Positions 1-64,000 of a stretch of 64,000 bases of DNA are shown piece after piece (the stretch's first letter is position 1; every line of letters begins with the position of its first letter). Origin of the DNA: Oscillospiraceae bacterium (GTDB lineage Bacteria > Bacillota > Clostridia > Oscillospirales > Ruminococcaceae); contig JAUNSK010000005.1 in assembly GCA_030539275.1 (NCBI GenBank), positions 62,001-126,000 on the forward strand. Direction: 5' to 3'. A model generated the notes under the pieces. The model had not been told where the DNA came from and ran no database searches. It was given only the letters and a program-made list of their open reading frames with translations. The position numbers were made by a program, and so were the translations under genes.

Positions 1-2
1 CT

Positions 3-431
3 GTTGCAATGTCACATGCTCCGAAACTGCTTATTCTGGATGAAGCTACAAGCGGACTTGATCCGATGGTCAGAGATGAAATGCTTGATATCTTCAATGA
101 TTTTACAAGGAACGAGGAAAATTCTATTCTTATATCATCGCATATAGTAAGCGATCTTGAAAAAATATGTGACTATATTGCATTTATTCATCAGGGAAGA
201 CTTGTTCTGTGTGAGGAAAAGGACAGACTTATTCAGGAGTATGCCATTGTTAAGCTGACAGCTGATAAGTTTGAAAGTATTCCGGACCAGGCAGTGAAAA
301 GTAAAAAGGTTACTCCTTATGGCGTAGAAGCACTTGTGAAAAGGTCGCTCATATCATCGTCATTCAGAACAGAATATACAACACTTGAGGACATTATTCT
401 TTTTCTTGCAAAGGGGGATACAAACAAATGA
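3..431 (+). CDS. ABC transporter ATP-binding protein, C-terminal part (cut by window start)
   Basis: This is the last ~143 codons of an ABC ATPase; the reading frame stays open back to base 3, so the Walker A half lies outside the window. Visible motifs are Walker B with D-loop (LLILDEATSGLDP) and the H-loop (ISSHIVSDLEKICD), followed by a short C-terminal extension. It should bind and hydrolyse ATP at the inner face of the membrane and power the permease encoded next, whose ATG overlaps this stop codon by 4 nt (translational coupling). The pair resembles YtrB/BcrA-type exporters with small ABC-2 permeases. Substrate unknown; drug or peptide export, or cell-envelope stress, are possible. Confidence 0.9.
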   Translation, partial: VAMSHAPKLLILDEATSGLDPMVRDEMLDIFNDFTRNEENSILISSHIVSDLEKICDYIAFIHQGRLVLCEEKDRLIQEYAIVKLTADKFESIPDQAVKSKKVTPYGVEALVKRSLISSSFRTEYTTLEDIILFLAKGDTNK

Positions 432-1039
432 AAGGTCTGATTATTAAGGATTTTTATACGCTTATCAAACAGATGAAGATATATATCTGTATGATCATTA
501 TTTTTTCGATAATTCCGGGTTTCTCAGCATTTTCATTCGGCGTTGTATATGCATCAATGATGCCAATTACGGCATGTGCATATGATGAGAGATCAAAATG
601 GAATACTCTTGCCGGCATGATGCCTTACAAGGTAAGTGACATAGTACTTAGCAAATATATGCTGGGATATATTTTTATCGGTGCCTGCACTGTTCTTGGC
701 CTGCTTTCATCGTTTATTATGGAGACTATAAAAAATACCAGTGTTTCCGGATTTGAAAATATTTCGGCATTACTGGGTGTTATGAGTATTGCTCTGATCA
801 TGGTGGCTGTAAACATGCCGGCAATGTTCAGATTCGGCGTGGAAAAGGGCAGATTTGTTATGATGGTTATAATTGCAATAGGCGTCAGCGCAGCATATTT
901 CACAGACAGCCTTTCAAAGCTTGGAAATCAGAAAATAAATCAGACTGCTGTTTCACTTCTGGTGGTACTGGCAGCTGTTGTTTTCAATGTTTTATCAGTT
1001 ATGCTGTCAATCACAATATACAGGAAACGCGTCAGATAA
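428..1039 (+). CDS. ABC-2 type permease
   Basis: A 203-residue polytopic membrane protein with about six hydrophobic segments, starting with a short cytosolic N-terminus (MKGLIIKDFYTLIKQ) typical of the small ABC-2 permease family (ABC2_membrane_5-like) found beside YtrB/BcrA-like ATPases. It forms the membrane channel for the ATPase encoded immediately upstream; the ATGA overlap shows a two-gene unit. A hairpin with T-run follows 20 bp after the stop. Substrate cannot be told from sequence. Confidence 0.85.
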   Translation: MKGLIIKDFYTLIKQMKIYICMIIIFSIIPGFSAFSFGVVYASMMPITACAYDERSKWNTLAGMMPYKVSDIVLSKYMLGYIFIGACTVLGLLSSFIMETIKNTSVSGFENISALLGVMSIALIMVAVNMPAMFRFGVEKGRFVMMVIIAIGVSAAYFTDSLSKLGNQKINQTAVSLLVVLAAVVFNVLSVMLSITIYRKRVR

Positions 1040-1059
1040 CATAGATCCTGCATCAGAAA

Positions 1060-1103
1060 TAAAAATTCCCGTCAGTCTGATATGGCTGAAGGGAATTTTT
1101 ATA
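1060..1103. terminator. Bidirectional intrinsic terminator
   Basis: AAAAATTCCC at 1061-1070 pairs with GGGAATTTTT at 1091-1100 around an inner GTCAG/CTGA stem. A-run and T-run on both sides let it serve the ABC genes (+) and the convergent peptidase gene (-). Confidence 0.8.
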
Positions 1104-2822
1104 CTAATCAGAATTAAGCAACAGCATAACAATAAATACAAAATCCTTAACATTGTATTCACCGTCATTATTAAGATCATAAAATATCATCTCGTTATCT
1201 GTAGGAACATCAGATGAAAGCAGTTTGTGTTTTATCAAAGCCAGGTCGGCAGCATTGACCGTTGAATTATCATCAACGTCGCATAGAAGCGGTGTATATG
1301 GCCTGGTAAACGCTTTGACACAGGCGTGGCCGCAGTTTATTCTTACACAGTAAACGTTTTGTATCGGATCAGGTGCTACGGACGAAATAAAATTAAAGTT
1401 AATAAGGTTATGCTTGTACAGATCGTACCATTGTATTCCGTCAGCACTGACAAAACTCTGGTTTGGATATGAAAATGATGCGATATCATTGTCTTTGACA
1501 TTTCCAAGTGTTTTTATACTGTTGTTAATCGTCATTGCAATGGAAGCATCAATAGGAATAACATACGGGGATGACTGATTGGTTATCTTCACTGTAACAG
1601 AAAAAGTTTCATTTTCATGGATCCTTACCGGTTGATTCAGTTTAACGGTATGATATCCTGAGTATTTTTCGCTGCCGGATGTTACCGGGTGACTTGTTCC
1701 GGATACAGGATAAGAAGAATATTTCATTTGTTCATCAGGCGCAGCATGAGGGTCGATCTGTGTGAACACGGAGATCTCATATGAAGCATCCGGCTCAATG
1801 GTATAAAATGATACCGCGCTTACAAGCTCATCCTGGCTTGCAGCAAATACATTGGACATATATCCGGTCAGCAGTCTCGGAGTGCTGTTGCCGGGAGTGG
1901 GATTAATGAGATCTGTTGACAGGGATGTGGACCATCCATAATTATCGTAGTAGTAATTATGCAGATATGTACCCGCCGGTTCACAGAAATAAGCTGCGGC
2001 TTCTATAAGAGAGCAGTCTTCATACGATATCCAGATGTATCCGCTCAGACCTCCTGAATCTCCCCAGCTGTTTTTGCACAGCCATGCACCGTCATGCTCA
2101 GGCTGGAGATCTTCCCTGAAATTTTCCTTAGAATAATTATCATCCCAGCCTATAAGAAGGATAGAATGGGAGTCAGGATCAGTCATATAAAAGTAGCCCG
2201 GATCAGGACAGTAAAATGATGATGTGGATAAATTGCAGAAATGTTCTGTATCTGCACTGAATGAACACGACAGAGCGTTTTTATCATAAATAAGTTCCTT
2301 CATCGTTTCATCAGAGTATCTTCTGCGCTGTGAAATCCATGGTGTAATGTTATAAATATCCTGAACCTGGTAGCTGCAGCTGAACTTTTTATCTTCTGAG
2401 GGGTAGCCGGAATCATAAGGTACGATATCTTCAGTAACCGGTCCGATCCACTTTGTAAGAGTTGCTGCAGCGATATTGTTGTATCCGCCCTCGTTAAAAA
2501 TATCGTCTTTATTCTTAGGTCTGAATGCATCGTTGCATTTGTTGTTATTATAAGAGAAAAAAGCAAGGTGCCACTCGGACAGATCAATTTTATTTTCTAT
2601 TTTAAGTATCTGAGTTTCCAGAGAACCCAGTGCACTGAATGACCAGCATGTTCCGTAATTTCCCTGAGATCTGATATCAGATACCAGATTATAATCTCGC
2701 AGATCAAATTTTTGAGGAAAACTACTTTCTGAATATATTTCATCAGCAGGCAGAATGATAAGAAACACCGTAAACAGTAAGGATATAATAACAGCAAATG
2801 GTGCAGACTTTTTATTACCCAT
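1104..2822 (-). CDS. Secreted papain-family cysteine peptidase with C-terminal type I dockerin
   Basis: 572 residues. N-terminal signal peptide (about 1-32, hydrophobic core VIISLLFTVFLIIL). Residues ~38-290 are a C1A (papain) peptidase domain: SQGNYGTCWSFSALGSLE holds the catalytic Cys59 and the oxyanion region, His219 lies in DSHSILLIGWDD, and KNSWG holds Asn251. A ~200-residue beta-rich region follows (310-500), then a dockerin from ~512 to the end with two calcium-binding repeats (DVDDNSTVNAADL and DLNNDGEYNVKDF). There is no clear inhibitory propeptide. Known role of dockerins: docking onto cohesins of a scaffoldin, so this protease is probably part of an extracellular cellulosome-like complex. 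RBS AAGGAGG. It is a paralogue of the gene at 3001-4770 but has its own promoter. Confidence 0.88.
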   Translation of the reverse strand: MGNKKSAPFAVIISLLFTVFLIILPADEIYSESSFPQKFDLRDYNLVSDIRSQGNYGTCWSFSALGSLETQILKIENKIDLSEWHLAFFSYNNNKCNDAFRPKNKDDIFNEGGYNNIAAATLTKWIGPVTEDIVPYDSGYPSEDKKFSCSYQVQDIYNITPWISQRRRYSDETMKELIYDKNALSCSFSADTEHFCNLSTSSFYCPDPGYFYMTDPDSHSILLIGWDDNYSKENFREDLQPEHDGAWLCKNSWGDSGGLSGYIWISYEDCSLIEAAAYFCEPAGTYLHNYYYDNYGWSTSLSTDLINPTPGNSTPRLLTGYMSNVFAASQDELVSAVSFYTIEPDASYEISVFTQIDPHAAPDEQMKYSSYPVSGTSHPVTSGSEKYSGYHTVKLNQPVRIHENETFSVTVKITNQSSPYVIPIDASIAMTINNSIKTLGNVKDNDIASFSYPNQSFVSADGIQWYDLYKHNLINFNFISSVAPDPIQNVYCVRINCGHACVKAFTRPYTPLLCDVDDNSTVNAADLALIKHKLLSSDVPTDNEMIFYDLNNDGEYNVKDFVFIVMLLLNSD

Positions 2823-2875
2823 CAGCGTTTCCTCCTTGGTTTATAATAATATTTGTCAGGTGTTTACATTGGATA

Positions 2876-2909
2876 AAGTCTGAAGTTTATTTAGTAAGCT
2901 TCAGACTTT
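2876..2909 (-). promoter_or_regulatory. Stem-loop in the 5' leader of the first dockerin peptidase
   Basis: AAAGTCTGAAG and CTTCAGACTTT form an 11-bp perfect stem with a ~12-nt loop. It lies between the promoter at 2933-2961 and the peptidase start at 2822, so it is transcribed as leader RNA. There is no U-run after it on the minus strand, so it looks more like a stabilising or regulatory 5' hairpin than a terminator. Confidence 0.55.
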
Positions 2910-2932
2910 ATTAACAAAAGTATTCAATATTA

Positions 2933-2961
2933 ATTATAAAATATAGTACTGTCAATGTCAA
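2933..2961 (-). promoter_or_regulatory. Promoter of dockerin peptidase 1
   Basis: Minus strand TTGACA (2961-2956), 17-nt spacer, TATAAT (2938-2933): perfect sigma-A consensus. A second TTGACA copy overlaps the spacer directly downstream. Separates this gene from the upstream peptidase gene. Confidence 0.8.
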
Positions 2962-3000
2962 GCAAGTTCGGAAATTAATAAGGAATTATCATTGCTGTGC

Positions 3001-4770
3001 TTAATTTACAAGAGTTCCTTTCAGTAGTATCAGATCAAGTATATCAATAGTTCCACTAGAATTCAGATCTGCATTAAGTTCATTGAAATTTTCTGCTTCA
3101 TCAGATGTATTATTAAGATAGCGCATCAGTATGACCGCATCAGCAACATTTACATAACCGTCGGAGTTTATATCACCCTCCAGTATATCAGGCTTATCAT
3201 TTTGTGTTGAAAATGCCTTGACACAAATGTTTCCAAGAAGCACATAGTCGATAACCTCATCAGCACTGTCAAGCGTGAAGTACTTTTTATTTTTGTATAA
3301 GTATGTTCTGTTTGCTGTATCAGTCCAGCTGATGCCGTCATTGCTGATGTAGCTGGTCATAGGAGTAGTATCCTCTGCCAGTATACTCATGCTTATGTTT
3401 GCAAACTTTGAATTTCCTATAGTTGCATAGATAGATGCTTCTATCGGAACAGTATATGGTGAGTACTTATTTGTTATTTTTACTACTACAGAGAAGAGTT
3501 CTCCTTCTGATACACTTACAGGTTTATTTAGTCTGACAGTGTGGTAACCTTTGTATTCTTCAGTGCCTGATGTTGTTTGCGACACTGTTTTGCCCACCGG
3601 ACTCTTTGAATTTGAAAGATCTGTATATACAAATATTTCGTAGTCAGCATCAGGCTCAATAGTATAAAATGATACAGCAGATATATCTTCGTTATCAGCT
3701 GCCGTGAATATATTTGACATATAACCGGACAGGCTTGTCTGTCTTGAGTTTGTGCTTATAGAAGTTATCCAGCCATGGTCATCATAGTAGTAGTTGTTTT
3801 TGTATGTACCCTCAGGTTCACAGAAGTAGCAGGCGGCTTCATGCAACGATATATCATCATAGGAGAGCCAGAAGTATCCGTTATCACCCCAGTTTGTACC
3901 CCAGCTGTTTTTGATAAGCCAGGCTCCGTCGTTATGGGGCTTTGTGCTGAAATTTTCCTTTGGATAATTGTCATCCCATCCTACAGCCAGAACACCGTGA
4001 TTTACATCGGTATTATCATAGCAGTATTGTGAACATGTACCGGAATTATAGTATTGTTCATCAGCGTTGATATAAACAGATACAGCATTTTTCTCATATA
4101 TAAGCTTCTTTATAGAATTGTCAGTATATCTCTGATGTGCTTCCAGCCATGGATGTATATTATAGACATCCTCCAGTTCGTATTCATGGACATTTTGAAG
4201 ATTGCTGTCTACGATCTCCCAGCTGTCATACGGTACAATTGATTCACTTATAGGACCGTTCCATTTGCTGAGTGTAGCACAGGCTGTTGTATTCATTCCG
4301 CCTGACAAATACGGTGACTTCGAACTGGTCGTAAAAGGCTTGTTTCCTTTGTATGAAAAATATGACAGATGCCATGATGAAAGTACAGGGGCAGAGTCAA
4401 ATCCGCTTTTCATTATCTGTGTTTCCATAGAACCAAGTGCACTTATTGCCCAGCATGTTCCGTAACTTCCCTGTTGTCTGACAGGGGATACTATACCAAA
4501 ATCACGCAGGTCGTAGTATTCAGGGAAAGACTCTTCAGTATCCTCAGGTTCTACGGGAAGCTGTGAATCATAAACATTGTTTTTGTCGAAAATATATTCG
4601 CTGTCATCCGGAATCGTGGTACCGGCAATGTCATATGGTTCAAAAACTGCACCAGGGTCATTATAGTATTCATTACTTAAAGAGCTGTCGAATGATGATG
4701 AGTATTCCGGAATAAAAATACAAGCTGTAGTAAGCAAAAACAGAAGGTGCGTTTTTATAGCTTTTTTCAT
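3001..4770 (-). CDS. Secreted papain-family cysteine peptidase with C-terminal type I dockerin (paralogue)
   Basis: About 589 residues from the chosen ATG (signal sequence MKKAIKTHLLFLLTTACIFI); the frame stays open to 4806 but that ATG has no SD, while AGGG precedes 4770. After a ~70-residue acidic linker comes a C1A domain: QQGSYGTCWAISALGSMETQ (catalytic Cys), a His in NHGVLAVGWDDNYPKENF, and Asn in KNSWGTNWGDNGYFWLSYD. The C-terminus is a dockerin (GDINSDGYVNVADAVILMRY and DLNSSGTIDILDLILL). It shares the whole domain order and many identical blocks with the downstream neighbour (for example YDDNGW/YDDHGW-type and SGYMSN motifs), so the two arose by tandem duplication. Likely an extracellular, scaffoldin-bound protease; substrate unknown. 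Confidence 0.88.
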   Translation of the reverse strand: MKKAIKTHLLFLLTTACIFIPEYSSSFDSSLSNEYYNDPGAVFEPYDIAGTTIPDDSEYIFDKNNVYDSQLPVEPEDTEESFPEYYDLRDFGIVSPVRQQGSYGTCWAISALGSMETQIMKSGFDSAPVLSSWHLSYFSYKGNKPFTTSSKSPYLSGGMNTTACATLSKWNGPISESIVPYDSWEIVDSNLQNVHEYELEDVYNIHPWLEAHQRYTDNSIKKLIYEKNAVSVYINADEQYYNSGTCSQYCYDNTDVNHGVLAVGWDDNYPKENFSTKPHNDGAWLIKNSWGTNWGDNGYFWLSYDDISLHEAACYFCEPEGTYKNNYYYDDHGWITSISTNSRQTSLSGYMSNIFTAADNEDISAVSFYTIEPDADYEIFVYTDLSNSKSPVGKTVSQTTSGTEEYKGYHTVRLNKPVSVSEGELFSVVVKITNKYSPYTVPIEASIYATIGNSKFANISMSILAEDTTPMTSYISNDGISWTDTANRTYLYKNKKYFTLDSADEVIDYVLLGNICVKAFSTQNDKPDILEGDINSDGYVNVADAVILMRYLNNTSDEAENFNELNADLNSSGTIDILDLILLKGTLVN

Positions 4771-4957
4771 AATTTTTATCATCCCTGTCAAATTTATTTT
4801 GTTCATATTAATTATAATAAAAATTCGTGAAAAATCTGTGTTGTTTTTATTTCCAATTTGTTAGATTATAATACTTAGGGTTAATTTGTGACTATTAATA
4901 AGGCAAAATGTCACATAATATTTTCAAGTACAGGGTGACAATAATTTTAAAAAAGTG

Positions 4958-4986
4958 TTGACAATATATAAAGGGTATGATATAAT
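4958..4986 (+). promoter_or_regulatory. Promoter of tRNA-Gln
   Basis: TTGACA (4958-4963), 17-nt spacer, TATAAT (4981-4986): full consensus, 46 nt upstream of the tRNA. Confidence 0.85.
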
Positions 4987-5032
4987 TTTAAAGTCGATTG
5001 AAGAGGTAAGAAAAAAGTCAATAAGCCAATAT

Positions 5033-5105
5033 TGGGGTGTCGCCAAGTGGTAAGGCAGTGGACTCTGACTCCACCATTCCGAGGGTTCAAATCCTTCCAC
5101 CCCAA
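5033..5105 (+). tRNA. tRNA-Gln (anticodon CTG)
   Basis: Cloverleaf: acceptor TGGGGTG/CACCCCA, D-arm GCCAAGTGGTAAGGC, anticodon stem GTGGA/TCCAC with loop CTCTGAC giving anticodon CTG (reads CAG), and T-arm GAGGGTTCAAATCCTTC. The 3' CCA is not encoded. Its own promoter lies upstream and its terminator directly downstream, so it is transcribed alone. Confidence 0.95.
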
Positions 5106-5116
5106 CTAATTAATTC

Positions 5117-5166
5117 GAAAACAGGTTAGAGAATACATTATGTTCTCTAACCTGTTTTTTTTTTAA
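5117..5166 (+). terminator. Intrinsic terminator of tRNA-Gln
   Basis: ACAGGTTAGAGAA pairs with TTCTCTAACCTGT around a short loop, followed by a run of about ten T. Confidence 0.9.
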
Positions 5167-5335
5167 AAAAATTTGTTTTATAGGAATACTTAATATATTA
5201 TTATCATTAAAAGAAATGATAAATTGAAAAATCTGATTATAAATTCATAAAATACTGGTTGGCTCTCAAAATGCAGCAGTAAATATTACGCTGTATTTAT
5301 ATAAAGTGTTGTTTTTCAGTATTTTCAGTAAAATA

Positions 5336-5364
5336 TTGATTTTGATGTAAATATATGTTACAAT
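5336..5364 (+). promoter_or_regulatory. Candidate promoter of the orphan membrane protein gene
   Basis: TTGATT (5336-5341), 17-nt spacer, TACAAT (5359-5364). It lies in an otherwise featureless, very AT-rich 330-bp stretch between the tRNA-Gln terminator and the gene at 5496, and would give a leader of ~125 nt. Confidence 0.5.
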
Positions 5365-5495
5365 TATATAAAATACAACAATATTACAAAAATAAATATT
5401 ATTAACTTATACTTTCTATTATATTAATAAAGATTTATAAATTAATCGGATCGTCTGTGGTAAAATAGAATACTGTGTAAGGAGATGCTTTTTTT

Positions 5496-6257
5496 ATGTA
5501 TTTAAAATGTAAAGCAAAGAAAACAACACGGCACAAATTTTCTGATTCTGAGTATACGTCATTACGAAATGAAATTGTACAGCGAATAGCAGTGATAAGT
5601 AATCAGTCTTATAGTGCAATTTTTACACTTATTTCAACGTGGGGAGCTGGGTTGGCTTTATTTAAATGTACTATTGATTACGCCGGATCAGGTTCAATTA
5701 TCAGGGGGATCTGTTCGTTTTTGTTTATTATTCCTGTTTTTTATTTTGTTCCGTTATCAGTAAAGAGTGGTGAAAATGTTGTTCAGATAGCTTCTATAGC
5801 AGCTTACATAAAGGTATTCTATGAGTATTTATCATTAAGTGAGTCAAATGAATTGTTTAACTGGGAAACTTCTAACAGATTAATAAGCAATGTAAGCCCT
5901 TTTAAAGGAAAAAGAAAATATCAGATGATTTTTTATAATGAGGAATACACTATTTTATCTGTATTTTCAATAGTAATATATATCTGCTTGGCATATTACT
6001 CATTGCAGCAAAGTATACAGAATAAATCATTTGGCAGTGAAGAAATTGTTCTGGTTATTGTATACTCAATAATACTAATTACTGCAATTTTATTATGTGT
6101 GTTTATACACAATTCATCTTCACTTAAGAAAACAATGATGGTTAGTGAAAACTTATATGTTGAACTGTATGTTAAAAGGGCTATAGAAATGGGACTGATT
6201 TCAGAAGAAAATTTTGTAGATGTTATGCGTGAATTAAATCCTGCCCGTGAAATATGA
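5496..6257 (+). CDS. Orphan four-helix membrane protein, family not recognised
   Basis: 253 residues with two pairs of hydrophobic helices (about 40-60, 66-86, 152-172, 184-204) separated by a ~60-residue soluble loop holding the block SGENVVQIASIAAYIKVFYE, and a charged C-terminus. RBS AAGGAG. The 2TM+2TM layout with an N-terminal charged helix recalls SLATT-like or related accessory membrane proteins, but I cannot assign it to a family. It stands alone between a tRNA gene and a strong terminator, and its codon use is visibly more AT-rich than the operons around it, which suggests acquired DNA. No enzyme motif is visible. Confidence 0.7.
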   Translation: MYLKCKAKKTTRHKFSDSEYTSLRNEIVQRIAVISNQSYSAIFTLISTWGAGLALFKCTIDYAGSGSIIRGICSFLFIIPVFYFVPLSVKSGENVVQIASIAAYIKVFYEYLSLSESNELFNWETSNRLISNVSPFKGKRKYQMIFYNEEYTILSVFSIVIYICLAYYSLQQSIQNKSFGSEEIVLVIVYSIILITAILLCVFIHNSSSLKKTMMVSENLYVELYVKRAIEMGLISEENFVDVMRELNPAREI

Positions 6258-6304
6258 TTTAGCTGAAAGCATATGAAGATTTACATAATATTCAGATAAA
6301 GTTT

Positions 6305-6352
6305 TGCAACAGAACTTCAGATATTTTGATTGAGAAGTTCTGTTGCTTGTTT
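6305..6352 (+). terminator. Intrinsic terminator
   Basis: GCAACAGAACTTC and GAAGTTCTGTTGC form a perfect 13-bp stem followed by TTGTTTT, 50 bp behind the orphan membrane protein gene. Confidence 0.85.
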
Positions 6353-6458
6353 TGGGGTATAATACAAAATTCATCCAAGTATTAAACAATTAAAATAGCC
6401 TGATACTTCAGTGTACCAGACTCGTATATTATATTATAGATACCGATTAACGCTGTTA

Positions 6459-6818
6459 TCACGGACCTTCATATCTGCTTCCGTCAAAGGCAAGCAGCAG
6501 TGTGAAGATCGGGGAGAAGAAAATCATTCCTAAACCAAAGAGCGTTCCTTTTCCAAAAACTTTTGCAAGCTTGAACATAGTTGCTAACAATACTATTGCA
6601 TTTACAAAAGGAATCAGAAGCAGTAATGCTAAAAGACCATTTCCCCATGTGATTTTAAAGAGAACATAACAGTTGTAGATCGGGATCACTGATGCCCAGC
6701 CTGGTTCTCTTGCCTTGCTAAACAGGACCCACAGACCAATTATTAATAAAACTGATGCTAAAAAAGACGGGGCTCCGTATCTTGAGTAATTAACAGCCAG
6801 CATACTTAGATATTGCAT
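6459..6818 (-). CDS. Small DUF5684-like membrane protein
   Basis: 119 residues with three to four hydrophobic helices (about 18-33, 61-82, 92-110). The block FSKAREPGWASVIPIYNCYVL followed by a helix and LAKVFGKGTLFGLGMIFFSPI is characteristic of the DUF5684 family of small membrane proteins (known as a family, function unknown). RBS AGAAGG just upstream. Single gene with no co-directional neighbour within 1.6 kb. Confidence 0.75.
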   Translation of the reverse strand: MQYLSMLAVNYSRYGAPSFLASVLLIIGLWVLFSKAREPGWASVIPIYNCYVLFKITWGNGLLALLLLIPFVNAIVLLATMFKLAKVFGKGTLFGLGMIFFSPIFTLLLAFDGSRYEGP

Positions 6819-7086
6819 ATTATTGCCTTCTTTCTATATTTAAAATATTATACTAATAATACCATTATTACTTTCAGGAGTCAACTAACGTAGCATTATA
6901 TTTACATTAAAATCAGATTAATTTTATAAATCAACTCTTGGAAATCAGAGTTATTTTATCAAAGCAGATAATATATTTTATTGCATAAAAAATTGAAATA
7001 TTCTATTTAATCAAATATATTATAAACAGAAGTTTAATCCTGATTATCCGTATGACAGATGACGGGAAATCACGGTACAGTTCTGA

Positions 7087-7382
7087 TATGGATTTAAGTG
7101 TTTTCCTGCATCTGCTTACCCGGCAAACGTTATAGAAAGCGGCATTTCACGCATTGATATTATAAAACCTCATTTAACGAGAAATCCATAGCTGCAATTA
7201 ATAAAAAAATGGTTGAGATGCTGACTGTCCATCTGTCAAAGTCATCGTGCAGATATACAGCTGTCTATACCAGAAATGAAAACGAAAGAGAACATATTCT
7301 TAATGCAAGAGCACGCTCATATGTTAATCAGAATATGATCAATATTACAGGCAGGAAAACAGCAAAGACAAAATGGCAGTAG
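7087..7382 (+). pseudogene. Possible eroded coding remnant
   Basis: The 700 bp between 6819 and 7515 hold no intact gene. Two adjacent frames read like protein: 7087-7188 (YGFKCFPASAYPANVIESG...) ends at a stop, and a shifted frame from about 7165 to 7382 (SIAAINKKMVEMLTVHLSKS... to KTAKTKWQ) continues where it stops; a third frame may carry on to ~7428. This pattern fits an old gene broken by frameshifts. I do not recognise the family, and it could be chance. Confidence 0.3.
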
Positions 7383-7515
7383 AAAATGTCATAAATGCAA
7401 TGTGTACTGCAGTTTTTAAGGGATTTTGAAGAGCAAACGGTTCGGTTTCAGTATTATTTATCATCATGCTTGTAATTTTATTTTAATTTGTCAATAATTT
7501 TGGGAATACCTCTAA

Positions 7516-7544
7516 TTGAAAGCAACTCCTGTAAGTGTTATAAT
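7516..7544 (+). promoter_or_regulatory. Promoter of the SulP transporter gene
   Basis: TTGAAA (7516-7521), 17-nt spacer, TATAAT (7539-7544). The TTG of the -35 hexamer is also the first codon of the longest frame, which argues against that start. Confidence 0.8.
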
Positions 7545-7596
7545 ATCAATTGTCGTGTTAAAAAATAATATATACAGGAAAAGAGATGTATTTTTG

Positions 7597-9234
7597 ATGT
7601 TTAAAAAATATGTTGCTGATCTGCGCCATGAATTTCGCGGTTACAACGGCAGAAAACTGTCTCAGGATCTTATGTCCGGTCTTACCGTTGCTGCTGTGGC
7701 ACTTCCGCTGGCGCTTGCTTTCGGAGTAAGCTCAGGTGCAGATGCGGCATCGGGTCTGATTACGGCAATCGTTGCCGGTCTGCTCATAGGTGCTTTCAGT
7801 GGTGCTTCTTATCAGATCTCAGGTCCTACAGGGGCTATGACAGCCATTTTATTATCACTTTCAACAAGATACGGTCTTGAGGGAGTTTTTACTGCAGGAG
7901 TACTGTCAGGAGCAATACTTATTCTTGCAGCAGTTTTCAAAATAGGAAAACTTGTTTCGTACATACCGGGACCTGTAATAACCGGTTTCACATCAGGAAT
8001 TGCAATTATAATCGCTTTAGGCCAGATAGATAACTTTTTCGGAACTGCCTCAACAGGAGACAGTGCAGTGAAAAAGCTGCTCTCATATGGAAGCACAGGC
8101 TTTTCGCCTCAGCTTCAGACAATGCTTTTCGGACTTATAGCAATAGCTGTTATGGTCTTTTATCCTAAAAAGCTCAATGCAAAATTTCCTTCCTCACTTG
8201 CTGCAATCATTATTGCACTTATAGTACAGCTTATTCTTGGCCTTGATGTAGCTGAAGTAGGTGCGATACCCAAGACATTATTCCCTGAACATCGTCTGCA
8301 GCTGAGCCAGATAGATTTTGCAAATATAAAGCATCTTATTTCACCTGCTGTAAGTATAGCTGCTCTTGGAATGATAGAGAGTCTTCTGTGCGGTGCATCT
8401 GCAGGAAAAATGAAAAATGAAAAGCTTGATGCACAGAGAGAACTGGTTGCACAGGGTATAGGCAATATGATAATACCGTTCTTTGGCGGTGTACCTGCAA
8501 CAGCAGCTATCGCACGTACAAGTGTTGCTATAAAGTCAGGCGGACATACAAGACTCGTAAGTGTTTTCCATTCTGCTACTCTTGTAGCCTCAATGTTCCT
8601 TCTTGGACCTGTTATGTCAAGGATCCCGCTGTCAGCTCTGGCAGGTGTGCTTATGGTGACAGCATGGAGAATGAATGACTGGTCATCGATTAAAAATATG
8701 TTCTCCAAAAAGCTTAAAAATTCCGGTGAGCAGTTCTTTATAACAATGGCTGCCACTGTAGTGTTTGATCTGACAACAGCTATCGTAATAGGCGTTGTAC
8801 TTTCAATGCTTATCTTTATAGTAAAAAGCTGTGAGCTCAGTGTTTGTGTCAGTGATGTTGACAGCCGCAGACTCAGCAAAGCAGGACATGACCTGGCTGT
8901 ACCACTTGAGAATACAAAGCTTGTATATCTCACAGGTCCTCTGTTTTTCGGAACACAGGATAAGCTTACAGCAGTTCTCGGTGAGCTTGATGATGCTGAT
9001 TCAATAGTATTTTCAATGCGCGGAGTTCCTATGATCGATGACTCTGCTATTGCGGAGCTTGAAATGCTCTTTGACAGATATACAGATGAGGGTGTATCCA
9101 TCATGTTCAGCGGCGTTCAGGAACGAGTTAAAAATACGATGCGAAGAGCGGGATTTGTTGATAACGTAGGTGAGGACAGTTTCTGCTGGGATGCAGTAAG
9201 TGCGATCAGTTTACTTGAGAAGAAATACGCTTAA
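7597..9234 (+). CDS. SulP family anion transporter with STAS domain
   Basis: 545 residues from ATG 7597, which is preceded by AGGAAAAGAG. The frame is open to a TTG at 7516 but that overlaps the promoter. Residues ~20-410 form the multi-helix SulP transport domain with the signature SGASYQISGPTGAMTAIL (TM3 region) and the ATAAIARTSVAIKSGG block. Residues ~430-540 are a STAS domain (SIVFSMRGVPMIDDSAIAEL, then VERVKNTMRRAGF-like end). Members carry sulfate, bicarbonate, dicarboxylates or other anions across the inner membrane, usually with protons or sodium; substrate cannot be read here. Monocistronic, with its own promoter and terminator. Confidence 0.92.
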   Translation: MFKKYVADLRHEFRGYNGRKLSQDLMSGLTVAAVALPLALAFGVSSGADAASGLITAIVAGLLIGAFSGASYQISGPTGAMTAILLSLSTRYGLEGVFTAGVLSGAILILAAVFKIGKLVSYIPGPVITGFTSGIAIIIALGQIDNFFGTASTGDSAVKKLLSYGSTGFSPQLQTMLFGLIAIAVMVFYPKKLNAKFPSSLAAIIIALIVQLILGLDVAEVGAIPKTLFPEHRLQLSQIDFANIKHLISPAVSIAALGMIESLLCGASAGKMKNEKLDAQRELVAQGIGNMIIPFFGGVPATAAIARTSVAIKSGGHTRLVSVFHSATLVASMFLLGPVMSRIPLSALAGVLMVTAWRMNDWSSIKNMFSKKLKNSGEQFFITMAATVVFDLTTAIVIGVVLSMLIFIVKSCELSVCVSDVDSRRLSKAGHDLAVPLENTKLVYLTGPLFFGTQDKLTAVLGELDDADSIVFSMRGVPMIDDSAIAELEMLFDRYTDEGVSIMFSGVQERVKNTMRRAGFVDNVGEDSFCWDAVSAISLLEKKYA

Positions 9235-9239
9235 AAATA

Positions 9240-9281
9240 GATCCGGATAATTTTGATTAATTATCCGGATTTATTTTTTTA
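9240..9281 (+). terminator. Intrinsic terminator of the SulP gene
   Basis: ATCCGGATAATT/AATTATCCGGAT stem around a short loop, followed by TTATTTTTTT. Confidence 0.85.
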
Positions 9282-9296
9282 TAGAGCCTTCGTGAC

Positions 9297-9326
9297 TTGA
9301 TTTTATATGTAATAATATGGTATAAT
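9297..9326 (+). promoter_or_regulatory. Promoter of the YgjP-like metallopeptidase operon
   Basis: TTGATT (9297-9302), 18-nt spacer, TATAAT (9321-9326), directly behind the preceding terminator. The longest frame of the next gene begins at this -35 hexamer, so its true start must be downstream. Confidence 0.75.
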
Positions 9327-9380
9327 TCACTTATAGTCTTAAAAGACAAATATAAAGAAAAAAGATATAAGGACGACAAA

Positions 9381-10085
9381 ATGAAACGAGAAATATTATA
9401 TTATTCGCACGTTATTGAGTATAACCTTGATTACAAGAATGTCAAGAACATCAATATCAGAGTTCTGCCTGACAAGACAGTAAACGTATCAGCCAATTCA
9501 TCACTTGATCTATGCTGTATAGATAACTGCCTGAAGAGAAAGGCAGCCTACATACTGAAGTGCTTTGATAAGTTTGATCTTAAGGCTCACGACGATGCGC
9601 TACAGCCGCTTAGGGACGGAGCCTGTATCATGTATATGGGTAAAACGCTAACAGTAAGAGAACTTGAATCTTGTTCAAACGGTGTGCAGCGTGAAGGACT
9701 GATACTGAATGTCTACAAAAAAAGTACATCCACATCGGATACAGCACATATTATTAAGAGATGGTACAGCGATCAGTGCAGCAAAGAACTCGGCGGTGTT
9801 GCAGATGAAGTGTACGGCAGGATGAGTACGTTTATAGGAGAAAAGCCTCTGATATCATACAGGTGGATGAGGTCAAGATGGGGGAGCTGCCAGCCGGAAC
9901 TAAGAAAGATAAACATAAATAAAAATATAATCAAATTCAGAAAAGAGCTGATTGAGTTTGTCTTTTGCCATGAATTCAGTCATCTTATCCACTCAGATCA
10001 CTCCGGGAAATTTTATGAGTTTATGGATATGATAATGCCTGACCATCGCCTCAGAAAGGCGGAACTTGACAGCACTTCATATTAA
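9381..10085 (+). CDS. YgjP-like (DUF45) zinc metallopeptidase
   Basis: 234 residues from ATG 9381 (SD ATAAGGA). Contains the family hallmarks in order: YRWMRSRWGSCQPELRKINI, then the zinc motif HEFSHLIHSDHSGKF (HExxH plus downstream His), then MPDHRLRKAEL at the C-terminus. These match the YgjP/M48-like group of small cytosolic metal-dependent hydrolases; some have been described as nucleotide hydrolases, so proteolysis is not certain. The N-terminal ~90 residues form the usual DUF45 beta-rich part. It is followed 21 bp later by a lipoprotein gene with no terminator between, so the two are probably co-transcribed. Confidence 0.85.
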   Translation: MKREILYYSHVIEYNLDYKNVKNINIRVLPDKTVNVSANSSLDLCCIDNCLKRKAAYILKCFDKFDLKAHDDALQPLRDGACIMYMGKTLTVRELESCSNGVQREGLILNVYKKSTSTSDTAHIIKRWYSDQCSKELGGVADEVYGRMSTFIGEKPLISYRWMRSRWGSCQPELRKININKNIIKFRKELIEFVFCHEFSHLIHSDHSGKFYEFMDMIMPDHRLRKAELDSTSY

Positions 10086-10106
10086 CTAATATAAGGAGCA
10101 GGGATT

Positions 10107-10679
10107 ATGATAAAGAGATTTGCAGCATTTCTGACAGCAGCAGCCGTAATGCTTACCGGCTGCTCAATTATGAACAAAGATGACAGTGATTGCTCAAAAC
10201 AGATAATTAGCTATGACGGTAATTACATGATTGAAACTCCGGCAGACTGGAGTCCGCCGAAGACAAAGTATTCTATGAACAGCAATGCGAGTATTGAAGC
10301 ATACTGTGCAGGCAGGGAGATATGTTTCTGTGCAATTGCAGATCCAAATGTGTATGACGATGTACTGCCGTTTGATAACTATTGCGTACTTGGTCTTCGT
10401 ATGATATCGGATGAGTTTAATCTTACACTGTCACCAGATGATCTTGAGGATACGTTTATAAATAGTAATAAGGCAAAGTGTATAGAAATACCAAATATAG
10501 AAAAGGAGGGCGATGACATCGATGTAGCGCTGTATCTTTTTTATTATGTGATCAAAACGAACGATTACGTTGTTCAGATGATGGTATGGACGCCGCAGGA
10601 TAAGATCGAGGAAAACAGGGCAGAGATCACTGCCGTTATTAATACATTCAGTAAATCAGGCAGTACAGACAAAAAATAA
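10107..10679 (+). CDS. Predicted lipoprotein of unknown function
   Basis: 190 residues with a short lipoprotein signal (MIKRFAAFLTAAAVMLTGC, lipobox LTGC, lipidated Cys ~19). The mature part is acidic and contains a region of the kind seen in small surface proteins that read as 'methionine-rich stress' or PsbP-like folds (YDGNYMIETPADWSPPK at the start), but I make no firm assignment. SD AAGGAGC. Second gene of a unit with the metallopeptidase; a strong terminator follows. Confidence 0.75.
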   Translation: MIKRFAAFLTAAAVMLTGCSIMNKDDSDCSKQIISYDGNYMIETPADWSPPKTKYSMNSNASIEAYCAGREICFCAIADPNVYDDVLPFDNYCVLGLRMISDEFNLTLSPDDLEDTFINSNKAKCIEIPNIEKEGDDIDVALYLFYYVIKTNDYVVQMMVWTPQDKIEENRAEITAVINTFSKSGSTDKK

Positions 10680-10683
10680 GTAT

Positions 10684-10719
10684 AAAAAAACCGTGCATTA
10701 CAGCAGCACGGTTTTTTTA
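10684..10719. terminator. Bidirectional intrinsic terminator
   Basis: AAAAAACCGTGC and GCACGGTTTTTTT with loop ATTACAGCA, between the convergent lipoprotein (+) and antiporter (-) genes. Works in both directions. Confidence 0.9.
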
Positions 10720-10721
10720 TA

Positions 10722-11903
10722 TTATGCAGTTGTTTTTTTGGATTTAAAGGCAATCTTAAGAAGAATAGGCGTTATTACTGTTGTAATAACAACCATGATA
10801 ACGACCGGTCCGAACAGCTTGTCACTCATAAGACCGACCCTTGAGCCGTTGCTTGCAACTATAAGTGCTACTTCGCCTCGTGATATCATTCCTATACCTA
10901 TCTGTATACTTTCCTTGTTAGTGTATTTACACATCTTTGCACCTACTGCACATCCGATTATCTTGGTAAGAACTGCAACCAGAAGGAGAATGACTGAAAA
11001 GGCAATTATCGAACCAGTCATTTTCGGAAGAGTTACCTTAAGTCCTATGCTTGCAAAGAAAACTGGTGACAGCAGCAGATATGAAAGAGTATCAAAACGT
11101 GATGCTATATATGAGTTTTTGGAACTTGTTGATATCAGGATTCCGGCAAGGAAAGCTCCTGTAATATCTGCAACGTTGAATATTTCTTCTGATACATATG
11201 CAAAAAGAAGACAGAATGCAAAACTCATGATACAATGTCTGTGCATTGCCTCTTCTGCTCTGTCTGTCCATTTTGTAAACAGCTTATGAAACAGAAATCC
11301 GAACAGTGCTGCAAAAACAAAAAATCCGAGTATCTTAAGCAGTACAGTAAGAATGTTTACACTGCTGTCGGCAAGACTTGTAACAACTGTAAGAGCTATA
11401 ATTCCGAGGATATCATCAATGAGAGCCGCACCAAGTATAGCGTTTCCGGCTTTGGTTGACAGCTTGCCCAATTCCTTCAGTGTCTCAACAGTAATACTTA
11501 CTGATGTAGCAGTCAAAATAATTCCTATAAATATATTTTGTAAAAACAGACTTGTTGGCAGAGTAGGGTCACCTTCAGAGAACATAGCGGCTACTCCGAA
11601 TCCTCCGAGCAGCGGAACGATAACACCTATAAGAGCAATTACAAAAGATGCTTTTCCGCATTTTTTAAGTTCTCCGATATCTGTTTCCAGTCCGGCTGTA
11701 AACATAAGTACTATTACGCCAAGTTCTGAAACTTCTGAGATAAACTCTGTTTCCTGTACTAGATTAAGGCATGCAGGACCCAGTATAAGACCGGCGGCCA
11801 GCGCACCTACAACCTGAGGAAGATTTATTCTTTTTGTTGCGAGTCCAAGTATTTTTGTGAATATCAGTATAAGTGCAATAAAAAACAGATAATCATAATT
11901 CAT
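10722..11903 (-). CDS. CPA2 family cation:proton antiporter (KefB/NapA-like)
   Basis: 393 residues from ATG 11903, chosen because AAAGGA lies 9 nt before it (the frame is open to 11921). About twelve hydrophobic helices fill the whole length. Family blocks: LPQVVGALAAGLILGP near the N-terminus, VLMFTAGLETDIGELKK, ALIDDILGIIALTVV (the Asp pair region of the ion site, ~165) and MISRGEVALIVASNG near the C-terminus. It ends soon after the last helix, with no RCK/TrkA-N domain. Predicted to exchange Na+ or K+ for H+ across the inner membrane. A consensus promoter and a terminator-like palindrome precede it (see 11949-12051). Confidence 0.9.
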   Translation of the reverse strand: MNYDYLFFIALILIFTKILGLATKRINLPQVVGALAAGLILGPACLNLVQETEFISEVSELGVIVLMFTAGLETDIGELKKCGKASFVIALIGVIVPLLGGFGVAAMFSEGDPTLPTSLFLQNIFIGIILTATSVSITVETLKELGKLSTKAGNAILGAALIDDILGIIALTVVTSLADSSVNILTVLLKILGFFVFAALFGFLFHKLFTKWTDRAEEAMHRHCIMSFAFCLLFAYVSEEIFNVADITGAFLAGILISTSSKNSYIASRFDTLSYLLLSPVFFASIGLKVTLPKMTGSIIAFSVILLLVAVLTKIIGCAVGAKMCKYTNKESIQIGIGMISRGEVALIVASNGSRVGLMSDKLFGPVVIMVVITTVITPILLKIAFKSKKTTA

Positions 11904-11948
11904 GGCAACATGTCCTTTCATATAATGTAAGTCATGATCTTATAAACA

Positions 11949-11973
11949 TAAAAAAAGCGACGTATACGTCGTT
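11949..11973 (-). promoter_or_regulatory. Terminator-like palindrome in the antiporter leader
   Basis: CGACGTATACGTCG (11958-11971) is a perfect 14-bp palindrome; on the minus strand it is followed by CTTTTTTTATG. It lies about 45 nt behind the predicted transcription start and 46 nt ahead of the antiporter start, so it should stop most transcripts unless an antiterminating state forms. No riboswitch class I know fits the ~65-nt leader; it contains a possible tiny ORF (MTLRA). Confidence 0.6.
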
Positions 11974-12022
11974 TTACTGTCATTTATTATGCTCTCAAAG
12001 TCATGTCTTTAAACCGTAGATA

Positions 12023-12051
12023 ATTATATTACTTTTATCTCCTGATGTCAA
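12023..12051 (-). promoter_or_regulatory. Promoter of the antiporter leader
   Basis: Minus strand TTGACA (12051-12046), 17-nt spacer, TATAAT (12028-12023): perfect consensus, start near 12016. Confidence 0.8.
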
Positions 12052-12147
12052 GACCATGAAAAAACTTTAGTATTTTATTAATCTTTTTGTCTCTTAAGGT
12101 TTATTTTATTATATAAAATGATTAATATTTCACAATTTATTATAAAA

Positions 12148-12188
12148 AATAACCTTCGGGTAAATTATAAATTTACCTGAAGGTTATT
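12148..12188 (-). terminator. Terminator of rpsT
   Basis: AATAACCTTCGGGTAAATT pairs with AATTTACCTGAAGGTTATT almost perfectly, with A/T runs on both flanks, 14 bp beyond the rpsT stop. Confidence 0.85.
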
Positions 12189-12201
12189 GGAAAGATTATA
12201 A

Positions 12202-12462
12202 TTAAGCGCCTGCATTAAGCTTCTTAGCTAACTGTGACTTCTTTCTTGAAGCAGCATTTTTATGGATAAGTCCCTTTGAAGCAGCCTGGTCAACCTTCTT
12301 GATAGCCAGTTTAACTGCTGCGTCCTTATCAGCTGCATTAGCCATAACAGCCTGGTCAGCTTTCTTAAGAACTGTTTTAAGGTTTGTTTTTCTAGCCTTG
12401 TTATTTTCAGACTTAACCTTCTGAACTTTAACTCTCTTCATTGCAGATTTAATATTTGGCAT
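12202..12462 (-). CDS. rpsT: 30S ribosomal protein S20
   Basis: 86 residues, the normal family length, very Lys/Ala-rich and helical. MPNIKSAMKRVKVQKVKSEN at the start and a C-terminus AASRKKSQLAKKLNAGA are typical of bS20, which binds 16S rRNA during early 30S assembly. SD AGGAGG 6 nt ahead. Monocistronic between its own promoter and terminator; the leader of ~140 nt carries a GCAG/CTGC hairpin (12543-12571) that could be a site of autoregulation, though no known motif is seen. Confidence 0.97.
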   Translation of the reverse strand: MPNIKSAMKRVKVQKVKSENNKARKTNLKTVLKKADQAVMANAADKDAAVKLAIKKVDQAASKGLIHKNAASRKKSQLAKKLNAGA

Positions 12463-12612
12463 AATTTGTACCTCCTTATTTTATAACGCTGAAAAATATC
12501 CGGAGCAAGGATAAATAATACTCAGCAAAATGGCATAAAATAAAAGCAGCAGACACGAAACTGCTTTTTTTATATAACCGTATGGTACGACCATACATTC
12601 AGTCTATTTAAC

Positions 12613-12641
12613 ATTCTACCATTTTACAAGGTAAAATGCAA
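12613..12641 (-). promoter_or_regulatory. Promoter of rpsT
   Basis: Minus strand TTGCAT (12641-12636), 17-nt spacer, TAGAAT (12618-12613). Confidence 0.65.
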
Positions 12642-12740
12642 TAGTTAATTTTAAATATTATAAAAAAATATTTAATTATATTTTATCTACATTCACAAGA
12701 AAAAAGAAATATGTCGGGTTTTAAGAAAGGAAAGTGAATT

Positions 12741-13589
12741 ATGTCAGTAAGAACTGATCTAGCTATTGAACTTACAGACGGGGAAGTTGTACAGGAGGGC
12801 ATAAGAAGAATAAAAAGAGGCGAGAAGTTTGAGATAACCGAGATAGTGATCGATGATGACAAGTACGGGGTGAGTATAGGAAAACGTGCAGGCCATTACG
12901 TTACTATGGAAGCACAGGCATTGAGTTCATACAGTGATGACTATAAGGAAATGGTACTGGAGTTTGCAAAGGAACTTCAGAAATTTACAGGAGACAAGGG
13001 ACTTGTACTTATTGTCGGCCTTGGAAATGATGATATTACTCCGGATGCACTGGGACCTGCAGCTGCAAGCGGAGTTATGGCAACAAGACATCTGAAAAAG
13101 GAACTTCCTGATGATGAGTTCTTTGCAGGGCTCAGAGAGGTAAGTGTTCTTCTTTCAGGGGTACTTGGTACTACAGGTATTGAGTCAGCTGAAATAGTCA
13201 AAGCAGTTAAGGAGCGTATATCACCGGATCTGATCATTGTTATTGATGCTCTTGCTTGTTCTGAAGTATCAAGACTCGGCAAAACTATACAGATATGTGA
13301 TACCGGGATATCTCCGGGCAGCGGGGTTGAAAACAAAAGAAAAGAACTTTCAGACAAGACTCTGGGCATTCCCGTCATAGCAATAGGTGTTCCTACGATA
13401 GTTGATATGCATACGATCGTAGAGGAGCTTACAGGACGTTATGTAAACCCAAAGCTTCCGAATATGATGGTTACGCCAAAGGATATAGACAAGCTCATTT
13501 CACATGCATCAAAGCTTATTGCGACAGGTATAAACCTTGCACTTCAGCCGTCTCTGACATTTGAAGATGCTGCAGAGCTTGCAGGGTAA
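12741..13589 (+). CDS. gpr: Spore germination protease GPR
   Basis: 282 residues. Starts SVRTDLAIELTDG, close to the TDLA.E sequence where GPR zymogen and its small acid-soluble protein substrates are cleaved, and contains the core GLGNDDITPDALGPAAASGVM and PGSGVENKRKELS blocks of the peptidase A25 family. It degrades SASPs in the germinating spore core and is made as a zymogen in the forespore. About 40 residues shorter than the Bacillus enzyme, mostly in the N- and C-terminal parts. SD AAGGAAAG. Its presence argues for a sporulating host. No sigma-G promoter was confirmed. Confidence 0.93.
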   Translation: MSVRTDLAIELTDGEVVQEGIRRIKRGEKFEITEIVIDDDKYGVSIGKRAGHYVTMEAQALSSYSDDYKEMVLEFAKELQKFTGDKGLVLIVGLGNDDITPDALGPAAASGVMATRHLKKELPDDEFFAGLREVSVLLSGVLGTTGIESAEIVKAVKERISPDLIIVIDALACSEVSRLGKTIQICDTGISPGSGVENKRKELSDKTLGIPVIAIGVPTIVDMHTIVEELTGRYVNPKLPNMMVTPKDIDKLISHASKLIATGINLALQPSLTFEDAAELAG

Positions 13590-13595
13590 AAGAAA

Positions 13596-13621
13596 AACCT
13601 CCTGACATGCGTCAGGAGGTT
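13596..13621. terminator. Bidirectional terminator between gpr and the glyS unit
   Basis: AACCTCCTGAC/GTCAGGAGGTT stem, loop ATGC. The T-run TTTTTCTTTT on the minus strand makes it strongest for the glyS transcript. Confidence 0.8.
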
Positions 13622-13626
13622 CATTT

Positions 13627-13701
13627 CTATCTGCATGGCAAAAGGAAAAAAGCACATGCAATTATTATAAGCATAATTATAGGGACAAGTCTTCTTGACA
13701 T
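13627..13701 (-). CDS. 24-residue predicted single-helix membrane peptide
   Basis: A short frame, ATG at 13701 to TAG at 13627, encodes MSRRLVPIIMLIIIACAFFL followed by LPCR: a positively charged N-terminus, one hydrophobic helix and a Cys-Arg end. AAAGGATGG sits 6-9 nt upstream. It begins 29 bp behind the glyS stop and ends 6 bp before the shared terminator, so it fills the end of the glyS transcript exactly. The spacing, SD and hydrophobicity support a real small protein. No family recognised. Confidence 0.5.
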   Translation of the reverse strand: MSRRLVPIIMLIIIACAFFLLPCR

Positions 13702-13729
13702 GATAAACCATCCTTTATGTCATCTCAGA

Positions 13730-15133
13730 TCAAAACTGAGTCTTTGCCTCAAGAAAAGCAACGAGGTCATTGATATTAACACGTTCCTGCTCCATTGTAT
13801 CACGGTCACGTACAGTAACGCAGTTGTCTTTTTCAAGTGTATCGAAGTCATATGTGATGCAGAACGGTGTACCTATCTCATCCTGTCGGCGGTAACGCTT
13901 ACCGATAGTTCCTGTTTCATCAAAGTCAACCATGAACTTCTTTGAAAGCATCTCATAGACCTCAGTTGCCTTTGGTGTGAGTTTCTTTACAAGAGGAAGT
14001 ACAGCAGCCTTGAATGGTGCAAGAGCAGGATGGAAGTGCATAACTGTTCTTGTTTCCTTCTTTTCATTACCGTTTTTATCTGTTGATGTTATTTCCTGTT
14101 CATCATAAGCTTCTGTTACAACAGTGAGGAAAAGTCTTTCTACGCCGAGTGAAGGTTCAATAACATATGGGACATATTTTTCATTAGTTTCAGGATCAAA
14201 GTATTCAAGTGATTTTCCGCTTGTTTTGATATGCTGATTAAGGTCATAGTCTGTTCTGTCAGCAACGCCCCAGAGCTCGCCCCAGCCGAACGGGAACAAA
14301 TATTCAAAGTCTGTTGTTGCCTTTGAATAGAAGCAGAGTTCCTCAGGATCATGGTCACGAAGACGAAGGTTTTCTTCCTTGATGCCAAGACTGAGCAGCC
14401 AGTTCTTGCAGAAACTTCTCCAGTAGCTGAACCATTCAAGATCAGTGCCTGGTTTGCAGAAAAATTCAAGTTCCATCTGTTCAAATTCACGTACACGGAA
14501 AATAAAGTTGCCCGGTGTGATTTCATTTCTGAACGATTTGCCGACCTGTGCTACACCGAAAGGAACCTTTTTGCGGCTTGTACGCTGGATATTTGAGAAG
14601 TTTACGAAAATACCCTGTGCAGTTTCAGGACGAAGATAGATTTCTGACTTTGAATCTTCAGTTACACCCTGAAATGTCTTGAACATAAGATTGAACTGAC
14701 GGATATCAGTAAAGTTTGATTTTCCGCAGTTAGGGCATGTGATGCCTTTTTCTTTTATATAAGATGTCATCTGCTCGTTTGTCCAGCCGCTTGGATTTGT
14801 GCCGTCAAAATCCTCTATAAGATTATCAGCTCTGTGACGTGTTTTGCATTCCTTGCAGTCCATGAGAGGATCTGAGAAACCGCCGATATGTCCTGATGCT
14901 ACCCATGTCTGCGGATTCATAAGAATTGCACTGTCAAGACCTACATTGTACTTGTTTTCCTGAACAAATTTTTTAAGCCATGCCTTTTTTATATTGTTTT
15001 TAAGTTCAACGCCAAGCGGGCCGTAATCCCATGTGTTTGCAAGTCCGCCGTATATTTCGGAACCCGGAAATACAAATCCTCTTGATTTGCACAGATCAAC
15101 TATTTTATCCATCACTTTTTCTGTGTTTAACAT
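13730..15133 (-). CDS. glyS: Glycyl-tRNA synthetase (class II, single-chain alpha2 type)
   Basis: 467 residues, the length of the eukaryote/archaea-like dimeric GlyRS found in many Firmicutes. Motif 1 region [21 protein letters not shown] at residues ~20-40; motif 2 [14 protein letters not shown]; motif 3 GLERLFL (here [10 protein letters not shown]); a zinc-like pair CKECKTRH and CPNCGK at ~90 and ~130. C-terminal anticodon-binding domain from ~360 ([14 protein letters not shown]). Charges tRNA-Gly in the cytosol. Own promoter; no T-box seen in the 40-nt leader. Confidence 0.96.
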
Positions 15134-15180
15134 AATTATGATACCGTCCTTATAAAATTAGTTTCTAACCATCAAATTAT

Positions 15181-15209
15181 ATTTTATGATAAATAAACTA
15201 TGTTGTCAA
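15181..15209 (-). promoter_or_regulatory. Promoter of glyS
   Basis: Minus strand TTGACA (15209-15204), 17-nt spacer, TAAAAT (15186-15181). Confidence 0.75.
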
Positions 15210-15299
15210 GTAGTTTTTAAAATGCTTTACAAGAGTAACTATTATTTATTGTATAATTTACACAGCAGAATTTTTTAAAGGAACAAAACGGCATAAATA

Positions 15300-15342
15300 A
15301 TTCCACACTCTTTTCAACACATTGTTGAAAAGAGTGTGGAAT
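15300..15342. repeat. 19-bp perfect inverted repeat
   Basis: ATTCCACACTCTTTTCAAC (15300-15318) and its exact complement (15324-15342) with a 5-nt loop, no T-run on either side. It sits in the ~310-bp gap between glyS and the lipoprotein gene, which otherwise holds no gene. It could be a terminator without U-tract, a regulatory RNA stem, or a remnant of a small palindromic repeat element. Confidence 0.7.
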
Positions 15343-15445
15343 ACAGGTTAAAACTTTTACTTTGGCTAATTTAAATCATGCTATATCTGAATATTTGATG
15401 TGATAATTTGTTGAATCGAATAGTGGATAGATGTTGAAAACTGTT

Positions 15446-15787
15446 TTATCTTGCTATATCATTTGCAGCATCTGTAACAATATCTGCAGCATCACTTAAA
15501 ACTGTTCCGGCTGCATCACCTATATCGTCGATTACGTTGTCACCGTCTTTTTTAGAATCACTGCCGTTGTCATCTTTTTTTGAGTCATCAGTTTTAGATG
15601 ATGAATCCTGTTTATAATACTGTTTAGAGTCCTGCTTTGAATCATTTTGCGCACTGGATACAGAGGTTATTGTGCTGCCTGATGAAGATTTGTCAGTGCC
15701 TCCTGATGATGACGCATTGCTTCCGCATGATGAAAGTGCGAAGCAAAGTGTAAAAATACTGACGGTAAGAATTAGTTTCTTTTTCAT
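15446..15787 (-). CDS. Low-complexity predicted lipoprotein
   Basis: 113 residues. Lipoprotein signal MKKKLILTVSIFTLCFALSS with Cys at ~21 (lipobox LSSC), then a long Ser/Asp/Lys/Gln-rich linker (30-90) and a short Ala/Asp-rich amphipathic C-terminus (IGDAAGTVLSDAADIVTDAA). Likely a small surface lipoprotein with an unstructured tether. SD AGGTG upstream. No domain recognised. Confidence 0.75.
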   Translation of the reverse strand: MKKKLILTVSIFTLCFALSSCGSNASSSGGTDKSSSGSTITSVSSAQNDSKQDSKQYYKQDSSSKTDDSKKDDNGSDSKKDGDNVIDDIGDAAGTVLSDAADIVTDAANDIAR

Positions 15788-15885
15788 TTATTACACCTCA
15801 TTTTTTTTGCTTTTGTGCCATATTGCTATACTGCAATATATCATAGTATAACAATAAAAAGGTGTAATATACATATTTTATGAAA

Positions 15886-16695
15886 TTAATTTTTAGAAAT
15901 AATAAAATTTACACTGTAGTACTCGGCTATTAAAGGATCCTGCATTATGTATTCGTTTATTGACTCCTCACATGATGCATAGACTTTTTCAAGCAGGCCG
16001 TTATCGACTGCTTTTTGCTCCATCTGAGGCGTCTGCTCTTCAATAACAGAAGAATAATCATCGTCATTTTCAAAATCAACCAGGTTATCCTTAACATCGG
16101 TTATTTTTATTGATGAGTCATCAATTGTATGCCCGGTGATGGCTGCTTCAGGAAGGATAACGGTTATTTTTCTTGCATCATTATCTGAAGATACAGTGAT
16201 CAGGGAAGAATCAAGACCGGCTGTAACAATTCCGTCATACGTAACAGTAAATGATTTCTTTGTAAGAGGCATTCTTACTCCGCCGGCACTGTTTTTACTC
16301 TTGAAAAATGCTGAGTTTGTATATTTGTATTCGACATCTTCAATGTTCAGGTTTTCAAGAAGCTTTGAGCCCAGAAGAACTCCGTTTACGCTTATTTTTG
16401 TGGTAGTCGTTGCCTCAGTGGTAGTAACAGTTTCCGGTACTGTTGTAACACATGGACTCTGGGATGTTGTCTTGTCATCAGCCGGACTCTGTGCGCTTAC
16501 TGAACTTGAAATAGTGTTTTTATAGAGAAGGTTATCATCCCTGTTGAGGAAAAAACCTGCGAGAAATGAAACGCATGCGGTTACTGTAAAAGCAAGTGCT
16601 AAAATAAGTCCCTTGAACCATTTGAATTTTTTTGTTCTGATCAATCTGTTAAGCCTCATGGCCTGTTTTTTTATTTTTTTTATCACAGAAATCAC
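15886..16695 (-). CDS. DUF4230-like membrane-anchored protein
   Basis: 269 residues. One N-terminal transmembrane helix (~31-52, LILALAFTVTACVSFLAGFF) after a basic cytosolic tail, then a Thr/Ser-rich linker (65-105) and an extracytoplasmic domain with LLENLNIEDVEYKYTNSAFF, the start of the DUF4230 pattern (known family, function unknown), ending in a helix with YASCEESINEYIMQD. The preceding gene on this strand lies 80 bp away and a consensus-like promoter separates the two. Confidence 0.75.
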   Translation of the reverse strand: MISVIKKIKKQAMRLNRLIRTKKFKWFKGLILALAFTVTACVSFLAGFFLNRDDNLLYKNTISSSVSAQSPADDKTTSQSPCVTTVPETVTTTEATTTTKISVNGVLLGSKLLENLNIEDVEYKYTNSAFFKSKNSAGGVRMPLTKKSFTVTYDGIVTAGLDSSLITVSSDNDARKITVILPEAAITGHTIDDSSIKITDVKDNLVDFENDDDYSSVIEEQTPQMEQKAVDNGLLEKVYASCEESINEYIMQDPLIAEYYSVNFIISKN

Positions 16696-16724
16696 CCTTT
16701 CTTTGTTGTTTCCTCTGTATTTTC

Positions 16725-16753
16725 ATAATATCACAAAGAAAGGGTTAAGTCAA
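16725..16753 (-). promoter_or_regulatory. Promoter of the DUF4230 gene
   Basis: Minus strand TTGACT (16753-16748), 17-nt spacer, TATTAT (16730-16725). Confidence 0.65.
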
Positions 16754-16776
16754 TTTAAAGCATAAAAATTAATACA

Positions 16777-18918
16777 TTATCCGTTTTTATGACACGATGA
16801 ATTAATAAACTCGCTTGCAAGATCGTAGTACTCATATGGTATAGCCATTTTGCCTCCATATGGGAGTATGATCATAAAACATTTCTTGTCTGTTGTATAA
16901 AAAGGCTCGGCCACAGTGAGCAACTCAGTAAGTTTATCGTCATCAAATTCGTCGTTGAGACTATACTGCTGTATGTCTGGATAGGCAGAGGTTACTGACA
17001 GAAAAGCGCCGCTGATATTACATCTTTTTTTAATATAGTCACTGTCAGATATAAACAGTTCCGCTGATCTGCCGCTTTCAAATTGTTTGTTTTCAAGCAG
17101 TTTTATCTGATATGAAGTGTCTTCACTTATGTCAGGTGCTGAAAGGTCATATTTTTCCATGAGACTGATCGTTTTTGTAAAAGATTCAGGAATAATAAAA
17201 TTATTGTTTAAAATACAATATGTTTTCATCTGCATATAAGAATCTTTTGTCAAAGCCATGTAATCTTCATAGTATGCCTCAGAAATCTCGCGGGCAGCAG
17301 TTTCTGAGATACCTGATTTGCTGACTGAGTTATATTGGTACTTTGAAGATATTCTTAGATCATAATTTCTGTTAAGTGGATCATAGAGCATATTTTTAAG
17401 ACTCAATGATCTGGATTTTGCATAATCTTCGGAAAGCCATATTTCAGGATGTGCAGCCCATGTTGTGTGAGAAAGTGAATAACTTCTGAAAATCGTAGTG
17501 CCGTTCTTCATGGTGTATCTTATACTGAACATATGTAACGTTGCATCTTCGTTGTAAGGGTCAAAAAATTCAAAGTTATTATCGTTATTACTGCCGTTAT
17601 AGTTTTCTTTGTATATCTGAACAATGTCTGAGTGAAAATTTACCAGTGCGTCTATGCCCGTGCTTTCTGAAACTGTAAAATCATTAAAATCATCAGTTAA
17701 ATAGTTGCTGGCATATACTGAAATACTTTTAATATTATCACTGTCAGGTATTTTTGTAACAGCACCGAATGCATCAGTTTTTTTGCTGAGAGCTGTGACT
17801 GAAACGGCAGATACAATGGTCACAAGGCAGATTACAGCTGATGGTATGACTTTTTTTAAGCCGCGGTTTGCAATAGTGCTGATAATGCCAAAGTAAACTA
17901 TACCGGTTACAATACCCTGTATAAGAGCCTGGTTAGCGTATAAACCTGCTGTTACACATGCTGTTCCCGCTACAGCAAACATATAATAAAAAGAGCGGAA
18001 AACAAAAGGCCTTGAAACATCTTCGGCTTTTCTCTTTTTATAGAGAAAATATGATCCGGCAAACATGATGGCACATACTAAAAACAGGATCGTGAATTTG
18101 CAGTAGAGAACATCCGGATCACTCTGAAGCGTTCCGTCTATTCCATATTTTATGACAGCGCAGAATAATGCGCCGACAGGACTGGTGTACGATATAAGGG
18201 GCAGGCAGTCGTTGGAATAGTCTATGCCATATGAACCGCTTAGAATAGAAAAGTATAAAACAAAAATAAAAAACGGGATCGTAATATTAGTGATAACTGT
18301 ATATGTAACTGCTTCAAATAATGTACCGCAGCATACCAGTACGAGGGTGATGATCGTATAAAGCATTATCATTATGAAAAAGCCTAAGATCAGCAGATAT
18401 GCTATATCATAAAAATTATCCTGAACTGAATCCCAGAACTCAGGGTAGACGGCTTTTCCGGCAGCAAACAGGATAAAGGACAGAAGCAGAGAAATTATGT
18501 ACGGTATTACATACATAAAAAGTCCTGAGAAGTAATCACAGATAAACCTCTGGGATGATGAAAGGGGAAGAGCATAGTTCATATCAACTTCTGACTTCTT
18601 ATACAGATATCTGAAGCTTCGAAAGACGAATAATATTCCGGACAAACTGGCAAAACCAAATGCTATCCCAGCAACTAATGAAAAAAAGTAGTAAAGCGCA
18701 TAATTAGGGTGTATATATGATGAATCTGCGGTCATCATGGCAATGTTATCCAGTTCCTCCCTGTGTCTGAGGATCGTGTTTGTGATCACCAGAACAGGAA
18801 GACCCAGAAGCTGCAGCAGCATAACTACTATTATTATCTTTTTATTGTCCCTGAAGTTCTGATTTATTCTTTTGCGCATAAATGAATCCGTTTTACTTGT
18901 TGTCGATGTCTTCTGCAT
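16777..18918 (-). CDS. Large ABC-2 type permease of the YtrA-regulated operon
   Basis: 713 residues from ATG 18918 (GGAGG 12 nt upstream; ATG 18879 is an alternative). The first ~390 residues hold about nine or ten helices; the order is six or so helices, a hydrophilic stretch, then more helices (to ~385). Residues ~400-710 are a soluble, presumably extracytoplasmic domain with no recognised fold. This size and layout match the large YtrC/YtrD- or BcrB-like permeases. The start overlaps the ATPase stop by 26 bp. It is the third gene of GntR-ATPase-permease, so its expression should follow the regulator. Substrate unknown. Confidence 0.82.
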   Translation of the reverse strand: MQKTSTTSKTDSFMRKRINQNFRDNKKIIIVVMLLQLLGLPVLVITNTILRHREELDNIAMMTADSSYIHPNYALYYFFSLVAGIAFGFASLSGILFVFRSFRYLYKKSEVDMNYALPLSSSQRFICDYFSGLFMYVIPYIISLLLSFILFAAGKAVYPEFWDSVQDNFYDIAYLLILGFFIMIMLYTIITLVLVCCGTLFEAVTYTVITNITIPFFIFVLYFSILSGSYGIDYSNDCLPLISYTSPVGALFCAVIKYGIDGTLQSDPDVLYCKFTILFLVCAIMFAGSYFLYKKRKAEDVSRPFVFRSFYYMFAVAGTACVTAGLYANQALIQGIVTGIVYFGIISTIANRGLKKVIPSAVICLVTIVSAVSVTALSKKTDAFGAVTKIPDSDNIKSISVYASNYLTDDFNDFTVSESTGIDALVNFHSDIVQIYKENYNGSNNDNNFEFFDPYNEDATLHMFSIRYTMKNGTTIFRSYSLSHTTWAAHPEIWLSEDYAKSRSLSLKNMLYDPLNRNYDLRISSKYQYNSVSKSGISETAAREISEAYYEDYMALTKDSYMQMKTYCILNNNFIIPESFTKTISLMEKYDLSAPDISEDTSYQIKLLENKQFESGRSAELFISDSDYIKKRCNISGAFLSVTSAYPDIQQYSLNDEFDDDKLTELLTVAEPFYTTDKKCFMIILPYGGKMAIPYEYYDLASEFINSSCHKNG

Positions 18919-19795
18919 TATATCCCAGAACCTCCATTTCATATATAAATATTTCTTCAAGCGAGAGAGGGAGCATATCAAGAACAACAGGTTCCATAGA
19001 GTTGAGCTTCTTCTCGGTTTCGTCTGCATCTCCTCTTATGATGATGCGATAAACACTCTGAGTTCTTTCAAAATGCATGATATCAAGTCCGGTAAAGTCC
19101 TCTTCAGAAACAGGTGACCTGAATACTGCCTGGATCTTATGGATGCTTCCCTTGACAGAATCTATATCCCTGCAGAATATTATCCTGCCGTTGTGCAGAA
19201 GCCCTGCTGTATCACATATCTCATTGATCTCCTTGAGGTTGTGAGAGGAGATCACTACAGTAAGTTTTCTGTCCATCACAGCGTCAAAGATCATATTTTT
19301 TACTATTATTCTCATGGTAGGGTCCAGTCCGTCAAATGCTTCATCCAGCAGAAGAAAATCTGTCTGGCATGCAAGACCTGTTATTACAATAGCCTGACGC
19401 TTCATTCCTTTGGAAAATGTGCTGAGTTTTTTACCTCCGGGAAGTTTTACTTTATTTCTGAGTTTGTCAAAGATCTCCTCAGAAAAATTTTTATAGTAGT
19501 TTTTGTAGTAAGTTTTGAGCTCTTCAAGAGTGAACCTTGAAAACTGCATAGTTTCATCATTTACAAAAAATACTTTCTGTTTTGTCTCAGGACAGTCAAA
19601 AACTTTGCTTCCGTCGATCAGTATTTCTCCGCTGTCGTTGCTGTAGATTCCGCTCAGGAGTCTTAAAATCGTTGATTTTCCGGCACCGTTTGAACCGAGC
19701 AGACCAAATACAGCGCCGTTCGGAATACTCAGGTCGACGCCGTCCAGAATAATGTTAGATTCTATTTTTTTTGTAACATTTTTAAACTCTATCAA
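18893..19795 (-). CDS. ABC transporter ATP-binding protein (YtrB/BcrA-like)
   Basis: 300 residues with Walker A GSNGAGKST (~35-43), Q-loop region VFFVNDETMQF, signature FSKGMKRQ (a variant of LSGGQ), Walker B FLLLDEAFDGLDP and H-loop ISSHNLKEI. The C-terminal ~80 residues are the usual accessory region. Starts within the stop of the GntR gene (4-nt overlap ATGA). Provides energy to the permease downstream. Systems like this in Bacillus respond to lipid-II cycle antibiotics, which makes cell-wall-antibiotic defence an inference here. Confidence 0.92.
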   Translation of the reverse strand: MIEFKNVTKKIESNIILDGVDLSIPNGAVFGLLGSNGAGKSTILRLLSGIYSNDSGEILIDGSKVFDCPETKQKVFFVNDETMQFSRFTLEELKTYYKNYYKNFSEEIFDKLRNKVKLPGGKKLSTFSKGMKRQAIVITGLACQTDFLLLDEAFDGLDPTMRIIVKNMIFDAVMDRKLTVVISSHNLKEINEICDTAGLLHNGRIIFCRDIDSVKGSIHKIQAVFRSPVSEEDFTGLDIMHFERTQSVYRIIIRGDADETEKKLNSMEPVVLDMLPLSLEEIFIYEMEVLGYNAEDIDNK

Positions 19796-20154
19796 GATTT
19801 GTTCACCTCGTCTATCCTTTCTTTAAGTTCATCCTTTGATATGCCGCTGTTTAAAGCTTCACTGACACATTTGTCGAAATCCATCAGGATCTTGTTTTTT
19901 ATCAGTGTTTCGTTGACTCTGCTTATAAAGCTGCCGCGTCCGGAAACAGAATAGATTATTTTGTTTCGTTCAAGTTCCTGATATGATTTGGCGACAGTAT
20001 TCGGGTTTACTCCAAGTTCCTTGGCCAGAGTTCGTACACTTGGCAGCTGTTCATCTTCCTGAAGAACGCCTTTTATTATCAGCTCGACAATTTTTTTATA
20101 CAGCTGTTCATAAATAGGGACACGACTCTGAAGATCGATGGTTATAATAGGCAT
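19792..20154 (-). CDS. GntR family regulator, YtrA subfamily
   Basis: 120 residues from ATG 20154 (AAAAGGATGTG ahead); the frame is open 41 codons further but that part has no SD and covers the promoter. N-terminal winged helix (PIYEQLYKKIVELIIKGVLQ, then PSVRTLAKELGVNPNTVAKSYQEL as recognition helix) and a short ~50-residue C-terminal effector part typical of YtrA repressors. First gene of the ABC operon and most likely its autoregulator: an operator-like palindrome sits just downstream of the -10. Confidence 0.9.
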   Translation of the reverse strand: MPIITIDLQSRVPIYEQLYKKIVELIIKGVLQEDEQLPSVRTLAKELGVNPNTVAKSYQELERNKIIYSVSGRGSFISRVNETLIKNKILMDFDKCVSEALNSGISKDELKERIDEVNKS

Positions 20155-20225
20155 CACATCCTTTTCGTAAAGTTTTCTTCTGTTCAGATACGCATATTTA
20201 TTTTTTTTATCTTTGCGTATAGCGT

Positions 20226-20277
20226 GTACTAGTTGTACTACTACAGTTAGTATAACATACAGATTTTTACTTGTCAA
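20226..20277 (-). promoter_or_regulatory. Promoter and probable operator of the ytrA-like operon
   Basis: Minus strand TTGACA (20277-20272), 17-nt spacer, TATACT (20254-20249). Just behind it, plus-strand TGTACTACTACA (20234-20245) is an inverted TGTA/TACA repeat, and TGTACT also occurs at 20226, a good place for GntR repression. Confidence 0.65.
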
Positions 20278-20354
20278 TATAAAGTTCTGATAATTTAGTA
20301 AATATAGAATATTTTGACTTTTTTGTGTCTTGTGCCGTTTGACAGCTGTCTTCG

Positions 20355-20383
20355 TTGACTTTGAGTTTTTTATAATATATAAT
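20355..20383 (+). promoter_or_regulatory. Promoter of the CotH/dockerin gene
   Basis: TTGACT (20355-20360), 17-nt spacer, TATAAT (20378-20383). Confidence 0.7.
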
Positions 20384-20439
20384 TATAATAGTAATATGTT
20401 GAAATAAATATAAAAAATATATAATGGAGGGTTATCTGA

Positions 20440-22617
20440 ATGAAAAAAAAGGCAGCTTTAATTTGTTCACTTGTTCTTGTTTTCAATTCTTTCGGTATTA
20501 TAGGTGCATCTGCTGCTCTTACAGGCGATGTAAATGATGACGGATCGGTAAGCGCTGCTGATGCAGTAGTACTTACAAAGTATCTGCTGGGAAAGGATAC
20601 ACAGGAACAGGCAAAGAATCCGGATGTAAATGCTGACTCACGTGTAAATGTTCTTGATCTTATATGTGAAAAACAGATTCTTCTGAGTGACGGTAATACT
20701 GAAACAGAAACGCAAGCACCGTCAGTGTCAGTGGAGAGCGGATTTTATAAATCTGACTTTGATGTTGAGCTTTCTGCTGATCAGGGCGTGAAAATCTATT
20801 ATACTCTTGACGGAACGAATCCGGATGAAAATTCTGCTGTATACTCAGGTGCACTGCATATATCTGACGCTACAGCGAATCCTAATGTATACTCAGCAAA
20901 GCCGGATATGTCAGCAAGTGAAAGCTTTACTCCGACAAAAAATGTGACAAAAGGAACAGTTCTTAAAGCTGTAAGCATAAGTGATACAGGTGTTGTAAGC
21001 AGCATGGTTACGAAGACGTATTTTGTCGGTATCGATATTGCTTCTCAGTACAACAATATGCCTGTAATATCTGTGAACGTTGATCCGGACGATCTTTTTG
21101 ACTACGACAAGGGTATTTATACAAAGGGTAAAACATACGATGACTGGGTAGCACAGGGCGGCAATCCGTTTACAAATGAAACCTGGAATATTTCATGCAA
21201 TTATTCAAACAAAGGTGAGGAATGGGAACGTAAGGCACATATTGAGCTGTTTGAAAATGATGGTGCACTTGCATATGAACAGGATATGGGAGTAAGGATA
21301 ACAGGAAATGCTTCAAGGTCACAGCTTCAGAAGAGCCTGAAGTTCTACTCCAGAGAAGAGTACGGCAAAAAGAATGTAAAGTATGAGCTCATACCTGATG
21401 CAAAGAAAGAACTTGATGATACAACAGTAAGAGATAAATATAAGAGATTTACCCTGAGAAGCGGTGCCAACGACAACGGATATTCAAAGTTCAAGGATAA
21501 CTATATCCAGAGCCTTGTTGGTGACAGGGACTTTGAAACACAGTCATCACGTCCTGTAATAGTTTTTCTTGACGGAGAATACTGGGGTGTATATGTGATC
21601 CAGGAGGATTACAGTGACAACTACATAAAGAATAATTATGATATACCGTCTGATGACGTAATAATAATGGAGTGTGACTATCAGGTAGATGATGGTGTGC
21701 CGGAGGATCAGCAGCTGTATGATCAGTTTATAGATTTTGCAGCACAAAATGATCTTTCTGATGATGCTCAGTACAGCAAAATAAATGAAATGATGGACAT
21801 GCAGAGCTTTATTGACTATTACTGTACAGAAATTTTTATAGCAAATCAGGATTGGATGAACAATAACAACAACTACAGGATATGGCGATCACGCAGCATC
21901 ACCGACAGCCCTTACCAGGACGGAAAATGGAGATGGATGCTGTATGATACAGAGTTTTCACTAGGACTTTATAAGAACGGAATGACATATAATGAGGATT
22001 CAATGATGTATGCTCTTTACGGCTCAGAAGATATAACCAAAGAAAACAGACATACCGTCCTCTTCAGAAGTCTGATAAAAAATGCTCAGTTCAGGCAGCA
22101 GTTTGCAACTACATTCTGTGATCTGATGAATAAAAATCTGAGCACTGATCATATGCTTAAGGTTCTTGATGAATTTTATCAGATGTACAGACCTGTTATG
22201 GAAGAGCAGACATACCGTTTTGGGCCTGCCTGGATCCTTCAGTGGTCAAAGAATCCGATGCAGCAGTTTGAGTCAGAGGTAAAGAATATGAAGATGTTTA
22301 TACAGAACAGACCTCAGTACGTTTATAAAATGCTTCAGAAATACCTTGAAATTAACGGACAGACAGCGAAGATAAGTGTAAATGTCAGTGATAGTTCAGG
22401 CGGAACAGTAAAGGTAAATACAATAACACCTGATTACAGTACCGGGTCACAATGGACCGGTACATACTTTACAAACTATCCTGTTACGGTTACGGCTGTA
22501 CCTGCAGATGGATACAGATTTACAGGATGGAAGGGGGATATACAGGGTAATGAAACTACTGCAGAAATGGCAGTAAAGGAAGGCGCTTCAGTTACCGCAG
22601 TATTTGAAAAAGAATAA
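20440..22617 (+). CDS. Secreted CotH-kinase-like protein with N-terminal dockerin
   Basis: 725 residues. Signal peptide 1-26 (ASA cleavage site). Dockerin at ~28-85 (GDVNDDGSVSAADAVVLTKY, then DVNADSRVNVLDLICEKQIL). A chitobiase C-terminal-like beta domain at ~95-195 (KIYYTLDGTNPDENSAVYSG). CotH domain at ~205-620: GVRITGNASRSQLQKSLKFY, YWGVYVIQEDYSDNYIKNNY, and WRWMLYDTEFSLGLY, blocks seen in spore-coat CotH kinases and related surface proteins. A divergent InlB-type repeat ends it (DGYRFTGWKGDIQGNETT). CotH kinases phosphorylate surface proteins outside the cytosol; here the dockerin would bring it onto a scaffoldin. SD GGAGGG. Confidence 0.9.
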   Translation: MKKKAALICSLVLVFNSFGIIGASAALTGDVNDDGSVSAADAVVLTKYLLGKDTQEQAKNPDVNADSRVNVLDLICEKQILLSDGNTETETQAPSVSVESGFYKSDFDVELSADQGVKIYYTLDGTNPDENSAVYSGALHISDATANPNVYSAKPDMSASESFTPTKNVTKGTVLKAVSISDTGVVSSMVTKTYFVGIDIASQYNNMPVISVNVDPDDLFDYDKGIYTKGKTYDDWVAQGGNPFTNETWNISCNYSNKGEEWERKAHIELFENDGALAYEQDMGVRITGNASRSQLQKSLKFYSREEYGKKNVKYELIPDAKKELDDTTVRDKYKRFTLRSGANDNGYSKFKDNYIQSLVGDRDFETQSSRPVIVFLDGEYWGVYVIQEDYSDNYIKNNYDIPSDDVIIMECDYQVDDGVPEDQQLYDQFIDFAAQNDLSDDAQYSKINEMMDMQSFIDYYCTEIFIANQDWMNNNNNYRIWRSRSITDSPYQDGKWRWMLYDTEFSLGLYKNGMTYNEDSMMYALYGSEDITKENRHTVLFRSLIKNAQFRQQFATTFCDLMNKNLSTDHMLKVLDEFYQMYRPVMEEQTYRFGPAWILQWSKNPMQQFESEVKNMKMFIQNRPQYVYKMLQKYLEINGQTAKISVNVSDSSGGTVKVNTITPDYSTGSQWTGTYFTNYPVTVTAVPADGYRFTGWKGDIQGNETTAEMAVKEGASVTAVFEKE

Positions 22618-22624
22618 AAAATAA

Positions 22625-22661
22625 ATATGGCGTTGTAAATTTTTATTTACAACGCCATATT
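22625..22661. terminator. Stem-loop between convergent CotH and dnaJ genes
   Basis: ATATGGCGTTGTAAAT pairs perfectly with ATTTACAACGCCATAT across a TTTT loop. No strong T-run, but position fits a shared terminator. Confidence 0.65.
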
Positions 22662-22698
22662 CAAGGAAAAATATATGATTGGAGTTTTTGGAAATGTG

Positions 22699-23856
22699 TT
22701 ATTTAAGTATGTCTTTGATTTTTTCAAAGAATGATTTCTTCTTTTCGTAATTCTTCTCTTCAAGAGAATCCTCAAACTTCTTCAGAAGATCTTTCTGCTG
22801 TTTTGAAAGGTTCTTGGGAACTTCAACATTTACCTTGACATACTGATCGCCTCTGTCTGATCTCTGAAGCTTCTTAACGCCTTTACCCTTAAGTCTGAAT
22901 ACTGTACCTGTCTGTGTACCCTCGCTTATAGAGTATTTGACATTGCCGTCTATAGTAGGAACGACAAGTTCATCTCCCATTACAGCCTGAGTATATGTTA
23001 TAGGGATCTCACAGTGGATATCATACTCATCACGGACAAATATATCATGTGCTTTGACTCTTACAGTAACATTAAGATTACCGTTTGGTCCGCCGTTGGT
23101 ACCGCTGTCACCCTGGCCGCTAACGCGAAGAGTCTGGCCATTGTCAATTCCGGCCGGAATATCAACTGAAATCTGCTTTGATACACGGATGCGTCCGTTT
23201 CCGCTGCACTTAACGCATGGATTGGAAATAATGGTGCCCTTACCGCCGCACTTCGGACACACTTTCTGAGTTGAAATAACACCGAAAGGAGTTCTCTGAC
23301 CGACTTTGATCTGTCCGAGACCGTTACAGTCAGGACATGTTTTAGGAGATGATCCTGAAGCTGCACCTGTACCGCCGCATTCTGAACATTTTTCAAGTCT
23401 GTTGATTTTTATGTCACGCTTTACACCACTGCAGGCTTCCATGAATGAAATGGTAACCGACGTATCTATATCCTGACCTCTTCTCGGGGCATTTGCTCTG
23501 GATGTTCTTTGACCTCCAAAACCGCCGCCGAATGAGCCGCCAAACAGATTGTCGAAAATATCGCCCATGTCGCCGAAAGGGTTGAATCCGCCGGCACCGC
23601 CGCCGAATCCGCCTCCGCCGTAGCTCGGGTCTACACCGGCGTGACCGAACTGGTCATATCTTTCCTTCTTTGAAGGATCAGATAATACCTCGTATGCTTC
23701 ATTGACTTCTTTGAACTTTTCAGCACAAGTTTTATCATCCGGATGAAGATCAGGATGATATTTACGAGCCATGCTTCGGTATGCTTTTTTTATTTCATCA
23801 GCTGAAGCTCCCTTGGCAATACCAAGGACTTCGTAGTAATCTCTTTTATCAGCCAT
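22699..23856 (-). CDS. dnaJ: Chaperone protein DnaJ
   Basis: 385 residues from ATG 23856: GGAGG of its SD lies where the longer frame would begin, so the first four codons of the longest frame are really the ribosome site. J-domain 1-70 with the HPD motif ([10 protein letters not shown]), Gly/Phe-rich region ~75-130, zinc-finger region with four CxxCxGxG repeats ([32 protein letters not shown]) and the C-terminal substrate-binding domains. Partner and stimulator of DnaK ATPase. Last gene of the hrcA operon. Confidence 0.98.
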
Positions 23857-23963
23857 ATTTTCCTCCATTATAAATACTTTTAAGCAAGAAGTGAATAAAA
23901 TGGAGCGATATACTACTAGCTGCTCTTCTTGCCAATATTTAATGTATCACTGACATTGAATAT

Positions 23964-23985
23964 GGGTGGATATATATATCCACCC
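23964..23985 (-). repeat. Palindromic hairpin between dnaK and dnaJ
   Basis: GGGTGGATATA/TATATCCACCC forms a perfect 22-nt self-complementary sequence in the 164-nt gap. Probably slows transcription or marks an mRNA processing site that lowers dnaJ relative to dnaK; no U-run follows. Confidence 0.6.
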
Positions 23986-24020
23986 TATTCTTTGTGGTTC
24001 TTTTAAACCGAAGTTTTATT

Positions 24021-25874
24021 TTAAGCTTCTGTAAAGTCAGCATCTACGACATTGTCGTCTCCGCCGTCTTTCTTTTCTTCATCAACGTTGCCGTTAAATC
24101 CTTCAGCACCCTGCTGCTGTCCGGCTGCAGCGCCTGCCTGCTGATAAACCTTTGATGAAAGCTCATAGAAAGCCTTCTGGAGTTCATCTGTCTTTGCCTT
24201 GATATCATCAGTATTGCCAGCCTTGATTGCTTCCTTAAGCTCTTCACATTTGCTCTTTATAGGAGCTGTTTCTGATTCGCTTACCTTATCGCCAAACTCA
24301 CCAAGAGCCTTTTCGCACTGGAATACAAGATTTTCAGCGTTGTTCTTTGTATCAATTTCTTCACGGCGCTTCTTGTCTTCTTCTGCAAATGCTTCAGCAT
24401 TCTTTACAGCCTTGTCGATATCTTCTTTTGACATGTTTGTTGAAGCTGTGATAGAAATGTTCTGTTCCTTGCCTGTACCAAGATCCTTAGCAGATACATG
24501 AACGATACCGTTCTGGTCTATATCAAATGTTACTTCGATCTGAGGGATTCCTCTTGGAGCAGGAGCAATACCGTCGAGTCTGAACATACCGAGCTGCTTG
24601 TTGTCCTTTGCAAACTCACGTTCACCCTGGAGGATGTTTATATCAACAGCGGACTGATTGTCAGCAGCTGTAGAGAAGATCTGTGATTTCTTTGTTGGGA
24701 TGGTTGTGTTTCTTTCGATGATCTTTGTGCAGACACCGCCCATTGTTTCAAGGCCGAGTGAAAGAGGAGTAACATCGAGAAGGAGAAGACCTTCTTTTAC
24801 GTCTCCGCCAAGTACACCGCCCTGGTAAGCAGCACCGAGAGCAACACATTCATCAGGGTTGATGCCCTTGAATGGTTCTTTGCCTATACGTTTCTTAACT
24901 GCTTCCTGAACAGCCGGGATTCTTGATGAACCACCAACCATAAGAACCTTATGGAGTTCATTTGCTGTAAGTCCGCTGTCACGGAGAGCCTGGTCAACAG
25001 GACCCATAGTAGCCTGAACAAGGTCAGCTGTCAGTTCATTGAATACAGCCTGTGTAAGTGTAAGGTCAAGATGCTTAGGACCTGCTGCATCGCCTGAGAT
25101 AAATGGAAGGTTGATGTTTGAAGTAGGAGTTGATGAAAGTTCGATCTTAGCCTTTTCAGCAGCTTCCTTAAGTCTCTGCATTGCAAGTTTATCTGAACTA
25201 AGATCAATGCCTTCAGTCTTCTTGAATTCTGAGATCATCCAGTCAATGACTCTCTGGTCGAAGTCATCACCGCCGAGACGGTTGTTACCGGCAGTAGCAA
25301 GAACTTCTGTTACGCCGTCACCCATTTCGATGATAGATACATCGAATGTACCGCCGCCGAGATCGTATACCATTACCTTCTGATCTTCTTCCTTATCAAC
25401 ACCGTAAGAAAGAGCAGCAGCTGTAGGTTCATTGATAATTCTTTTTACTGTAAGACCGGCAATCTGACCTGCGTCCTTTGTTGCCTGTCTCTGTGAGTCT
25501 GTAAAGTATGCAGGAACTGTAATAACAGCTTCTGTAACCTTTTCGCCAAGATAAGCTTCAGCATCAGCCTTCAGTTTCTGAAGGATCATTGCTGAGATTT
25601 CCTGTGGTGTATATTTTTTGCCGTCAATGTCAACCTTGTAATCAGATCCCATATGACGCTTGATTGAGCTTACTGTTTTTTCAGGGTTTGTAATTGCCTG
25701 ACGTTTAGCTGTCTGTCCTACAAGTCTCTCACCTGAGCCTGTTTTTGAAAATGCGACTACTGAAGGAGTTGTTCTTGCACCTTCACTGTTAGGAATAACT
25801 ACTGCGTTACCGCCTTCCATAACTGCTACACATGAGTTTGTTGTACCTAAGTCAATACCTATAATCTTTCCCAT
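24021..25874 (-). CDS. dnaK: Chaperone protein DnaK (Hsp70)
   Basis: 617 residues, the usual Gram-positive length. Nucleotide-binding domain to ~360 ([14 protein letters not shown] at the start, [28 protein letters not shown]), [14 protein letters not shown] linker and substrate-binding domain, then a helical lid and a Gly/Asp-rich end with [11 protein letters not shown]-driven folding chaperone with DnaJ and GrpE. Third gene of the heat-shock operon. No anomalies. Confidence 0.99.
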
Positions 25875-25932
25875 TGTAAATTCATCCTTTCAAAAAACAA
25901 ATGTTTTATATTTATTTAATCATGTAATCTTA

Positions 25933-26526
25933 TTAAACAGTAACAGAAACCATTGCATGTCTTATTATTCTGTCACCGAGCTTGTAGCCTTTCTGGAAGA
26001 CTTCACATACTGTATCAGAATCAAGTTCATCACTTTCAGCCTGTTTGATAGCATTATGATACTGCGGGTCAAAAGGTTTGTTGAGGGCTTCTATTTCTGA
26101 AACACCAAGCTTTTCAAGAATGCCTGTAAGCTGTGAGAAAATCATATCGATGCCTTTTTTGAAGTTCTCATCGCTGCATGGAGTACCGAGAGCTCTTTCA
26201 AAGTTATCAAGTGCCGGAAGAAGTTCGCCTATGGTTTTTGCTGTAGCATCTCCATATGCTTCTGTTTTTTCCTTGCTTGTTCTCTTACGGAAGTTATCAA
26301 ATTCCGCAAAAAGTCTCATGTATTTGTCCTGCTCAGCTTTTATCTGGCTGTTAAGTTCTTCAATCTTCTTGGCACTGTCATCAGCAGGAGTTTCCTCCAT
26401 GGCTGTTTCTTCTGCCTTTTCATCTGTGTTCTCAGTTTCCACTTCAGCTTTGTCCACAGTTTCTTCTGCTGTTTCCTTTACGGGCTCCTGCGCAGCTGCT
26501 TTGGCGTTTTTCTTGTTTTTATTCAT
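25933..26526 (-). CDS. grpE: Nucleotide exchange factor GrpE
   Basis: 197 residues from ATG 26526, which has AAGGAC 7 nt ahead and overlaps the hrcA stop by 8 bp. An acidic, low-complexity N-terminus (~1-60) leads to the long coiled coil (ELNSQIKAEQDKYMRLFAEFD) and the C-terminal beta domain ending in GYKLGDRIIRHAMVSV. Releases ADP from DnaK. Confidence 0.96.
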   Translation of the reverse strand: MNKNKKNAKAAAQEPVKETAEETVDKAEVETENTDEKAEETAMEETPADDSAKKIEELNSQIKAEQDKYMRLFAEFDNFRKRTSKEKTEAYGDATAKTIGELLPALDNFERALGTPCSDENFKKGIDMIFSQLTGILEKLGVSEIEALNKPFDPQYHNAIKQAESDELDSDTVCEVFQKGYKLGDRIIRHAMVSVTV

Positions 26527-27565
26527 CACTTTTGTCCTTCCCCGCAAAATCATCGGTATCATCTTCTGTGAGAATGTCGGTGATCTTTTGCGTAATATAC
26601 TCTATATATGGAATGATCTTTGCGTAATTAAGCCTCATAGGACCGATGATTCCAAGCGAACCGGCATTGCGGTTTCCTTTGCGGTACTTTGAAACAATCA
26701 TACTTGAATTGCCTATGACAAAGTCATTTTTTTCTTCACTGAATACAACATGTATTCCGCTGAAACTGTCATTAAGCAAAGCTGCAAAATCATTTTTATG
26801 CTCTATAAAATTTACAATATCCTGTTTGTCATATTCGTTGCAGGTCAGCAGATTTTTTTCACCGCTGATAGTCAGCTCATTTTTCATCAGGTCATTTGAT
26901 AATTCACACAGACCTTTGACAAGCGGTGATAATGTGATCATATAAGCACCAAGAGCTGTAATGAGCTGCTGCATGCGTTCCTCAGAAAGTGTTTCGATCG
27001 ATTCACCCTGAAGATTTTCCTGTACATAACGTGAAAAGAAATCAAGCTGTTCACTGTCAAGGTCAAATTCAAGTCTGCATGCCTTGTTTTTTATGTTGCC
27101 GTTAGAAGTGATTAATAAAATGAGATAGAGTCTTTTTCCTGTCGGTATAACTTCTACCTTTGTAATTACTGAAAACTTCGGTGCGGAATTTGCAACTACT
27201 GTAGCACATTGAGTAAGTTCAGAAAGTGCTTTGCATGCACTCTGTATAATAGAATCCTCTGTAGTATGATCGCATTCATCTATCATTGCATCAAGACGGC
27301 AGCGTTCTTCTTCAGACAGATCCTCTGTTTTCATCAGTTTATCAATGTATAATCTGTAACCATTAAATGTAGGGATTCGACCGGCCGATGTATGAGGCTG
27401 TTCGAGAAAACCGAGCTGTTCAAGCACTGCCATATCATTTCTGATGGTAGCAGCAGATACATTGATTCCTGGCAGCCTGGCGATTGTTTTGGAACCAACA
27501 GGTTCTCCGGTTATAATATACTCATCTATTATGGCTGCAAGAATTTTTAACTTTCGTTCATCCAT
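26519..27565 (-). CDS. hrcA: Heat-inducible transcriptional repressor HrcA
   Basis: 348 residues: winged-helix N-terminus (LKILAAIIDEYIITGEPVGS, ISAATIRNDMAVLEQLGFL) followed by the GAF-like dimer domain. Binds the CIRCE element found ahead of this operon; GroEL is the usual partner that keeps it active. First of hrcA-grpE-dnaK-dnaJ. SD GGAGGTGAAGC. Confidence 0.97.
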   Translation of the reverse strand: MDERKLKILAAIIDEYIITGEPVGSKTIARLPGINVSAATIRNDMAVLEQLGFLEQPHTSAGRIPTFNGYRLYIDKLMKTEDLSEEERCRLDAMIDECDHTTEDSIIQSACKALSELTQCATVVANSAPKFSVITKVEVIPTGKRLYLILLITSNGNIKNKACRLEFDLDSEQLDFFSRYVQENLQGESIETLSEERMQQLITALGAYMITLSPLVKGLCELSNDLMKNELTISGEKNLLTCNEYDKQDIVNFIEHKNDFAALLNDSFSGIHVVFSEEKNDFVIGNSSMIVSKYRKGNRNAGSLGIIGPMRLNYAKIIPYIEYITQKITDILTEDDTDDFAGKDKSDE

Positions 27566-27603
27566 TGCTTCACCTCCAGATTAGCAATGCACGCTTGTTA
27601 GTG

Positions 27604-27630
27604 TTAGCACTCTATCTCCTTGAGTGCTAA
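27604..27630. promoter_or_regulatory. CIRCE operator
   Basis: TTAGCACTC-N9-GAGTGCTAA, a perfect match to the HrcA-binding CIRCE consensus, immediately behind the operon promoter and 39 bp ahead of hrcA. Confidence 0.98.
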
Positions 27631-27634
27631 ATAT

Positions 27635-27663
27635 AATTTAACACTAATATAGATAAAAGTCAA
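27635..27663 (-). promoter_or_regulatory. Promoter of the hrcA operon
   Basis: Minus strand TTGACT (27663-27658), 17-nt spacer, TAAATT (27640-27635), adjacent to CIRCE. Confidence 0.7.
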
Positions 27664-27767
27664 TAGTTATATTGATTTTTGTTACATATGTCATTATATA
27701 AATTGATTTTATGAAAAAACTTGTTGTAAAATAACAAACAGACGGGAAGCAGTAAGTGTATGAACAT

Positions 27768-29903
27768 TTATTTCTGTTTTAAAAATTCCTCAAAAAATGC
27801 AGAATCAGTATACTTATACGGCTTTTTTGACTCCTGAGTAACAGAAGCTGCTGAATTTGCGTTGTTATATGCCTGAGTTACAAAATACTGCTGAGAATTT
27901 ATTGGTTTGCTTCGTGCAGACCTCTTTTTATAGTTTCCGTTTGAACACTGAATATGAGACTTTGTATTATCTTCAAGCATTGTCTCAAAAATATGCCATA
28001 TCTTTTCTCTTGCATCTTTATCATATACAGGAGCTGCAACCTCTACACGTTTTACAGTATTTCTGGTCATGAAGTCAGCAGAACTGATATACATCTTCCT
28101 GCGTTCACCGGTTCCGAATATATAGATACGGCTGTGTTCAAGAAAACGTCCTACTATGCTTGTTACTCTGATATTGTCCGTTTCTCCGGGTACTCTGGAA
28201 ATAAGACAGCAGAGACCTCTGATTATAAGTTCGGTTTTTACGCCTGCCTTGGATGCCTCTATAAGTTTTTCGATTATCAGCCTGTCTGAAAGTGAATTGA
28301 TCTTGATGCCGATGTAAGCCGGATTTCCGAGCAGTGCTTCCTTGATCTCTTCATCGATCATTTTAATTACCTTGTTCTGCAGACATAATGGTGAAACCAG
28401 CAGATGCTCGGTGTGGTCAACAAGATGTCCGAGACTCAGTGCATTGAAAACATCAAGTGCTTCACATGCTATATCCTCATTTGCAGTCATAAGTGACAGG
28501 TCAGTATAAAGCTCAGAAGTCTTTTCATTATAGTTTCCGGTTCCTATCTGAGTAATGTGTTCGACCTTACCGTTTCTCTTTCTGGTTATCAGAAGAAGCT
28601 TGGAATGAACTTTTATTCCCTTTGGTCCGTATATAATAGTACAGCCTGAATCCTGGAGACGTTTAGACCATTCAATATTATTTTCTTCATCAAACCTTGC
28701 ACGAAGTTCAACAAGAACAAGTACCTCTATTCCGCGCTGTGCCATATCGGTAAGAGCCTGAATAATCTGGCTGTTCTTGGCCAGTCTGTATAATGTGATC
28801 TTTACGGAAATAACTGTGGGATCAACAGCTGCTTCATTGAGCATTCTGATGAACGGATTGATGCTTTCATATGGGTAGAATAATAGTATGTCCTTTTTTC
28901 GTATCTGGTCCGCAACGGGAACATTTTTCCTGACACATGAAGGATACTGTGGAACAAAAGGTTCATAGCACAGCTGAGGATCATTTACGTAATTTTTCAG
29001 TGAAAATACAAAAGACAGATCAAGAGGTGCATTTGCGGTAAAGATCTGTTGGGCATCAAGCTCTAGTCTTTTGCTCAGATATCTGAGCGCGCCGCTTTCC
29101 TTATTGCCTGATACCTGCATACGGACAGGTGCCAGCTTTTTTCTCTTTTTGATAAGCTGTTCCATGAGGCTGAGAAATTCGAAGTCACAGTCAAGAAATG
29201 AATCATCATCCTCGCTTATATCGGCGTTTCTGGTAATACGTATAATAAACTTATCAAGAACATTGTAGTTGTCAAAGACATCTGAGGCAAATCTGAGTAT
29301 AATGTCTTCAACGAGGATAAACTTAAATGGTTTCCTGTTTAATGTAATTATTCTCTTGAAGGAATCACTGACCGGGAGGAGTCCGAGCTTCATTCCGTTT
29401 TTTGATTCAAGGTGAACAGCAATATAGAGATCTTTATTTCTTATAAACGGAAGAGGGTGTCGTTTGTCTATTATTAAAGGGGAGAGAAGGGGATGAATTT
29501 CTTTTTTAAAATACTCGTTTACATACTTGAGTTCATTTTCTGACAGCTGATCTATAGTCATCTGCATGATGCCATGCTTCTGAAGCTGCTTCATGATATC
29601 ATGATATGACTTGTCCTTTTGCGGTTCAAGTTTTCTTACACGGTCGAAGATAGCATGAAGCTGTTCTTCACTGGTCATATTGGTTTTGTTTTCACGCTGT
29701 TTTTCGTCAGTGTGCATCTGATCGAAAAGAGTTCCGACTCTGACCATAAAAAATTCATCTAGATTTGATTGAAATATCGATGTAAATGACAGTCTTTCCA
29801 GAAGGGGAATGTTATCATCAAGGGATTCCTGGAGTACGCGCTGGTTGAATTTAAGCCATGATAGTTCTCTGTTGTCATATAAACTCGGATTCATTTTTAT
29901 CAC
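27768..29903 (-). CDS. ppk: Polyphosphate kinase 1
   Basis: 711 residues, as expected for PPK1. N-domain with NRELSWLKFNQRVLQES, FFMVRVGTL; head domain; and the two phospholipase-D-like catalytic domains with ITLYRLAKNSQIIQAL, VLVELRARFDEENNI, KVHSKLLLITRKR (autophosphorylated His region) and GLCCLISRVPG plus VGRFLEHSRIYIFG (second His). Makes long-chain polyphosphate from ATP. The C-terminal ~50 residues (KSKPINSQQYF... to the end) are a non-conserved tail. Single gene with no close neighbour on this strand. Confidence 0.95.
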   Translation of the reverse strand: MIKMNPSLYDNRELSWLKFNQRVLQESLDDNIPLLERLSFTSIFQSNLDEFFMVRVGTLFDQMHTDEKQRENKTNMTSEEQLHAIFDRVRKLEPQKDKSYHDIMKQLQKHGIMQMTIDQLSENELKYVNEYFKKEIHPLLSPLIIDKRHPLPFIRNKDLYIAVHLESKNGMKLGLLPVSDSFKRIITLNRKPFKFILVEDIILRFASDVFDNYNVLDKFIIRITRNADISEDDDSFLDCDFEFLSLMEQLIKKRKKLAPVRMQVSGNKESGALRYLSKRLELDAQQIFTANAPLDLSFVFSLKNYVNDPQLCYEPFVPQYPSCVRKNVPVADQIRKKDILLFYPYESINPFIRMLNEAAVDPTVISVKITLYRLAKNSQIIQALTDMAQRGIEVLVLVELRARFDEENNIEWSKRLQDSGCTIIYGPKGIKVHSKLLLITRKRNGKVEHITQIGTGNYNEKTSELYTDLSLMTANEDIACEALDVFNALSLGHLVDHTEHLLVSPLCLQNKVIKMIDEEIKEALLGNPAYIGIKINSLSDRLIIEKLIEASKAGVKTELIIRGLCCLISRVPGETDNIRVTSIVGRFLEHSRIYIFGTGERRKMYISSADFMTRNTVKRVEVAAPVYDKDAREKIWHIFETMLEDNTKSHIQCSNGNYKKRSARSKPINSQQYFVTQAYNNANSAASVTQESKKPYKYTDSAFFEEFLKQK

Positions 29904-29946
29904 TTCCTGAAAAAATAAAAGATATTTTTATATATAAAATAGGGTG

Positions 29947-29975
29947 TTGACAAAGTAATTGAAATTTGTTATAAT
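29947..29975 (+). promoter_or_regulatory. Promoter of tRNA-Leu
   Basis: TTGACA (29947-29952), 17-nt spacer, TATAAT (29970-29975): full consensus. Confidence 0.85.
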
Positions 29976-30009
29976 AAAAAAGCTGTACGTCGCTGGATGT
30001 ACAGTTTGC

Positions 30010-30091
30010 GCAGGTGTGGCGAAACTGGCAGACGCGCTAGATTTAGGTTCTAGTTCCGAAAGGAGTGCAGGTTCAATTCCTGTCACCTGTA
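30010..30091 (+). tRNA. tRNA-Leu (anticodon TAG)
   Basis: Class II tRNA, 82 nt: acceptor GCAGGTG/CACCTGT, anticodon stem CTAGA/TCTAG with loop TTTAGGT (anticodon TAG), short variable arm, T-arm CAGGTTCAATTCCTG. CCA not encoded. Own promoter and terminator. Confidence 0.95.
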
Positions 30092-30115
30092 TATTTATTA
30101 TAAGTATATATGATA

Positions 30116-30142
30116 AAAGGCTCTGTTATTCAGAGCCTTTTA
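30116..30142 (+). terminator. Terminator of tRNA-Leu
   Basis: AAAAGGCTCTG/CAGAGCCTTTT stem with TTATT loop, followed by a T-rich tail. Also convergent with the gene at 30176-30550. Confidence 0.85.
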
Positions 30143-30175
30143 CTTTTATATTTCTGCAGCTTTTTGCAGAAAAAA

Positions 30176-30550
30176 TTACATTTCAAAATCCCCGTTGTCA
30201 ATATTGTTTGCTACATAATAAACCCGGCTTTCTTCCGGCTTTATGTAGACTGAGATGCTTTCAAGTGCCTGACCGGCATGTTCTTCATTCCATAACTTCT
30301 TTGCTTTCTCAATTACATCTGCAACGCAAACTTCAATACCTGAAAACTGGATAATAGCATTCTCTTTTGTAACTTTTGTGCATACGGCTGCTGCTTCTGG
30401 TTTTGCAGCTGTTTCAGTTTTTTTCTCTTTGCTTGAAACCGCAGTATCCTCAGTAATAACTGCTGCTTTTTCCTCTGCAGGTTTAATAACAGCTTCTGTT
30501 TTTAACTGCTCTTTTTTATCGGCAGCTGGTTTGCTGGTTTTACGTGGCAT
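30176..30550 (-). CDS. DUF6465-like small protein
   Basis: 124 residues. An Ala/Lys/Glu-rich, probably disordered N-terminus (1-70) precedes a compact C-terminal domain: IIQFSGIEVCVADVIEKAKK, then ISVYIKPEESRVYYVANN. This arrangement is the pattern I associate with DUF6465, a family common in Lachnospiraceae and Oscillospiraceae, function unknown. SD AAAAGGGG. Monocistronic. Confidence 0.7.
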   Translation of the reverse strand: MPRKTSKPAADKKEQLKTEAVIKPAEEKAAVITEDTAVSSKEKKTETAAKPEAAAVCTKVTKENAIIQFSGIEVCVADVIEKAKKLWNEEHAGQALESISVYIKPEESRVYYVANNIDNGDFEM

Positions 30551-30716
30551 GTTTAATTACCCCTTTTATAAATAAATTTTATATTGATTATAGCACTTAT
30601 ATAATTATTTGTCAAATAAAACTGAACAAAAGAGGCACTTGATACATTAAAATCTGTAAATGTGAGATGTTTTGATATATTATTATAAAGAAAATCATTT
30701 TAATATTTTAATATGC

Positions 30717-30757
30717 AAAAATCCCTTAGTAAAGATGATCTTTACTAAGGGATTTTT
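30717..30757 (-). terminator. Terminator of the tRNA-Ser pair
   Basis: AAATCCCTTAGTAAAG pairs with CTTTACTAAGGGATTT; on the minus strand TTTTTGC follows. It ends the transcript carrying both serine tRNAs. Confidence 0.85.
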
Positions 30758-30769
30758 AGTTTTTAAGAG

Positions 30770-30856
30770 CGCGGAAAGAGGGATTTGAACCCTCGCGCCA
30801 GTTTCCCGACCTACTCCCTTAGCAGGGGAGCCCCTTCACCACTTGGGTATTTCCGC
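30770..30856 (-). tRNA. tRNA-Ser (anticodon GCT)
   Basis: Class II tRNA, 87 nt on the minus strand: acceptor GCGGAAA/TTTCCGC, anticodon loop with GCT (reads AGC/AGT), long variable arm, T-arm GAGGGTTCAAATCCCTC. CCA not encoded. Lies 39 bp behind the other tRNA-Ser. Confidence 0.94.
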
Positions 30857-30892
30857 ATGTTGACTCTAAAAAAATATAAATAAAAAAAGAAT

Positions 30893-30981
<89 letters not shown>

Positions 30982-31084
30982 GTTTCATTCAGCTTAATTA
31001 TTATAGCACGGTGATATTAAAATGTCAATACTTTTTTTAAAAAAATTTTTTATAACATTTTTTTACATAAAATCACATGAAAAA

Positions 31085-31123
31085 TGCTCCCTTTATACGG
31101 CTTGCAGGGTATAAAGGGAGCCT
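31085..31123 (-). terminator. Terminator of the LRR lipoprotein gene
   Basis: GCTCCCTTTATAC/GTATAAAGGGAGC stem; on the minus strand ATTTTTC follows. Confidence 0.8.
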
Positions 31124-31132
31124 GCTCAAAGC

Positions 31133-32257
31133 TTATTCCAGTTCGAATGTTATATTGTTGTCTTTAGCATACTTTTCAGCAGCAGTTCCTTTTTTTGATT
31201 TGATGACAAAAGAGTCTACAAGCTTGATCTTGTCATCTGAGGATTCGTTTGCGGATGAATCTGCGGAGCTGTCCTGTGATGCTGATGATGTTACCTGCAT
31301 GTAGCCTAGTGCATGTTCACCTATCTTTTCAACTGATTCAGGAACACTTATTGCAGTAGTTGCTGTACAGCTGTAAAATGCTGCTTCACCAAGTTCTGTT
31401 ACAGTTGACGGGATCGTGATGCCTTCAAGAGCACTGCATCCTGCAAAGGCGTCTTCGCCTATGTATGTAATACCTTCAGAAAGATTTATTGATTTAAGTC
31501 CGAAATTACTGTAAAAAGCATAATCAGGTATTTTTGTTATGGCGGTTCCGAGTTTGACATCAGTGAGATAGTCGCACTGTGCAAATAAGCCTGTTCCCAG
31601 AGAATTCACACTGTCAGGAATATTTGCGCTTTGAAGTTCGTTACAATGGAAAAAGGCATAATCTCCAATAGTTTGTACTGATTTTCCTATAACTACTGAT
31701 GTAAGTCCGAAACACTCATAAAATGCATAAGATCCTACCTGTGTAACTGAGTCAGGTATGGTAACTGAAGCAAGTTTATCACAGCAGGCAAATGATCCTT
31801 CTCCTATAGTGGTAAGTCCGCTGCCGAGCGTTATCTGAGTAAGACTGTAGCAGTTTACAAATGCACCTTCCTCAAGCTCTGTTACTGTGTCAGGCAGGCT
31901 GATTGCTGTAATAGAGTTTATATTGTTTGTTTTGTAATATGCCCCGCTGTCATCGCTTCCTGGTTCCTCAAATCCGTCAAAGGCTTTTTCACCTATTTTT
32001 GTTACAGGCATGTTGTTGATCTTGTCAGGAATTCCGACAGTTTTTGATGAACCCTTATATCCTGTGATTGTTATCTCTGAGTTTTCGGTTTTATAAACAA
32101 AGTCATCCTCACTGTTGGTTTCAACAGCTATAGTAGTTATGGCAGGCGTAGTCTGTGCGCTGCTGTCAGACTTTTTTGAGCTGTCTGATGAGCTGCAGCC
32201 GGCTGCACATACTATCAGCAATGATAAGGCAAGTGTAAGGGATATTAAATGTTTCAT
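31133..32257 (-). CDS. BspA-type leucine-rich-repeat lipoprotein
   Basis: 374 residues from ATG 32257 (GGAGG 5 nt ahead; ten more codons of open frame lack an SD). Lipoprotein signal MKHLISLTLALSLLIVCAAG with Cys at ~21. Residues ~85-320 consist of repeated LRR_5 units (ITSVVIGKSVQTIGDYAFFH-like: ...LPDTVTELEEGAFVNCYSL, IPDSVTQVGSYAFYEC), each ~23 residues. A short acidic tail follows. Such repeats mediate surface binding to host or other proteins; ligand unknown. Confidence 0.88.
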   Translation of the reverse strand: MKHLISLTLALSLLIVCAAGCSSSDSSKKSDSSAQTTPAITTIAVETNSEDDFVYKTENSEITITGYKGSSKTVGIPDKINNMPVTKIGEKAFDGFEEPGSDDSGAYYKTNNINSITAISLPDTVTELEEGAFVNCYSLTQITLGSGLTTIGEGSFACCDKLASVTIPDSVTQVGSYAFYECFGLTSVVIGKSVQTIGDYAFFHCNELQSANIPDSVNSLGTGLFAQCDYLTDVKLGTAITKIPDYAFYSNFGLKSINLSEGITYIGEDAFAGCSALEGITIPSTVTELGEAAFYSCTATTAISVPESVEKIGEHALGYMQVTSSASQDSSADSSANESSDDKIKLVDSFVIKSKKGTAAEKYAKDNNITFELE

Positions 32258-32399
32258 ATAATCCTCCGTATATATAATTCGCGTCAAATAAATATGTATC
32301 TTTTATATTATAGCTTTTAACTATGATATATTCAATATATTTCATTAAAATATCATAAAAAACAGGATATCATGAAATCAATATGATATCCTGTTTATA

Positions 32400-35087
32400 T
32401 TATCTAGGTTTTATTTTTGATATTATAATAGTTATAAGTGTCCAGACGAGGTTATACAGAAGGATCATAAGAGGAGTTACTTCATTTATTGCACCAAGAA
32501 ATACAAAAGCAAGTGTAATAAACAAACCTATGATAACTGAAGTACATTGTAGAATGATTCCTGTCATAACACTCTGGTGAACAGCCTTGATGTTTGTAAG
32601 AGCTTTTGTTATAGAAGAAAGTGTTCCGGTGCAGACTACAGATGAACTCATCCTCGGAACCTGATCAGTCAGTGTCTGACAGTACTCATGTACATCTGAC
32701 GGAATTATTTTGATCATGTCTTCCGGGATGTCATAGAGCCTGGAGACTCTGTTGATGGTTGTTATGGAATCCATGCTTCTGATCATCAGGCAGATGTTGT
32801 TGTCAATAAGTTTGTGAAGATGACGTTTGACAGAAGCATCCGGTTTTACCTTGAGAACATACATAGCGGAAAGGTTTCCGGAGATCGAAAGGTATAAGGC
32901 TATGCGGCCTTTTCCGATAAGATCTTTTTCTTTTGATTTTGGCGGAAGACCTTCAATGTTGTGATTTGTCATCAGCTGACGTGTGCCGAGAAGAATTCGT
33001 TTGTTCTTGATCCATCCGCAAAGTCCCATGGAATCCTCAAATGAATAGTTCTCAACTTTGTTGAGCATAGAGATCTTTCCGTCAATAATTTTATTGAATA
33101 TATGAAACAGAACGCTGTTTGCACAGTGAGTCAGACTTGCTGCAGCAATTATTGCGTCGTCAATTTTTGTATCAGAGAAAATTTTTATCGCAGTAAGCTT
33201 TACGGTGTTTTCAGGGAAAATCTGAGTTGAATCAATGATAACTGAATTTGTATCATAAAAATCATCAATACTCTGATAGCCCAGGATCAGGCTTTCATTA
33301 TGCTCAGCATCTGCTGCTGCGTTGCTCAGCGGAAGATTTACTATAAGCGGTACTGCAAAGCATGATCCCGCTGAAAGAAACAGTGAAAAAACTGAAAGTA
33401 TAAATCCTGCACTGACAGTCTGCATGCTGCTGTGATAGAAAAGTGTGCATACAATAGTCATTACTGCAGCAAATGCTGATACTACAGGAACAGCGAGTTT
33501 GCAGAACTTGTCGGCAATATCGGATGAGTATGTATACTTCAGGAAATCACAGGCAAAAGATGTTTTTCTGGCTGCTGTAAGAACCGGAAAATCAGTAATA
33601 ACGCCTTTTGTGATCTGCTGTGCCTTTGCCTCATCGTCTACATATACAAGACCGTATTTTTCTGACTCTGACATCAGTACGTCAAAGTTGTTGATCGCCC
33701 TGCTGACTATCAGGTTTTTGCCAAGCGTATTGATGAGAAATGCAGTGATTGCGACAGGGGTAAATATATAGATATTCTGATTCTGCAGCAGTTCAATGCC
33801 TGAGGTCGAGGCCGCTGCAGCAATTGTACTTATTGTCAGTACAAGAGATACAAGGCTGTCACAGTCTGCTTTCTTTTTAATGATGTTCTTCAGTCCGTTT
33901 GTTATGATCGGAAGGGATGAGAAAAGCACAATTGCACTGATAAGGAACATTGCAAATCCATATGTATGCGGTGATGATGCAATATCAAAGCTTTTGAATA
34001 CAGGAAGGGAATACAGCGGTGCTGCTGAGAGATAGATGGAGATAAGAGCAGCGATTATCTGCACGATAAGCTTTGCTGACAGATTGGATTTAAGATTATA
34101 CAGGTCGTCAAGAATTATTGATGAATCACCGGGTGTATTATAGTCATCGAGCTGTCTGGTAGCTTCCTTGCCTGAGTTCTTATTAAGTTCATTAAAAAAG
34201 CTGTTTACCTTCTGCTTTCTTTTTTTATCAAGAGCCGGGTCGTCAGTATTTTCGTTGATCTGTACGTCGATTGAAAAAAAGTCAACGTCAGGAGTAGACT
34301 TTACGTTTATCTTAGCATCTTTCTGTGATACTGATTTTTGTCTGAAAATATCATAGGCTGTTTGTCTGAAACTGTTTGCAGCGCATTCAACTACTGATGT
34401 AAAATCATGTCTGCTGTTATAATCTTCAGATGATACGTCATTTTTCAGTTCATAAAGATCGGATTTTGTCTGAAGAGTTTCAGGATCCTTTTTCTTTTTG
34501 AATCTTTTCTTTTTAGAAGTGTCGGCCGTCTCCCGGGGGGTATCAGATACTTTTTTTATGTAGCGGATATTATCACAGGGGTTTTCCACTATTTTATTGG
34601 GCTTGTCTGTGATTCTGGTCGCACTTCTGTCTATAAAGTTCGGTGAAACAGCCGGTTCAGGCAGTGTGTCATTTTCCTTAACATCAATTTCGATGCTGCT
34701 GCCGTCATCGTTGTCAGCTTCTTTCTCCGGTACAGCCGGCTGCCCGGCTGTAATGGTTTCAGCCGTTTGTTCATCAGTTTCATTTGCAGCTTCGGGTTCT
34801 TCAGATAAAACGGCTTCTTCCTGTGCTGATTCTTCAGATACGGTTTCTTCAGAAAGTTTCAGAGACAATTCATCATCGTCATCTGAATCGTCAGTATCCA
34901 GATCATCAAGCTGAATATAGTCCGGCTCCTCATCTTCCCGGGATGCAGCAATGTATGATTCTTCATCGGATGATCCAATAATGGAATCCAGGCTGCTGTC
35001 GGGTTCCGCCGGTGTCTGAAGGCGTTCTTCATCTATTGAATACTCATCAAGGATATCATCAATTGAATAGTTATCTTTTTTTGCCAT
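32400..35087 (-). CDS. P-type-ATPase-like membrane protein lacking the catalytic motifs (probable pseudoenzyme)
   Basis: 895 residues. Residues 1-330 are hydrophilic, acidic and probably disordered, starting with KKDNYSIDDILDEYSIDEE. Helices occur at about 341-361, 377-393, 411-427, 437-455, 530-551, 557-578, 837-861 and 868-886. The C-terminal 560 residues match the layout of a P1B-type ATPase: AGSCFAVPL (573-581) stands where CPC lies, IIDSTQIFPENTVKL (617-631) where DKTGTLT lies, a nucleotide-binding-like part with GWIKNKRILLGTRQL (~691-705), MIRSMDS (768-774) in place of TGDN, and no GDGxND before the last helices. The key phosphorylation motif keeps Asp619 but has lost KTGT. Likely a regulatory or structural relative without pumping activity. 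Followed 14 bp upstream by rlmB on the same strand. SD GAGGAG. Confidence 0.75.
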   Translation of the reverse strand: MAKKDNYSIDDILDEYSIDEERLQTPAEPDSSLDSIIGSSDEESYIAASREDEEPDYIQLDDLDTDDSDDDDELSLKLSEETVSEESAQEEAVLSEEPEAANETDEQTAETITAGQPAVPEKEADNDDGSSIEIDVKENDTLPEPAVSPNFIDRSATRITDKPNKIVENPCDNIRYIKKVSDTPRETADTSKKKRFKKKKDPETLQTKSDLYELKNDVSSEDYNSRHDFTSVVECAANSFRQTAYDIFRQKSVSQKDAKINVKSTPDVDFFSIDVQINENTDDPALDKKRKQKVNSFFNELNKNSGKEATRQLDDYNTPGDSSIILDDLYNLKSNLSAKLIVQIIAALISIYLSAAPLYSLPVFKSFDIASSPHTYGFAMFLISAIVLFSSLPIITNGLKNIIKKKADCDSLVSLVLTISTIAAAASTSGIELLQNQNIYIFTPVAITAFLINTLGKNLIVSRAINNFDVLMSESEKYGLVYVDDEAKAQQITKGVITDFPVLTAARKTSFACDFLKYTYSSDIADKFCKLAVPVVSAFAAVMTIVCTLFYHSSMQTVSAGFILSVFSLFLSAGSCFAVPLIVNLPLSNAAADAEHNESLILGYQSIDDFYDTNSVIIDSTQIFPENTVKLTAIKIFSDTKIDDAIIAAASLTHCANSVLFHIFNKIIDGKISMLNKVENYSFEDSMGLCGWIKNKRILLGTRQLMTNHNIEGLPPKSKEKDLIGKGRIALYLSISGNLSAMYVLKVKPDASVKRHLHKLIDNNICLMIRSMDSITTINRVSRLYDIPEDMIKIIPSDVHEYCQTLTDQVPRMSSSVVCTGTLSSITKALTNIKAVHQSVMTGIILQCTSVIIGLFITLAFVFLGAINEVTPLMILLYNLVWTLITIIISKIKPR

Positions 35088-35101
35088 AGTTGCTCCTCGT
35101 A

Positions 35102-35878
35102 TTATTTCTTTCTTTGTCTGACAGCCTCATACATAAATATTCCGGCTGCAACTGAAGCGTTGAGCGAATTTACCTGTCCGGCCATAGGAAGGCTTACAAG
35201 AAAATCGCATTTTTCTTTTATTAACTTGCCCATTCCAAATCCTTCAGAGCCGATAACCAGTGCAATTCCTCCTGTAAAGTTGACGTTTGTATATATTTCT
35301 CCTTCAGCGTCAGTCCCGTATATCCATATATTTTCTTTTTTAAGATTTTCTATTACGGAAGCAAGGTTAGGAACTCTTGCAACAGGGATCCAGCTTGCGG
35401 CACCTGCAGAAGTTTTAAATACAGTGTTGTTAAGTGAAGCACTGCGTCTTTTCGGAATAATTATTCCGTCTGCACCAGCCGCTTCAGCTGTTCGTATGAT
35501 TGCACCGAGATTATGGGGGTCTTCTATTTCGTCACATATTATTATAAAAGGATCAGAGCCCTTTTTTCTGGATACATCAAGGATATCTTCAACAGTAGAA
35601 TACTGTGCACATGCACATACTGCAGCTGCACCCTGATGAGCAATTGTGTTGCATATCTGGCGCATTTTCATGTCATTGACGTTCTTTACAACGATCTGTC
35701 TGTCTCTTGCAAGTGAGGATATTTTGCTGTAAACTGCACCTTGACCGCTTAAGTATACTGTATCAATAGACATATCGGATTTCAGGGCTTCAATAACCGG
35801 GTTTTTTCCATATATTATGTCGCTGCGTTCTTCCTGCTCATCAGTGATTATATTATCAGGGCTCATATTTTTATCCAT
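35102..35878 (-). CDS. rlmB: 23S rRNA (guanosine-2'-O-)-methyltransferase RlmB-like (TrmH family)
   Basis: 258 residues: N-terminal substrate-binding domain (DIIYGKNPVIEALKS) and SPOUT catalytic domain with DEIEDPHNLGAIIRTAEAAG, ALVIGSEGFGMGKLIKEKCD and LPMAGQVNSLNASVAAGIF, the three motifs of the trefoil knot that binds SAM. Methylates a ribose in 23S rRNA; homologues act at G2251. Upstream of the pseudoenzyme gene by 14 bp, so one transcript is probable. Confidence 0.9.
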   Translation of the reverse strand: MDKNMSPDNIITDEQEERSDIIYGKNPVIEALKSDMSIDTVYLSGQGAVYSKISSLARDRQIVVKNVNDMKMRQICNTIAHQGAAAVCACAQYSTVEDILDVSRKKGSDPFIIICDEIEDPHNLGAIIRTAEAAGADGIIIPKRRSASLNNTVFKTSAGAASWIPVARVPNLASVIENLKKENIWIYGTDAEGEIYTNVNFTGGIALVIGSEGFGMGKLIKEKCDFLVSLPMAGQVNSLNASVAAGIFMYEAVRQRKK

Positions 35879-36040
35879 TTATGTTATTCCTACTTTTCAA
35901 TTCTTATTTTAAATCATATATACATATTAAATTTAATTATATCATTTTGTACGTCAAAAAACAATGCTTATTTGACAAAAAAACATGGAAAACTTGAACA
36001 TACAGAATGCTTCTTTTTGTGCAGTTAATACATTATCTGC

Positions 36041-36298
36041 TTACAGACATTTAAAAATAATAATTGTCACTATAAGAAATGTTATAACAGCTGCGGCCAT
36101 AAAATACAGCAGTGTTTTAGAAGATCTTTTTTCATAATTTTCAGGAGACATCTGATCAAGATAATATTTTGCTTCATTCATCAGGTGCTTCTGAGGAGTC
36201 GATGACATCTGTGAGCGGACATACAGAACAGCCTTTTCGAAATAGATGTTATTCGTATCATTTATTTCAATAATTTTTTTGTTAACGCCTTTAATCAT
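36041..36298 (-). CDS. Small C-terminally anchored membrane protein
   Basis: 85 residues from the ATG at 36298 (AAAGGA 7 nt ahead; longer frames exist but have no SD). A soluble N-terminus with IEINDTNNIYFEKAVLYVRS and AKYYLDQMSPE is followed by one hydrophobic helix (~64-83) near the C-terminus (LLYFMAAAVITFLIVTIIIF). Resembles small tail-anchored proteins of Firmicutes, but no family recognised. Confidence 0.55.
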   Translation of the reverse strand: MIKGVNKKIIEINDTNNIYFEKAVLYVRSQMSSTPQKHLMNEAKYYLDQMSPENYEKRSSKTLLYFMAAAVITFLIVTIIIFKCL

Positions 36299-36387
36299 AT
36301 GCATATCCTTTCGTTTAAAAAAGTTTACACACAGAGTGTTGACACCTGCCCCATAATTATACAGAGTAATTTCTTTGGTAAAGACAA

Positions 36388-36500
36388 AATGTTGAAAACT
36401 CTGTGGAAACTGTTTAAAACCAGCTGTTTTGCTGTTGAAAACCATAGCTCCGACTGTCGAAAAGTCTGTTGAATCGGTTGAGAAATACGCTTTTGCGTGA
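36388..36500. other. Gene-free region with repeated TGTTGAAAA/TGTGGAAAC motifs
   Basis: The 358 bp between 36299 and 36656 hold no gene. TGTTGAAAA (36390 and 36433), TGTGGAAAC (36402) and GTTGAATCG (~36469) recur within 80 bp; these are loosely DnaA-box-like (two mismatches to TGTGGATAA) but too weak to call. Confidence 0.3.
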
Positions 36501-36588
36501 CTGGAGGCTGTTTAAAAGTGTTAAATTACAATAAATGTAATCTTGCTGATAAAATATATGTATTATGCTTAATATTCTTCTTTTTTCC

Positions 36589-36617
36589 TTGCAACATTAA
36601 GCGATTTGCTATATAAT
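36589..36617 (+). promoter_or_regulatory. Promoter of the ogg gene
   Basis: TTGCAA (36589-36594), 17-nt spacer, TATAAT (36612-36617). Confidence 0.7.
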
Positions 36618-36656
36618 AATAAAACGTGAGAATAAAACAGCGGAGGTTGGTTTGTA

Positions 36657-37469
36657 ATGAATTATAAAATAAATGAAAATGATATAATACTTATACAGGA
36701 CGATTTCAATCTTGGCGAGACACTTGACTGCGGGCAGGCTTTCAGATGGTCAGCAGTTGATAACAATACATATGAAGGATATTATCTCGACCATTATCTT
36801 ATGATAGTACAAAATGATAATACATTTACATTTAAAAATACTTCTGAAGCTGATTTTCTGAATATATGGACAGATTATTTTGATCTTAATACTGATTATG
36901 CAGGTCTGAAAAAAGTATTTTCAACTGACCAGACACTGAAAAGTGCGTGTGATTATGCAGGCGGGATAAGACTTCTGAGACAGGATGCATGGGAGACGCT
37001 CTGCTCATTTATTATTTCCCAGAACAACAATATACCAAGGATAAAGGGAATTATTTCGAGACTTTGTGAACACTACGGACATTTTCCTTCAGCGCAGGAA
37101 CTTTCAGGAGAGACTGAAGAAAGTCTTAATTACCTGAGATCAGGATTCAGGGCAAAGTATATAATTGATGCTGCAAAAAAGACAGCTGACAAATCAGTAG
37201 ATCTGAGTACGATCTATGATATGGATTATGAGGACGGCAAGAAGAAGCTGATGGAGATCAAAGGAGTCGGTCCTAAGGTCGCCGATTGTGTTTTGCTGTT
37301 CGGAATACATAAAACCCAGGCATGTCCGGTAGATGTATGGATAAAAAGAGTGCTTGCATATTTCTATCCTGAAGGAATGCCGGAATGTGTTAAAGGATAT
37401 GACGGAATAGCTCAGCAGTATCTTTTTCACTATGCAAGAAAGCACAGTGATCTTTTTGAGAACAAATAG
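36657..37469 (+). CDS. ogg: 8-oxoguanine DNA glycosylase (OGG1 type)
   Basis: 270 residues: OGG N-terminal beta domain (LGETLDCGQAFRWSAVD), then the HhH-GPD domain with LRQDAWETLCSFIISQNNNI, GVGPKVADCVLLFGIHK (hairpin-helix; the Lys matches the catalytic Lys249 of human OGG1) and PVDVWIKRVLAYF (catalytic Asp). Removes 8-oxo-G and cleaves the strand. SD GCGGAGG. Monocistronic. Confidence 0.92.
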   Translation: MNYKINENDIILIQDDFNLGETLDCGQAFRWSAVDNNTYEGYYLDHYLMIVQNDNTFTFKNTSEADFLNIWTDYFDLNTDYAGLKKVFSTDQTLKSACDYAGGIRLLRQDAWETLCSFIISQNNNIPRIKGIISRLCEHYGHFPSAQELSGETEESLNYLRSGFRAKYIIDAAKKTADKSVDLSTIYDMDYEDGKKKLMEIKGVGPKVADCVLLFGIHKTQACPVDVWIKRVLAYFYPEGMPECVKGYDGIAQQYLFHYARKHSDLFENK

Positions 37470-37509
37470 TCTGACAAGTACTGAAGATTAAAATATTATT
37501 AAATAGTAA

Positions 37510-37541
37510 AAAACTATACTTAGATGAGTATAGTTTTTTTG
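37510..37541 (+). terminator. Terminator of ogg
   Basis: AAACTATACT/AGTATAGTTT stem with TAGATG loop and seven T. Confidence 0.85.
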
Positions 37542-37571
37542 TTATATACTATCTATAATACATAAAAAGTC

Positions 37572-37600
37572 TTGACAATAAAGTGCGGGTGTTATAGAAT
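37572..37600 (+). promoter_or_regulatory. Promoter of the sensor-GGDEF gene
   Basis: TTGACA (37572-37577), 17-nt spacer, TAGAAT (37595-37600). Confidence 0.75.
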
Positions 37601-37643
37601 ATTACTTGAAAGGAATTTTATGACTTAAAGAAGGTGGGACGTA

Positions 37644-39956
37644 ATGACAGAGAAAAATAAAAAATTGAATATAGCCCTGATGATCAATTATGTTGCCAAT
37701 GATTACTCATATTCAGTATGCAGAGGGGCTGCAATAGCTGCTCAGGAATATGACATAAATCTGCTTATCGTCCCGGGCGGTGAAATAAACAAACAGCAAA
37801 ATGATCTTTATGAATTTCAATATCAGAATAACGTTATATATTCGTATATCACCAAAAATAATATAGATGTGCTTATAATTTCACTGGGCACCGTAGCAGG
37901 ATTTATGGACAGCAGACAGACTATAGAATTTCTTGATTCATTCAAAGGCATTAAAGTCATTGTACTGGAAATGGAAGTTCAGGGGTATCCGAGCATCACT
38001 TATGATCTGAATGGTTTTGAAGAGTCTGTAAGACATCTTATCGAATATCATCATAAGAAAAGAATAGGCTATGTCGGAGGTCCCAGAGATCAGCAGGTAG
38101 CACAAAAGAGACTTGAGGCTTATAAAAAAGTTCTGTGTGAATGCGGCATTGAGTTCGATGAAAATCTTGTAGTTTACAGTGATTTTTCTGATAAAGCTGA
38201 TACCGTAGTAAGAGAGCTTCTGGATAAAAACAAATCTGATCCTCCTGATGCGGTCTGTTTTGCAAATGATACTATGGCGCTTGCCGGTTATAAAGTATTT
38301 GAACAAAGAGGTATAAAGATAGGCAGAGATATAGCAGTTACGGGTTTTGACGATGTATCTTTCGCCGATGTGATAAATCCGCCGCTTACAACTGTAAAGT
38401 CTGCTATTATGTCGATCGGATATAAGTCTGTTGAGGCAGCAGTGAGATATATTCAGGAAGATAAAATAGACAACATAACGATCAATACATACTTTATGTG
38501 CAGGCAGTCGTGCGGGTGTCCTGAGACAGACTACTATACACGTTTTAAACCAGAACCTGCAGATATCAGTATGTCCGCGTCTGATCTGGCGGAAAGAGTC
38601 AGAAAATACATAATAGAAAAATCGTCCCTGGACATTATTTCCAGATCACAGCTTATAAGACTGAAATCGTTTATAATCGTAATGATAGAGAATCTTGTCT
38701 GCAAGCAGGACTTTGAAGTAAAAGAACTGATAAGAATTATTGAAAGATTTCTGTCAAACAACGATATGATCTATTATAATCTTGATTCACTTAATGAACT
38801 TATATATATTCTCAAAGAAATATCTCTCAACCTGGCTGATAAGGATAAACAAATTAAAATATATAAAGTATTTGAAAGATTTTATGATTATATAAATGAT
38901 TTCTATGCTGGCAAGCTTTTCTCAGCAGAAAGGGAGAACGCACAGTACCAGTTAGTTTACAGCAAGGTAGCAAACGATATGATGGCTAACGGCAAGGACG
39001 AGAAAAAATGCTTTTCACTTATTATGGATGATATCTGCAATATGAAGATGAAAAGCTGTTATATATACGTTTATGAACAGTCGTTTTTAAATCAGAAAGT
39101 TACACAAACAAAACAAACATGGAAAAGACCCGGGAAAATATTTCTTAAAGCTTTTAAAAACGGAGAGATATACCAGATCCCTCAGGCGTCACAGCAGGCT
39201 GTAGATTCTGAGGCATTTATGGAAAACATGTTTACACCAAATAACAGAACAAAGACAATGATACTCAAGGCACTGTTTTTTAATGAGGAACAGTATGGAA
39301 TTCTTCTTGCTGAGACTACTGTGAACGGCATGCTTGATATTGAGACAGCGTCTCAGCAGCTGTGTACAGCAATAAAAATGACCAGATTTATGAATCTGAT
39401 CGAGTCAGCACTTGTTAATGTTCAGCAAGCGAATGCGATCCTTAGCAAAGAATCAGTTTCAGACCAGCTGACCGGACTATATAACAGAAGAGGATTGATA
39501 ATCGAATCAGAAAAGCTGCTCAAACAATATACAGACAGATCATGCCGCTGCGCAGTTATTTTTGCAGACCTTGACAGCCTGAAGATAATCAATGATACAT
39601 TTGGTCATGATGAGGGTGATTTTGCAATCAAAAAAGCATCTGAGATCCTGAAGATAAATATGCGTTCATCTGATATAGTAGGACGAATAGGCGGAGATGA
39701 GTTTGTTGCATTTGTTATGGAAGCTGAGGAAAAATGTCTCTACTCGGTTATTGACAGAATAAAAAAATGTGCAGATGAATTTAACCAAAGCAGTCAGAAA
39801 CCGTATAATGTTGAATTAAGTCTTGGAGTTTATTGCTTCAATTCATATGACGGCGAGACAGCAGACAATCTTATGAGCAAAGCTGATCATATACTGTATG
39901 AAAACAAACAGCACAAAAAAAGCACACCGATCAAGGATCTGCTGAAAAAAAGATGA
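37644..39956 (+). CDS. Cytosolic LacI-type sugar-sensor fused to diguanylate cyclase
   Basis: 770 residues with no signal peptide or membrane helix. Residues ~8-285 are a periplasmic-binding-protein-1/LacI C-terminal fold (MINYVANDYSYSVCRGAAIA, RIGYVGGPRDQQVAQKRLEA, DIAVTGFDDVSFADVINPPL) without the usual HTH. Residues ~300-590 form helical and GAF-like linkers. The GGDEF domain follows (~595-770): LTGLYNRRG, VIFADLDSLKIINDTFGHDEGD, and an intact GGDEF at ~683-687 preceded by RSSD, the RxxD inhibitory site. Predicted to make c-di-GMP in response to an imported ligand. Own promoter and tandem SD (AAGAAGGTGG). Confidence 0.9.
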   Translation: MTEKNKKLNIALMINYVANDYSYSVCRGAAIAAQEYDINLLIVPGGEINKQQNDLYEFQYQNNVIYSYITKNNIDVLIISLGTVAGFMDSRQTIEFLDSFKGIKVIVLEMEVQGYPSITYDLNGFEESVRHLIEYHHKKRIGYVGGPRDQQVAQKRLEAYKKVLCECGIEFDENLVVYSDFSDKADTVVRELLDKNKSDPPDAVCFANDTMALAGYKVFEQRGIKIGRDIAVTGFDDVSFADVINPPLTTVKSAIMSIGYKSVEAAVRYIQEDKIDNITINTYFMCRQSCGCPETDYYTRFKPEPADISMSASDLAERVRKYIIEKSSLDIISRSQLIRLKSFIIVMIENLVCKQDFEVKELIRIIERFLSNNDMIYYNLDSLNELIYILKEISLNLADKDKQIKIYKVFERFYDYINDFYAGKLFSAERENAQYQLVYSKVANDMMANGKDEKKCFSLIMDDICNMKMKSCYIYVYEQSFLNQKVTQTKQTWKRPGKIFLKAFKNGEIYQIPQASQQAVDSEAFMENMFTPNNRTKTMILKALFFNEEQYGILLAETTVNGMLDIETASQQLCTAIKMTRFMNLIESALVNVQQANAILSKESVSDQLTGLYNRRGLIIESEKLLKQYTDRSCRCAVIFADLDSLKIINDTFGHDEGDFAIKKASEILKINMRSSDIVGRIGGDEFVAFVMEAEEKCLYSVIDRIKKCADEFNQSSQKPYNVELSLGVYCFNSYDGETADNLMSKADHILYENKQHKKSTPIKDLLKKR

Positions 39957-39985
39957 TGTGATATCTGTTCACATCATCTTTTTGA
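39953..39985. terminator. Stem-loop between the GGDEF and azlD genes
   Basis: GATGATGTGA and TCACATCATC pair across ATATCTGT, followed by TTTTTG; ends the convergent transcripts. Confidence 0.7.
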
Positions 39986-40294
39986 TTATATAAATGATAC
40001 TATGAGATCAGCGGCAAATGCTGCAGCACATGAAAGCAGTGCGACAGTTATAAGAGAGCGGTTTTTTAGTGACAGAAGCACAGCTGTTATAAACCCAGCT
40101 GCTGCTGATATTTTTCCGGATGTTGAATAAAAGATCGCAGGTATAGTCATGGCGCTAAGGACAGAGTACGGTATGTAATAGAGAAAACTCTGAATAAATT
40201 TTGATCTGATTTTTTTTCTTACAAGTGCAAATGGGATCATTCTTATAAGATATGTTACAAGAGCCATGATAATAATGTAGATATACAGCTTCAT
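39986..40294 (-). CDS. azlD: AzlD-family branched-chain amino acid exporter subunit
   Basis: 102 residues, three to four helices, begins MKLYIYIIIMALVTYLIRMI with RMIPFALVRKKI, characteristic of AzlD. Works with AzlC to export branched-chain amino acids or analogues such as azaleucine. Starts immediately behind azlC (no gap). Confidence 0.88.
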   Translation of the reverse strand: MKLYIYIIIMALVTYLIRMIPFALVRKKIRSKFIQSFLYYIPYSVLSAMTIPAIFYSTSGKISAAAGFITAVLLSLKNRSLITVALLSCAAAFAADLIVSFI

Positions 40295-41011
40295 TCAGAC
40301 CACCTCACTGTCTTTGTCTTCAGTGTTTACAGGGGCAAGCAGTGCGGCAGCGGCGGATACAGCTACTGCACATATAATAACAGAAAAACCGTCACTTACA
40401 GGTGTAAGATATTTAAGCAGGCAGCTCAGAATCGCTGCACCTGATATTACGAACATGACACTGCGGCTTTTTTTTGCAGGAGGGATGATAATTGCGATAA
40501 ACATACCGTAAATAGCTATGCCCAACGCAGCCTTGATGCGTGGAGGGAGAATTTCGCCGGCACATGCACCTGTAAGAGTACCAAGAGTCCATCCCAGGAA
40601 GGGAATGAGAATAAGACTATACATATATCTGCAGTTTATCATCCCGTCCTTTGATGCACAAACAGCAAAAATCTCATCAGTAATTCCGAAGGAAGAAAGG
40701 AGCCGGTGAGGAATACTGAAAGAGCTGTCAAGCTTCTGTGAAAGTGACAGGCTCATGAGAGCATATCTGATATTTATGATCAGCTGTGTCAGTGCCATTT
40801 CGGCAAATGAACCGGATGCTGAAATTATTGCAAGCCCTGCAAATTGTCCTGCTGATGTCAGATTTGTCATTGATATGAGTACTGCCTGCATAACTGTAAG
40901 TCCGTTTGATACTGCCATAAGACCGAATGTAAATGAGACTGACAGATAACCAAGACCTATCGGCAGTCCGTCCTTAAGGCCCTGTCGTGGTGTTGTTAGA
41001 TTAAAATTCAT
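40295..41011 (-). CDS. azlC: AzlC-family branched-chain amino acid exporter subunit
   Basis: 238 residues with about seven helices; opening RQGLKDGLPIGLGYLSVSFT and GLTVMQAVLISMTNLTSAGQ are typical AzlC sequence. Forms the exporter with AzlD in the cytoplasmic membrane. SD AAAGGAATG. No HTH regulator gene lies beside it. Upstream lies an inverted CAGACTG/CAGTCTG pair (41075-41081, 41103-41109) of unknown meaning. Confidence 0.9.
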   Translation of the reverse strand: MNFNLTTPRQGLKDGLPIGLGYLSVSFTFGLMAVSNGLTVMQAVLISMTNLTSAGQFAGLAIISASGSFAEMALTQLIINIRYALMSLSLSQKLDSSFSIPHRLLSSFGITDEIFAVCASKDGMINCRYMYSLILIPFLGWTLGTLTGACAGEILPPRIKAALGIAIYGMFIAIIIPPAKKSRSVMFVISGAAILSCLLKYLTPVSDGFSVIICAVAVSAAAALLAPVNTEDKDSEVV

Positions 41012-41252
41012 AATTTTTTCATTCCTTTTTGAAGCTGCGATTGCTGTGATATACGTTTTTTAAATCTTAATAAACAGACTGATGCAAGTAATGAGGATAG
41101 AACAGTCTGTCAGACAAGTACTATAATTTTATCATATAATGCTGTATATTTCAATTCTAATTTTCAATATTGCGCAGTGATAAAATCGATGTGTTATCGC
41201 TCATACGTGAAAAAAGTATTTGGAAGAATAAAAATGTTGCTGCTGATAAATC

Positions 41253-41301
41253 TAAAAGGAAATGCTCTTTGCATAACTGCGGCAAAGAGCATTTCCTTTT
41301 A
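41253..41301. terminator. Terminator of the ATP synthase operon, overlapping the atpC stop
   Basis: CTAAAAGGAAATGCTCTTTGC pairs with GCAAAGAGCATTTCCTTTTAG: about 20 bp, perfect. It overlaps the atpC stop by a few bases and has T-runs on both sides. Confidence 0.85.
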
Positions 41302-41715
41302 GTGTTTATTTATATGTCTCTGAGAAATTTTAAGTCGGTTGATTGCCCGGTTCAGTGCAGCCTGAGTACGGTAATATTCACGTATGCTCTGTTTCTGTCG
41401 AAGCTGTTCCTCAGCTCTGAGCTTTGCCTCTTCGGCCCGGTTTTTATCAATTTCTTCAGGATATTCTACAGTATCGGCAAGTATTATAACATACTGGGAG
41501 GTTATCTCGATAAGACCTTCACTTACAGCAGCATAAGTCCACTTTCCGTCAGAACAGAATCTGAGTTCGCCTGACTGAATAGCACTGACCATAGGTTCGT
41601 GATCAGCCAGAATACCGCATTCACCGTCAATGGCGGGGAATATAAGTTCTTCACATTCACCTTTGAAAAAAGGACGTTTGCTGGCCAGAATCTCCAGATG
41701 AAAAGTTTTTTTCAT
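41299..41715 (-). CDS. atpC: F1 ATP synthase epsilon subunit
   Basis: 138 residues, normal length. Beta-sandwich domain (FHLEILASKRPFFKGECEEL, GECGILADHEPMVSAI) and a helical hairpin C-terminus (NRAEEAKLRAEEQL). Regulates ATP hydrolysis from the central stalk. Last gene of the operon. Confidence 0.95.
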   Translation of the reverse strand: MKKTFHLEILASKRPFFKGECEELIFPAIDGECGILADHEPMVSAIQSGELRFCSDGKWTYAAVSEGLIEITSQYVIILADTVEYPEEIDKNRAEEAKLRAEEQLRQKQSIREYYRTQAALNRAINRLKISQRHINKH

Positions 41716-41738
41716 ATCTTCAGGTCCTTTCAGTAAGA

Positions 41739-43145
<1,407 letters not shown>

Positions 43146-43151
43146 TCAGAT

Positions 43152-44048
43152 TTATTTTTTCTGTGTCTTTGCACCGCTTACGACTTCGGTGATCTCCTGT
43201 GTGATAGCAGCCTGTCTTGCTCTGTTGTATATCAGAGAAAGATCATGTATCATATCCCTGGCACTTGTTGTAGCGTTCTGCATTGCATTCATTCGTTCAC
43301 TCTGTTCACTTGAGTATGATTCTACCAGAGTGCCGAAAATAAGACCGTATATATAGTTGGGAACAATATAATCCATTACCTTTTCAGGTGAAGGAGTAAA
43401 CAGTGCACTCTGATGTTCATGATGAGTACCGACATCAGAATAACCGACCATCTTCTTATGCAGAGGAAGCAGCTGAATGATCCTTGGTTCGGCATGTATC
43501 TGTGAGATCATTTTGGTGTATATAACGTATACTTCATCAAGCTCATGTTTCAGATACAGGTCAAGCATGGTATCGCCGATGCCTCTTGCTTTTACAAGTG
43601 AAGGATTCTGTGCTGTATAAAGAAATTCACAGTCTATGTCCATTTTCCTTCTCGTAAAATAACTTCTTCCAACCTGTCCTACAACAAACAGGTAATTTTC
43701 CTCTCCTGACTTGAGAGTTTTTTCAGCAAGCTTTAAAATATTATGGTTATATGAACCGGCAAGACCTTTATCAGCAGTGATTACAATGTAGCCTGATTTT
43801 TTTACAGGTTTGTCACAGCTGTATTCATCATCTGACAGGTTGCCGAGATAAATGTGCTGCATTTCTGGGGTGTGGACCATTATGTGGTGAATTGTATCCT
43901 GAAGTCTGGTGAAGTATGGTTCAGTATCAGACAGCGCCTTTTTAGCTTTCTTAAGTTTTGAAGACGAAATCAGATACATAGCATTTGTAATTTTCATTAT
44001 ATCCTGTATACTGTTGATCCTTGTGCGGATCTCTCTCATATTTGGCAT
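43152..44048 (-). CDS. atpG: F1 ATP synthase gamma subunit
   Basis: 298 residues. Typical long N-terminal helix (MREIRTRINSIQDIMKITNA) and C-terminal helix (NATTSARDMIHDLSLIYNRA, RQAAITQEITEVVSGA) that form the rotor axle. Normal length. Confidence 0.96.
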   Translation of the reverse strand: MPNMREIRTRINSIQDIMKITNAMYLISSSKLKKAKKALSDTEPYFTRLQDTIHHIMVHTPEMQHIYLGNLSDDEYSCDKPVKKSGYIVITADKGLAGSYNHNILKLAEKTLKSGEENYLFVVGQVGRSYFTRRKMDIDCEFLYTAQNPSLVKARGIGDTMLDLYLKHELDEVYVIYTKMISQIHAEPRIIQLLPLHKKMVGYSDVGTHHEHQSALFTPSPEKVMDYIVPNYIYGLIFGTLVESYSSEQSERMNAMQNATTSARDMIHDLSLIYNRARQAAITQEITEVVSGAKTQKK

Positions 44049-44063
44049 ACAAACACCCGCTTT

Positions 44064-45578
44064 TTATGTATTAGGAAGAGATTTCTTAAACTCGCATGCT
44101 CCCTGTCTGATTTTTGCTGCAAGTTCATCTGTCATCACTTTTTTAGTATCTATTTCTTCTATTACATCATGATAATGTATTTCAAAGTATCCCATCATAT
44201 CACTGCAGAATGACTTTAATTTCTTTACCGGAACATCCATGAAGACTTTTTGTGTTGCAGCAGAGAGTATAATTACCTGTTCATGCAGTGGAAGCGGTCT
44301 GTACAGAGGCTGCTTGAGAAGTTCAACCAGAATATTTCCATAGTCAAGCAGCTCCTTTGTTGATGGGTCAAGTTCTGAACTGAACTGTGTGAAAACTTCC
44401 ATCTCACGGAACTGGGCAAGGTCAATTCTCAGACTTCCGCTGACTTTTTTCATTGCCTTTGTCTGGGCAGCGCCGCCGACTCGTGATACTGAAAGACCTA
44501 CATTTACTGCAGGGCGTATACCTGAGAAAAAGAGCTCGCTTTCGAGAAATATCTGACCGTCAGTTATAGAAATAACGTTTGTAGGAATATAAGCCGATAC
44601 ATCGCCTGCGAGTGTTTCTATTATAGGAAGGGCAGTAATTGATCCGCCGCCGTGTTCATCATCAAGACGGCTTGAACGTTCAAGAAGCCTTGAGTGAAGA
44701 TAGAAGACGTCACCAGGGTATGCTTCACGTCCCGGCGGTCTCTGAAGCAGAAGTGACATAGCACGGTAAGCTGTTGCATGCTTTGAAAGGTCATCATAAA
44801 CGATCAGTACATCCTTGCCCTTATGCATAAAGTATTCTGCTACAGCAGTGCCCGAATACGGACTTATGTACTGAAGAGGGGCAGGATCACTTGCAGGGGA
44901 TGATACTATTATAGAATAGGAAAGAGCATTGTATTTTTTCAGGGTTGATACGATCTTGGCAACTGTAGATGCTTTCTGACCGATAGCAACATATATGCAT
45001 ATTACGTCCTTGTCCTTCTGATTTATTATAGTATCAATTGCTATAGATGTTTTGCCGGTTTGTCTGTCCCCTATTATAAGTTCTCTCTGGCCGCGACCGA
45101 TAGGGAACATGGCGTCAATAGCAAGAATGCCTGTCTGCAGAGGAGTGTTTACTGATTTTCTGGCAGTTACACCAGGTGCTTCGTTTTCAATAGGATAGAA
45201 GTCATCAGCCTCGATATCACCGAGTCCGTCGATCGGTTCGCCAAGTGCATTGAGAACTCTTCCGATCATTTTGTCTGAGACATTTATACCAGCCATCCTT
45301 TTTGTTCTGGTTACCTTTGAACCTTCTGAAAGACCGTAGTCAGAACCCAGAAGGACAGCACTTACAGTCTTTGCCTCGAGATTCTGTATTATACCCTTGA
45401 CACCTGTTTCAAAAATTACAAGTTCACCATACATTGCATGATTTATGCCGTAGATAGTGACGATTCCGTCTCCTATCTGTATGATGCGGCCTGTTTCTTC
45501 AACTTCACATTTATTATCATAGTCAGTTATCTGGCTTTTAAGTACAGATAATATCTGATCAGGACTGGTCTGACTCAT
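44064..45578 (-). CDS. atpA: F1 ATP synthase alpha subunit
   Basis: 504 residues. Walker [36 protein letters not shown], and [15 protein letters not shown], all standard for the non-catalytic alpha subunit. SD GGGGG. The C-terminal helical domain (~385-504) is complete. Confidence 0.98.
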
Positions 45579-45584
45579 AAGCGT

Positions 45585-46088
45585 TCACCCCCGAATTAGT
45601 TCATGTTTAATGTTTTCAAGCTGTCTTGCAAAGCTTCTGTCATAGCGGTAATCGCCTGCCTGCAAAATAAAACCGCCCATCAGCGTCACGTCATGCTTTA
45701 ATGTAATGTGTGCATCAGATTTGCTGTATGTTTTGCAGAGCATAGTTTTTAAAGCATCCAGCTGAGATGCCTGAGGCATTGTAACATATGTAAGAGATGC
45801 TTCGATTATATTTTCATGCTGCATCACAAGAGACTTGTATTCATCAAAAATATAAAAGATCCTTGATACAGTATTGTTGGCACAGAGAACTTTCATGAAA
45901 CTTCTGAGTACAGGACTGAATAAACAGTCGATCACTTTTTCTTTTTCGCTCTGTGCTATACATGGATTATCAAGGGCAGCAATAAGCTGCGGACTGCTGT
46001 GAAGCATATCCGAGCAGTCTGCAATAGCTGAATCCTCAGGACCAAGACTGTACAGAACGGTGCTGTATACTGAGTCAAGCTGTGTCAT
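45585..46088 (-). CDS. atpH: F1 ATP synthase delta subunit
   Basis: 167 residues, slightly short. N-terminal helical domain, C-terminus with ITLKHDVTLMGGFILQAGD typical of delta/OSCP. Overlaps atpF by 4 nt (ATGA). Joins the peripheral stalk to the F1 head. Confidence 0.92.
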   Translation of the reverse strand: MTQLDSVYSTVLYSLGPEDSAIADCSDMLHSSPQLIAALDNPCIAQSEKEKVIDCLFSPVLRSFMKVLCANNTVSRIFYIFDEYKSLVMQHENIIEASLTYVTMPQASQLDALKTMLCKTYSKSDAHITLKHDVTLMGGFILQAGDYRYDRSFARQLENIKHELIRG

Positions 46089-46570
46089 TTTTCTGCACCT
46101 GCCTCAGCTATAAATGCATCGAGCTCATGTGCGTCATCAGCAAAGTCTGCTTTATCTGCGATGATCTTTGATGCAACCGCAACTGCAAGACAGGCTATCT
46201 CCTGTTTTGAGTTTCTGAGAGCTTTTTCATGTTCAAGGGAAATAACGCGGTTAGCTTCTTCGATCATTTTGTCAGTTTCATGCCTTGTCTGCTCAACTGA
46301 CTTATCATGAAGCTCGGCGGCACGTTCTTTAGCCGATGCAATGATAGAAGCAGCTTCTTTATCTGCATTTTTAAGATTTTCTTCGTACTGTTCTTTTATT
46401 TCTTCTGCCTGTTTCTTCGCATTGTCTGCTTCGGCGAAAGATGCTTCTACCATACTGCGGCGTTGTTCCATAATGTTCAGAACTTTTTTGAAAAGAAATT
46501 TTTTTAGAAAGAAAAACAGTATCAGAAGATTTACGACTGTCCATATAATATTCCAGTCAAGTTTCAGCAT
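46085..46570 (-). CDS. atpF: Fo ATP synthase subunit b
   Basis: 161 residues: single N-terminal transmembrane helix (IIWTVVNLLILFFFLKKFLF) and a long Ala/Glu/Lys-rich coiled coil, the peripheral stalk. Normal length. Confidence 0.95.
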   Translation of the reverse strand: MLKLDWNIIWTVVNLLILFFFLKKFLFKKVLNIMEQRRSMVEASFAEADNAKKQAEEIKEQYEENLKNADKEAASIIASAKERAAELHDKSVEQTRHETDKMIEEANRVISLEHEKALRNSKQEIACLAVAVASKIIADKADFADDAHELDAFIAEAGAEK

Positions 46571-46589
46571 TTACATCATCTCCGTACAG

Positions 46590-46814
46590 TTATTTCAGTA
46601 CAAGTATTATTAATATACCAATTACAAGACCGTATACAGCAGTGGCTTCTGCAAGAGCACATCCAAGTAGAAGTGCTTTATTGATATCACCTTTTGCTTC
46701 AGGTTTTTTTGCAATGGATTCTACTGCTTTTGATGTGGCGATTCCTATTCCGATGCCTGCACCTATACCAGTCATTACTGCTACGCCGGCACCTATTGCT
46801 ATTGCTGTTCCCAT
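46590..46814 (-). CDS. atpE: Fo ATP synthase subunit c, second copy
   Basis: 74 residues from ATG 46814 (GGAGG ahead). Two-helix c-ring hairpin: GIGAGIGIGIATSKAVESIA, polar loop KKPEAKGD, and AEATAVYGLVIGILIILVLK with the ion-binding Glu in the second helix. Helix 1 lacks the Gln and helix 2 the Ser/Thr after Glu that bind Na+ in Ilyobacter-type rings, so H+ coupling is predicted. Differs from the other copy only at three or four residues (for example KKPE versus RQPG). Confidence 0.93.
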   Translation of the reverse strand: MGTAIAIGAGVAVMTGIGAGIGIGIATSKAVESIAKKPEAKGDINKALLLGCALAEATAVYGLVIGILIILVLK

Positions 46815-46833
46815 AAAAAAGCCTCCAGAATAA

Positions 46834-47058
46834 TTATTTGAGTACAAGAATGATCAGTATACCGATAACCAGACCATATACTGCAGTAGCTTCTGCAAGG
46901 GCACATCCGAGAAGAAGCGCTTTGTTGATATCACCCTTTGCACCAGGTTGTCTTGCTATTGATTCGACTGCCTTTGAGGTTGCAATTCCTATACCGATAC
47001 CTGCACCAATACCTGTCAGTACAGCTACACCGGCGCCTATTGCTATTGCTGTTGCCAT
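46834..47058 (-). CDS. atpE: Fo ATP synthase subunit c, first copy
   Basis: 74 residues from ATG 47058 (AGGAG 9 nt ahead). Same two-helix hairpin as its neighbour, with loop RQPGAKGD and Glu in AEATAVYGLVIG. It lies directly upstream of the second c gene (19-nt gap). The two proteins are almost identical but the DNA differs at many synonymous positions, so the duplication is not recent. Confidence 0.93.
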   Translation of the reverse strand: MATAIAIGAGVAVLTGIGAGIGIGIATSKAVESIARQPGAKGDINKALLLGCALAEATAVYGLVIGILIILVLK

Positions 47059-47113
47059 AACAAACATCTCCTGAAAATAAATTTTTTATTTATATAAAAC
47101 AGATAAACTCTGT

Positions 47114-47800
47114 TTATTCCTCTATTGCTTCCTGTAAAAACAGGGAAGTAAGAAAAACAAATACATATGCCTGAATAAATCCGTCAAAAAAATCAAAGTA
47201 AAGACTGAGCGGGATAGGGACAACTGCCGGAGCCACGATTTTGATCAGTTCCATTACGACGAAAGCGCCAAGTACATTTCCGAAAAGTCGCATGCATAAT
47301 GACAGTGGTTTGATAACAAGTTCCATTACATTAAGCGGGGCAATAAAAGGAGCAGGTTCTGCAAATGATCGTATCCATCGCTTTACGCCCTTGCTGCGTA
47401 TAGATGCCACCTGAATGAGTACAATACTCATTATTGCCAGGGCAGCTGTAACATTCAGGTCTTTTGTCGGGGGAGTAAGACCGAAAACGCCGATTATATT
47501 CGATATTCCTATGTATATAAGCACTGTTCCCAGATACGGAATGTATTCCCTGCCGTTTTCTCCGACTATATCACCGAGAAAGTTATAAAGCCATTCTACT
47601 GCACCTTCAATGATAGTCTGGGGCTTTGTCGGTACAATTTTCAGGTTTCTGACAAATATCAGTGTTGCAGCCATTATGACCGCCATAATGATCCATGTTA
47701 CAACAACTGAGACAGGAACAGGTATGCCGCCGGCAACAGGAATAGTAAAGGCTGTTTTGCATTCGAGTTCGTCAAGCAGTTCTTGTGTTAAGTTTTCCAT
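47114..47800 (-). CDS. atpB: Fo ATP synthase subunit a
   Basis: 228 residues, about six helices. VVTWIIMAVIMAATLIFVRN at the N-terminus, the essential Arg in KPLSLCMRLFGNVLGAFVVM, and ALAIMSIVLIQVASI. First gene of the operon; no atpI/atpZ precedes it. Sits in the membrane with the c ring and passes protons. Confidence 0.95.
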   Translation of the reverse strand: MENLTQELLDELECKTAFTIPVAGGIPVPVSVVVTWIIMAVIMAATLIFVRNLKIVPTKPQTIIEGAVEWLYNFLGDIVGENGREYIPYLGTVLIYIGISNIIGVFGLTPPTKDLNVTAALAIMSIVLIQVASIRSKGVKRWIRSFAEPAPFIAPLNVMELVIKPLSLCMRLFGNVLGAFVVMELIKIVAPAVVPIPLSLYFDFFDGFIQAYVFVFLTSLFLQEAIEE

Positions 47801-47833
47801 GAATTACATCTGCCTTTCGTCTGTACAATGAAA

Positions 47834-47872
47834 AAAGAGAGAGTGCGACAGTAAAACTGCGCAATCTCCCTT
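47834..47872 (-). promoter_or_regulatory. Terminator-like hairpin in the atp operon leader
   Basis: On the minus strand AAGGGAGATTGCG pairs with CGCACTCTCTCTT (one mismatch, one G-U) and is followed by TTTT; it lies between the promoter at 47885-47914 and atpB, ~10 nt behind the transcription start. Fits an intrinsic terminator/attenuator for the operon. Confidence 0.6.
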
Positions 47873-47884
47873 GATTATGTCCAT

Positions 47885-47914
47885 ATTATACTCCTGAAAA
47901 ATTATTAATGTCAA
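47885..47914 (-). promoter_or_regulatory. Promoter of the ATP synthase operon
   Basis: Minus strand TTGACA (47914-47909), 18-nt spacer, TATAAT (47890-47885). Upstream, 47915-48110 is AT-rich and empty. Confidence 0.8.
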
Positions 47915-48114
47915 TAGCTTTCGTAAAAAATAGCACTTAATATAAATGTTGGTTTAAAAAATAACACTAAATAGGACATAATTGCAACATGTTTTCTTAT
48001 GATGTGTCATAAAATGCGTAAATATGTATTTTATTTCTATATTTTCTATTGCTAATATATAAAAATTTATATAAGTTTTTAAACAATTTTACTGTAGAAT
48101 ATTATTGAAAGTAA

Positions 48115-48161
48115 AAATATAAACAGGCAGACGAAGAAATCATCTGCCTGTTTATATTTAT
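48115..48161 (-). terminator. Terminator between the Cys-rich peptide gene and the atp region
   Basis: AAATATAAACAGGCAGA pairs with TCTGCCTGTTTATATTT (17 bp, perfect) with A/T runs on both sides. Confidence 0.85.
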
Positions 48162-48209
48162 ATATTTACTAAGAGGTAAAAGAAATGTTAAGATTATAGA
48201 AATTTCGGC

Positions 48210-48401
48210 TTACTCATGTCTGGCACGGGTAGTATCAGACCTGCTGGCGCAACAGCCGGACTGACAGCTGCAACAACCGCCGCACCCGGAACACCCTTTA
48301 TGTCTTTTCCTTCTGATTGTGCAGATCACAGCTATAATTAAAGCTGCTGCTAATATACACCATACTGCAGCACTGCCTGCATGATCAAGTAAAAAGCTCA
48401 C
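48210..48401 (-). CDS. FeoB-associated-type Cys-rich membrane peptide
   Basis: 63 residues, GTG start (an overlapping ATG runs straight into a stop), SD AAGGAGG. One membrane helix (ILAAALIIAVICTI) followed by a Cys-rich tail KGCSGCGGCCSCQSGCC, the pattern of the FeoB-associated Cys-rich proteins (known family, probable iron handling). No feoA or feoB lies nearby. A DtxR-like palindrome covers the transcription start, consistent with iron-controlled expression. Confidence 0.8.
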   Translation of the reverse strand: MSFLLDHAGSAAVWCILAAALIIAVICTIRRKRHKGCSGCGGCCSCQSGCCASRSDTTRARHE

Positions 48402-48425
48402 ATAGAAGCCTCCTTGCCATAATAC

Positions 48426-48443
48426 GGTTAGTTTAAACTAACC
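48426..48443. promoter_or_regulatory. DtxR/IdeR-like iron operator
   Basis: GGTTAGTTTAAACTAACC is a perfect 18-bp palindrome, close in form to the known IdeR/DtxR box (TTAGGTTAGSCTAACCTAA). It lies just downstream of the -10 of the Cys-rich peptide gene. Confidence 0.7.
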
Positions 48444-48452
48444 TATATATTT

Positions 48453-48481
48453 AGATTATCATGAAAAATAATCTTTGTCAA
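48453..48481 (-). promoter_or_regulatory. Promoter of the Cys-rich peptide gene
   Basis: Minus strand TTGACA (48481-48476), 17-nt spacer, TAATCT (48458-48453), directly ahead of the palindrome. Confidence 0.7.
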
Positions 48482-48549
48482 TAGGCAATTAAAATTAATA
48501 TAATTATTTTTCTGGTAAAGCAGATAAATGGTAAACAGGTATGACATTA

Positions 48550-48579
48550 TTGACAATGACTCTACATAAATGGTATACT
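48550..48579 (+). promoter_or_regulatory. Promoter of ilvBH
   Basis: TTGACA (48550-48555), 18-nt spacer, TATACT (48574-48579). The long frame that starts at 48570 begins inside this promoter, so ilvB starts later. Confidence 0.75.
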
Positions 48580-48635
48580 GTTTATATTTAAATAGCCTTT
48601 GTATTCTCAGCTACAGCAGAGACTATTGTGAAAGG

Positions 48636-48667
48636 ATACCTTTGGCGGACGGCCGGAGGTATTTTTC
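48636..48667 (+). promoter_or_regulatory. Attenuator-like hairpin in the ilvB leader
   Basis: ATACCTTTGG pairs with CCGGAGGTAT across a CGGACGG loop, followed by TTTTT, between promoter and ilvB. Fits an intrinsic terminator. No T-box signature (TGGNACC) is visible in the ~110-nt leader. Confidence 0.6.
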
Positions 48668-48698
48668 GTACAATATATATTTGAAACGGGTGGACAAG

Positions 48699-50375
48699 AT
48701 GAAATCTACAGGGGCAGGAATAATAATCGAAACATTAATAGAACATGGCTGTGATACGGTATTCGGATATCCGGGCGGACAGGTTCTGAGTATTTATGAT
48801 GAACTCTATAAAAACAAGGACAGAATAGAACATATACTCTGTGCGAATGAACAGGGAGCAGCACATGCGGCTGACGGATATGCAAGGGCAAGCGGAAAAA
48901 CAGGAGTAGTTATTGCAACATCCGGTCCGGGCGCAACAAACCTTGTTACAGGAATTGCAACTGCTTATCTGGACTCTGTCCCGCTTGTTGCCATAACAGG
49001 AAATGTCCCCTGTGACCTTATAGGCAAAGACAGCTTTCAGGAGGTCGATATTGCAGGAATAACTATTCCGATAACCAAGCATAATTATATAGTTAAGGAT
49101 GTTGCGCGTCTCGCAGACACAATACGTGAAGCATTCAAAATTGCACAGTCGGGACGAAAGGGTCCTGTTCTTGTTGATGTTCCGAAGGATGTTCAGCAGG
49201 CTGAATGTGAATACAATATGGCAGATCCTCTTGAACTCATGAAACAGCCCACAGCGTCAGATGATGAGATCAATCTGGCTGCACAGCTGATAAGCGAAGC
49301 GCAAAGACCATATATATACTGCGGCGGCGGAATAATAAGTTCAGGTGCATCTGATGCCCTGATAAGATTTGCCGATCTGATCGATGCCCCTGTAGCTACT
49401 AGTCTTATGGGAATAGGCGCTGTTCCGGCATCGTACAGTAATCTTATCGGGCTTCAGGGGATGCACGGAAATTATGTTACTGCTATGGCCCAGAACGAAG
49501 CGGATCTGATTATTGCCTGCGGGGCAAGATTCAGTGACAGGGCAATCGGCAGTAAATTCAGATATAGTGAAAATACTAAAATTATTCATATAGATATTGA
49601 TGCGGCTGAGATTGAGAAAAATGTTCCGGTTTATCTTGGAATAGAGGCGGATATCAAGGATACACTGATACGTCTTTGTGAGAAAGTACAGGCTCATAAA
49701 AATACCGCATGGCTCAAACGCATCGGGGTACTGCGTGAACATGCAGGAATGCTCAGCAAAAGTACTGATGAAGCAAGGTTTTCTCCGTCAGGCATAATCA
49801 GGTGTGTAAATAAAACAGCTGATGACGATACTATTATTGCAACAGATGTAGGTCAGCACCAGATGTGGACAGCACAGTACTACAGATTTGAAAAAATAAG
49901 AACGTTCGTCACAAGCGGCGGACTCGGAACTATGGGCTTCGGGATGGGAGCCGCAATAGGTGCTTCAACAGCATCTCACCGCCGTGCAGTTCTGTTTACA
50001 GGTGACGGCAGTTTCGGGATGAATCTCAATGAACTGGCAACTGCAGTTACATACAGAATTCCTCTTACTGTTATTATACTTAATAACGGTGTGCTGGGTA
50101 TGGTACGGCAGTGGCAGACAATTTTTTATGATAAACGTTATTCATGTACTGCGTTAAACAGAAAAACAGATTTTGTTAAAGTAGCAGAGGCTTTCGGTGC
50201 AGTTGGTTATCATGCACACAATATGGCTGAGTTTAAAAAAGCTTTCAATGATTCCTACAACAGCTCGCAGGTTTGTGTTATCGATTGTAAAATAAGCAGT
50301 GACGAGGTGGTATTGCCGATGCTTCCGCCGGATGGATCGGTAGATAATATTATAGTCAGCCGGGGTGAAATATAA
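48699..50375 (+). CDS. ilvB: Acetolactate synthase large subunit
   Basis: 558 residues from ATG 48699 (SD GGGTGGA). TPP enzyme with N-terminal pyrimidine domain (HGCDTVFGYPGGQVLSIYDEL, E of HILCANEQGAAHAADGYARA), central FAD-binding domain and C-terminal TPP domain (GDGSFGMNLNELATAVTYRI ending in ILNN). Condenses pyruvate, or pyruvate with 2-ketobutyrate, the first step of valine/isoleucine synthesis. Stop and ilvH start overlap (TAATG). Confidence 0.96.
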   Translation: MKSTGAGIIIETLIEHGCDTVFGYPGGQVLSIYDELYKNKDRIEHILCANEQGAAHAADGYARASGKTGVVIATSGPGATNLVTGIATAYLDSVPLVAITGNVPCDLIGKDSFQEVDIAGITIPITKHNYIVKDVARLADTIREAFKIAQSGRKGPVLVDVPKDVQQAECEYNMADPLELMKQPTASDDEINLAAQLISEAQRPYIYCGGGIISSGASDALIRFADLIDAPVATSLMGIGAVPASYSNLIGLQGMHGNYVTAMAQNEADLIIACGARFSDRAIGSKFRYSENTKIIHIDIDAAEIEKNVPVYLGIEADIKDTLIRLCEKVQAHKNTAWLKRIGVLREHAGMLSKSTDEARFSPSGIIRCVNKTADDDTIIATDVGQHQMWTAQYYRFEKIRTFVTSGGLGTMGFGMGAAIGASTASHRRAVLFTGDGSFGMNLNELATAVTYRIPLTVIILNNGVLGMVRQWQTIFYDKRYSCTALNRKTDFVKVAEAFGAVGYHAHNMAEFKKAFNDSYNSSQVCVIDCKISSDEVVLPMLPPDGSVDNIIVSRGEI

Positions 50376-50887
50376 TGAGCAGATTTGTGATAGCAGCACT
50401 TGTAGCAAACCAGTCAGGTGTACTGACAAGAGTATCAGGTATGTTTACAAGACGTGGATTCAATATTGACAGTCTGACAGTGGGAGAAACGGAAAACCCT
50501 GAATTCTCGAGAATCACTATTCTGATGAATGGTGAGGAGCATGAAAAGGACCAGATAATTAAGCAGCTTAAAAAGCTTTATGATGTAAAGGAAGTAAGTG
50601 TTCTTGACAAAGAAAAGAGCGTATACAGGGAATTGCTGCTTATCAAGGTGAAAAATGAGGCCGGGACCCGTCAGGATATTCTTGCCGCAGTTGATATATT
50701 CAGGTCAAAGATAGTTGATTATTCGCCTTCTACGCTTTGCATAGAACTGACAGGGGAAAGTTCTAAAATAGAGGCCTTTATAGAACTTGTCAAACCTTTT
50801 GGAATACTTGAGATCTGTCGTACAGGTATCGTTGCGCTGGAGCGCGGATGCAATTATCTCATCAAGGATAAATACAGAAACAAATAA
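50375..50887 (+). CDS. ilvH: Acetolactate synthase small (regulatory) subunit
   Basis: 170 residues: ACT domain at the N-terminus (ALVANQSGVLTRVSGMFTRR, GFNIDSLTVGETE), which binds valine for feedback inhibition of IlvB, plus the C-terminal IlvN domain. Overlaps ilvB by 1 nt, so the two are coupled. Confidence 0.95.
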   Translation: MSRFVIAALVANQSGVLTRVSGMFTRRGFNIDSLTVGETENPEFSRITILMNGEEHEKDQIIKQLKKLYDVKEVSVLDKEKSVYRELLLIKVKNEAGTRQDILAAVDIFRSKIVDYSPSTLCIELTGESSKIEAFIELVKPFGILEICRTGIVALERGCNYLIKDKYRNK

Positions 50888-50925
50888 TAATGCGGACTAA
50901 ACTTATACAAAAACGGAGGATCAAT

Positions 50926-51279
50926 ATGGAGAACGAGTATGTATGTGAACAAAATGAAACACATCAGAATGCTGCTATGCAGATAATATCTAAAATGCCG
51001 GAGGATAATCTGATGTCAGGACTTGCTGAGCTGTTCAAGATATTCGGGGATTTTACCAGACTTAAAATATTATTTGTGCTTATGGAAAGTGATATGTGTG
51101 TATGTCATATTGCACAGGTTCTGAATATGCAGCAGTCGGCAATATCCCATCAGCTCAGAATTCTGAAACAGGCGAGACTGGTAAAGTACAGGAAGGAAGG
51201 AAAGACAGTAATATATTCACTTGCTGACTCTCATATTAAAAATGTATTTTCACAGGCTCTTGAACACGTCAGCGAATAA
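50926..51279 (+). CDS. ArsR/SmtB-family metal-sensing regulator
   Basis: 117 residues from ATG 50926 (ACGGAGG). Winged HTH (HIAQVLNMQQSAISHQLRIL). The helix-3 motif MCVCH and the C-terminal helix-5 pattern D-x-H-x10-H-x2-E (DSHIKNVFSQALEHVSE) match the CadC-type and CzrA/SmtB-type metal sites, and a Cys and His lie near the N-terminus. Predicted to repress its target until Zn, Cd or a similar metal binds. It sits 38 bp behind ilvH with no transporter beside it, so its target is unknown. Confidence 0.85.
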   Translation: MENEYVCEQNETHQNAAMQIISKMPEDNLMSGLAELFKIFGDFTRLKILFVLMESDMCVCHIAQVLNMQQSAISHQLRILKQARLVKYRKEGKTVIYSLADSHIKNVFSQALEHVSE

Positions 51280-51348
51280 TTGCGATTTTATAAAAATTTA
51301 CTTGTTAATATGCACTAGCTTTTTGCAAAAATTTTGTAATTTTAATTA

Positions 51349-51378
51349 TTGACCAAGTTATAGGAAATTTGATATACT
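51349..51378 (+). promoter_or_regulatory. Promoter of the solute-binding lipoprotein gene
   Basis: TTGACC (51349-51354), 18-nt spacer, TATACT (51373-51378). Confidence 0.6.
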
Positions 51379-51466
51379 TATTATATAAAATAATTCATAA
51401 CGCAGACATCAACTTTTATGATATGATAGATTTTTGTACGGGAATGTGACGAAAGGAATGATTGAA

Positions 51467-52840
51467 ATGTATAAAAGTAAAAAAATAATTGCTGCGTTTA
51501 CATCAGTTTTATTAGCTGCATGTATCTGTTCATGCAACAGTTCTTCAGACAGCAGTTCTACAAAGGATGTCAGTCCTCAGACCAGACAGGAGCTGGCATC
51601 ACTTGCAGCCAAGGATGAAAGACTTACGGGCGAACTTGAAAACAAGACTATAAAGTGGATGGCTAACTGGAATCTGAATACTGACAGCAATATTGAGAGG
51701 GTTGTATTTCAGGAAAGATACGGCGGAAACATTGAAGAAACAATTGTCGACTGGGATTCAAGATATGAAAAGCTTGCAGCAGCGATCAATTCAGATGAGG
51801 GAATTGACTTCTTCTCGGCAGGAGATTTTGATGCATTCCCTAAAGGTGCTATAAAGTCAATGTTTATACCTGTTGATGACTATATCGATTATGACAGTGA
51901 GCTCTGGAAGGATGTAAAGGCTGCTAATGATAAGTTTACATGGAACGGCGAGCACTATGTTATCTGTGTAAATGTAAACGGCGGAAACACCGCAGTGATA
52001 TATAATAAAAAGACAATAGAGGAATATGGACTCGATGATCCTGCTGATCTGTATGAGCAGGGAAAATGGGACTGGGATTCCTTCAAGAGACTTCTGTCAG
52101 AGTTTGTTGATACAGACAACGGACTTTACGGAATAGATGGTTACTGGACAGAAGCTGCACTGTCACTGACTACAGGAGTTCCGTATATCGGACTTAAAGA
52201 CGGAAAGCTTGTTAATAATCTCAGAGATAAGAATCTTGAAAGAGTACAGAACTACATGACAGACCTTTATAATGCAGGTTATGTTATGGACAAGGAACAG
52301 TTCCAATGGAAGGATATGCCTTCATTTGTGGGAGAGGGTAAGGAACTTTTTTATCCCTGTGGTTTATGGGCTCTGTATAAATCAAGCGATCAGTGGAAAA
52401 AGACATTCGGTGAAGAAGCATTTTTTGTACCGATGCCGAAGGATCCCCAGGCAGATACATACTATATCCCGTCAAATATCGACGGATACCTGATGGTGAG
52501 CGGCGGTCACAATCCCGATGGTGTTGTAAAATATGCAAACTGTAAAAGGGCAACGCTTCTTAATAAAGATCTGAATAAAGTCGGCGAACAAATGTGCATT
52601 GATTCATATGGATGGACACAGGAGATGCTGGATATGAGGGCAAATCTTGATAAGCTTGCCGCTGATAACCCTGTTTTTGATTTCTATATGGGCGTAAGTT
52701 CAGATGTGGCAGATACTCTTGACAGCGGTGAAACCGGAATCAGAGCATCACTTCAGCATGGTACATCATGGGCAGAAACTGTAAGTGCATGTTATAATGT
52801 AATAGATGCACTTGTTGAAGATGCCAATAATTCGAAATAA
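51467..52840 (+). CDS. Orphan extracellular solute-binding lipoprotein
   Basis: 457 residues from ATG 51467 (AAAGGA 9 nt ahead). Lipoprotein signal (MYKSKKIIAAFTSVLLAA then Cys) and a type 1 extracellular solute-binding fold (SBP_bac_1-like): IKWMANWNLNTDSNIERVVF, INSDEGIDFFSAGDFDAFPK, AVIYNKKTIEEYGLDDPADL, GKELFYPCGLWALYKSSDQW. Most relatives bind oligosaccharides for ABC import. No permease or ATPase gene is next to it; an AraC regulator lies downstream. Confidence 0.88.
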   Translation: MYKSKKIIAAFTSVLLAACICSCNSSSDSSSTKDVSPQTRQELASLAAKDERLTGELENKTIKWMANWNLNTDSNIERVVFQERYGGNIEETIVDWDSRYEKLAAAINSDEGIDFFSAGDFDAFPKGAIKSMFIPVDDYIDYDSELWKDVKAANDKFTWNGEHYVICVNVNGGNTAVIYNKKTIEEYGLDDPADLYEQGKWDWDSFKRLLSEFVDTDNGLYGIDGYWTEAALSLTTGVPYIGLKDGKLVNNLRDKNLERVQNYMTDLYNAGYVMDKEQFQWKDMPSFVGEGKELFYPCGLWALYKSSDQWKKTFGEEAFFVPMPKDPQADTYYIPSNIDGYLMVSGGHNPDGVVKYANCKRATLLNKDLNKVGEQMCIDSYGWTQEMLDMRANLDKLAADNPVFDFYMGVSSDVADTLDSGETGIRASLQHGTSWAETVSACYNVIDALVEDANNSK

Positions 52841-52861
52841 TAACTATCTTCGTGTAAATAA

Positions 52862-52905
52862 AAGCTGTGTCAGACAAAGAAATATCATGTCTGGCACAGT
52901 TTTGT
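52862..52905 (+). terminator. Terminator of the solute-binding protein gene
   Basis: AAGCTGTGTCAGACA pairs with TGTCTGGCACAGTTTT, followed by T-run. Confidence 0.85.
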
Positions 52906-52988
52906 TTTAACTATGATATTTTTAAACATAATGCAGCAGCAGAATGCATGTTTGCACAATATGTTACCTATATATATAAAGCAGGATA

Positions 52989-53017
52989 TTGAACAATCTG
53001 GTACCGGATGCTAAAAT
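52989..53017 (+). promoter_or_regulatory. Promoter of the AraC regulator
   Basis: TTGAAC (52989-52994), 17-nt spacer, TAAAAT (53012-53017). Confidence 0.6.
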
Positions 53018-53077
53018 ATATCTGTAACGTGCAGACAAGACATTCTGGGCTAAGTCTTCAAAAAGGAGCTGTATCAT

Positions 53078-53866
53078 ATGCTTATCGGCTCGATAGGTTA
53101 TAATCATTCACATGATTCTGATTTTGTAATGAATTGTCCGCAGGGACCAGGATGTTATCTGTTCCTGCTTATCAAGACTCCGGCTATTTTTGTGACTGGT
53201 TCAAAAAAATATAAAGTCAGAGAAAATTCATTCATCATTATTTCTCCCGCGATGCCGTGCAGATATTATGCAAGCGAAGAGAAGTATACGGATGACTGGT
53301 TCTATTTTCATATAACAGACAAAGAAAAAGATGATTTTACAAAAAACGGAATTATATTTGATGAACCGCTTTACTTAGGGAATATCGAAGAACTTTCCAG
53401 GCTGATACACATAATGTCATATGAGCATTATCTTGCTGATGTTTTTCACAGTGAAATCGAACATAAGTATGCGGATATCCTGATAATGAAAATCGGGCGC
53501 ATTATTCAGACACAGGAATTTACGGCACTCAGGACATTTACTGAGAAAAACTCAAGACTTACATACCTGAGAACAAGGATATACAGTACGCCGGAATGTT
53601 TTGCGAGCATAGACAGCATGATGGATCTCACAGGTATGAGCCGAAGTGCTCTTCAGCATGCATATAAAAAAACATTTGGTGTCAGCATTATCACCGATGT
53701 AATAAATTCAAGAATCAGCAGTGCAAAGAAATTTTTAGTTTCAACTGATTTATCAGTCTGCGAAATAGCTGAAAAGTGCGGATATGGATGTGAGTACAGC
53801 TTTTTAAGGCAGTTTAAGAAAATGTGCGGATGCACGCCTACACAGTACAGAAAAAGTAAAAACTAG
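53078..53866 (+). CDS. AraC-family transcriptional regulator
   Basis: 262 residues. N-terminal cupin-like sensing domain (residues ~20-110, with YKVRENSFIIISPAMPCRYY) and a C-terminal double HTH (~165-260): SIDSMMDLTGMSRSALQHAY, and SVCEIAEKCGYGCEYSFLRQ ending FKKMCGCTPTQYRKS. SD AAAGGAG. Because of its place next to an orphan sugar-binding lipoprotein, control of carbohydrate uptake genes is likely (inference). Confidence 0.9.
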   Translation: MLIGSIGYNHSHDSDFVMNCPQGPGCYLFLLIKTPAIFVTGSKKYKVRENSFIIISPAMPCRYYASEEKYTDDWFYFHITDKEKDDFTKNGIIFDEPLYLGNIEELSRLIHIMSYEHYLADVFHSEIEHKYADILIMKIGRIIQTQEFTALRTFTEKNSRLTYLRTRIYSTPECFASIDSMMDLTGMSRSALQHAYKKTFGVSIITDVINSRISSAKKFLVSTDLSVCEIAEKCGYGCEYSFLRQFKKMCGCTPTQYRKSKN

Positions 53867-53932
53867 CAAGGTGTTCTTATATGTAAACACATCTCATTAT
53901 CATGCCTTCCATATATATTATAAATATCCAAA

Positions 53933-53969
53933 GAGCTGCTGTATACAGAAAAACCGTATACAGCAGCTC
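53933..53969. terminator. Shared terminator of the AraC and radical SAM genes
   Basis: GAGCTGCTGTATAC and GTATACAGCAGCTC form a perfect 14-bp stem between the convergent genes. Confidence 0.8.
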
Positions 53970-53972
53970 AAA

Positions 53973-54914
53973 TTATTTATTAAAATATTTACCCTGCCAG
54001 GACTGTCGTCTTGTCAGTTCCTTGTCTATGCCGTTGAGGACAGCCTTTTTGTTTGCGGTCCACGCAGGTGCAGTGAGGGAGTTTCTGTCAGGATCACCTG
54101 TAATGCGTGCAATTACTGTATCAGGAGGCATAAGCTCTATCTGGTCAGCAGTGATGTCTATATATTCGTCAAGCGACAAAATATGAAAGCGTTCGCAGTT
54201 ATACTGTGTTTCAAGCACGGTGTTTCTGAGAATATGAAGCATGTGAATCTTAACGCTGTGAGGATGAAGACGGCTGACCTCTGTTGCCGTACGCATCATC
54301 ATATCATGAGTTTCGTATGGCAGACCATTAATTATATGAACACATACATTGATGTTTCTGCTTGTCAGAAGCTCAAATTCTCTGAGAAAATCATCGTAGG
54401 AGTGACAGCGGTTTATTCTGTCGGCAGTTTTGTCGTGTACAGTCTGCAGACCCAGTTCAACGGTGAGGTATGTTCTGTGCGAAAGTTCTCCGAGGTAATC
54501 AAGCATCTGCGGAGAAATACAGTCTGCACGTGTTGCTATTGCGATTCCTACAACATCCTTATATCTTAGAGCTTCCTCAAATCCTGCCTTGAGTTTTTCA
54601 AAAGAGCCATAGGTGTTTGAACCCGCCTGAAAGTATGCAATATACAGGCAGTCCTTCCATTTTGATGACAGAAGTTCGGTCTGCTGTTTAAGCTGGTCAG
54701 TTATGCTGTATTTACTTGGTGCTGAAAAATCTCCGCTCAGAGAAGAGGAACAGTATGTGCACCCTCCGAACCCCTTGCTTCCGTCCCTGTTCGGACAGCT
54801 GCAGCCGGTATTGAGAGACAGTTTGATGGTTTTTTTTCCGAATTTGCTGCGAAGATAGATGTTTTGAGTCAGAAAACGTTTATCCCCGTATGATTTGATA
54901 CCTATAATAGCCAT
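53973..54914 (-). CDS. YhcC/TIGR01212-type radical SAM protein
   Basis: 313 residues from ATG 54914 (AAGGA upstream; the frame starts at a TTG three codons earlier). Radical SAM cluster motif: CSCPNRDGSKGFGGCTYCSS, the Cx9-10CxxC arrangement of the YhcC family, and the family block LTVELGLQTVHDKTADRINR. Binds a 4Fe-4S cluster and SAM; the substrate is unknown. Confidence 0.9.
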   Translation of the reverse strand: MAIIGIKSYGDKRFLTQNIYLRSKFGKKTIKLSLNTGCSCPNRDGSKGFGGCTYCSSSLSGDFSAPSKYSITDQLKQQTELLSSKWKDCLYIAYFQAGSNTYGSFEKLKAGFEEALRYKDVVGIAIATRADCISPQMLDYLGELSHRTYLTVELGLQTVHDKTADRINRCHSYDDFLREFELLTSRNINVCVHIINGLPYETHDMMMRTATEVSRLHPHSVKIHMLHILRNTVLETQYNCERFHILSLDEYIDITADQIELMPPDTVIARITGDPDRNSLTAPAWTANKKAVLNGIDKELTRRQSWQGKYFNK

Positions 54915-55103
54915 TTTAAACAATCCTTAAATTATATTGTGCAAGTTTTCGCCTATAATATTGATTTTAGTATAATAGTATGATATAATTATAGCTAGAT
55001 ATAATCGTCAATATAAACTTATTATACTATGCTGGTTAAGCATTGACAAGGGTTATTTTATATGTAATAATTAAAATATCTTTAAGCAGGGAGTGGTTCA
55101 GAT

Positions 55104-56057
55104 ATGAAAAATGTATTAGTTACTGGCGCAAGCGGTCTCATAGGCAGAAAAGTCTGTTCCGGACTCTTGAAAAAAGGATATGGTGTAATCGCAACTGACA
55201 AATCTCCACATGAATACAATGAAGGCAAAGAGAGATATCATTTCATATCTGCAGAAATAACTGATGAAGAATCGATACAAAAACTGTTCCGGGATTATAA
55301 AATAGATGCTGTAGTTCATTGTGCCTGCACGGCTGATAATGATTTCGGACATATTATAACAGAGAATGAAATTAAAATCAGCTCAGCTGTAGATGGATTT
55401 CTATATGCAATGGCTTCAGCTGAAGGTGTTGGTCATTTTATACTTATCAGCACAACTCAGGTATATGAACTTCCAAAAACGCGTGAACCTATCCGTGAAA
55501 CAGACAAAGTAAAAATAACAACTAACTATGCCAAACTAAAATATGATTCTGAAACCGTATTGTCAAATCAGGTGCTCCTTAATCAGGATATGATAACAGC
55601 TGCAATCAGAGTAGCACCGGTTTATACGTCAGACTTCTATGATAACCTTATGTCTAAAGTAATAGATGCTGACGGAGTTCCGTTTATGTACAGAACCGGC
55701 GATTACGGCTTTCAGTTTTGCTGTCTACATAACCTTGTCGATTTTATCCTTTGTTATCTGAGAGTTGCTGAGACAAACAGATATACAGGGATATACAATA
55801 TGGCGGACCGCTATATTTCTACAGCAGCAGAAATAGTTAAGTTTATAAGACAAAGATATCGGCTGGGACCTGTAATTCAGAAAAATATAGGCGTTGACGG
55901 AATGAAAAGTGTATTGGGCATAATCAAGAACCGTGAAGAGTCAAAAACTAATTATCGTTATAATGATTTTGGCAGCTTTTTCAACAACAATGTCATTGAT
56001 GCAACCAAGGCAAGCAAGATATGCTCCGAAAGATGGAATTTACAGAATACAAAATAA
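55104..56057 (+). CDS. NAD-dependent sugar epimerase/dehydratase (extended SDR)
   Basis: 317 residues. NAD-binding TGASGLIGRKVCSGLLKKG at the N-terminus, STTQVYELPKTREPI and YAKLKYDSE (YxxxK catalytic pair, Tyr ~153). Likely acts on nucleotide sugars in envelope polysaccharide synthesis; the specific reaction is not predictable. SD GGGAG. Confidence 0.9.
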   Translation: MKNVLVTGASGLIGRKVCSGLLKKGYGVIATDKSPHEYNEGKERYHFISAEITDEESIQKLFRDYKIDAVVHCACTADNDFGHIITENEIKISSAVDGFLYAMASAEGVGHFILISTTQVYELPKTREPIRETDKVKITTNYAKLKYDSETVLSNQVLLNQDMITAAIRVAPVYTSDFYDNLMSKVIDADGVPFMYRTGDYGFQFCCLHNLVDFILCYLRVAETNRYTGIYNMADRYISTAAEIVKFIRQRYRLGPVIQKNIGVDGMKSVLGIIKNREESKTNYRYNDFGSFFNNNVIDATKASKICSERWNLQNTK

Positions 56058-56084
56058 TATGACATAATATATAATTTTCATAAT

Positions 56085-56127
56085 AAAAAACTGCGTCTGA
56101 TCATTAATGGATCAGACGCAGTTTTTT
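56085..56127. terminator. Bidirectional terminator between the SDR and O-antigen-ligase-like genes
   Basis: AAAAAACTGCGTCTGATC pairs with GATCAGACGCAGTTTTTT (18 bp) with T-runs on both strands. Confidence 0.9.
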
Positions 56128-56139
56128 ATTAATTAAAGT

Positions 56140-57663
56140 TTATGCCTGCTGCTTGTCCTTTGAAAGACTTGAACAGCTGATTCCGAGTATGAACCAGATA
56201 AATGGTGTAACTGTTGCGCTCGAAGTGTTTATAAAGCTTACTGCAAAATACGAAACGCAGGCAAGCACAAGGGCACAGCCGATCCAGTCAGATTTCTCTG
56301 TAATAAACCTTACTGCCGCTTTTACAGCCATTACAACAGCATATACTACAGCACCGGCAAAACCGATGCAGAATGGTATTCCGAGTGTAGCGGCGTAGAA
56401 CAGATATTCATTGTACGGTCTGTCAAATGTCATATCTGATTTGTAGCCAAGTGCCATTGACAGATCCATCTGAGGGATAATAAAACCGTCAGGTCCAAGT
56501 CCGGTAACAGGGAACATTTTAATATATTTGAGTGCAGTTTCCCAGAGGTACGGATATAGTGATGTAATACTGTCTATGTTAAAACGTGTTTTATCAGTAT
56601 AGTATCCGAATGAGATAAGACGTGCGGCGCCGTCCTGCCACATAATAGCGCCGTCAAGCAGCCAGAAACCGTTCATATAGCTTATAACCGATGAGGAGAT
56701 CATGCCTGCCAGCATGAAGATCAGCGGCAGCGCAAACTTCCTGTATGCGATCTTGTTTCTGGTGCTGCTGATGACTGATATTATAATGAAAAGCAGCAGA
56801 ATGATTCCGGAAGATATAACAGATGAAAGTGTACGTGTACGTATCAGGAAAAAAGAAAAGACAAGAGTAAAGATGCAGTATATGATCCGGGAAATTTTTT
56901 TGTCACATAAGGATGCGTATATAACGGATATGCTCAGGCAGACTGCAGTCAGCGAAGCAAAAAATATGGGGCTGCCTGTTACTCCGCTTGGAAGATAGGA
57001 TGAAATGCCATGTTCTGAATAAACAAGGCTTCTGTAAAAACCAGGGAATTCAGGTATGCACTGCAGACCTGACCATATGCACTGAACAAATCCTATGACC
57101 ATGATAACGTTAAGCAGTATACCTGTGGTTCTGCGGCTGCTTATTGCTGCTGCTGCCAGAAATATCAGAAGATAACACAGATATACCATAAATCCTTCAT
57201 AGCGTCCGTAACGATATCCGAGAAACCAAGAATAATCAGAAACGGAAGTGCTTGAGTTAAGAGATGATATGTACATAAATATGAACATAATGCCGGCACA
57301 GATACATGGGATGATCTGACGCTTTGTCAGAGTCTGTCTGATAACGGCTATAATAAAAATACTTGCACACAGAATTCCGCTGATACCTACTGCTGCGGCC
57401 GGAATAAAGCGCCAGTCGTAAGCCAGCTGTGTCATAAAATCTCCGCTGAAATTAAACCAGCCCATTACGTCCAGACCAATTGTTCCTTCCTGCCAGCTCA
57501 GGATCTCAGTTAAAATACTGAAAAGTGCGATCAGAACAAAGCTGATAGTCATAATAATGCCGGATAGCTTATTGAACTTCTGGTCTGTCATGTTCAGAAT
57601 AAAATTTGATTTTTCTGTAGTGTGGAAAATCGTCTTGTGTGCCTTTGAATTTTGCCCTGCCAT
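56140..57663 (-). CDS. O-antigen-ligase-like polytopic membrane protein
   Basis: 507 residues, about eleven helices. The C-terminal third carries a Wzy_C-like stretch: GLGPDGFIIPQMDLS, PYNEYLFYAATLGIPFCIGF; a large extracytoplasmic loop precedes it. The family attaches or polymerises glycans on the outside of the membrane. No other glycan genes adjoin apart from the convergent SDR epimerase. SD AAAGGA. Confidence 0.7.
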   Translation of the reverse strand: MAGQNSKAHKTIFHTTEKSNFILNMTDQKFNKLSGIIMTISFVLIALFSILTEILSWQEGTIGLDVMGWFNFSGDFMTQLAYDWRFIPAAAVGISGILCASIFIIAVIRQTLTKRQIIPCICAGIMFIFMYISSLNSSTSVSDYSWFLGYRYGRYEGFMVYLCYLLIFLAAAAISSRRTTGILLNVIMVIGFVQCIWSGLQCIPEFPGFYRSLVYSEHGISSYLPSGVTGSPIFFASLTAVCLSISVIYASLCDKKISRIIYCIFTLVFSFFLIRTRTLSSVISSGIILLLFIIISVISSTRNKIAYRKFALPLIFMLAGMISSSVISYMNGFWLLDGAIMWQDGAARLISFGYYTDKTRFNIDSITSLYPYLWETALKYIKMFPVTGLGPDGFIIPQMDLSMALGYKSDMTFDRPYNEYLFYAATLGIPFCIGFAGAVVYAVVMAVKAAVRFITEKSDWIGCALVLACVSYFAVSFINTSSATVTPFIWFILGISCSSLSKDKQQA

Positions 57664-57698
57664 TAGATAATCAGTCCTTTCTTAAATGATAAAATAGT

Positions 57699-57733
57699 AA
57701 AAATACCCCACACTGCAATGTAGGGTATTTTAT
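57699..57733 (-). terminator. Terminator of rny
   Basis: AAAATACCC/GGGTATTTT stem, ~14-nt loop; T-run on the minus strand. Confidence 0.75.
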
Positions 57734-57737
57734 TTAA

Positions 57738-59297
57738 TTATTTCGCATATTCGATTGCTCTGCTCTCACGTATGATGTGGATCTTGATCTGACCCGGATA
57801 ATCCATTTCGTTTTCAATACGCTTTACAATATCTCTTGCTACGATTACCATTTTTTCATCATTGATAACCTCAGGTGCAACCATGATTCGTACTTCACGG
57901 CCAGCCTGAACTGCAAAGCATTTATCAACTCCATCATATGAAGAACATATTTCTTCAAGCTTCTGAAGACGCTTGATATAGCTTTCATAATTTTCGCTTC
58001 TTGCAGCAGGTCTTGCAGCAGAAATAGCATCAGCAGCCTGTACTATGCATGCAATAACTGTTGTAGGCTCTACATCGTTATGATGAGCTTCGATTGCATG
58101 AATGATCTCAGGACTTTCTTTGTACTTCTTACATACATCAACACCTATCTGAACATGTGAACCTTCTATTTCAGATGTAAGTGACTTTCCTATATCATGG
58201 AGAAGTCCTGCACGTCTTGCCATGTTTGCATCAACACCAAGTTCTGATGCCATGATTCCTGCGAGCTGTGCAACCTCAATAGAGTGATCAAGTACATTCT
58301 GACGGTAGCTGGTACGGAACCTCAGACGACCTATAAGTTTTACAAGTTCATGATTAATGTTGTGAACATTAGTTTCAAGAACAGCACGTTCACCTTCCTG
58401 CTTGATTTTGTGTTCAACCTCGCGTCTTGCTTTGTCGACCATTTCCTCAATGCGTGTAGGATGAATTCGTCCGTCTGAGATCAGACGTTCAAGAGCTATT
58501 CTGGCAACTTCTCTTCTGACCTGATCAAAGCAGCTGAGAGTAATTGCTTCAGGTGTATCATCAATAATGAGATCAACACCGGTAAGAGTTTCAAGTGTAC
58601 GGATGTTGCGGCCTTCACGTCCGATTATGCGGCCCTTCATCTCGTCATTAGGAAGTGCTACGACTGAAACTGAGGATTCTGATACCTGTTCAGCTGCACA
58701 TCTTGAAATTGCAAGTGAAATATAATTTCTTGCTTTTTCTTCACAGCAGTCTTTGATCTGCTGTTCGTAATTTGCGATTTTAAGAGCTTTTTCGTGGACA
58801 AGTTCAGATTCAAGCATAGATATTATGTATTCCTTAGCCTGATCCTTAGTAAATTCAGAAATACGTTCCAAAATATCCATCTGACTCTTTTTGATTGCCT
58901 CAGCTTCTGAAAGCTTTTCATCAGCTGATTTAATTTTGTTCGCAAGAACATCTTCCTTGCGTTCAAGGTTATCGTTCTTTTTGTCCAGATTTTCTTCCTT
59001 TTGCTGAATTCGTCTTTCCTGACGTGAAATTTCACTGCGTCTGTCTTTGATTTCTTTTTCAGCTTCGGATTTTAGCTTGTAGATTTCGTCTTTAGCTTCT
59101 ACGAGCGCTGTTTTCTTTTTGTTTTCTGCTTCGGCATTTGCACTGTCAATGATTCTGTCGGCTTCCTTTTCGGCTGATCCCATTACGGATTCAGCCTGTT
59201 TCTGTCTGTATGCTATGCCTTGTTTAAAGCAAATAATACCAGAAATACAGGCGCCCATAACCAAAGCTAGTATACCAACAATGATTGTCGGTCCCAT
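57738..59297 (-). CDS. rny: Ribonuclease Y
   Basis: 519 residues from ATG 59297 (GGGAGG upstream; the 10-codon longer frame lacks an SD). N-terminal membrane helix ([20 protein letters not shown]), long coiled coil (~30-200), KH domain (~210-270, [20 protein letters not shown]) and HD domain (~330-440, [20 protein letters not shown]). Membrane-anchored endonuclease that starts mRNA decay. Normal length. A ~300-nt leader precedes it. Confidence 0.97.
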
Positions 59298-59299
59298 GG

Positions 59300-59605
59300 A
59301 AATTAATCCTCCCTTCGCTGGCAACATAATAGGGTTCTGCTTAACGCATACCTGTGAAACTGGCTGGATTCTGATTATTAAATTTTTATATCTTCAGGGA
59401 AATTAATTTATATAAGATTATAATGCCGCAGGCACGACTACATATTAATACTATCCGGAAAATTGTAAAAATTATATAAAATGTTAATGCAGTTTCATGA
59501 TCAGGCATGTACGTTTTATATGCGTCATTTATATAGACGCTTCAATCAGCAAATGCTTATTGAATTCTTTAGTTGCAAATGAATAAATGCAATACTTCTA
59601 TTTTA
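59300..59605 (-). promoter_or_regulatory. Long rny leader with promoter
   Basis: Minus strand TTGACA (59628-59623), 17-nt spacer, TAAAAT (59605-59600) gives a start near 59593 and a ~295-nt untranslated leader holding a GCGTC/GACGC hairpin (59522-59540). No gene lies in it. Such a leader on an RNase gene often serves autoregulation (known for rne, inferred here). Confidence 0.55.
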
Positions 59606-59810
59606 TATCTTTTTGACTTAAATGTCAAGGATTTTTAAACATTAAGTTGTTCATATATTGGAGATATGAAACAATATTTTGATTTAAATATAAAAGAATT
59701 TGTTATCTTTGTCATGCTGTAATATATATAATAAAAAAATTACAAGTGAAGTATTGTTCATCCTGATGTATTTTAATCATAATTGATGTTTAAAATATTT
59801 AAAACATCTG

Positions 59811-59839
59811 TTGACATTTCATTTTTTTCAAAGTATAAT
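59811..59839 (+). promoter_or_regulatory. Promoter of thrS
   Basis: TTGACA (59811-59816), 17-nt spacer, TATAAT (59834-59839). Confidence 0.8.
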
Positions 59840-59845
59840 AAATTT

Positions 59846-60108
59846 AATCACTAATAAATTGATGATAAGGAAAGCATACTGTTACTTTTGCTTATAAACA
59901 GAGACATTCTGCCGTGGCTGAAAGCAGATGATGAGCACTACAGCATGATACCATCCTTTGAGAGCGCTTAACAGGCGACGGGACTTCCCGTTACAGAAGA
60001 TAAATGAGAGCCGGTTTGTTCATTGGGACAATCAAGGCTGAAATTAAGGGTGGAACCGCGATTATAATAATTGCCCCTCAGACATTTTTGTTCTGAGGGG
60101 CATTTTTG
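59846..60108 (+). promoter_or_regulatory. T-box leader of thrS
   Basis: Contains AAGGGTGGAACCGCG (60046-60060), the antiterminator T-box motif whose TGGA end binds the tRNA acceptor, and a terminator (GCCCCTCAGA/TCTGAGGGGC then TTTTT) ending ~60107. ACC at 59950-59952 is a likely Thr specifier codon in stem I. Uncharged tRNA-Thr should open expression. Confidence 0.95.
60072..60107 (+). terminator. T-box-controlled terminator
   Basis: TGCCCCTCAGA pairs with TCTGAGGGGCA, loop CATTTTTGT, then TTTTTG; mutually exclusive with the antiterminator. Confidence 0.9.
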
Positions 60109-60163
60109 CATAATAAAAATATTCATTAATTCAGATTATATAAATGAAAGGAACTGTTTTACT

Positions 60164-62104
60164 ATGATTAATTTAACTCTTAAGGACAACAGTGTAAAAA
60201 CTGTAGAAAGCGGCATAATGGCTGCTGACGCTGTAAAGGAAATCGGTTCAGGACTGCTTAAGGCAGCATGTTGTGTAAAGATCAACGGCACTGTTTGTGA
60301 TCTGAGAACAAAGCTTGAAGAAGACTGTCAGTTTGAAGTCATGACATTTGATGATCAGGAAGGCAAAAAGACATTCTGGCACACAGCCTCTCATATACTT
60401 GCACAGGCTGTAAAACGCCTTTATCCGGCTGCTAAGCTTGCTATAGGTCCGGCAATTGACGGTGGTTTTTACTATGACTTTGATGTTGAAAAACCATTTA
60501 CAGCAGAAGATTTTACTGCAATTGAAAAAGAAATGAAAAAGATCGTAAAGGAAGGAATCAGACTTGAGCAGTTTGAACTTGCACCGCAGGAAGCTGTAAA
60601 ATTTCTTAAAGATCAGGATGAACCATATAAAGTTGAACTTTGTGAAGAACATGCAGGTAAGGGTGAGCCGATATCTTTCTATAAGCAGGGCGATTTCACT
60701 GATCTGTGTGCAGGACCTCATCTTCTCAGTACTTCAGCTGTTAAGGCATTTAAAATTCTTTCCTGTACAGGTGCTTACTGGAGAGGAAATGAGAAGAACA
60801 AAATGCTTTCACGTATTTATGCTGTTGCATTTCCTAAAACTGCAGAGCTTGAGGAACACATCAAGAAGCTTGAAGAAGCAAAGCTTCGTGATCATAACAA
60901 GCTTGGCAGGGAACTTGAACTGTTTACAACTGTAGATGTAATCGGTCAGGGCCTTCCGATCATGCTGCCTAAGGGCGCAAGAGTAATTCAGCTTCTTCAG
61001 AGATTTGTAGAGGATGAAGAAGAGAGAAGGGGATATCTGCTTACAAAGACACCTTTCATGGCTAAAAGTGATCTTTACAAGATATCAGGACACTGGGATC
61101 ATTATAAGGATGGTATGTTCGTTCTCGGTGATGAGAGCAAGGACAAGGAAGTGTTTGCTCTGAGACCTATGACATGTCCGTTCCAGTATCAGGTATTTCT
61201 CAACAGACAGCGTTCTTACAGAGATCTTCCTATGAGACTTGGTGAAACATCAACTCTTTTCAGAAATGAAGACAGCGGTGAAATGCACGGACTTATCAGA
61301 GTAAGACAGTTTACAATTTCTGAAGGACATCTTATTCTGAGACCTGAACAGCTTGAAGAAGAATTCAAGGGATGTCTTGAACTTGCTAACTATATCCTTG
61401 GTGTTCTCGGACTTAAGGATGATGTAACATACCGTTTCTCACAGTGGGATCCTAAGGATACTGACAAGTATATAGGAACTCCTGAACAGTGGGATGAGGC
61501 ACAGGGTATAATGTACAAGATACTTGATCACCTCGGAGTAAAGTATTCGATCGGTATAGGTGAGGCTGCATTCTACGGTCCGAAGCTTGATATCCAGATC
61601 AAGAACGTTCACGGCAAGGAAGATACACTTGTTACGATCCAGATAGATCAGATGCTTGCTGAAAAGTTCGGAATGGAATATGTTGATGTTGACGGAACAA
61701 AGAGAAGACCTTATATCATACACAGAACATCACTCGGATGCTATGAGAGAACACTTGCTCTTCTTATCGAAAAGTATGCAGGTGCATTCCCGCTCTGGCT
61801 TGCTCCTGAACAGGTTAAGCTTATTCCGATCGCAGACAGACATCTTGACTATACAAATAGTATATATGAAAAACTCAGAAGTGCCGGTATCCGCTGCAGC
61901 GTAGATGACAGAGCTGAAAAGGTCGGATATAAGATCAGACAGGCACAGCTTGAAAAAGTACCTTATATGGTCGTTATCGGTGACAATGAAGTAACTGACC
62001 AGAAACTTGCAGTCCGCTCACGCAGGGAAGGCGATCTCGGTACACAGTCATATGATGAATTCATTTCAAGACTTCTCCGTGAAGTAGCTGAAAAAACAAG
62101 ATAA
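60164..62104 (+). CDS. thrS: Threonyl-tRNA synthetase
   Basis: 646 residues from ATG 60164 (AAAGGAAC 10 nt ahead; the frame is open to 60071 but that is inside the terminator). TGS domain (1-60), editing SAD domain with HTASHILAQAVKRLYP, class II core: motif 1 (LPKGARVIQLLQRFVEDEEE), motif 2 (ETSTLFRNEDSGEMHGLIRV), motif 3 (HRTSLGCYERTLALLIEKYA); C-terminal anticodon domain. Zinc ligands in TCPFQYQVF are present. Confidence 0.98.
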   Translation: MINLTLKDNSVKTVESGIMAADAVKEIGSGLLKAACCVKINGTVCDLRTKLEEDCQFEVMTFDDQEGKKTFWHTASHILAQAVKRLYPAAKLAIGPAIDGGFYYDFDVEKPFTAEDFTAIEKEMKKIVKEGIRLEQFELAPQEAVKFLKDQDEPYKVELCEEHAGKGEPISFYKQGDFTDLCAGPHLLSTSAVKAFKILSCTGAYWRGNEKNKMLSRIYAVAFPKTAELEEHIKKLEEAKLRDHNKLGRELELFTTVDVIGQGLPIMLPKGARVIQLLQRFVEDEEERRGYLLTKTPFMAKSDLYKISGHWDHYKDGMFVLGDESKDKEVFALRPMTCPFQYQVFLNRQRSYRDLPMRLGETSTLFRNEDSGEMHGLIRVRQFTISEGHLILRPEQLEEEFKGCLELANYILGVLGLKDDVTYRFSQWDPKDTDKYIGTPEQWDEAQGIMYKILDHLGVKYSIGIGEAAFYGPKLDIQIKNVHGKEDTLVTIQIDQMLAEKFGMEYVDVDGTKRRPYIIHRTSLGCYERTLALLIEKYAGAFPLWLAPEQVKLIPIADRHLDYTNSIYEKLRSAGIRCSVDDRAEKVGYKIRQAQLEKVPYMVVIGDNEVTDQKLAVRSRREGDLGTQSYDEFISRLLREVAEKTR

Positions 62105-62126
62105 TCATATATATAAATAATAATAG

Positions 62127-62167
62127 AACGGGGTCCGCAGCCAAACAGCCGGAACCCGTTCTTTTTA
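62127..62167 (+). terminator. Terminator of thrS
   Basis: AACGGG...CCG / CGG...CCCGTT stem with C-rich loop, then CTTTTT. Confidence 0.8.
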
Positions 62168-62243
62168 ATTACAGTAAGTTTATTTATGCTGATATTCACA
62201 TTCTTAAGGGTCTTTTTAAACATTAAAAGTAACATATATAGTA

Positions 62244-62272
62244 TTGACATTCAGTTGGATTATTGATATAAT
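62244..62272 (+). promoter_or_regulatory. Promoter of the large solute-binding protein gene
   Basis: TTGACA (62244-62249), 17-nt spacer, TATAAT (62267-62272). The rest of 62168-62422 is AT-rich and empty. Confidence 0.8.
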
Positions 62273-62422
62273 CAAATGGATAACATTATGCATTATTAAC
62301 AATAATCGTTGACTTAAAACAAAAATTATTTTTATATTTTATAGTTTATAGTTAAAAATGTCTATATTATCTGATAATAAAATGAATAAACTGCCATGAA
62401 ACGGTTACGGAAGGTGAAGGCT

Positions 62423-64000
62423 TTGAAAAGAAGATTAACAGCAGTCGCAGTATCTATTGTTATGGGGGCTTTTATGGCCGGCAATTCACTCGGGTTTCAG
62501 GTTTATGCACAGCATAATGATATAGATGAAGATAACAGTATACAGGATGCCCTGCAGATCGAATATGAAGAAAAAAATACTTACAGCGATTATTATGATG
62601 AGCATATCAACGACCCCAGACCTGACTCTGAAATCTTCATAAGGGCAGTTGATTATATAACTGCAGAGGATGGTCAGTTTTCTAAAGGTAAATACGGACC
62701 ATCGGGTGATGTCAGAGAAGATGTTCTTATCTGGAACAGTGTCAGCGGAAGACTGTCATATCAGATAGATGTAAAACAGGCAGGCATATATAATATGGCT
62801 GTCTCATACTGCCCTGTTGAATCAACCTCAACCAGTATTGATATGTCAGTCCTGATCGACGGGGAAACCCCGTTTGATACTGCCGGAAGGATCGCACTTA
62901 ACAGAGTCTGGGTAAATGAAAAAGAAATAACCTGCAATTCACAGGGAAATCAGATAAGACCTGCACAGAAACAGTACAGCCTGTGGATGAAGACTGACAT
63001 CAAGGACTCCGACGGTCTGTTTAATGATCCTCTGGGTTTTTATTTGAGCATCGGAAAACATACAATTACTTTTGAAGCACGCAAGGCAGATATAGCACTT
63101 GAATATATAAAACTGTACAACCAGGCATCTCCTGCTCCCTACAGTGAATCCGCACCTGATAATTCTGAACTTCAGGCTGCTCCGTCCTTACTTATAAGAC
63201 TCGAGGGAGAAAATGCTGCATTTAAATCTGATTCAACGCTTTATCCTACATCAGACAAATCAAGCTATCTTACTTCCCCATGCAGTCCGGGAAAGATGGT
63301 TTACAATACTATAGGAGATCAGAACTGGAAAAAAGCACTTCAGACAATTACGTGGATCATTCCGGGAGAAGAGATCAAGGGTGACGGCTGGTACAGGATA
63401 GGTATAAAAGCCAGGCAGCAGACAATGAGAGGTCTGTACTCAAACAGACGGATATATGTTGACGATGAGATAACCTGCAGTGAACTAAGTCAGGTCAGAT
63501 TCTATTATGATACTGACTGGAGTGTTGTATCGCCTTCTGATGAGAACGGAAATGATATATATGTATATCTTACTGCCGGAGAAGATCACACGATAACCAT
63601 GGAGGCGATTCCAGGTGAAATCGGTGAATCTATGAGACAGCTTGAGCCTCTGGTAGACAGCATAAACAGGTATTACAGAAAGATCCTGATGGTAACAGGA
63701 CCAACTCCGGACAAATATACTGATTATAATGTAACTAAAAATATACCTGAGCTGACAGACGAACTCACCAGTATCTCCAGTCAGCTGAAGAATGTAAAAA
63801 AAAGCATAGAATCGCTTTCCGGATCAACCGGTTCTGAAGCAGCCGGAATTGAGAGAATGTATGTAATACTTGACAAGTGCATTAAAAATCCTGAAAAAAT
63901 TCCAGGATATCTAAAGCAGATCAAGGATAATTCAGCTTCAATCTCGTCATGGATGCGTGATTACAAAGATCAGCCGCTTGAGGTCGATTATATTGAGATC
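62423..64000 (+). CDS. Large extracellular solute-binding protein, N-terminal part (cut by window end)
   Basis: 526 codons up to the window edge with no stop. TTG start at 62423 is preceded by GGAAGG (8 nt); an in-frame ATG at 62396 lacks an SD. Secretion signal (LKRRLTAVAVSIVMGAFMAG...). The N-terminal part (YYDEHINDPRPDSEIFIRAV, VDKQAGIYNMAVSYCPVEST-like blocks, IRPAQKQYSLWMKTDIKDSD) is that of ~950-1000-residue substrate-binding proteins of Paenibacillus and Clostridia, in which two sandwich-like domains precede the SBP fold. It may bind polysaccharide-derived ligands. The SBP part lies beyond the window. Confidence 0.75.
   Translation, partial: MKRRLTAVAVSIVMGAFMAGNSLGFQVYAQHNDIDEDNSIQDALQIEYEEKNTYSDYYDEHINDPRPDSEIFIRAVDYITAEDGQFSKGKYGPSGDVREDVLIWNSVSGRLSYQIDVKQAGIYNMAVSYCPVESTSTSIDMSVLIDGETPFDTAGRIALNRVWVNEKEITCNSQGNQIRPAQKQYSLWMKTDIKDSDGLFNDPLGFYLSIGKHTITFEARKADIALEYIKLYNQASPAPYSESAPDNSELQAAPSLLIRLEGENAAFKSDSTLYPTSDKSSYLTSPCSPGKMVYNTIGDQNWKKALQTITWIIPGEEIKGDGWYRIGIKARQQTMRGLYSNRRIYVDDEITCSELSQVRFYYDTDWSVVSPSDENGNDIYVYLTAGEDHTITMEAIPGEIGESMRQLEPLVDSINRYYRKILMVTGPTPDKYTDYNVTKNIPELTDELTSISSQLKNVKKSIESLSGSTGSEAAGIERMYVILDKCIKNPEKIPGYLKQIKDNSASISSWMRDYKDQPLEVDYIEI

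Follow-up and report, generated by a model that had tools for sequence, protein, structure and literature searches.

A near-universal family of P1B-type pseudo-ATPases encoded directly downstream of rlmB in the order Oscillospirales

We analyzed a window of 64,000 nucleotides from an Oscillospiraceae bacterium (assembly GCA_030539275.1, contig JAUNSK010000005.1, positions 62,001 to 126,000). On the minus strand of this window, an open reading frame with an ATG start (32400..35087) encodes a protein of 895 amino acids, which a preliminary description had taken for a membrane-bound, non-pumping relative of P1B-type ATPases. Located 14 nt upstream, on the same strand, is rlmB (35102..35878), encoding a 23S rRNA 2'-O-methyltransferase of the SpoU family, the product of which matches PF00588 (SpoU methylase) with 155.2 bits and PF08032 (substrate-binding domain) with 50.8 bits. 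Upstream of rlmB, a gene at 36041..36298 (minus strand) encodes a small protein of about 85-90 amino acids with a C-terminal hydrophobic segment. This protein (M(I/V)KGVNKKIIEI...FEKA...YVRP) has no Pfam match and belongs to a homology cluster found in 14 loci, and its gene may open the operon in some members of the family. The likely operon terminator is an inverted repeat of 15 bp immediately following the end of the pseudo-ATPase gene (32360..32396, minus strand), with a T run seen by eye on the minus strand; the number of terminator-like sites, 2 against 2.7 expected from shuffled sequences, is no higher than chance, and the stem was recorded on the plus strand. Downstream of the operon lies a gene for a BspA-type leucine-rich-repeat protein with, by eye, a lipoprotein-like start (31136-32251, minus strand), whose cluster spans 12 loci, predominantly from the same genus. 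Elsewhere in the window, a plus-strand gene (37644-39953) encodes a protein of 770 amino acids in which a GGDEF domain comes after a LacI-type periplasmic-binding-like domain; it may be a diguanylate cyclase that senses sugars.

A Pfam search with the 895-residue protein matched no family, and at an E-value of 0.001 none, including E1-E2_ATPase, was found over 39 aligned rows representing 38 distinct sequences (L057 occurs twice). The heavy-metal ATPase models of NCBIfam match the protein far below their cut-offs. When the single protein was compared with solved structures using phmmer, residues 524-809 matched the copper ATPase LpCopA (3rfu) with an E-value of 2.1e-13, and a profile built from the family alignment improved this match to 2.2e-23, the other four matches being likewise copper ATPases. 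Comparison by hhalign of a 72-row family alignment, from which 8 of 79 named loci had been omitted as near-duplicates, with 18 intact P1B ATPases gave a probability of 99.6 and an E-value of 5.7e-25 over 456 columns, ranging from helix MA to beyond the TGD motif. Because all these matches are to P1B or copper ATPases, the protein is P1B-derived. Its hydrophobic segments in the C-terminal part are compatible with eight helices in P1B order, comprising MA, MB, M1 and M2 (residues 319-471; 33675..34133, minus strand; alignment, hydrophobicity and model), M3 and M4 (residues 524-598; 33294..33518, minus strand; hydrophobicity and model), and M5 and M6 (residues 823-892; 32412..32621, minus strand; hydrophobicity and model). 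Thus, MA, MB and the six core helices, together with the A, P and N domains, of which the A domain is reduced, follow one another as in P1B ATPases, which bears out the helix and domain order proposed beforehand. G398 and the sequence ADCDSL correspond to the P1B G...PNMDxL segment between MB and M1, and the conserved membrane positions of the family include D410, N453, G456 and P586. In a structure model, compared by VIA-align, the membrane helices are intact, the N domain keeps its fold and the P domain a part of its own; of the A domain, only a stub is left, so that the expected folds are present in part.

To count motifs, 55 orthologues from the order were aligned with the 18 intact P1B ATPases, leaving out 4 truncated loci of 59. 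Where the phosphorylation motif DKTGT is expected, the window protein reads DSTQI (residues 619-623; 33219..33233, minus strand), and none of the 55 orthologues has the complete motif, Lys620, Gly622 and Thr623 each being absent throughout. The change to DSTQI was therefore noted correctly in the preliminary description, which had also listed Asp619 as a retained feature. This residue occurs in 19 of the 55 orthologues and is replaced elsewhere mainly by S, N or R, so that its presence in the window protein is incidental. Directly after the old DKTGT site, the family carries a signature of its own, (L/I)FP, with P625 found in 47/55. The TGD motif is altered to SMD (residues 771-773; 32769..32777, minus strand) and is complete in 0/55, as anticipated, but its loss is not total, as the aspartate (Asp773) is kept in 53/55. 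The GDGxND columns are gapped in all 55 orthologues, at a site where about 32 residues are missing (residues 806-815 in the window protein; 32643..32672, minus strand), and from TGD across the hinge region the orthologues mostly have 43 residues (40-46), compared to about 75 (74-79) in P1B ATPases; the reported absence of this motif is a deletion. The A domain has been reduced to a stub (residues 472-523; 33519..33674, minus strand; span length and model), its span being mostly 71 residues (58-82) versus 136 in 18/18 P1B controls, with the TGES columns gapped in 55/55. At the metal site, alignment confirmed SCF in place of CPC (residues 575-577; 33357..33365, minus strand). Among the orthologues, a cysteine is present at 575 in 2/55 and at 577 in 0/55, and the middle proline in 33/55. 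The HP histidine of the N domain is found in none of them.

The named loci (n = 79, mostly Ruminococcus records) likewise contain no DKTGT, GDGxND or TGES, while a loose CPC-like pattern anywhere in the reading frame was found in 18/79. Motif loss in all 55 aligned and all 79 named loci, none of which keeps DKTGT or GDGxND, is neither chance nor sequencing error, and the search for orthologues with the same loss, suggested in the preliminary description, therefore turned out in its favor. An active pump with relaxed motifs is ruled out by this loss and by the missing parts of the A and P domains. Taken together, the family descends from copper ATPases, with the P1B helix order and the N domain kept and the catalytic and metal-site motifs lost, and the 895-residue protein is almost certainly a pseudo-pump, in line with the homology and the motif loss. 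Its best match in fold and sequence are the P1B-1 copper ATPases (CopA, LpCopA 3rfu, ATP7B, HMA4), with which it shares MA-MB and the six core helices in order, the N domain, a partial P domain and the MB-M1 segment. Unlike these, the family lacks complete DKTGT, TGES, GDGxND and CPC motifs, the HP histidine and a CxxC motif in the tail, and it has a halved A domain, a shortened P domain and a long, mostly acidic tail with an N-terminal motif of its own.

Much of the strongest conservation within the family lies in the cytosolic N domain (residues 629-748; 32844..33203, minus strand), which contains most of the conserved residues, namely F664, E684-D685, G688, W692, R697, G701, R703 and Y732. 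G688 and G701, kept in 54/55 and 55/55, respectively, belong to the invariant positions of the P1B N domain as well. Of the 55 orthologues, 22 retain the first glycine of GxG. In contrast to these shared glycines, the conservation of F664, E684, D685, W692, R697 and R703 is peculiar to the family. E684-D685, W692, R697 and R703 are present in 64-73% of the 55 orthologues and are invariant or nearly so in a 19-row family alignment.

The N-terminal tail (residues 1-315; 34143..35087, minus strand) varies among orthologues in both length and sequence and is unalignable between genera. The first 300 residues of the window protein have a net charge of -41, and tails are net negative in 44/52 members. 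Of the proposed acidic and disordered first ~330 residues, the acidity is thus confirmed, and disorder seems probable from composition and unalignability. A CxxC metal-binding motif, usual but not universal in P1B ATPases, was found in 0/51 tails. Within this otherwise non-aligning region, a short motif, SIDDILDEY (residues 8-16; 35040..35066, minus strand), is conserved. The strict form of the pattern (I/V/L)(D/E)(D/E)I(L/M)x(E/D)(Y/F/I/V) occurs near the start in 27/51 tails, against a mean of 0.04 in shuffled sequences, and is absent from the other 24; two loci (L051 and L052) contain two copies of the peptide. Shared descent accounts for part of this recurrence. Its survival in a drifting region suggests that it might be a docking peptide. 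A degenerate DNA pattern of the motif, allowing one mismatch, gave 3 matches in the own genome compared to 1 in a reversed control, the sole exact match being the pseudo-P1B-ATPase gene itself. Among neighboring open reading frames, the strict motif was found only once, at L055, apparently at the start of the family's own gene.

An initial search with the single sequence matched 60 of 61 genomes, the own genome included, and also picked up true pumps; 2 of these 60 best matches contained an internal stop. For the distribution of the family, we searched automatically drawn samples of the order, the class and the phylum. With a profile and an E-value threshold of 1e-30, a strong orthologue was present in 236/247 genomes of the order. 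Among the 11 genomes below this threshold, five (G387, G422, G484, G508, G532) have a divergent orthologue, scoring 79-103 bits, that adjoins rlmB on the same strand; the four long frames of these five (L263 aside) are without DKTGT and GDGxND. In G348, the contig ends 419 nt past rlmB. The genomes G373, G393, G404, G427 and G524 have neither the pseudo-ATPase nor a close RlmB, their SpoU matches reaching 62 bits at most. As the two genes adjoin, their joint absence from a draft genome could stem from one assembly gap. G373 and G427 belong to the same genus, the only one in which this absence was seen twice, so at least one real loss of both genes is likely. In the class sample, 14 genomes of the order scored at least 185 bits and the best of 278 others 99.8 bits, and the 16 top matches outside the order are all intact pumps with DKTGT, CPC, TGES and GDGxND. 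In the phylum sample, 3/249 genomes matched, all from the order itself, and neither the class nor the phylum sample contained a match outside the order at E 1e-30. The pseudo-P1B family is therefore specific to the Oscillospirales and near-universal in this order, although the low scores of its divergent members mean that a divergent orthologue might exist elsewhere.

The preliminary description had asked whether rlmB is always beside the gene, and this is nearly always the case. Of 59 loci, 53 have rlmB directly upstream in the same orientation, and in the named set it is directly upstream in 75 of 79. Four of the six misses in the first set are contigs that end within 394 nt of the gene, and all four in the second begin at a contig end, so that contig ends explain 8 of the 10 misses in both sets together. 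The real exceptions, L060 and L092, are 2 of 55 loci with room upstream yet no rlmB there; judging the names by eye, a MutS/MreB-like region and an Obg-like gene, respectively, occupy this position. The gap between rlmB and the pseudo-ATPase gene is -7 to 69 nt in 44 of the 53 loci and -196 to 1106 nt in the remaining nine, some of these values being due to unrefined start sites. Thus, the gene is tightly linked downstream of rlmB, and the pair is held while the genes flanking it on the far sides vary.

rlmB itself is not restricted to the order, being present in 57/57 genomes outside it in a second class sample (59/59 overall). Among 28 rlmB loci examined outside the order, one (L274) has a P-type ATPase behind rlmB, and another (L290) has only 104 nt of downstream sequence. 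The L274 genome belongs to f40, a family of another order in the same class, from which four loci were fetched (L295-L298), one from that genome and three chosen from the class matches; four other f40 genomes lie outside this count. In all four, rlmB is followed by an intact copA, the frame of which abuts or overlaps rlmB, and whose product has a CxxC metal-binding motif near its N terminus in addition to TGES, CPC, DKTGT and GDGIND. The pairing of an rRNA methyltransferase gene with a copper pump gene in f40 is odd in itself. The f40 CopA resembles our family in lying directly downstream of rlmB on the same strand, and an aspartokinase-like gene (by eye) is found upstream of rlmB in the f40 loci as well as in L095 and L263 of the order; unlike our family, its TGES, CPC, DKTGT, GDGIND and N-terminal CxxC motifs are intact. 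The aspartokinase-like gene was found in 2 of 143 order loci searched, and also in 4 of 27 other outgroup loci that have no ATPase (L267, L271, L272, L285).

A quickly built tree with 37 rows, among which 17 represent the family, groups the latter as one clade inside P1B (SH-aLRT 100) with a stem of 3.06 changes per column. Warnings about long branches and sequence composition apply to this tree, and the branch lengths render any placement within P1B unsafe. The family was not placed beside the rlmB-linked CopAs (17 members; long branches), and a sister relation to these was not retained. The best intact match is the f40 CopA for 7 of 55 members and another protein for the other 48. The presence of an intact rlmB-copA pair in another order suggests that such a pair is ancestral and that the pump may have decayed in place, an independent insertion behind rlmB being possible as well.

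On balance, we think that the protein is probably a non-pumping membrane scaffold or sensor that arose from an rlmB-linked copA, and whose tail or N domain would bind a partner or ligand. Most likely, an ancestral copA that was already located behind rlmB would have given rise to the gene, and its product would no longer pump. The cytosolic head, composed of the N domain and the reduced P domain, could then form with the flexible acidic tail a membrane-anchored scaffold or sensor, in which the conserved SIDDILxEY-type peptide may serve to dock a partner from the cytosol and the changed pocket of the N domain may accommodate a partner or ligand. RlmB, or a 50S assembly intermediate on which RlmB acts, would be the likeliest partner, given that both genes are kept side by side and are absent from the same genomes. 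Such a partnership with RlmB is a tentative proposal, which we hold to be less likely than not. The related suggestion that a pump encoded behind rlmB was stripped of its pumping parts in the ancestor of the order and became a membrane anchor for RlmB and a scaffold for ribosome assembly, whereby 23S rRNA methylation or late 50S assembly would be held at, or report to, the membrane, must be called doubtful. A study on E. coli reports that RlmB contributes to 50S assembly in a way that does not depend on its modification activity (PMC11194073). The linkage may simply come from an ancestral rlmB-copA pair, which makes it less telling with regard to methylation than it first seems, and the mostly acidic tail speaks against direct binding of RNA. 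The new regulatory role, perhaps tied to rRNA methylation, that the preliminary description had proposed is conjectural.

An ancestral rlmB-copA pair would equally account for the linkage if rlmB were a bystander and the protein a nucleotide or second-messenger sensor unrelated to RlmB, with the N domain binding the ligand and the membrane part signaling. The retention of G688 and G701 beside the newly conserved E684, W692, R697 and R703 would fit such a sensor, but the HP histidine is lost in 55/55 and the first GxG glycine is left in only 22/55, and the persistence of the pair while its flanks changed, together with the joint absence of both genes, argues for coupling, so that we find this explanation rather unlikely. 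The protein might instead act as a non-catalytic subunit that pairs in the membrane with one of the cell's intact P-type pumps and regulates it. The fold is kept in the model, and all 59 order genomes tested have at least one match to PF00122, hence a pump partner would always be available. However, PF00122 pumps are also present in 14/14 control genomes, so their presence is nothing specific, and the conserved neighbor is rlmB rather than a pump gene, which makes a pump subunit distinctly unlikely.

A passive channel or carrier, through whose membrane part a substrate would pass with no hydrolysis of ATP, would agree with the intact membrane helices in the model and the conserved D410, N453, G456 and P586. 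Yet the metal site is gone, with cysteine at the CPC positions in 2/55, no new ion site is evident, and much of the strongest conservation is found in the cytosolic N domain, and we therefore hold this explanation to be quite improbable. A decaying relic without function could be imagined from the lost catalytic motifs and the internal stops in 2 of 60 best matches, but 236/247 genomes of the order keep the gene, its reading frames are long and open and encode residues conserved specifically in the family, and we reject this explanation as almost certainly wrong. Compared with these alternatives, a membrane scaffold or sensor remains our preferred reading.

Pseudoenzymes are well known. The family described here is near-universal in a large gut order, invisible to Pfam and linked to the gene of an rRNA methyltransferase, and it allows a test of whether a transporter fold can be turned into a scaffold or sensor. 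If the link to RlmB is true, the membrane and ribosome assembly would be connected in an unusual way. The FUPA families are functionally uncharacterized P-type-like proteins said to lack the catalytic aspartate or phosphorylation site, and by this general description our family resembles them in being P-type-like without a phosphorylation site. Among FUPA titles, none deals with such a family in the Oscillospirales, and listings of the open-licence literature yielded no earlier account of a family of dead P-type pumps spanning an order. No such dead-pump family is mentioned in the available part of a review (PMC10654040).

Finally, genes of apparently translational function were seen by eye near some of the loci, namely an Era-like gene (L087), a YebC-like gene (L084), the Obg-like gene of L092 and a cluster of EF-G-like genes, which is suggestive only. 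The EF-G-like cluster has members in 14 of the 59 loci, and the EF-G-like gene lies downstream of the pseudo-ATPase gene on the same strand in L055, L061, L065, L069, L070, L080, L088, L091, L095 and others.
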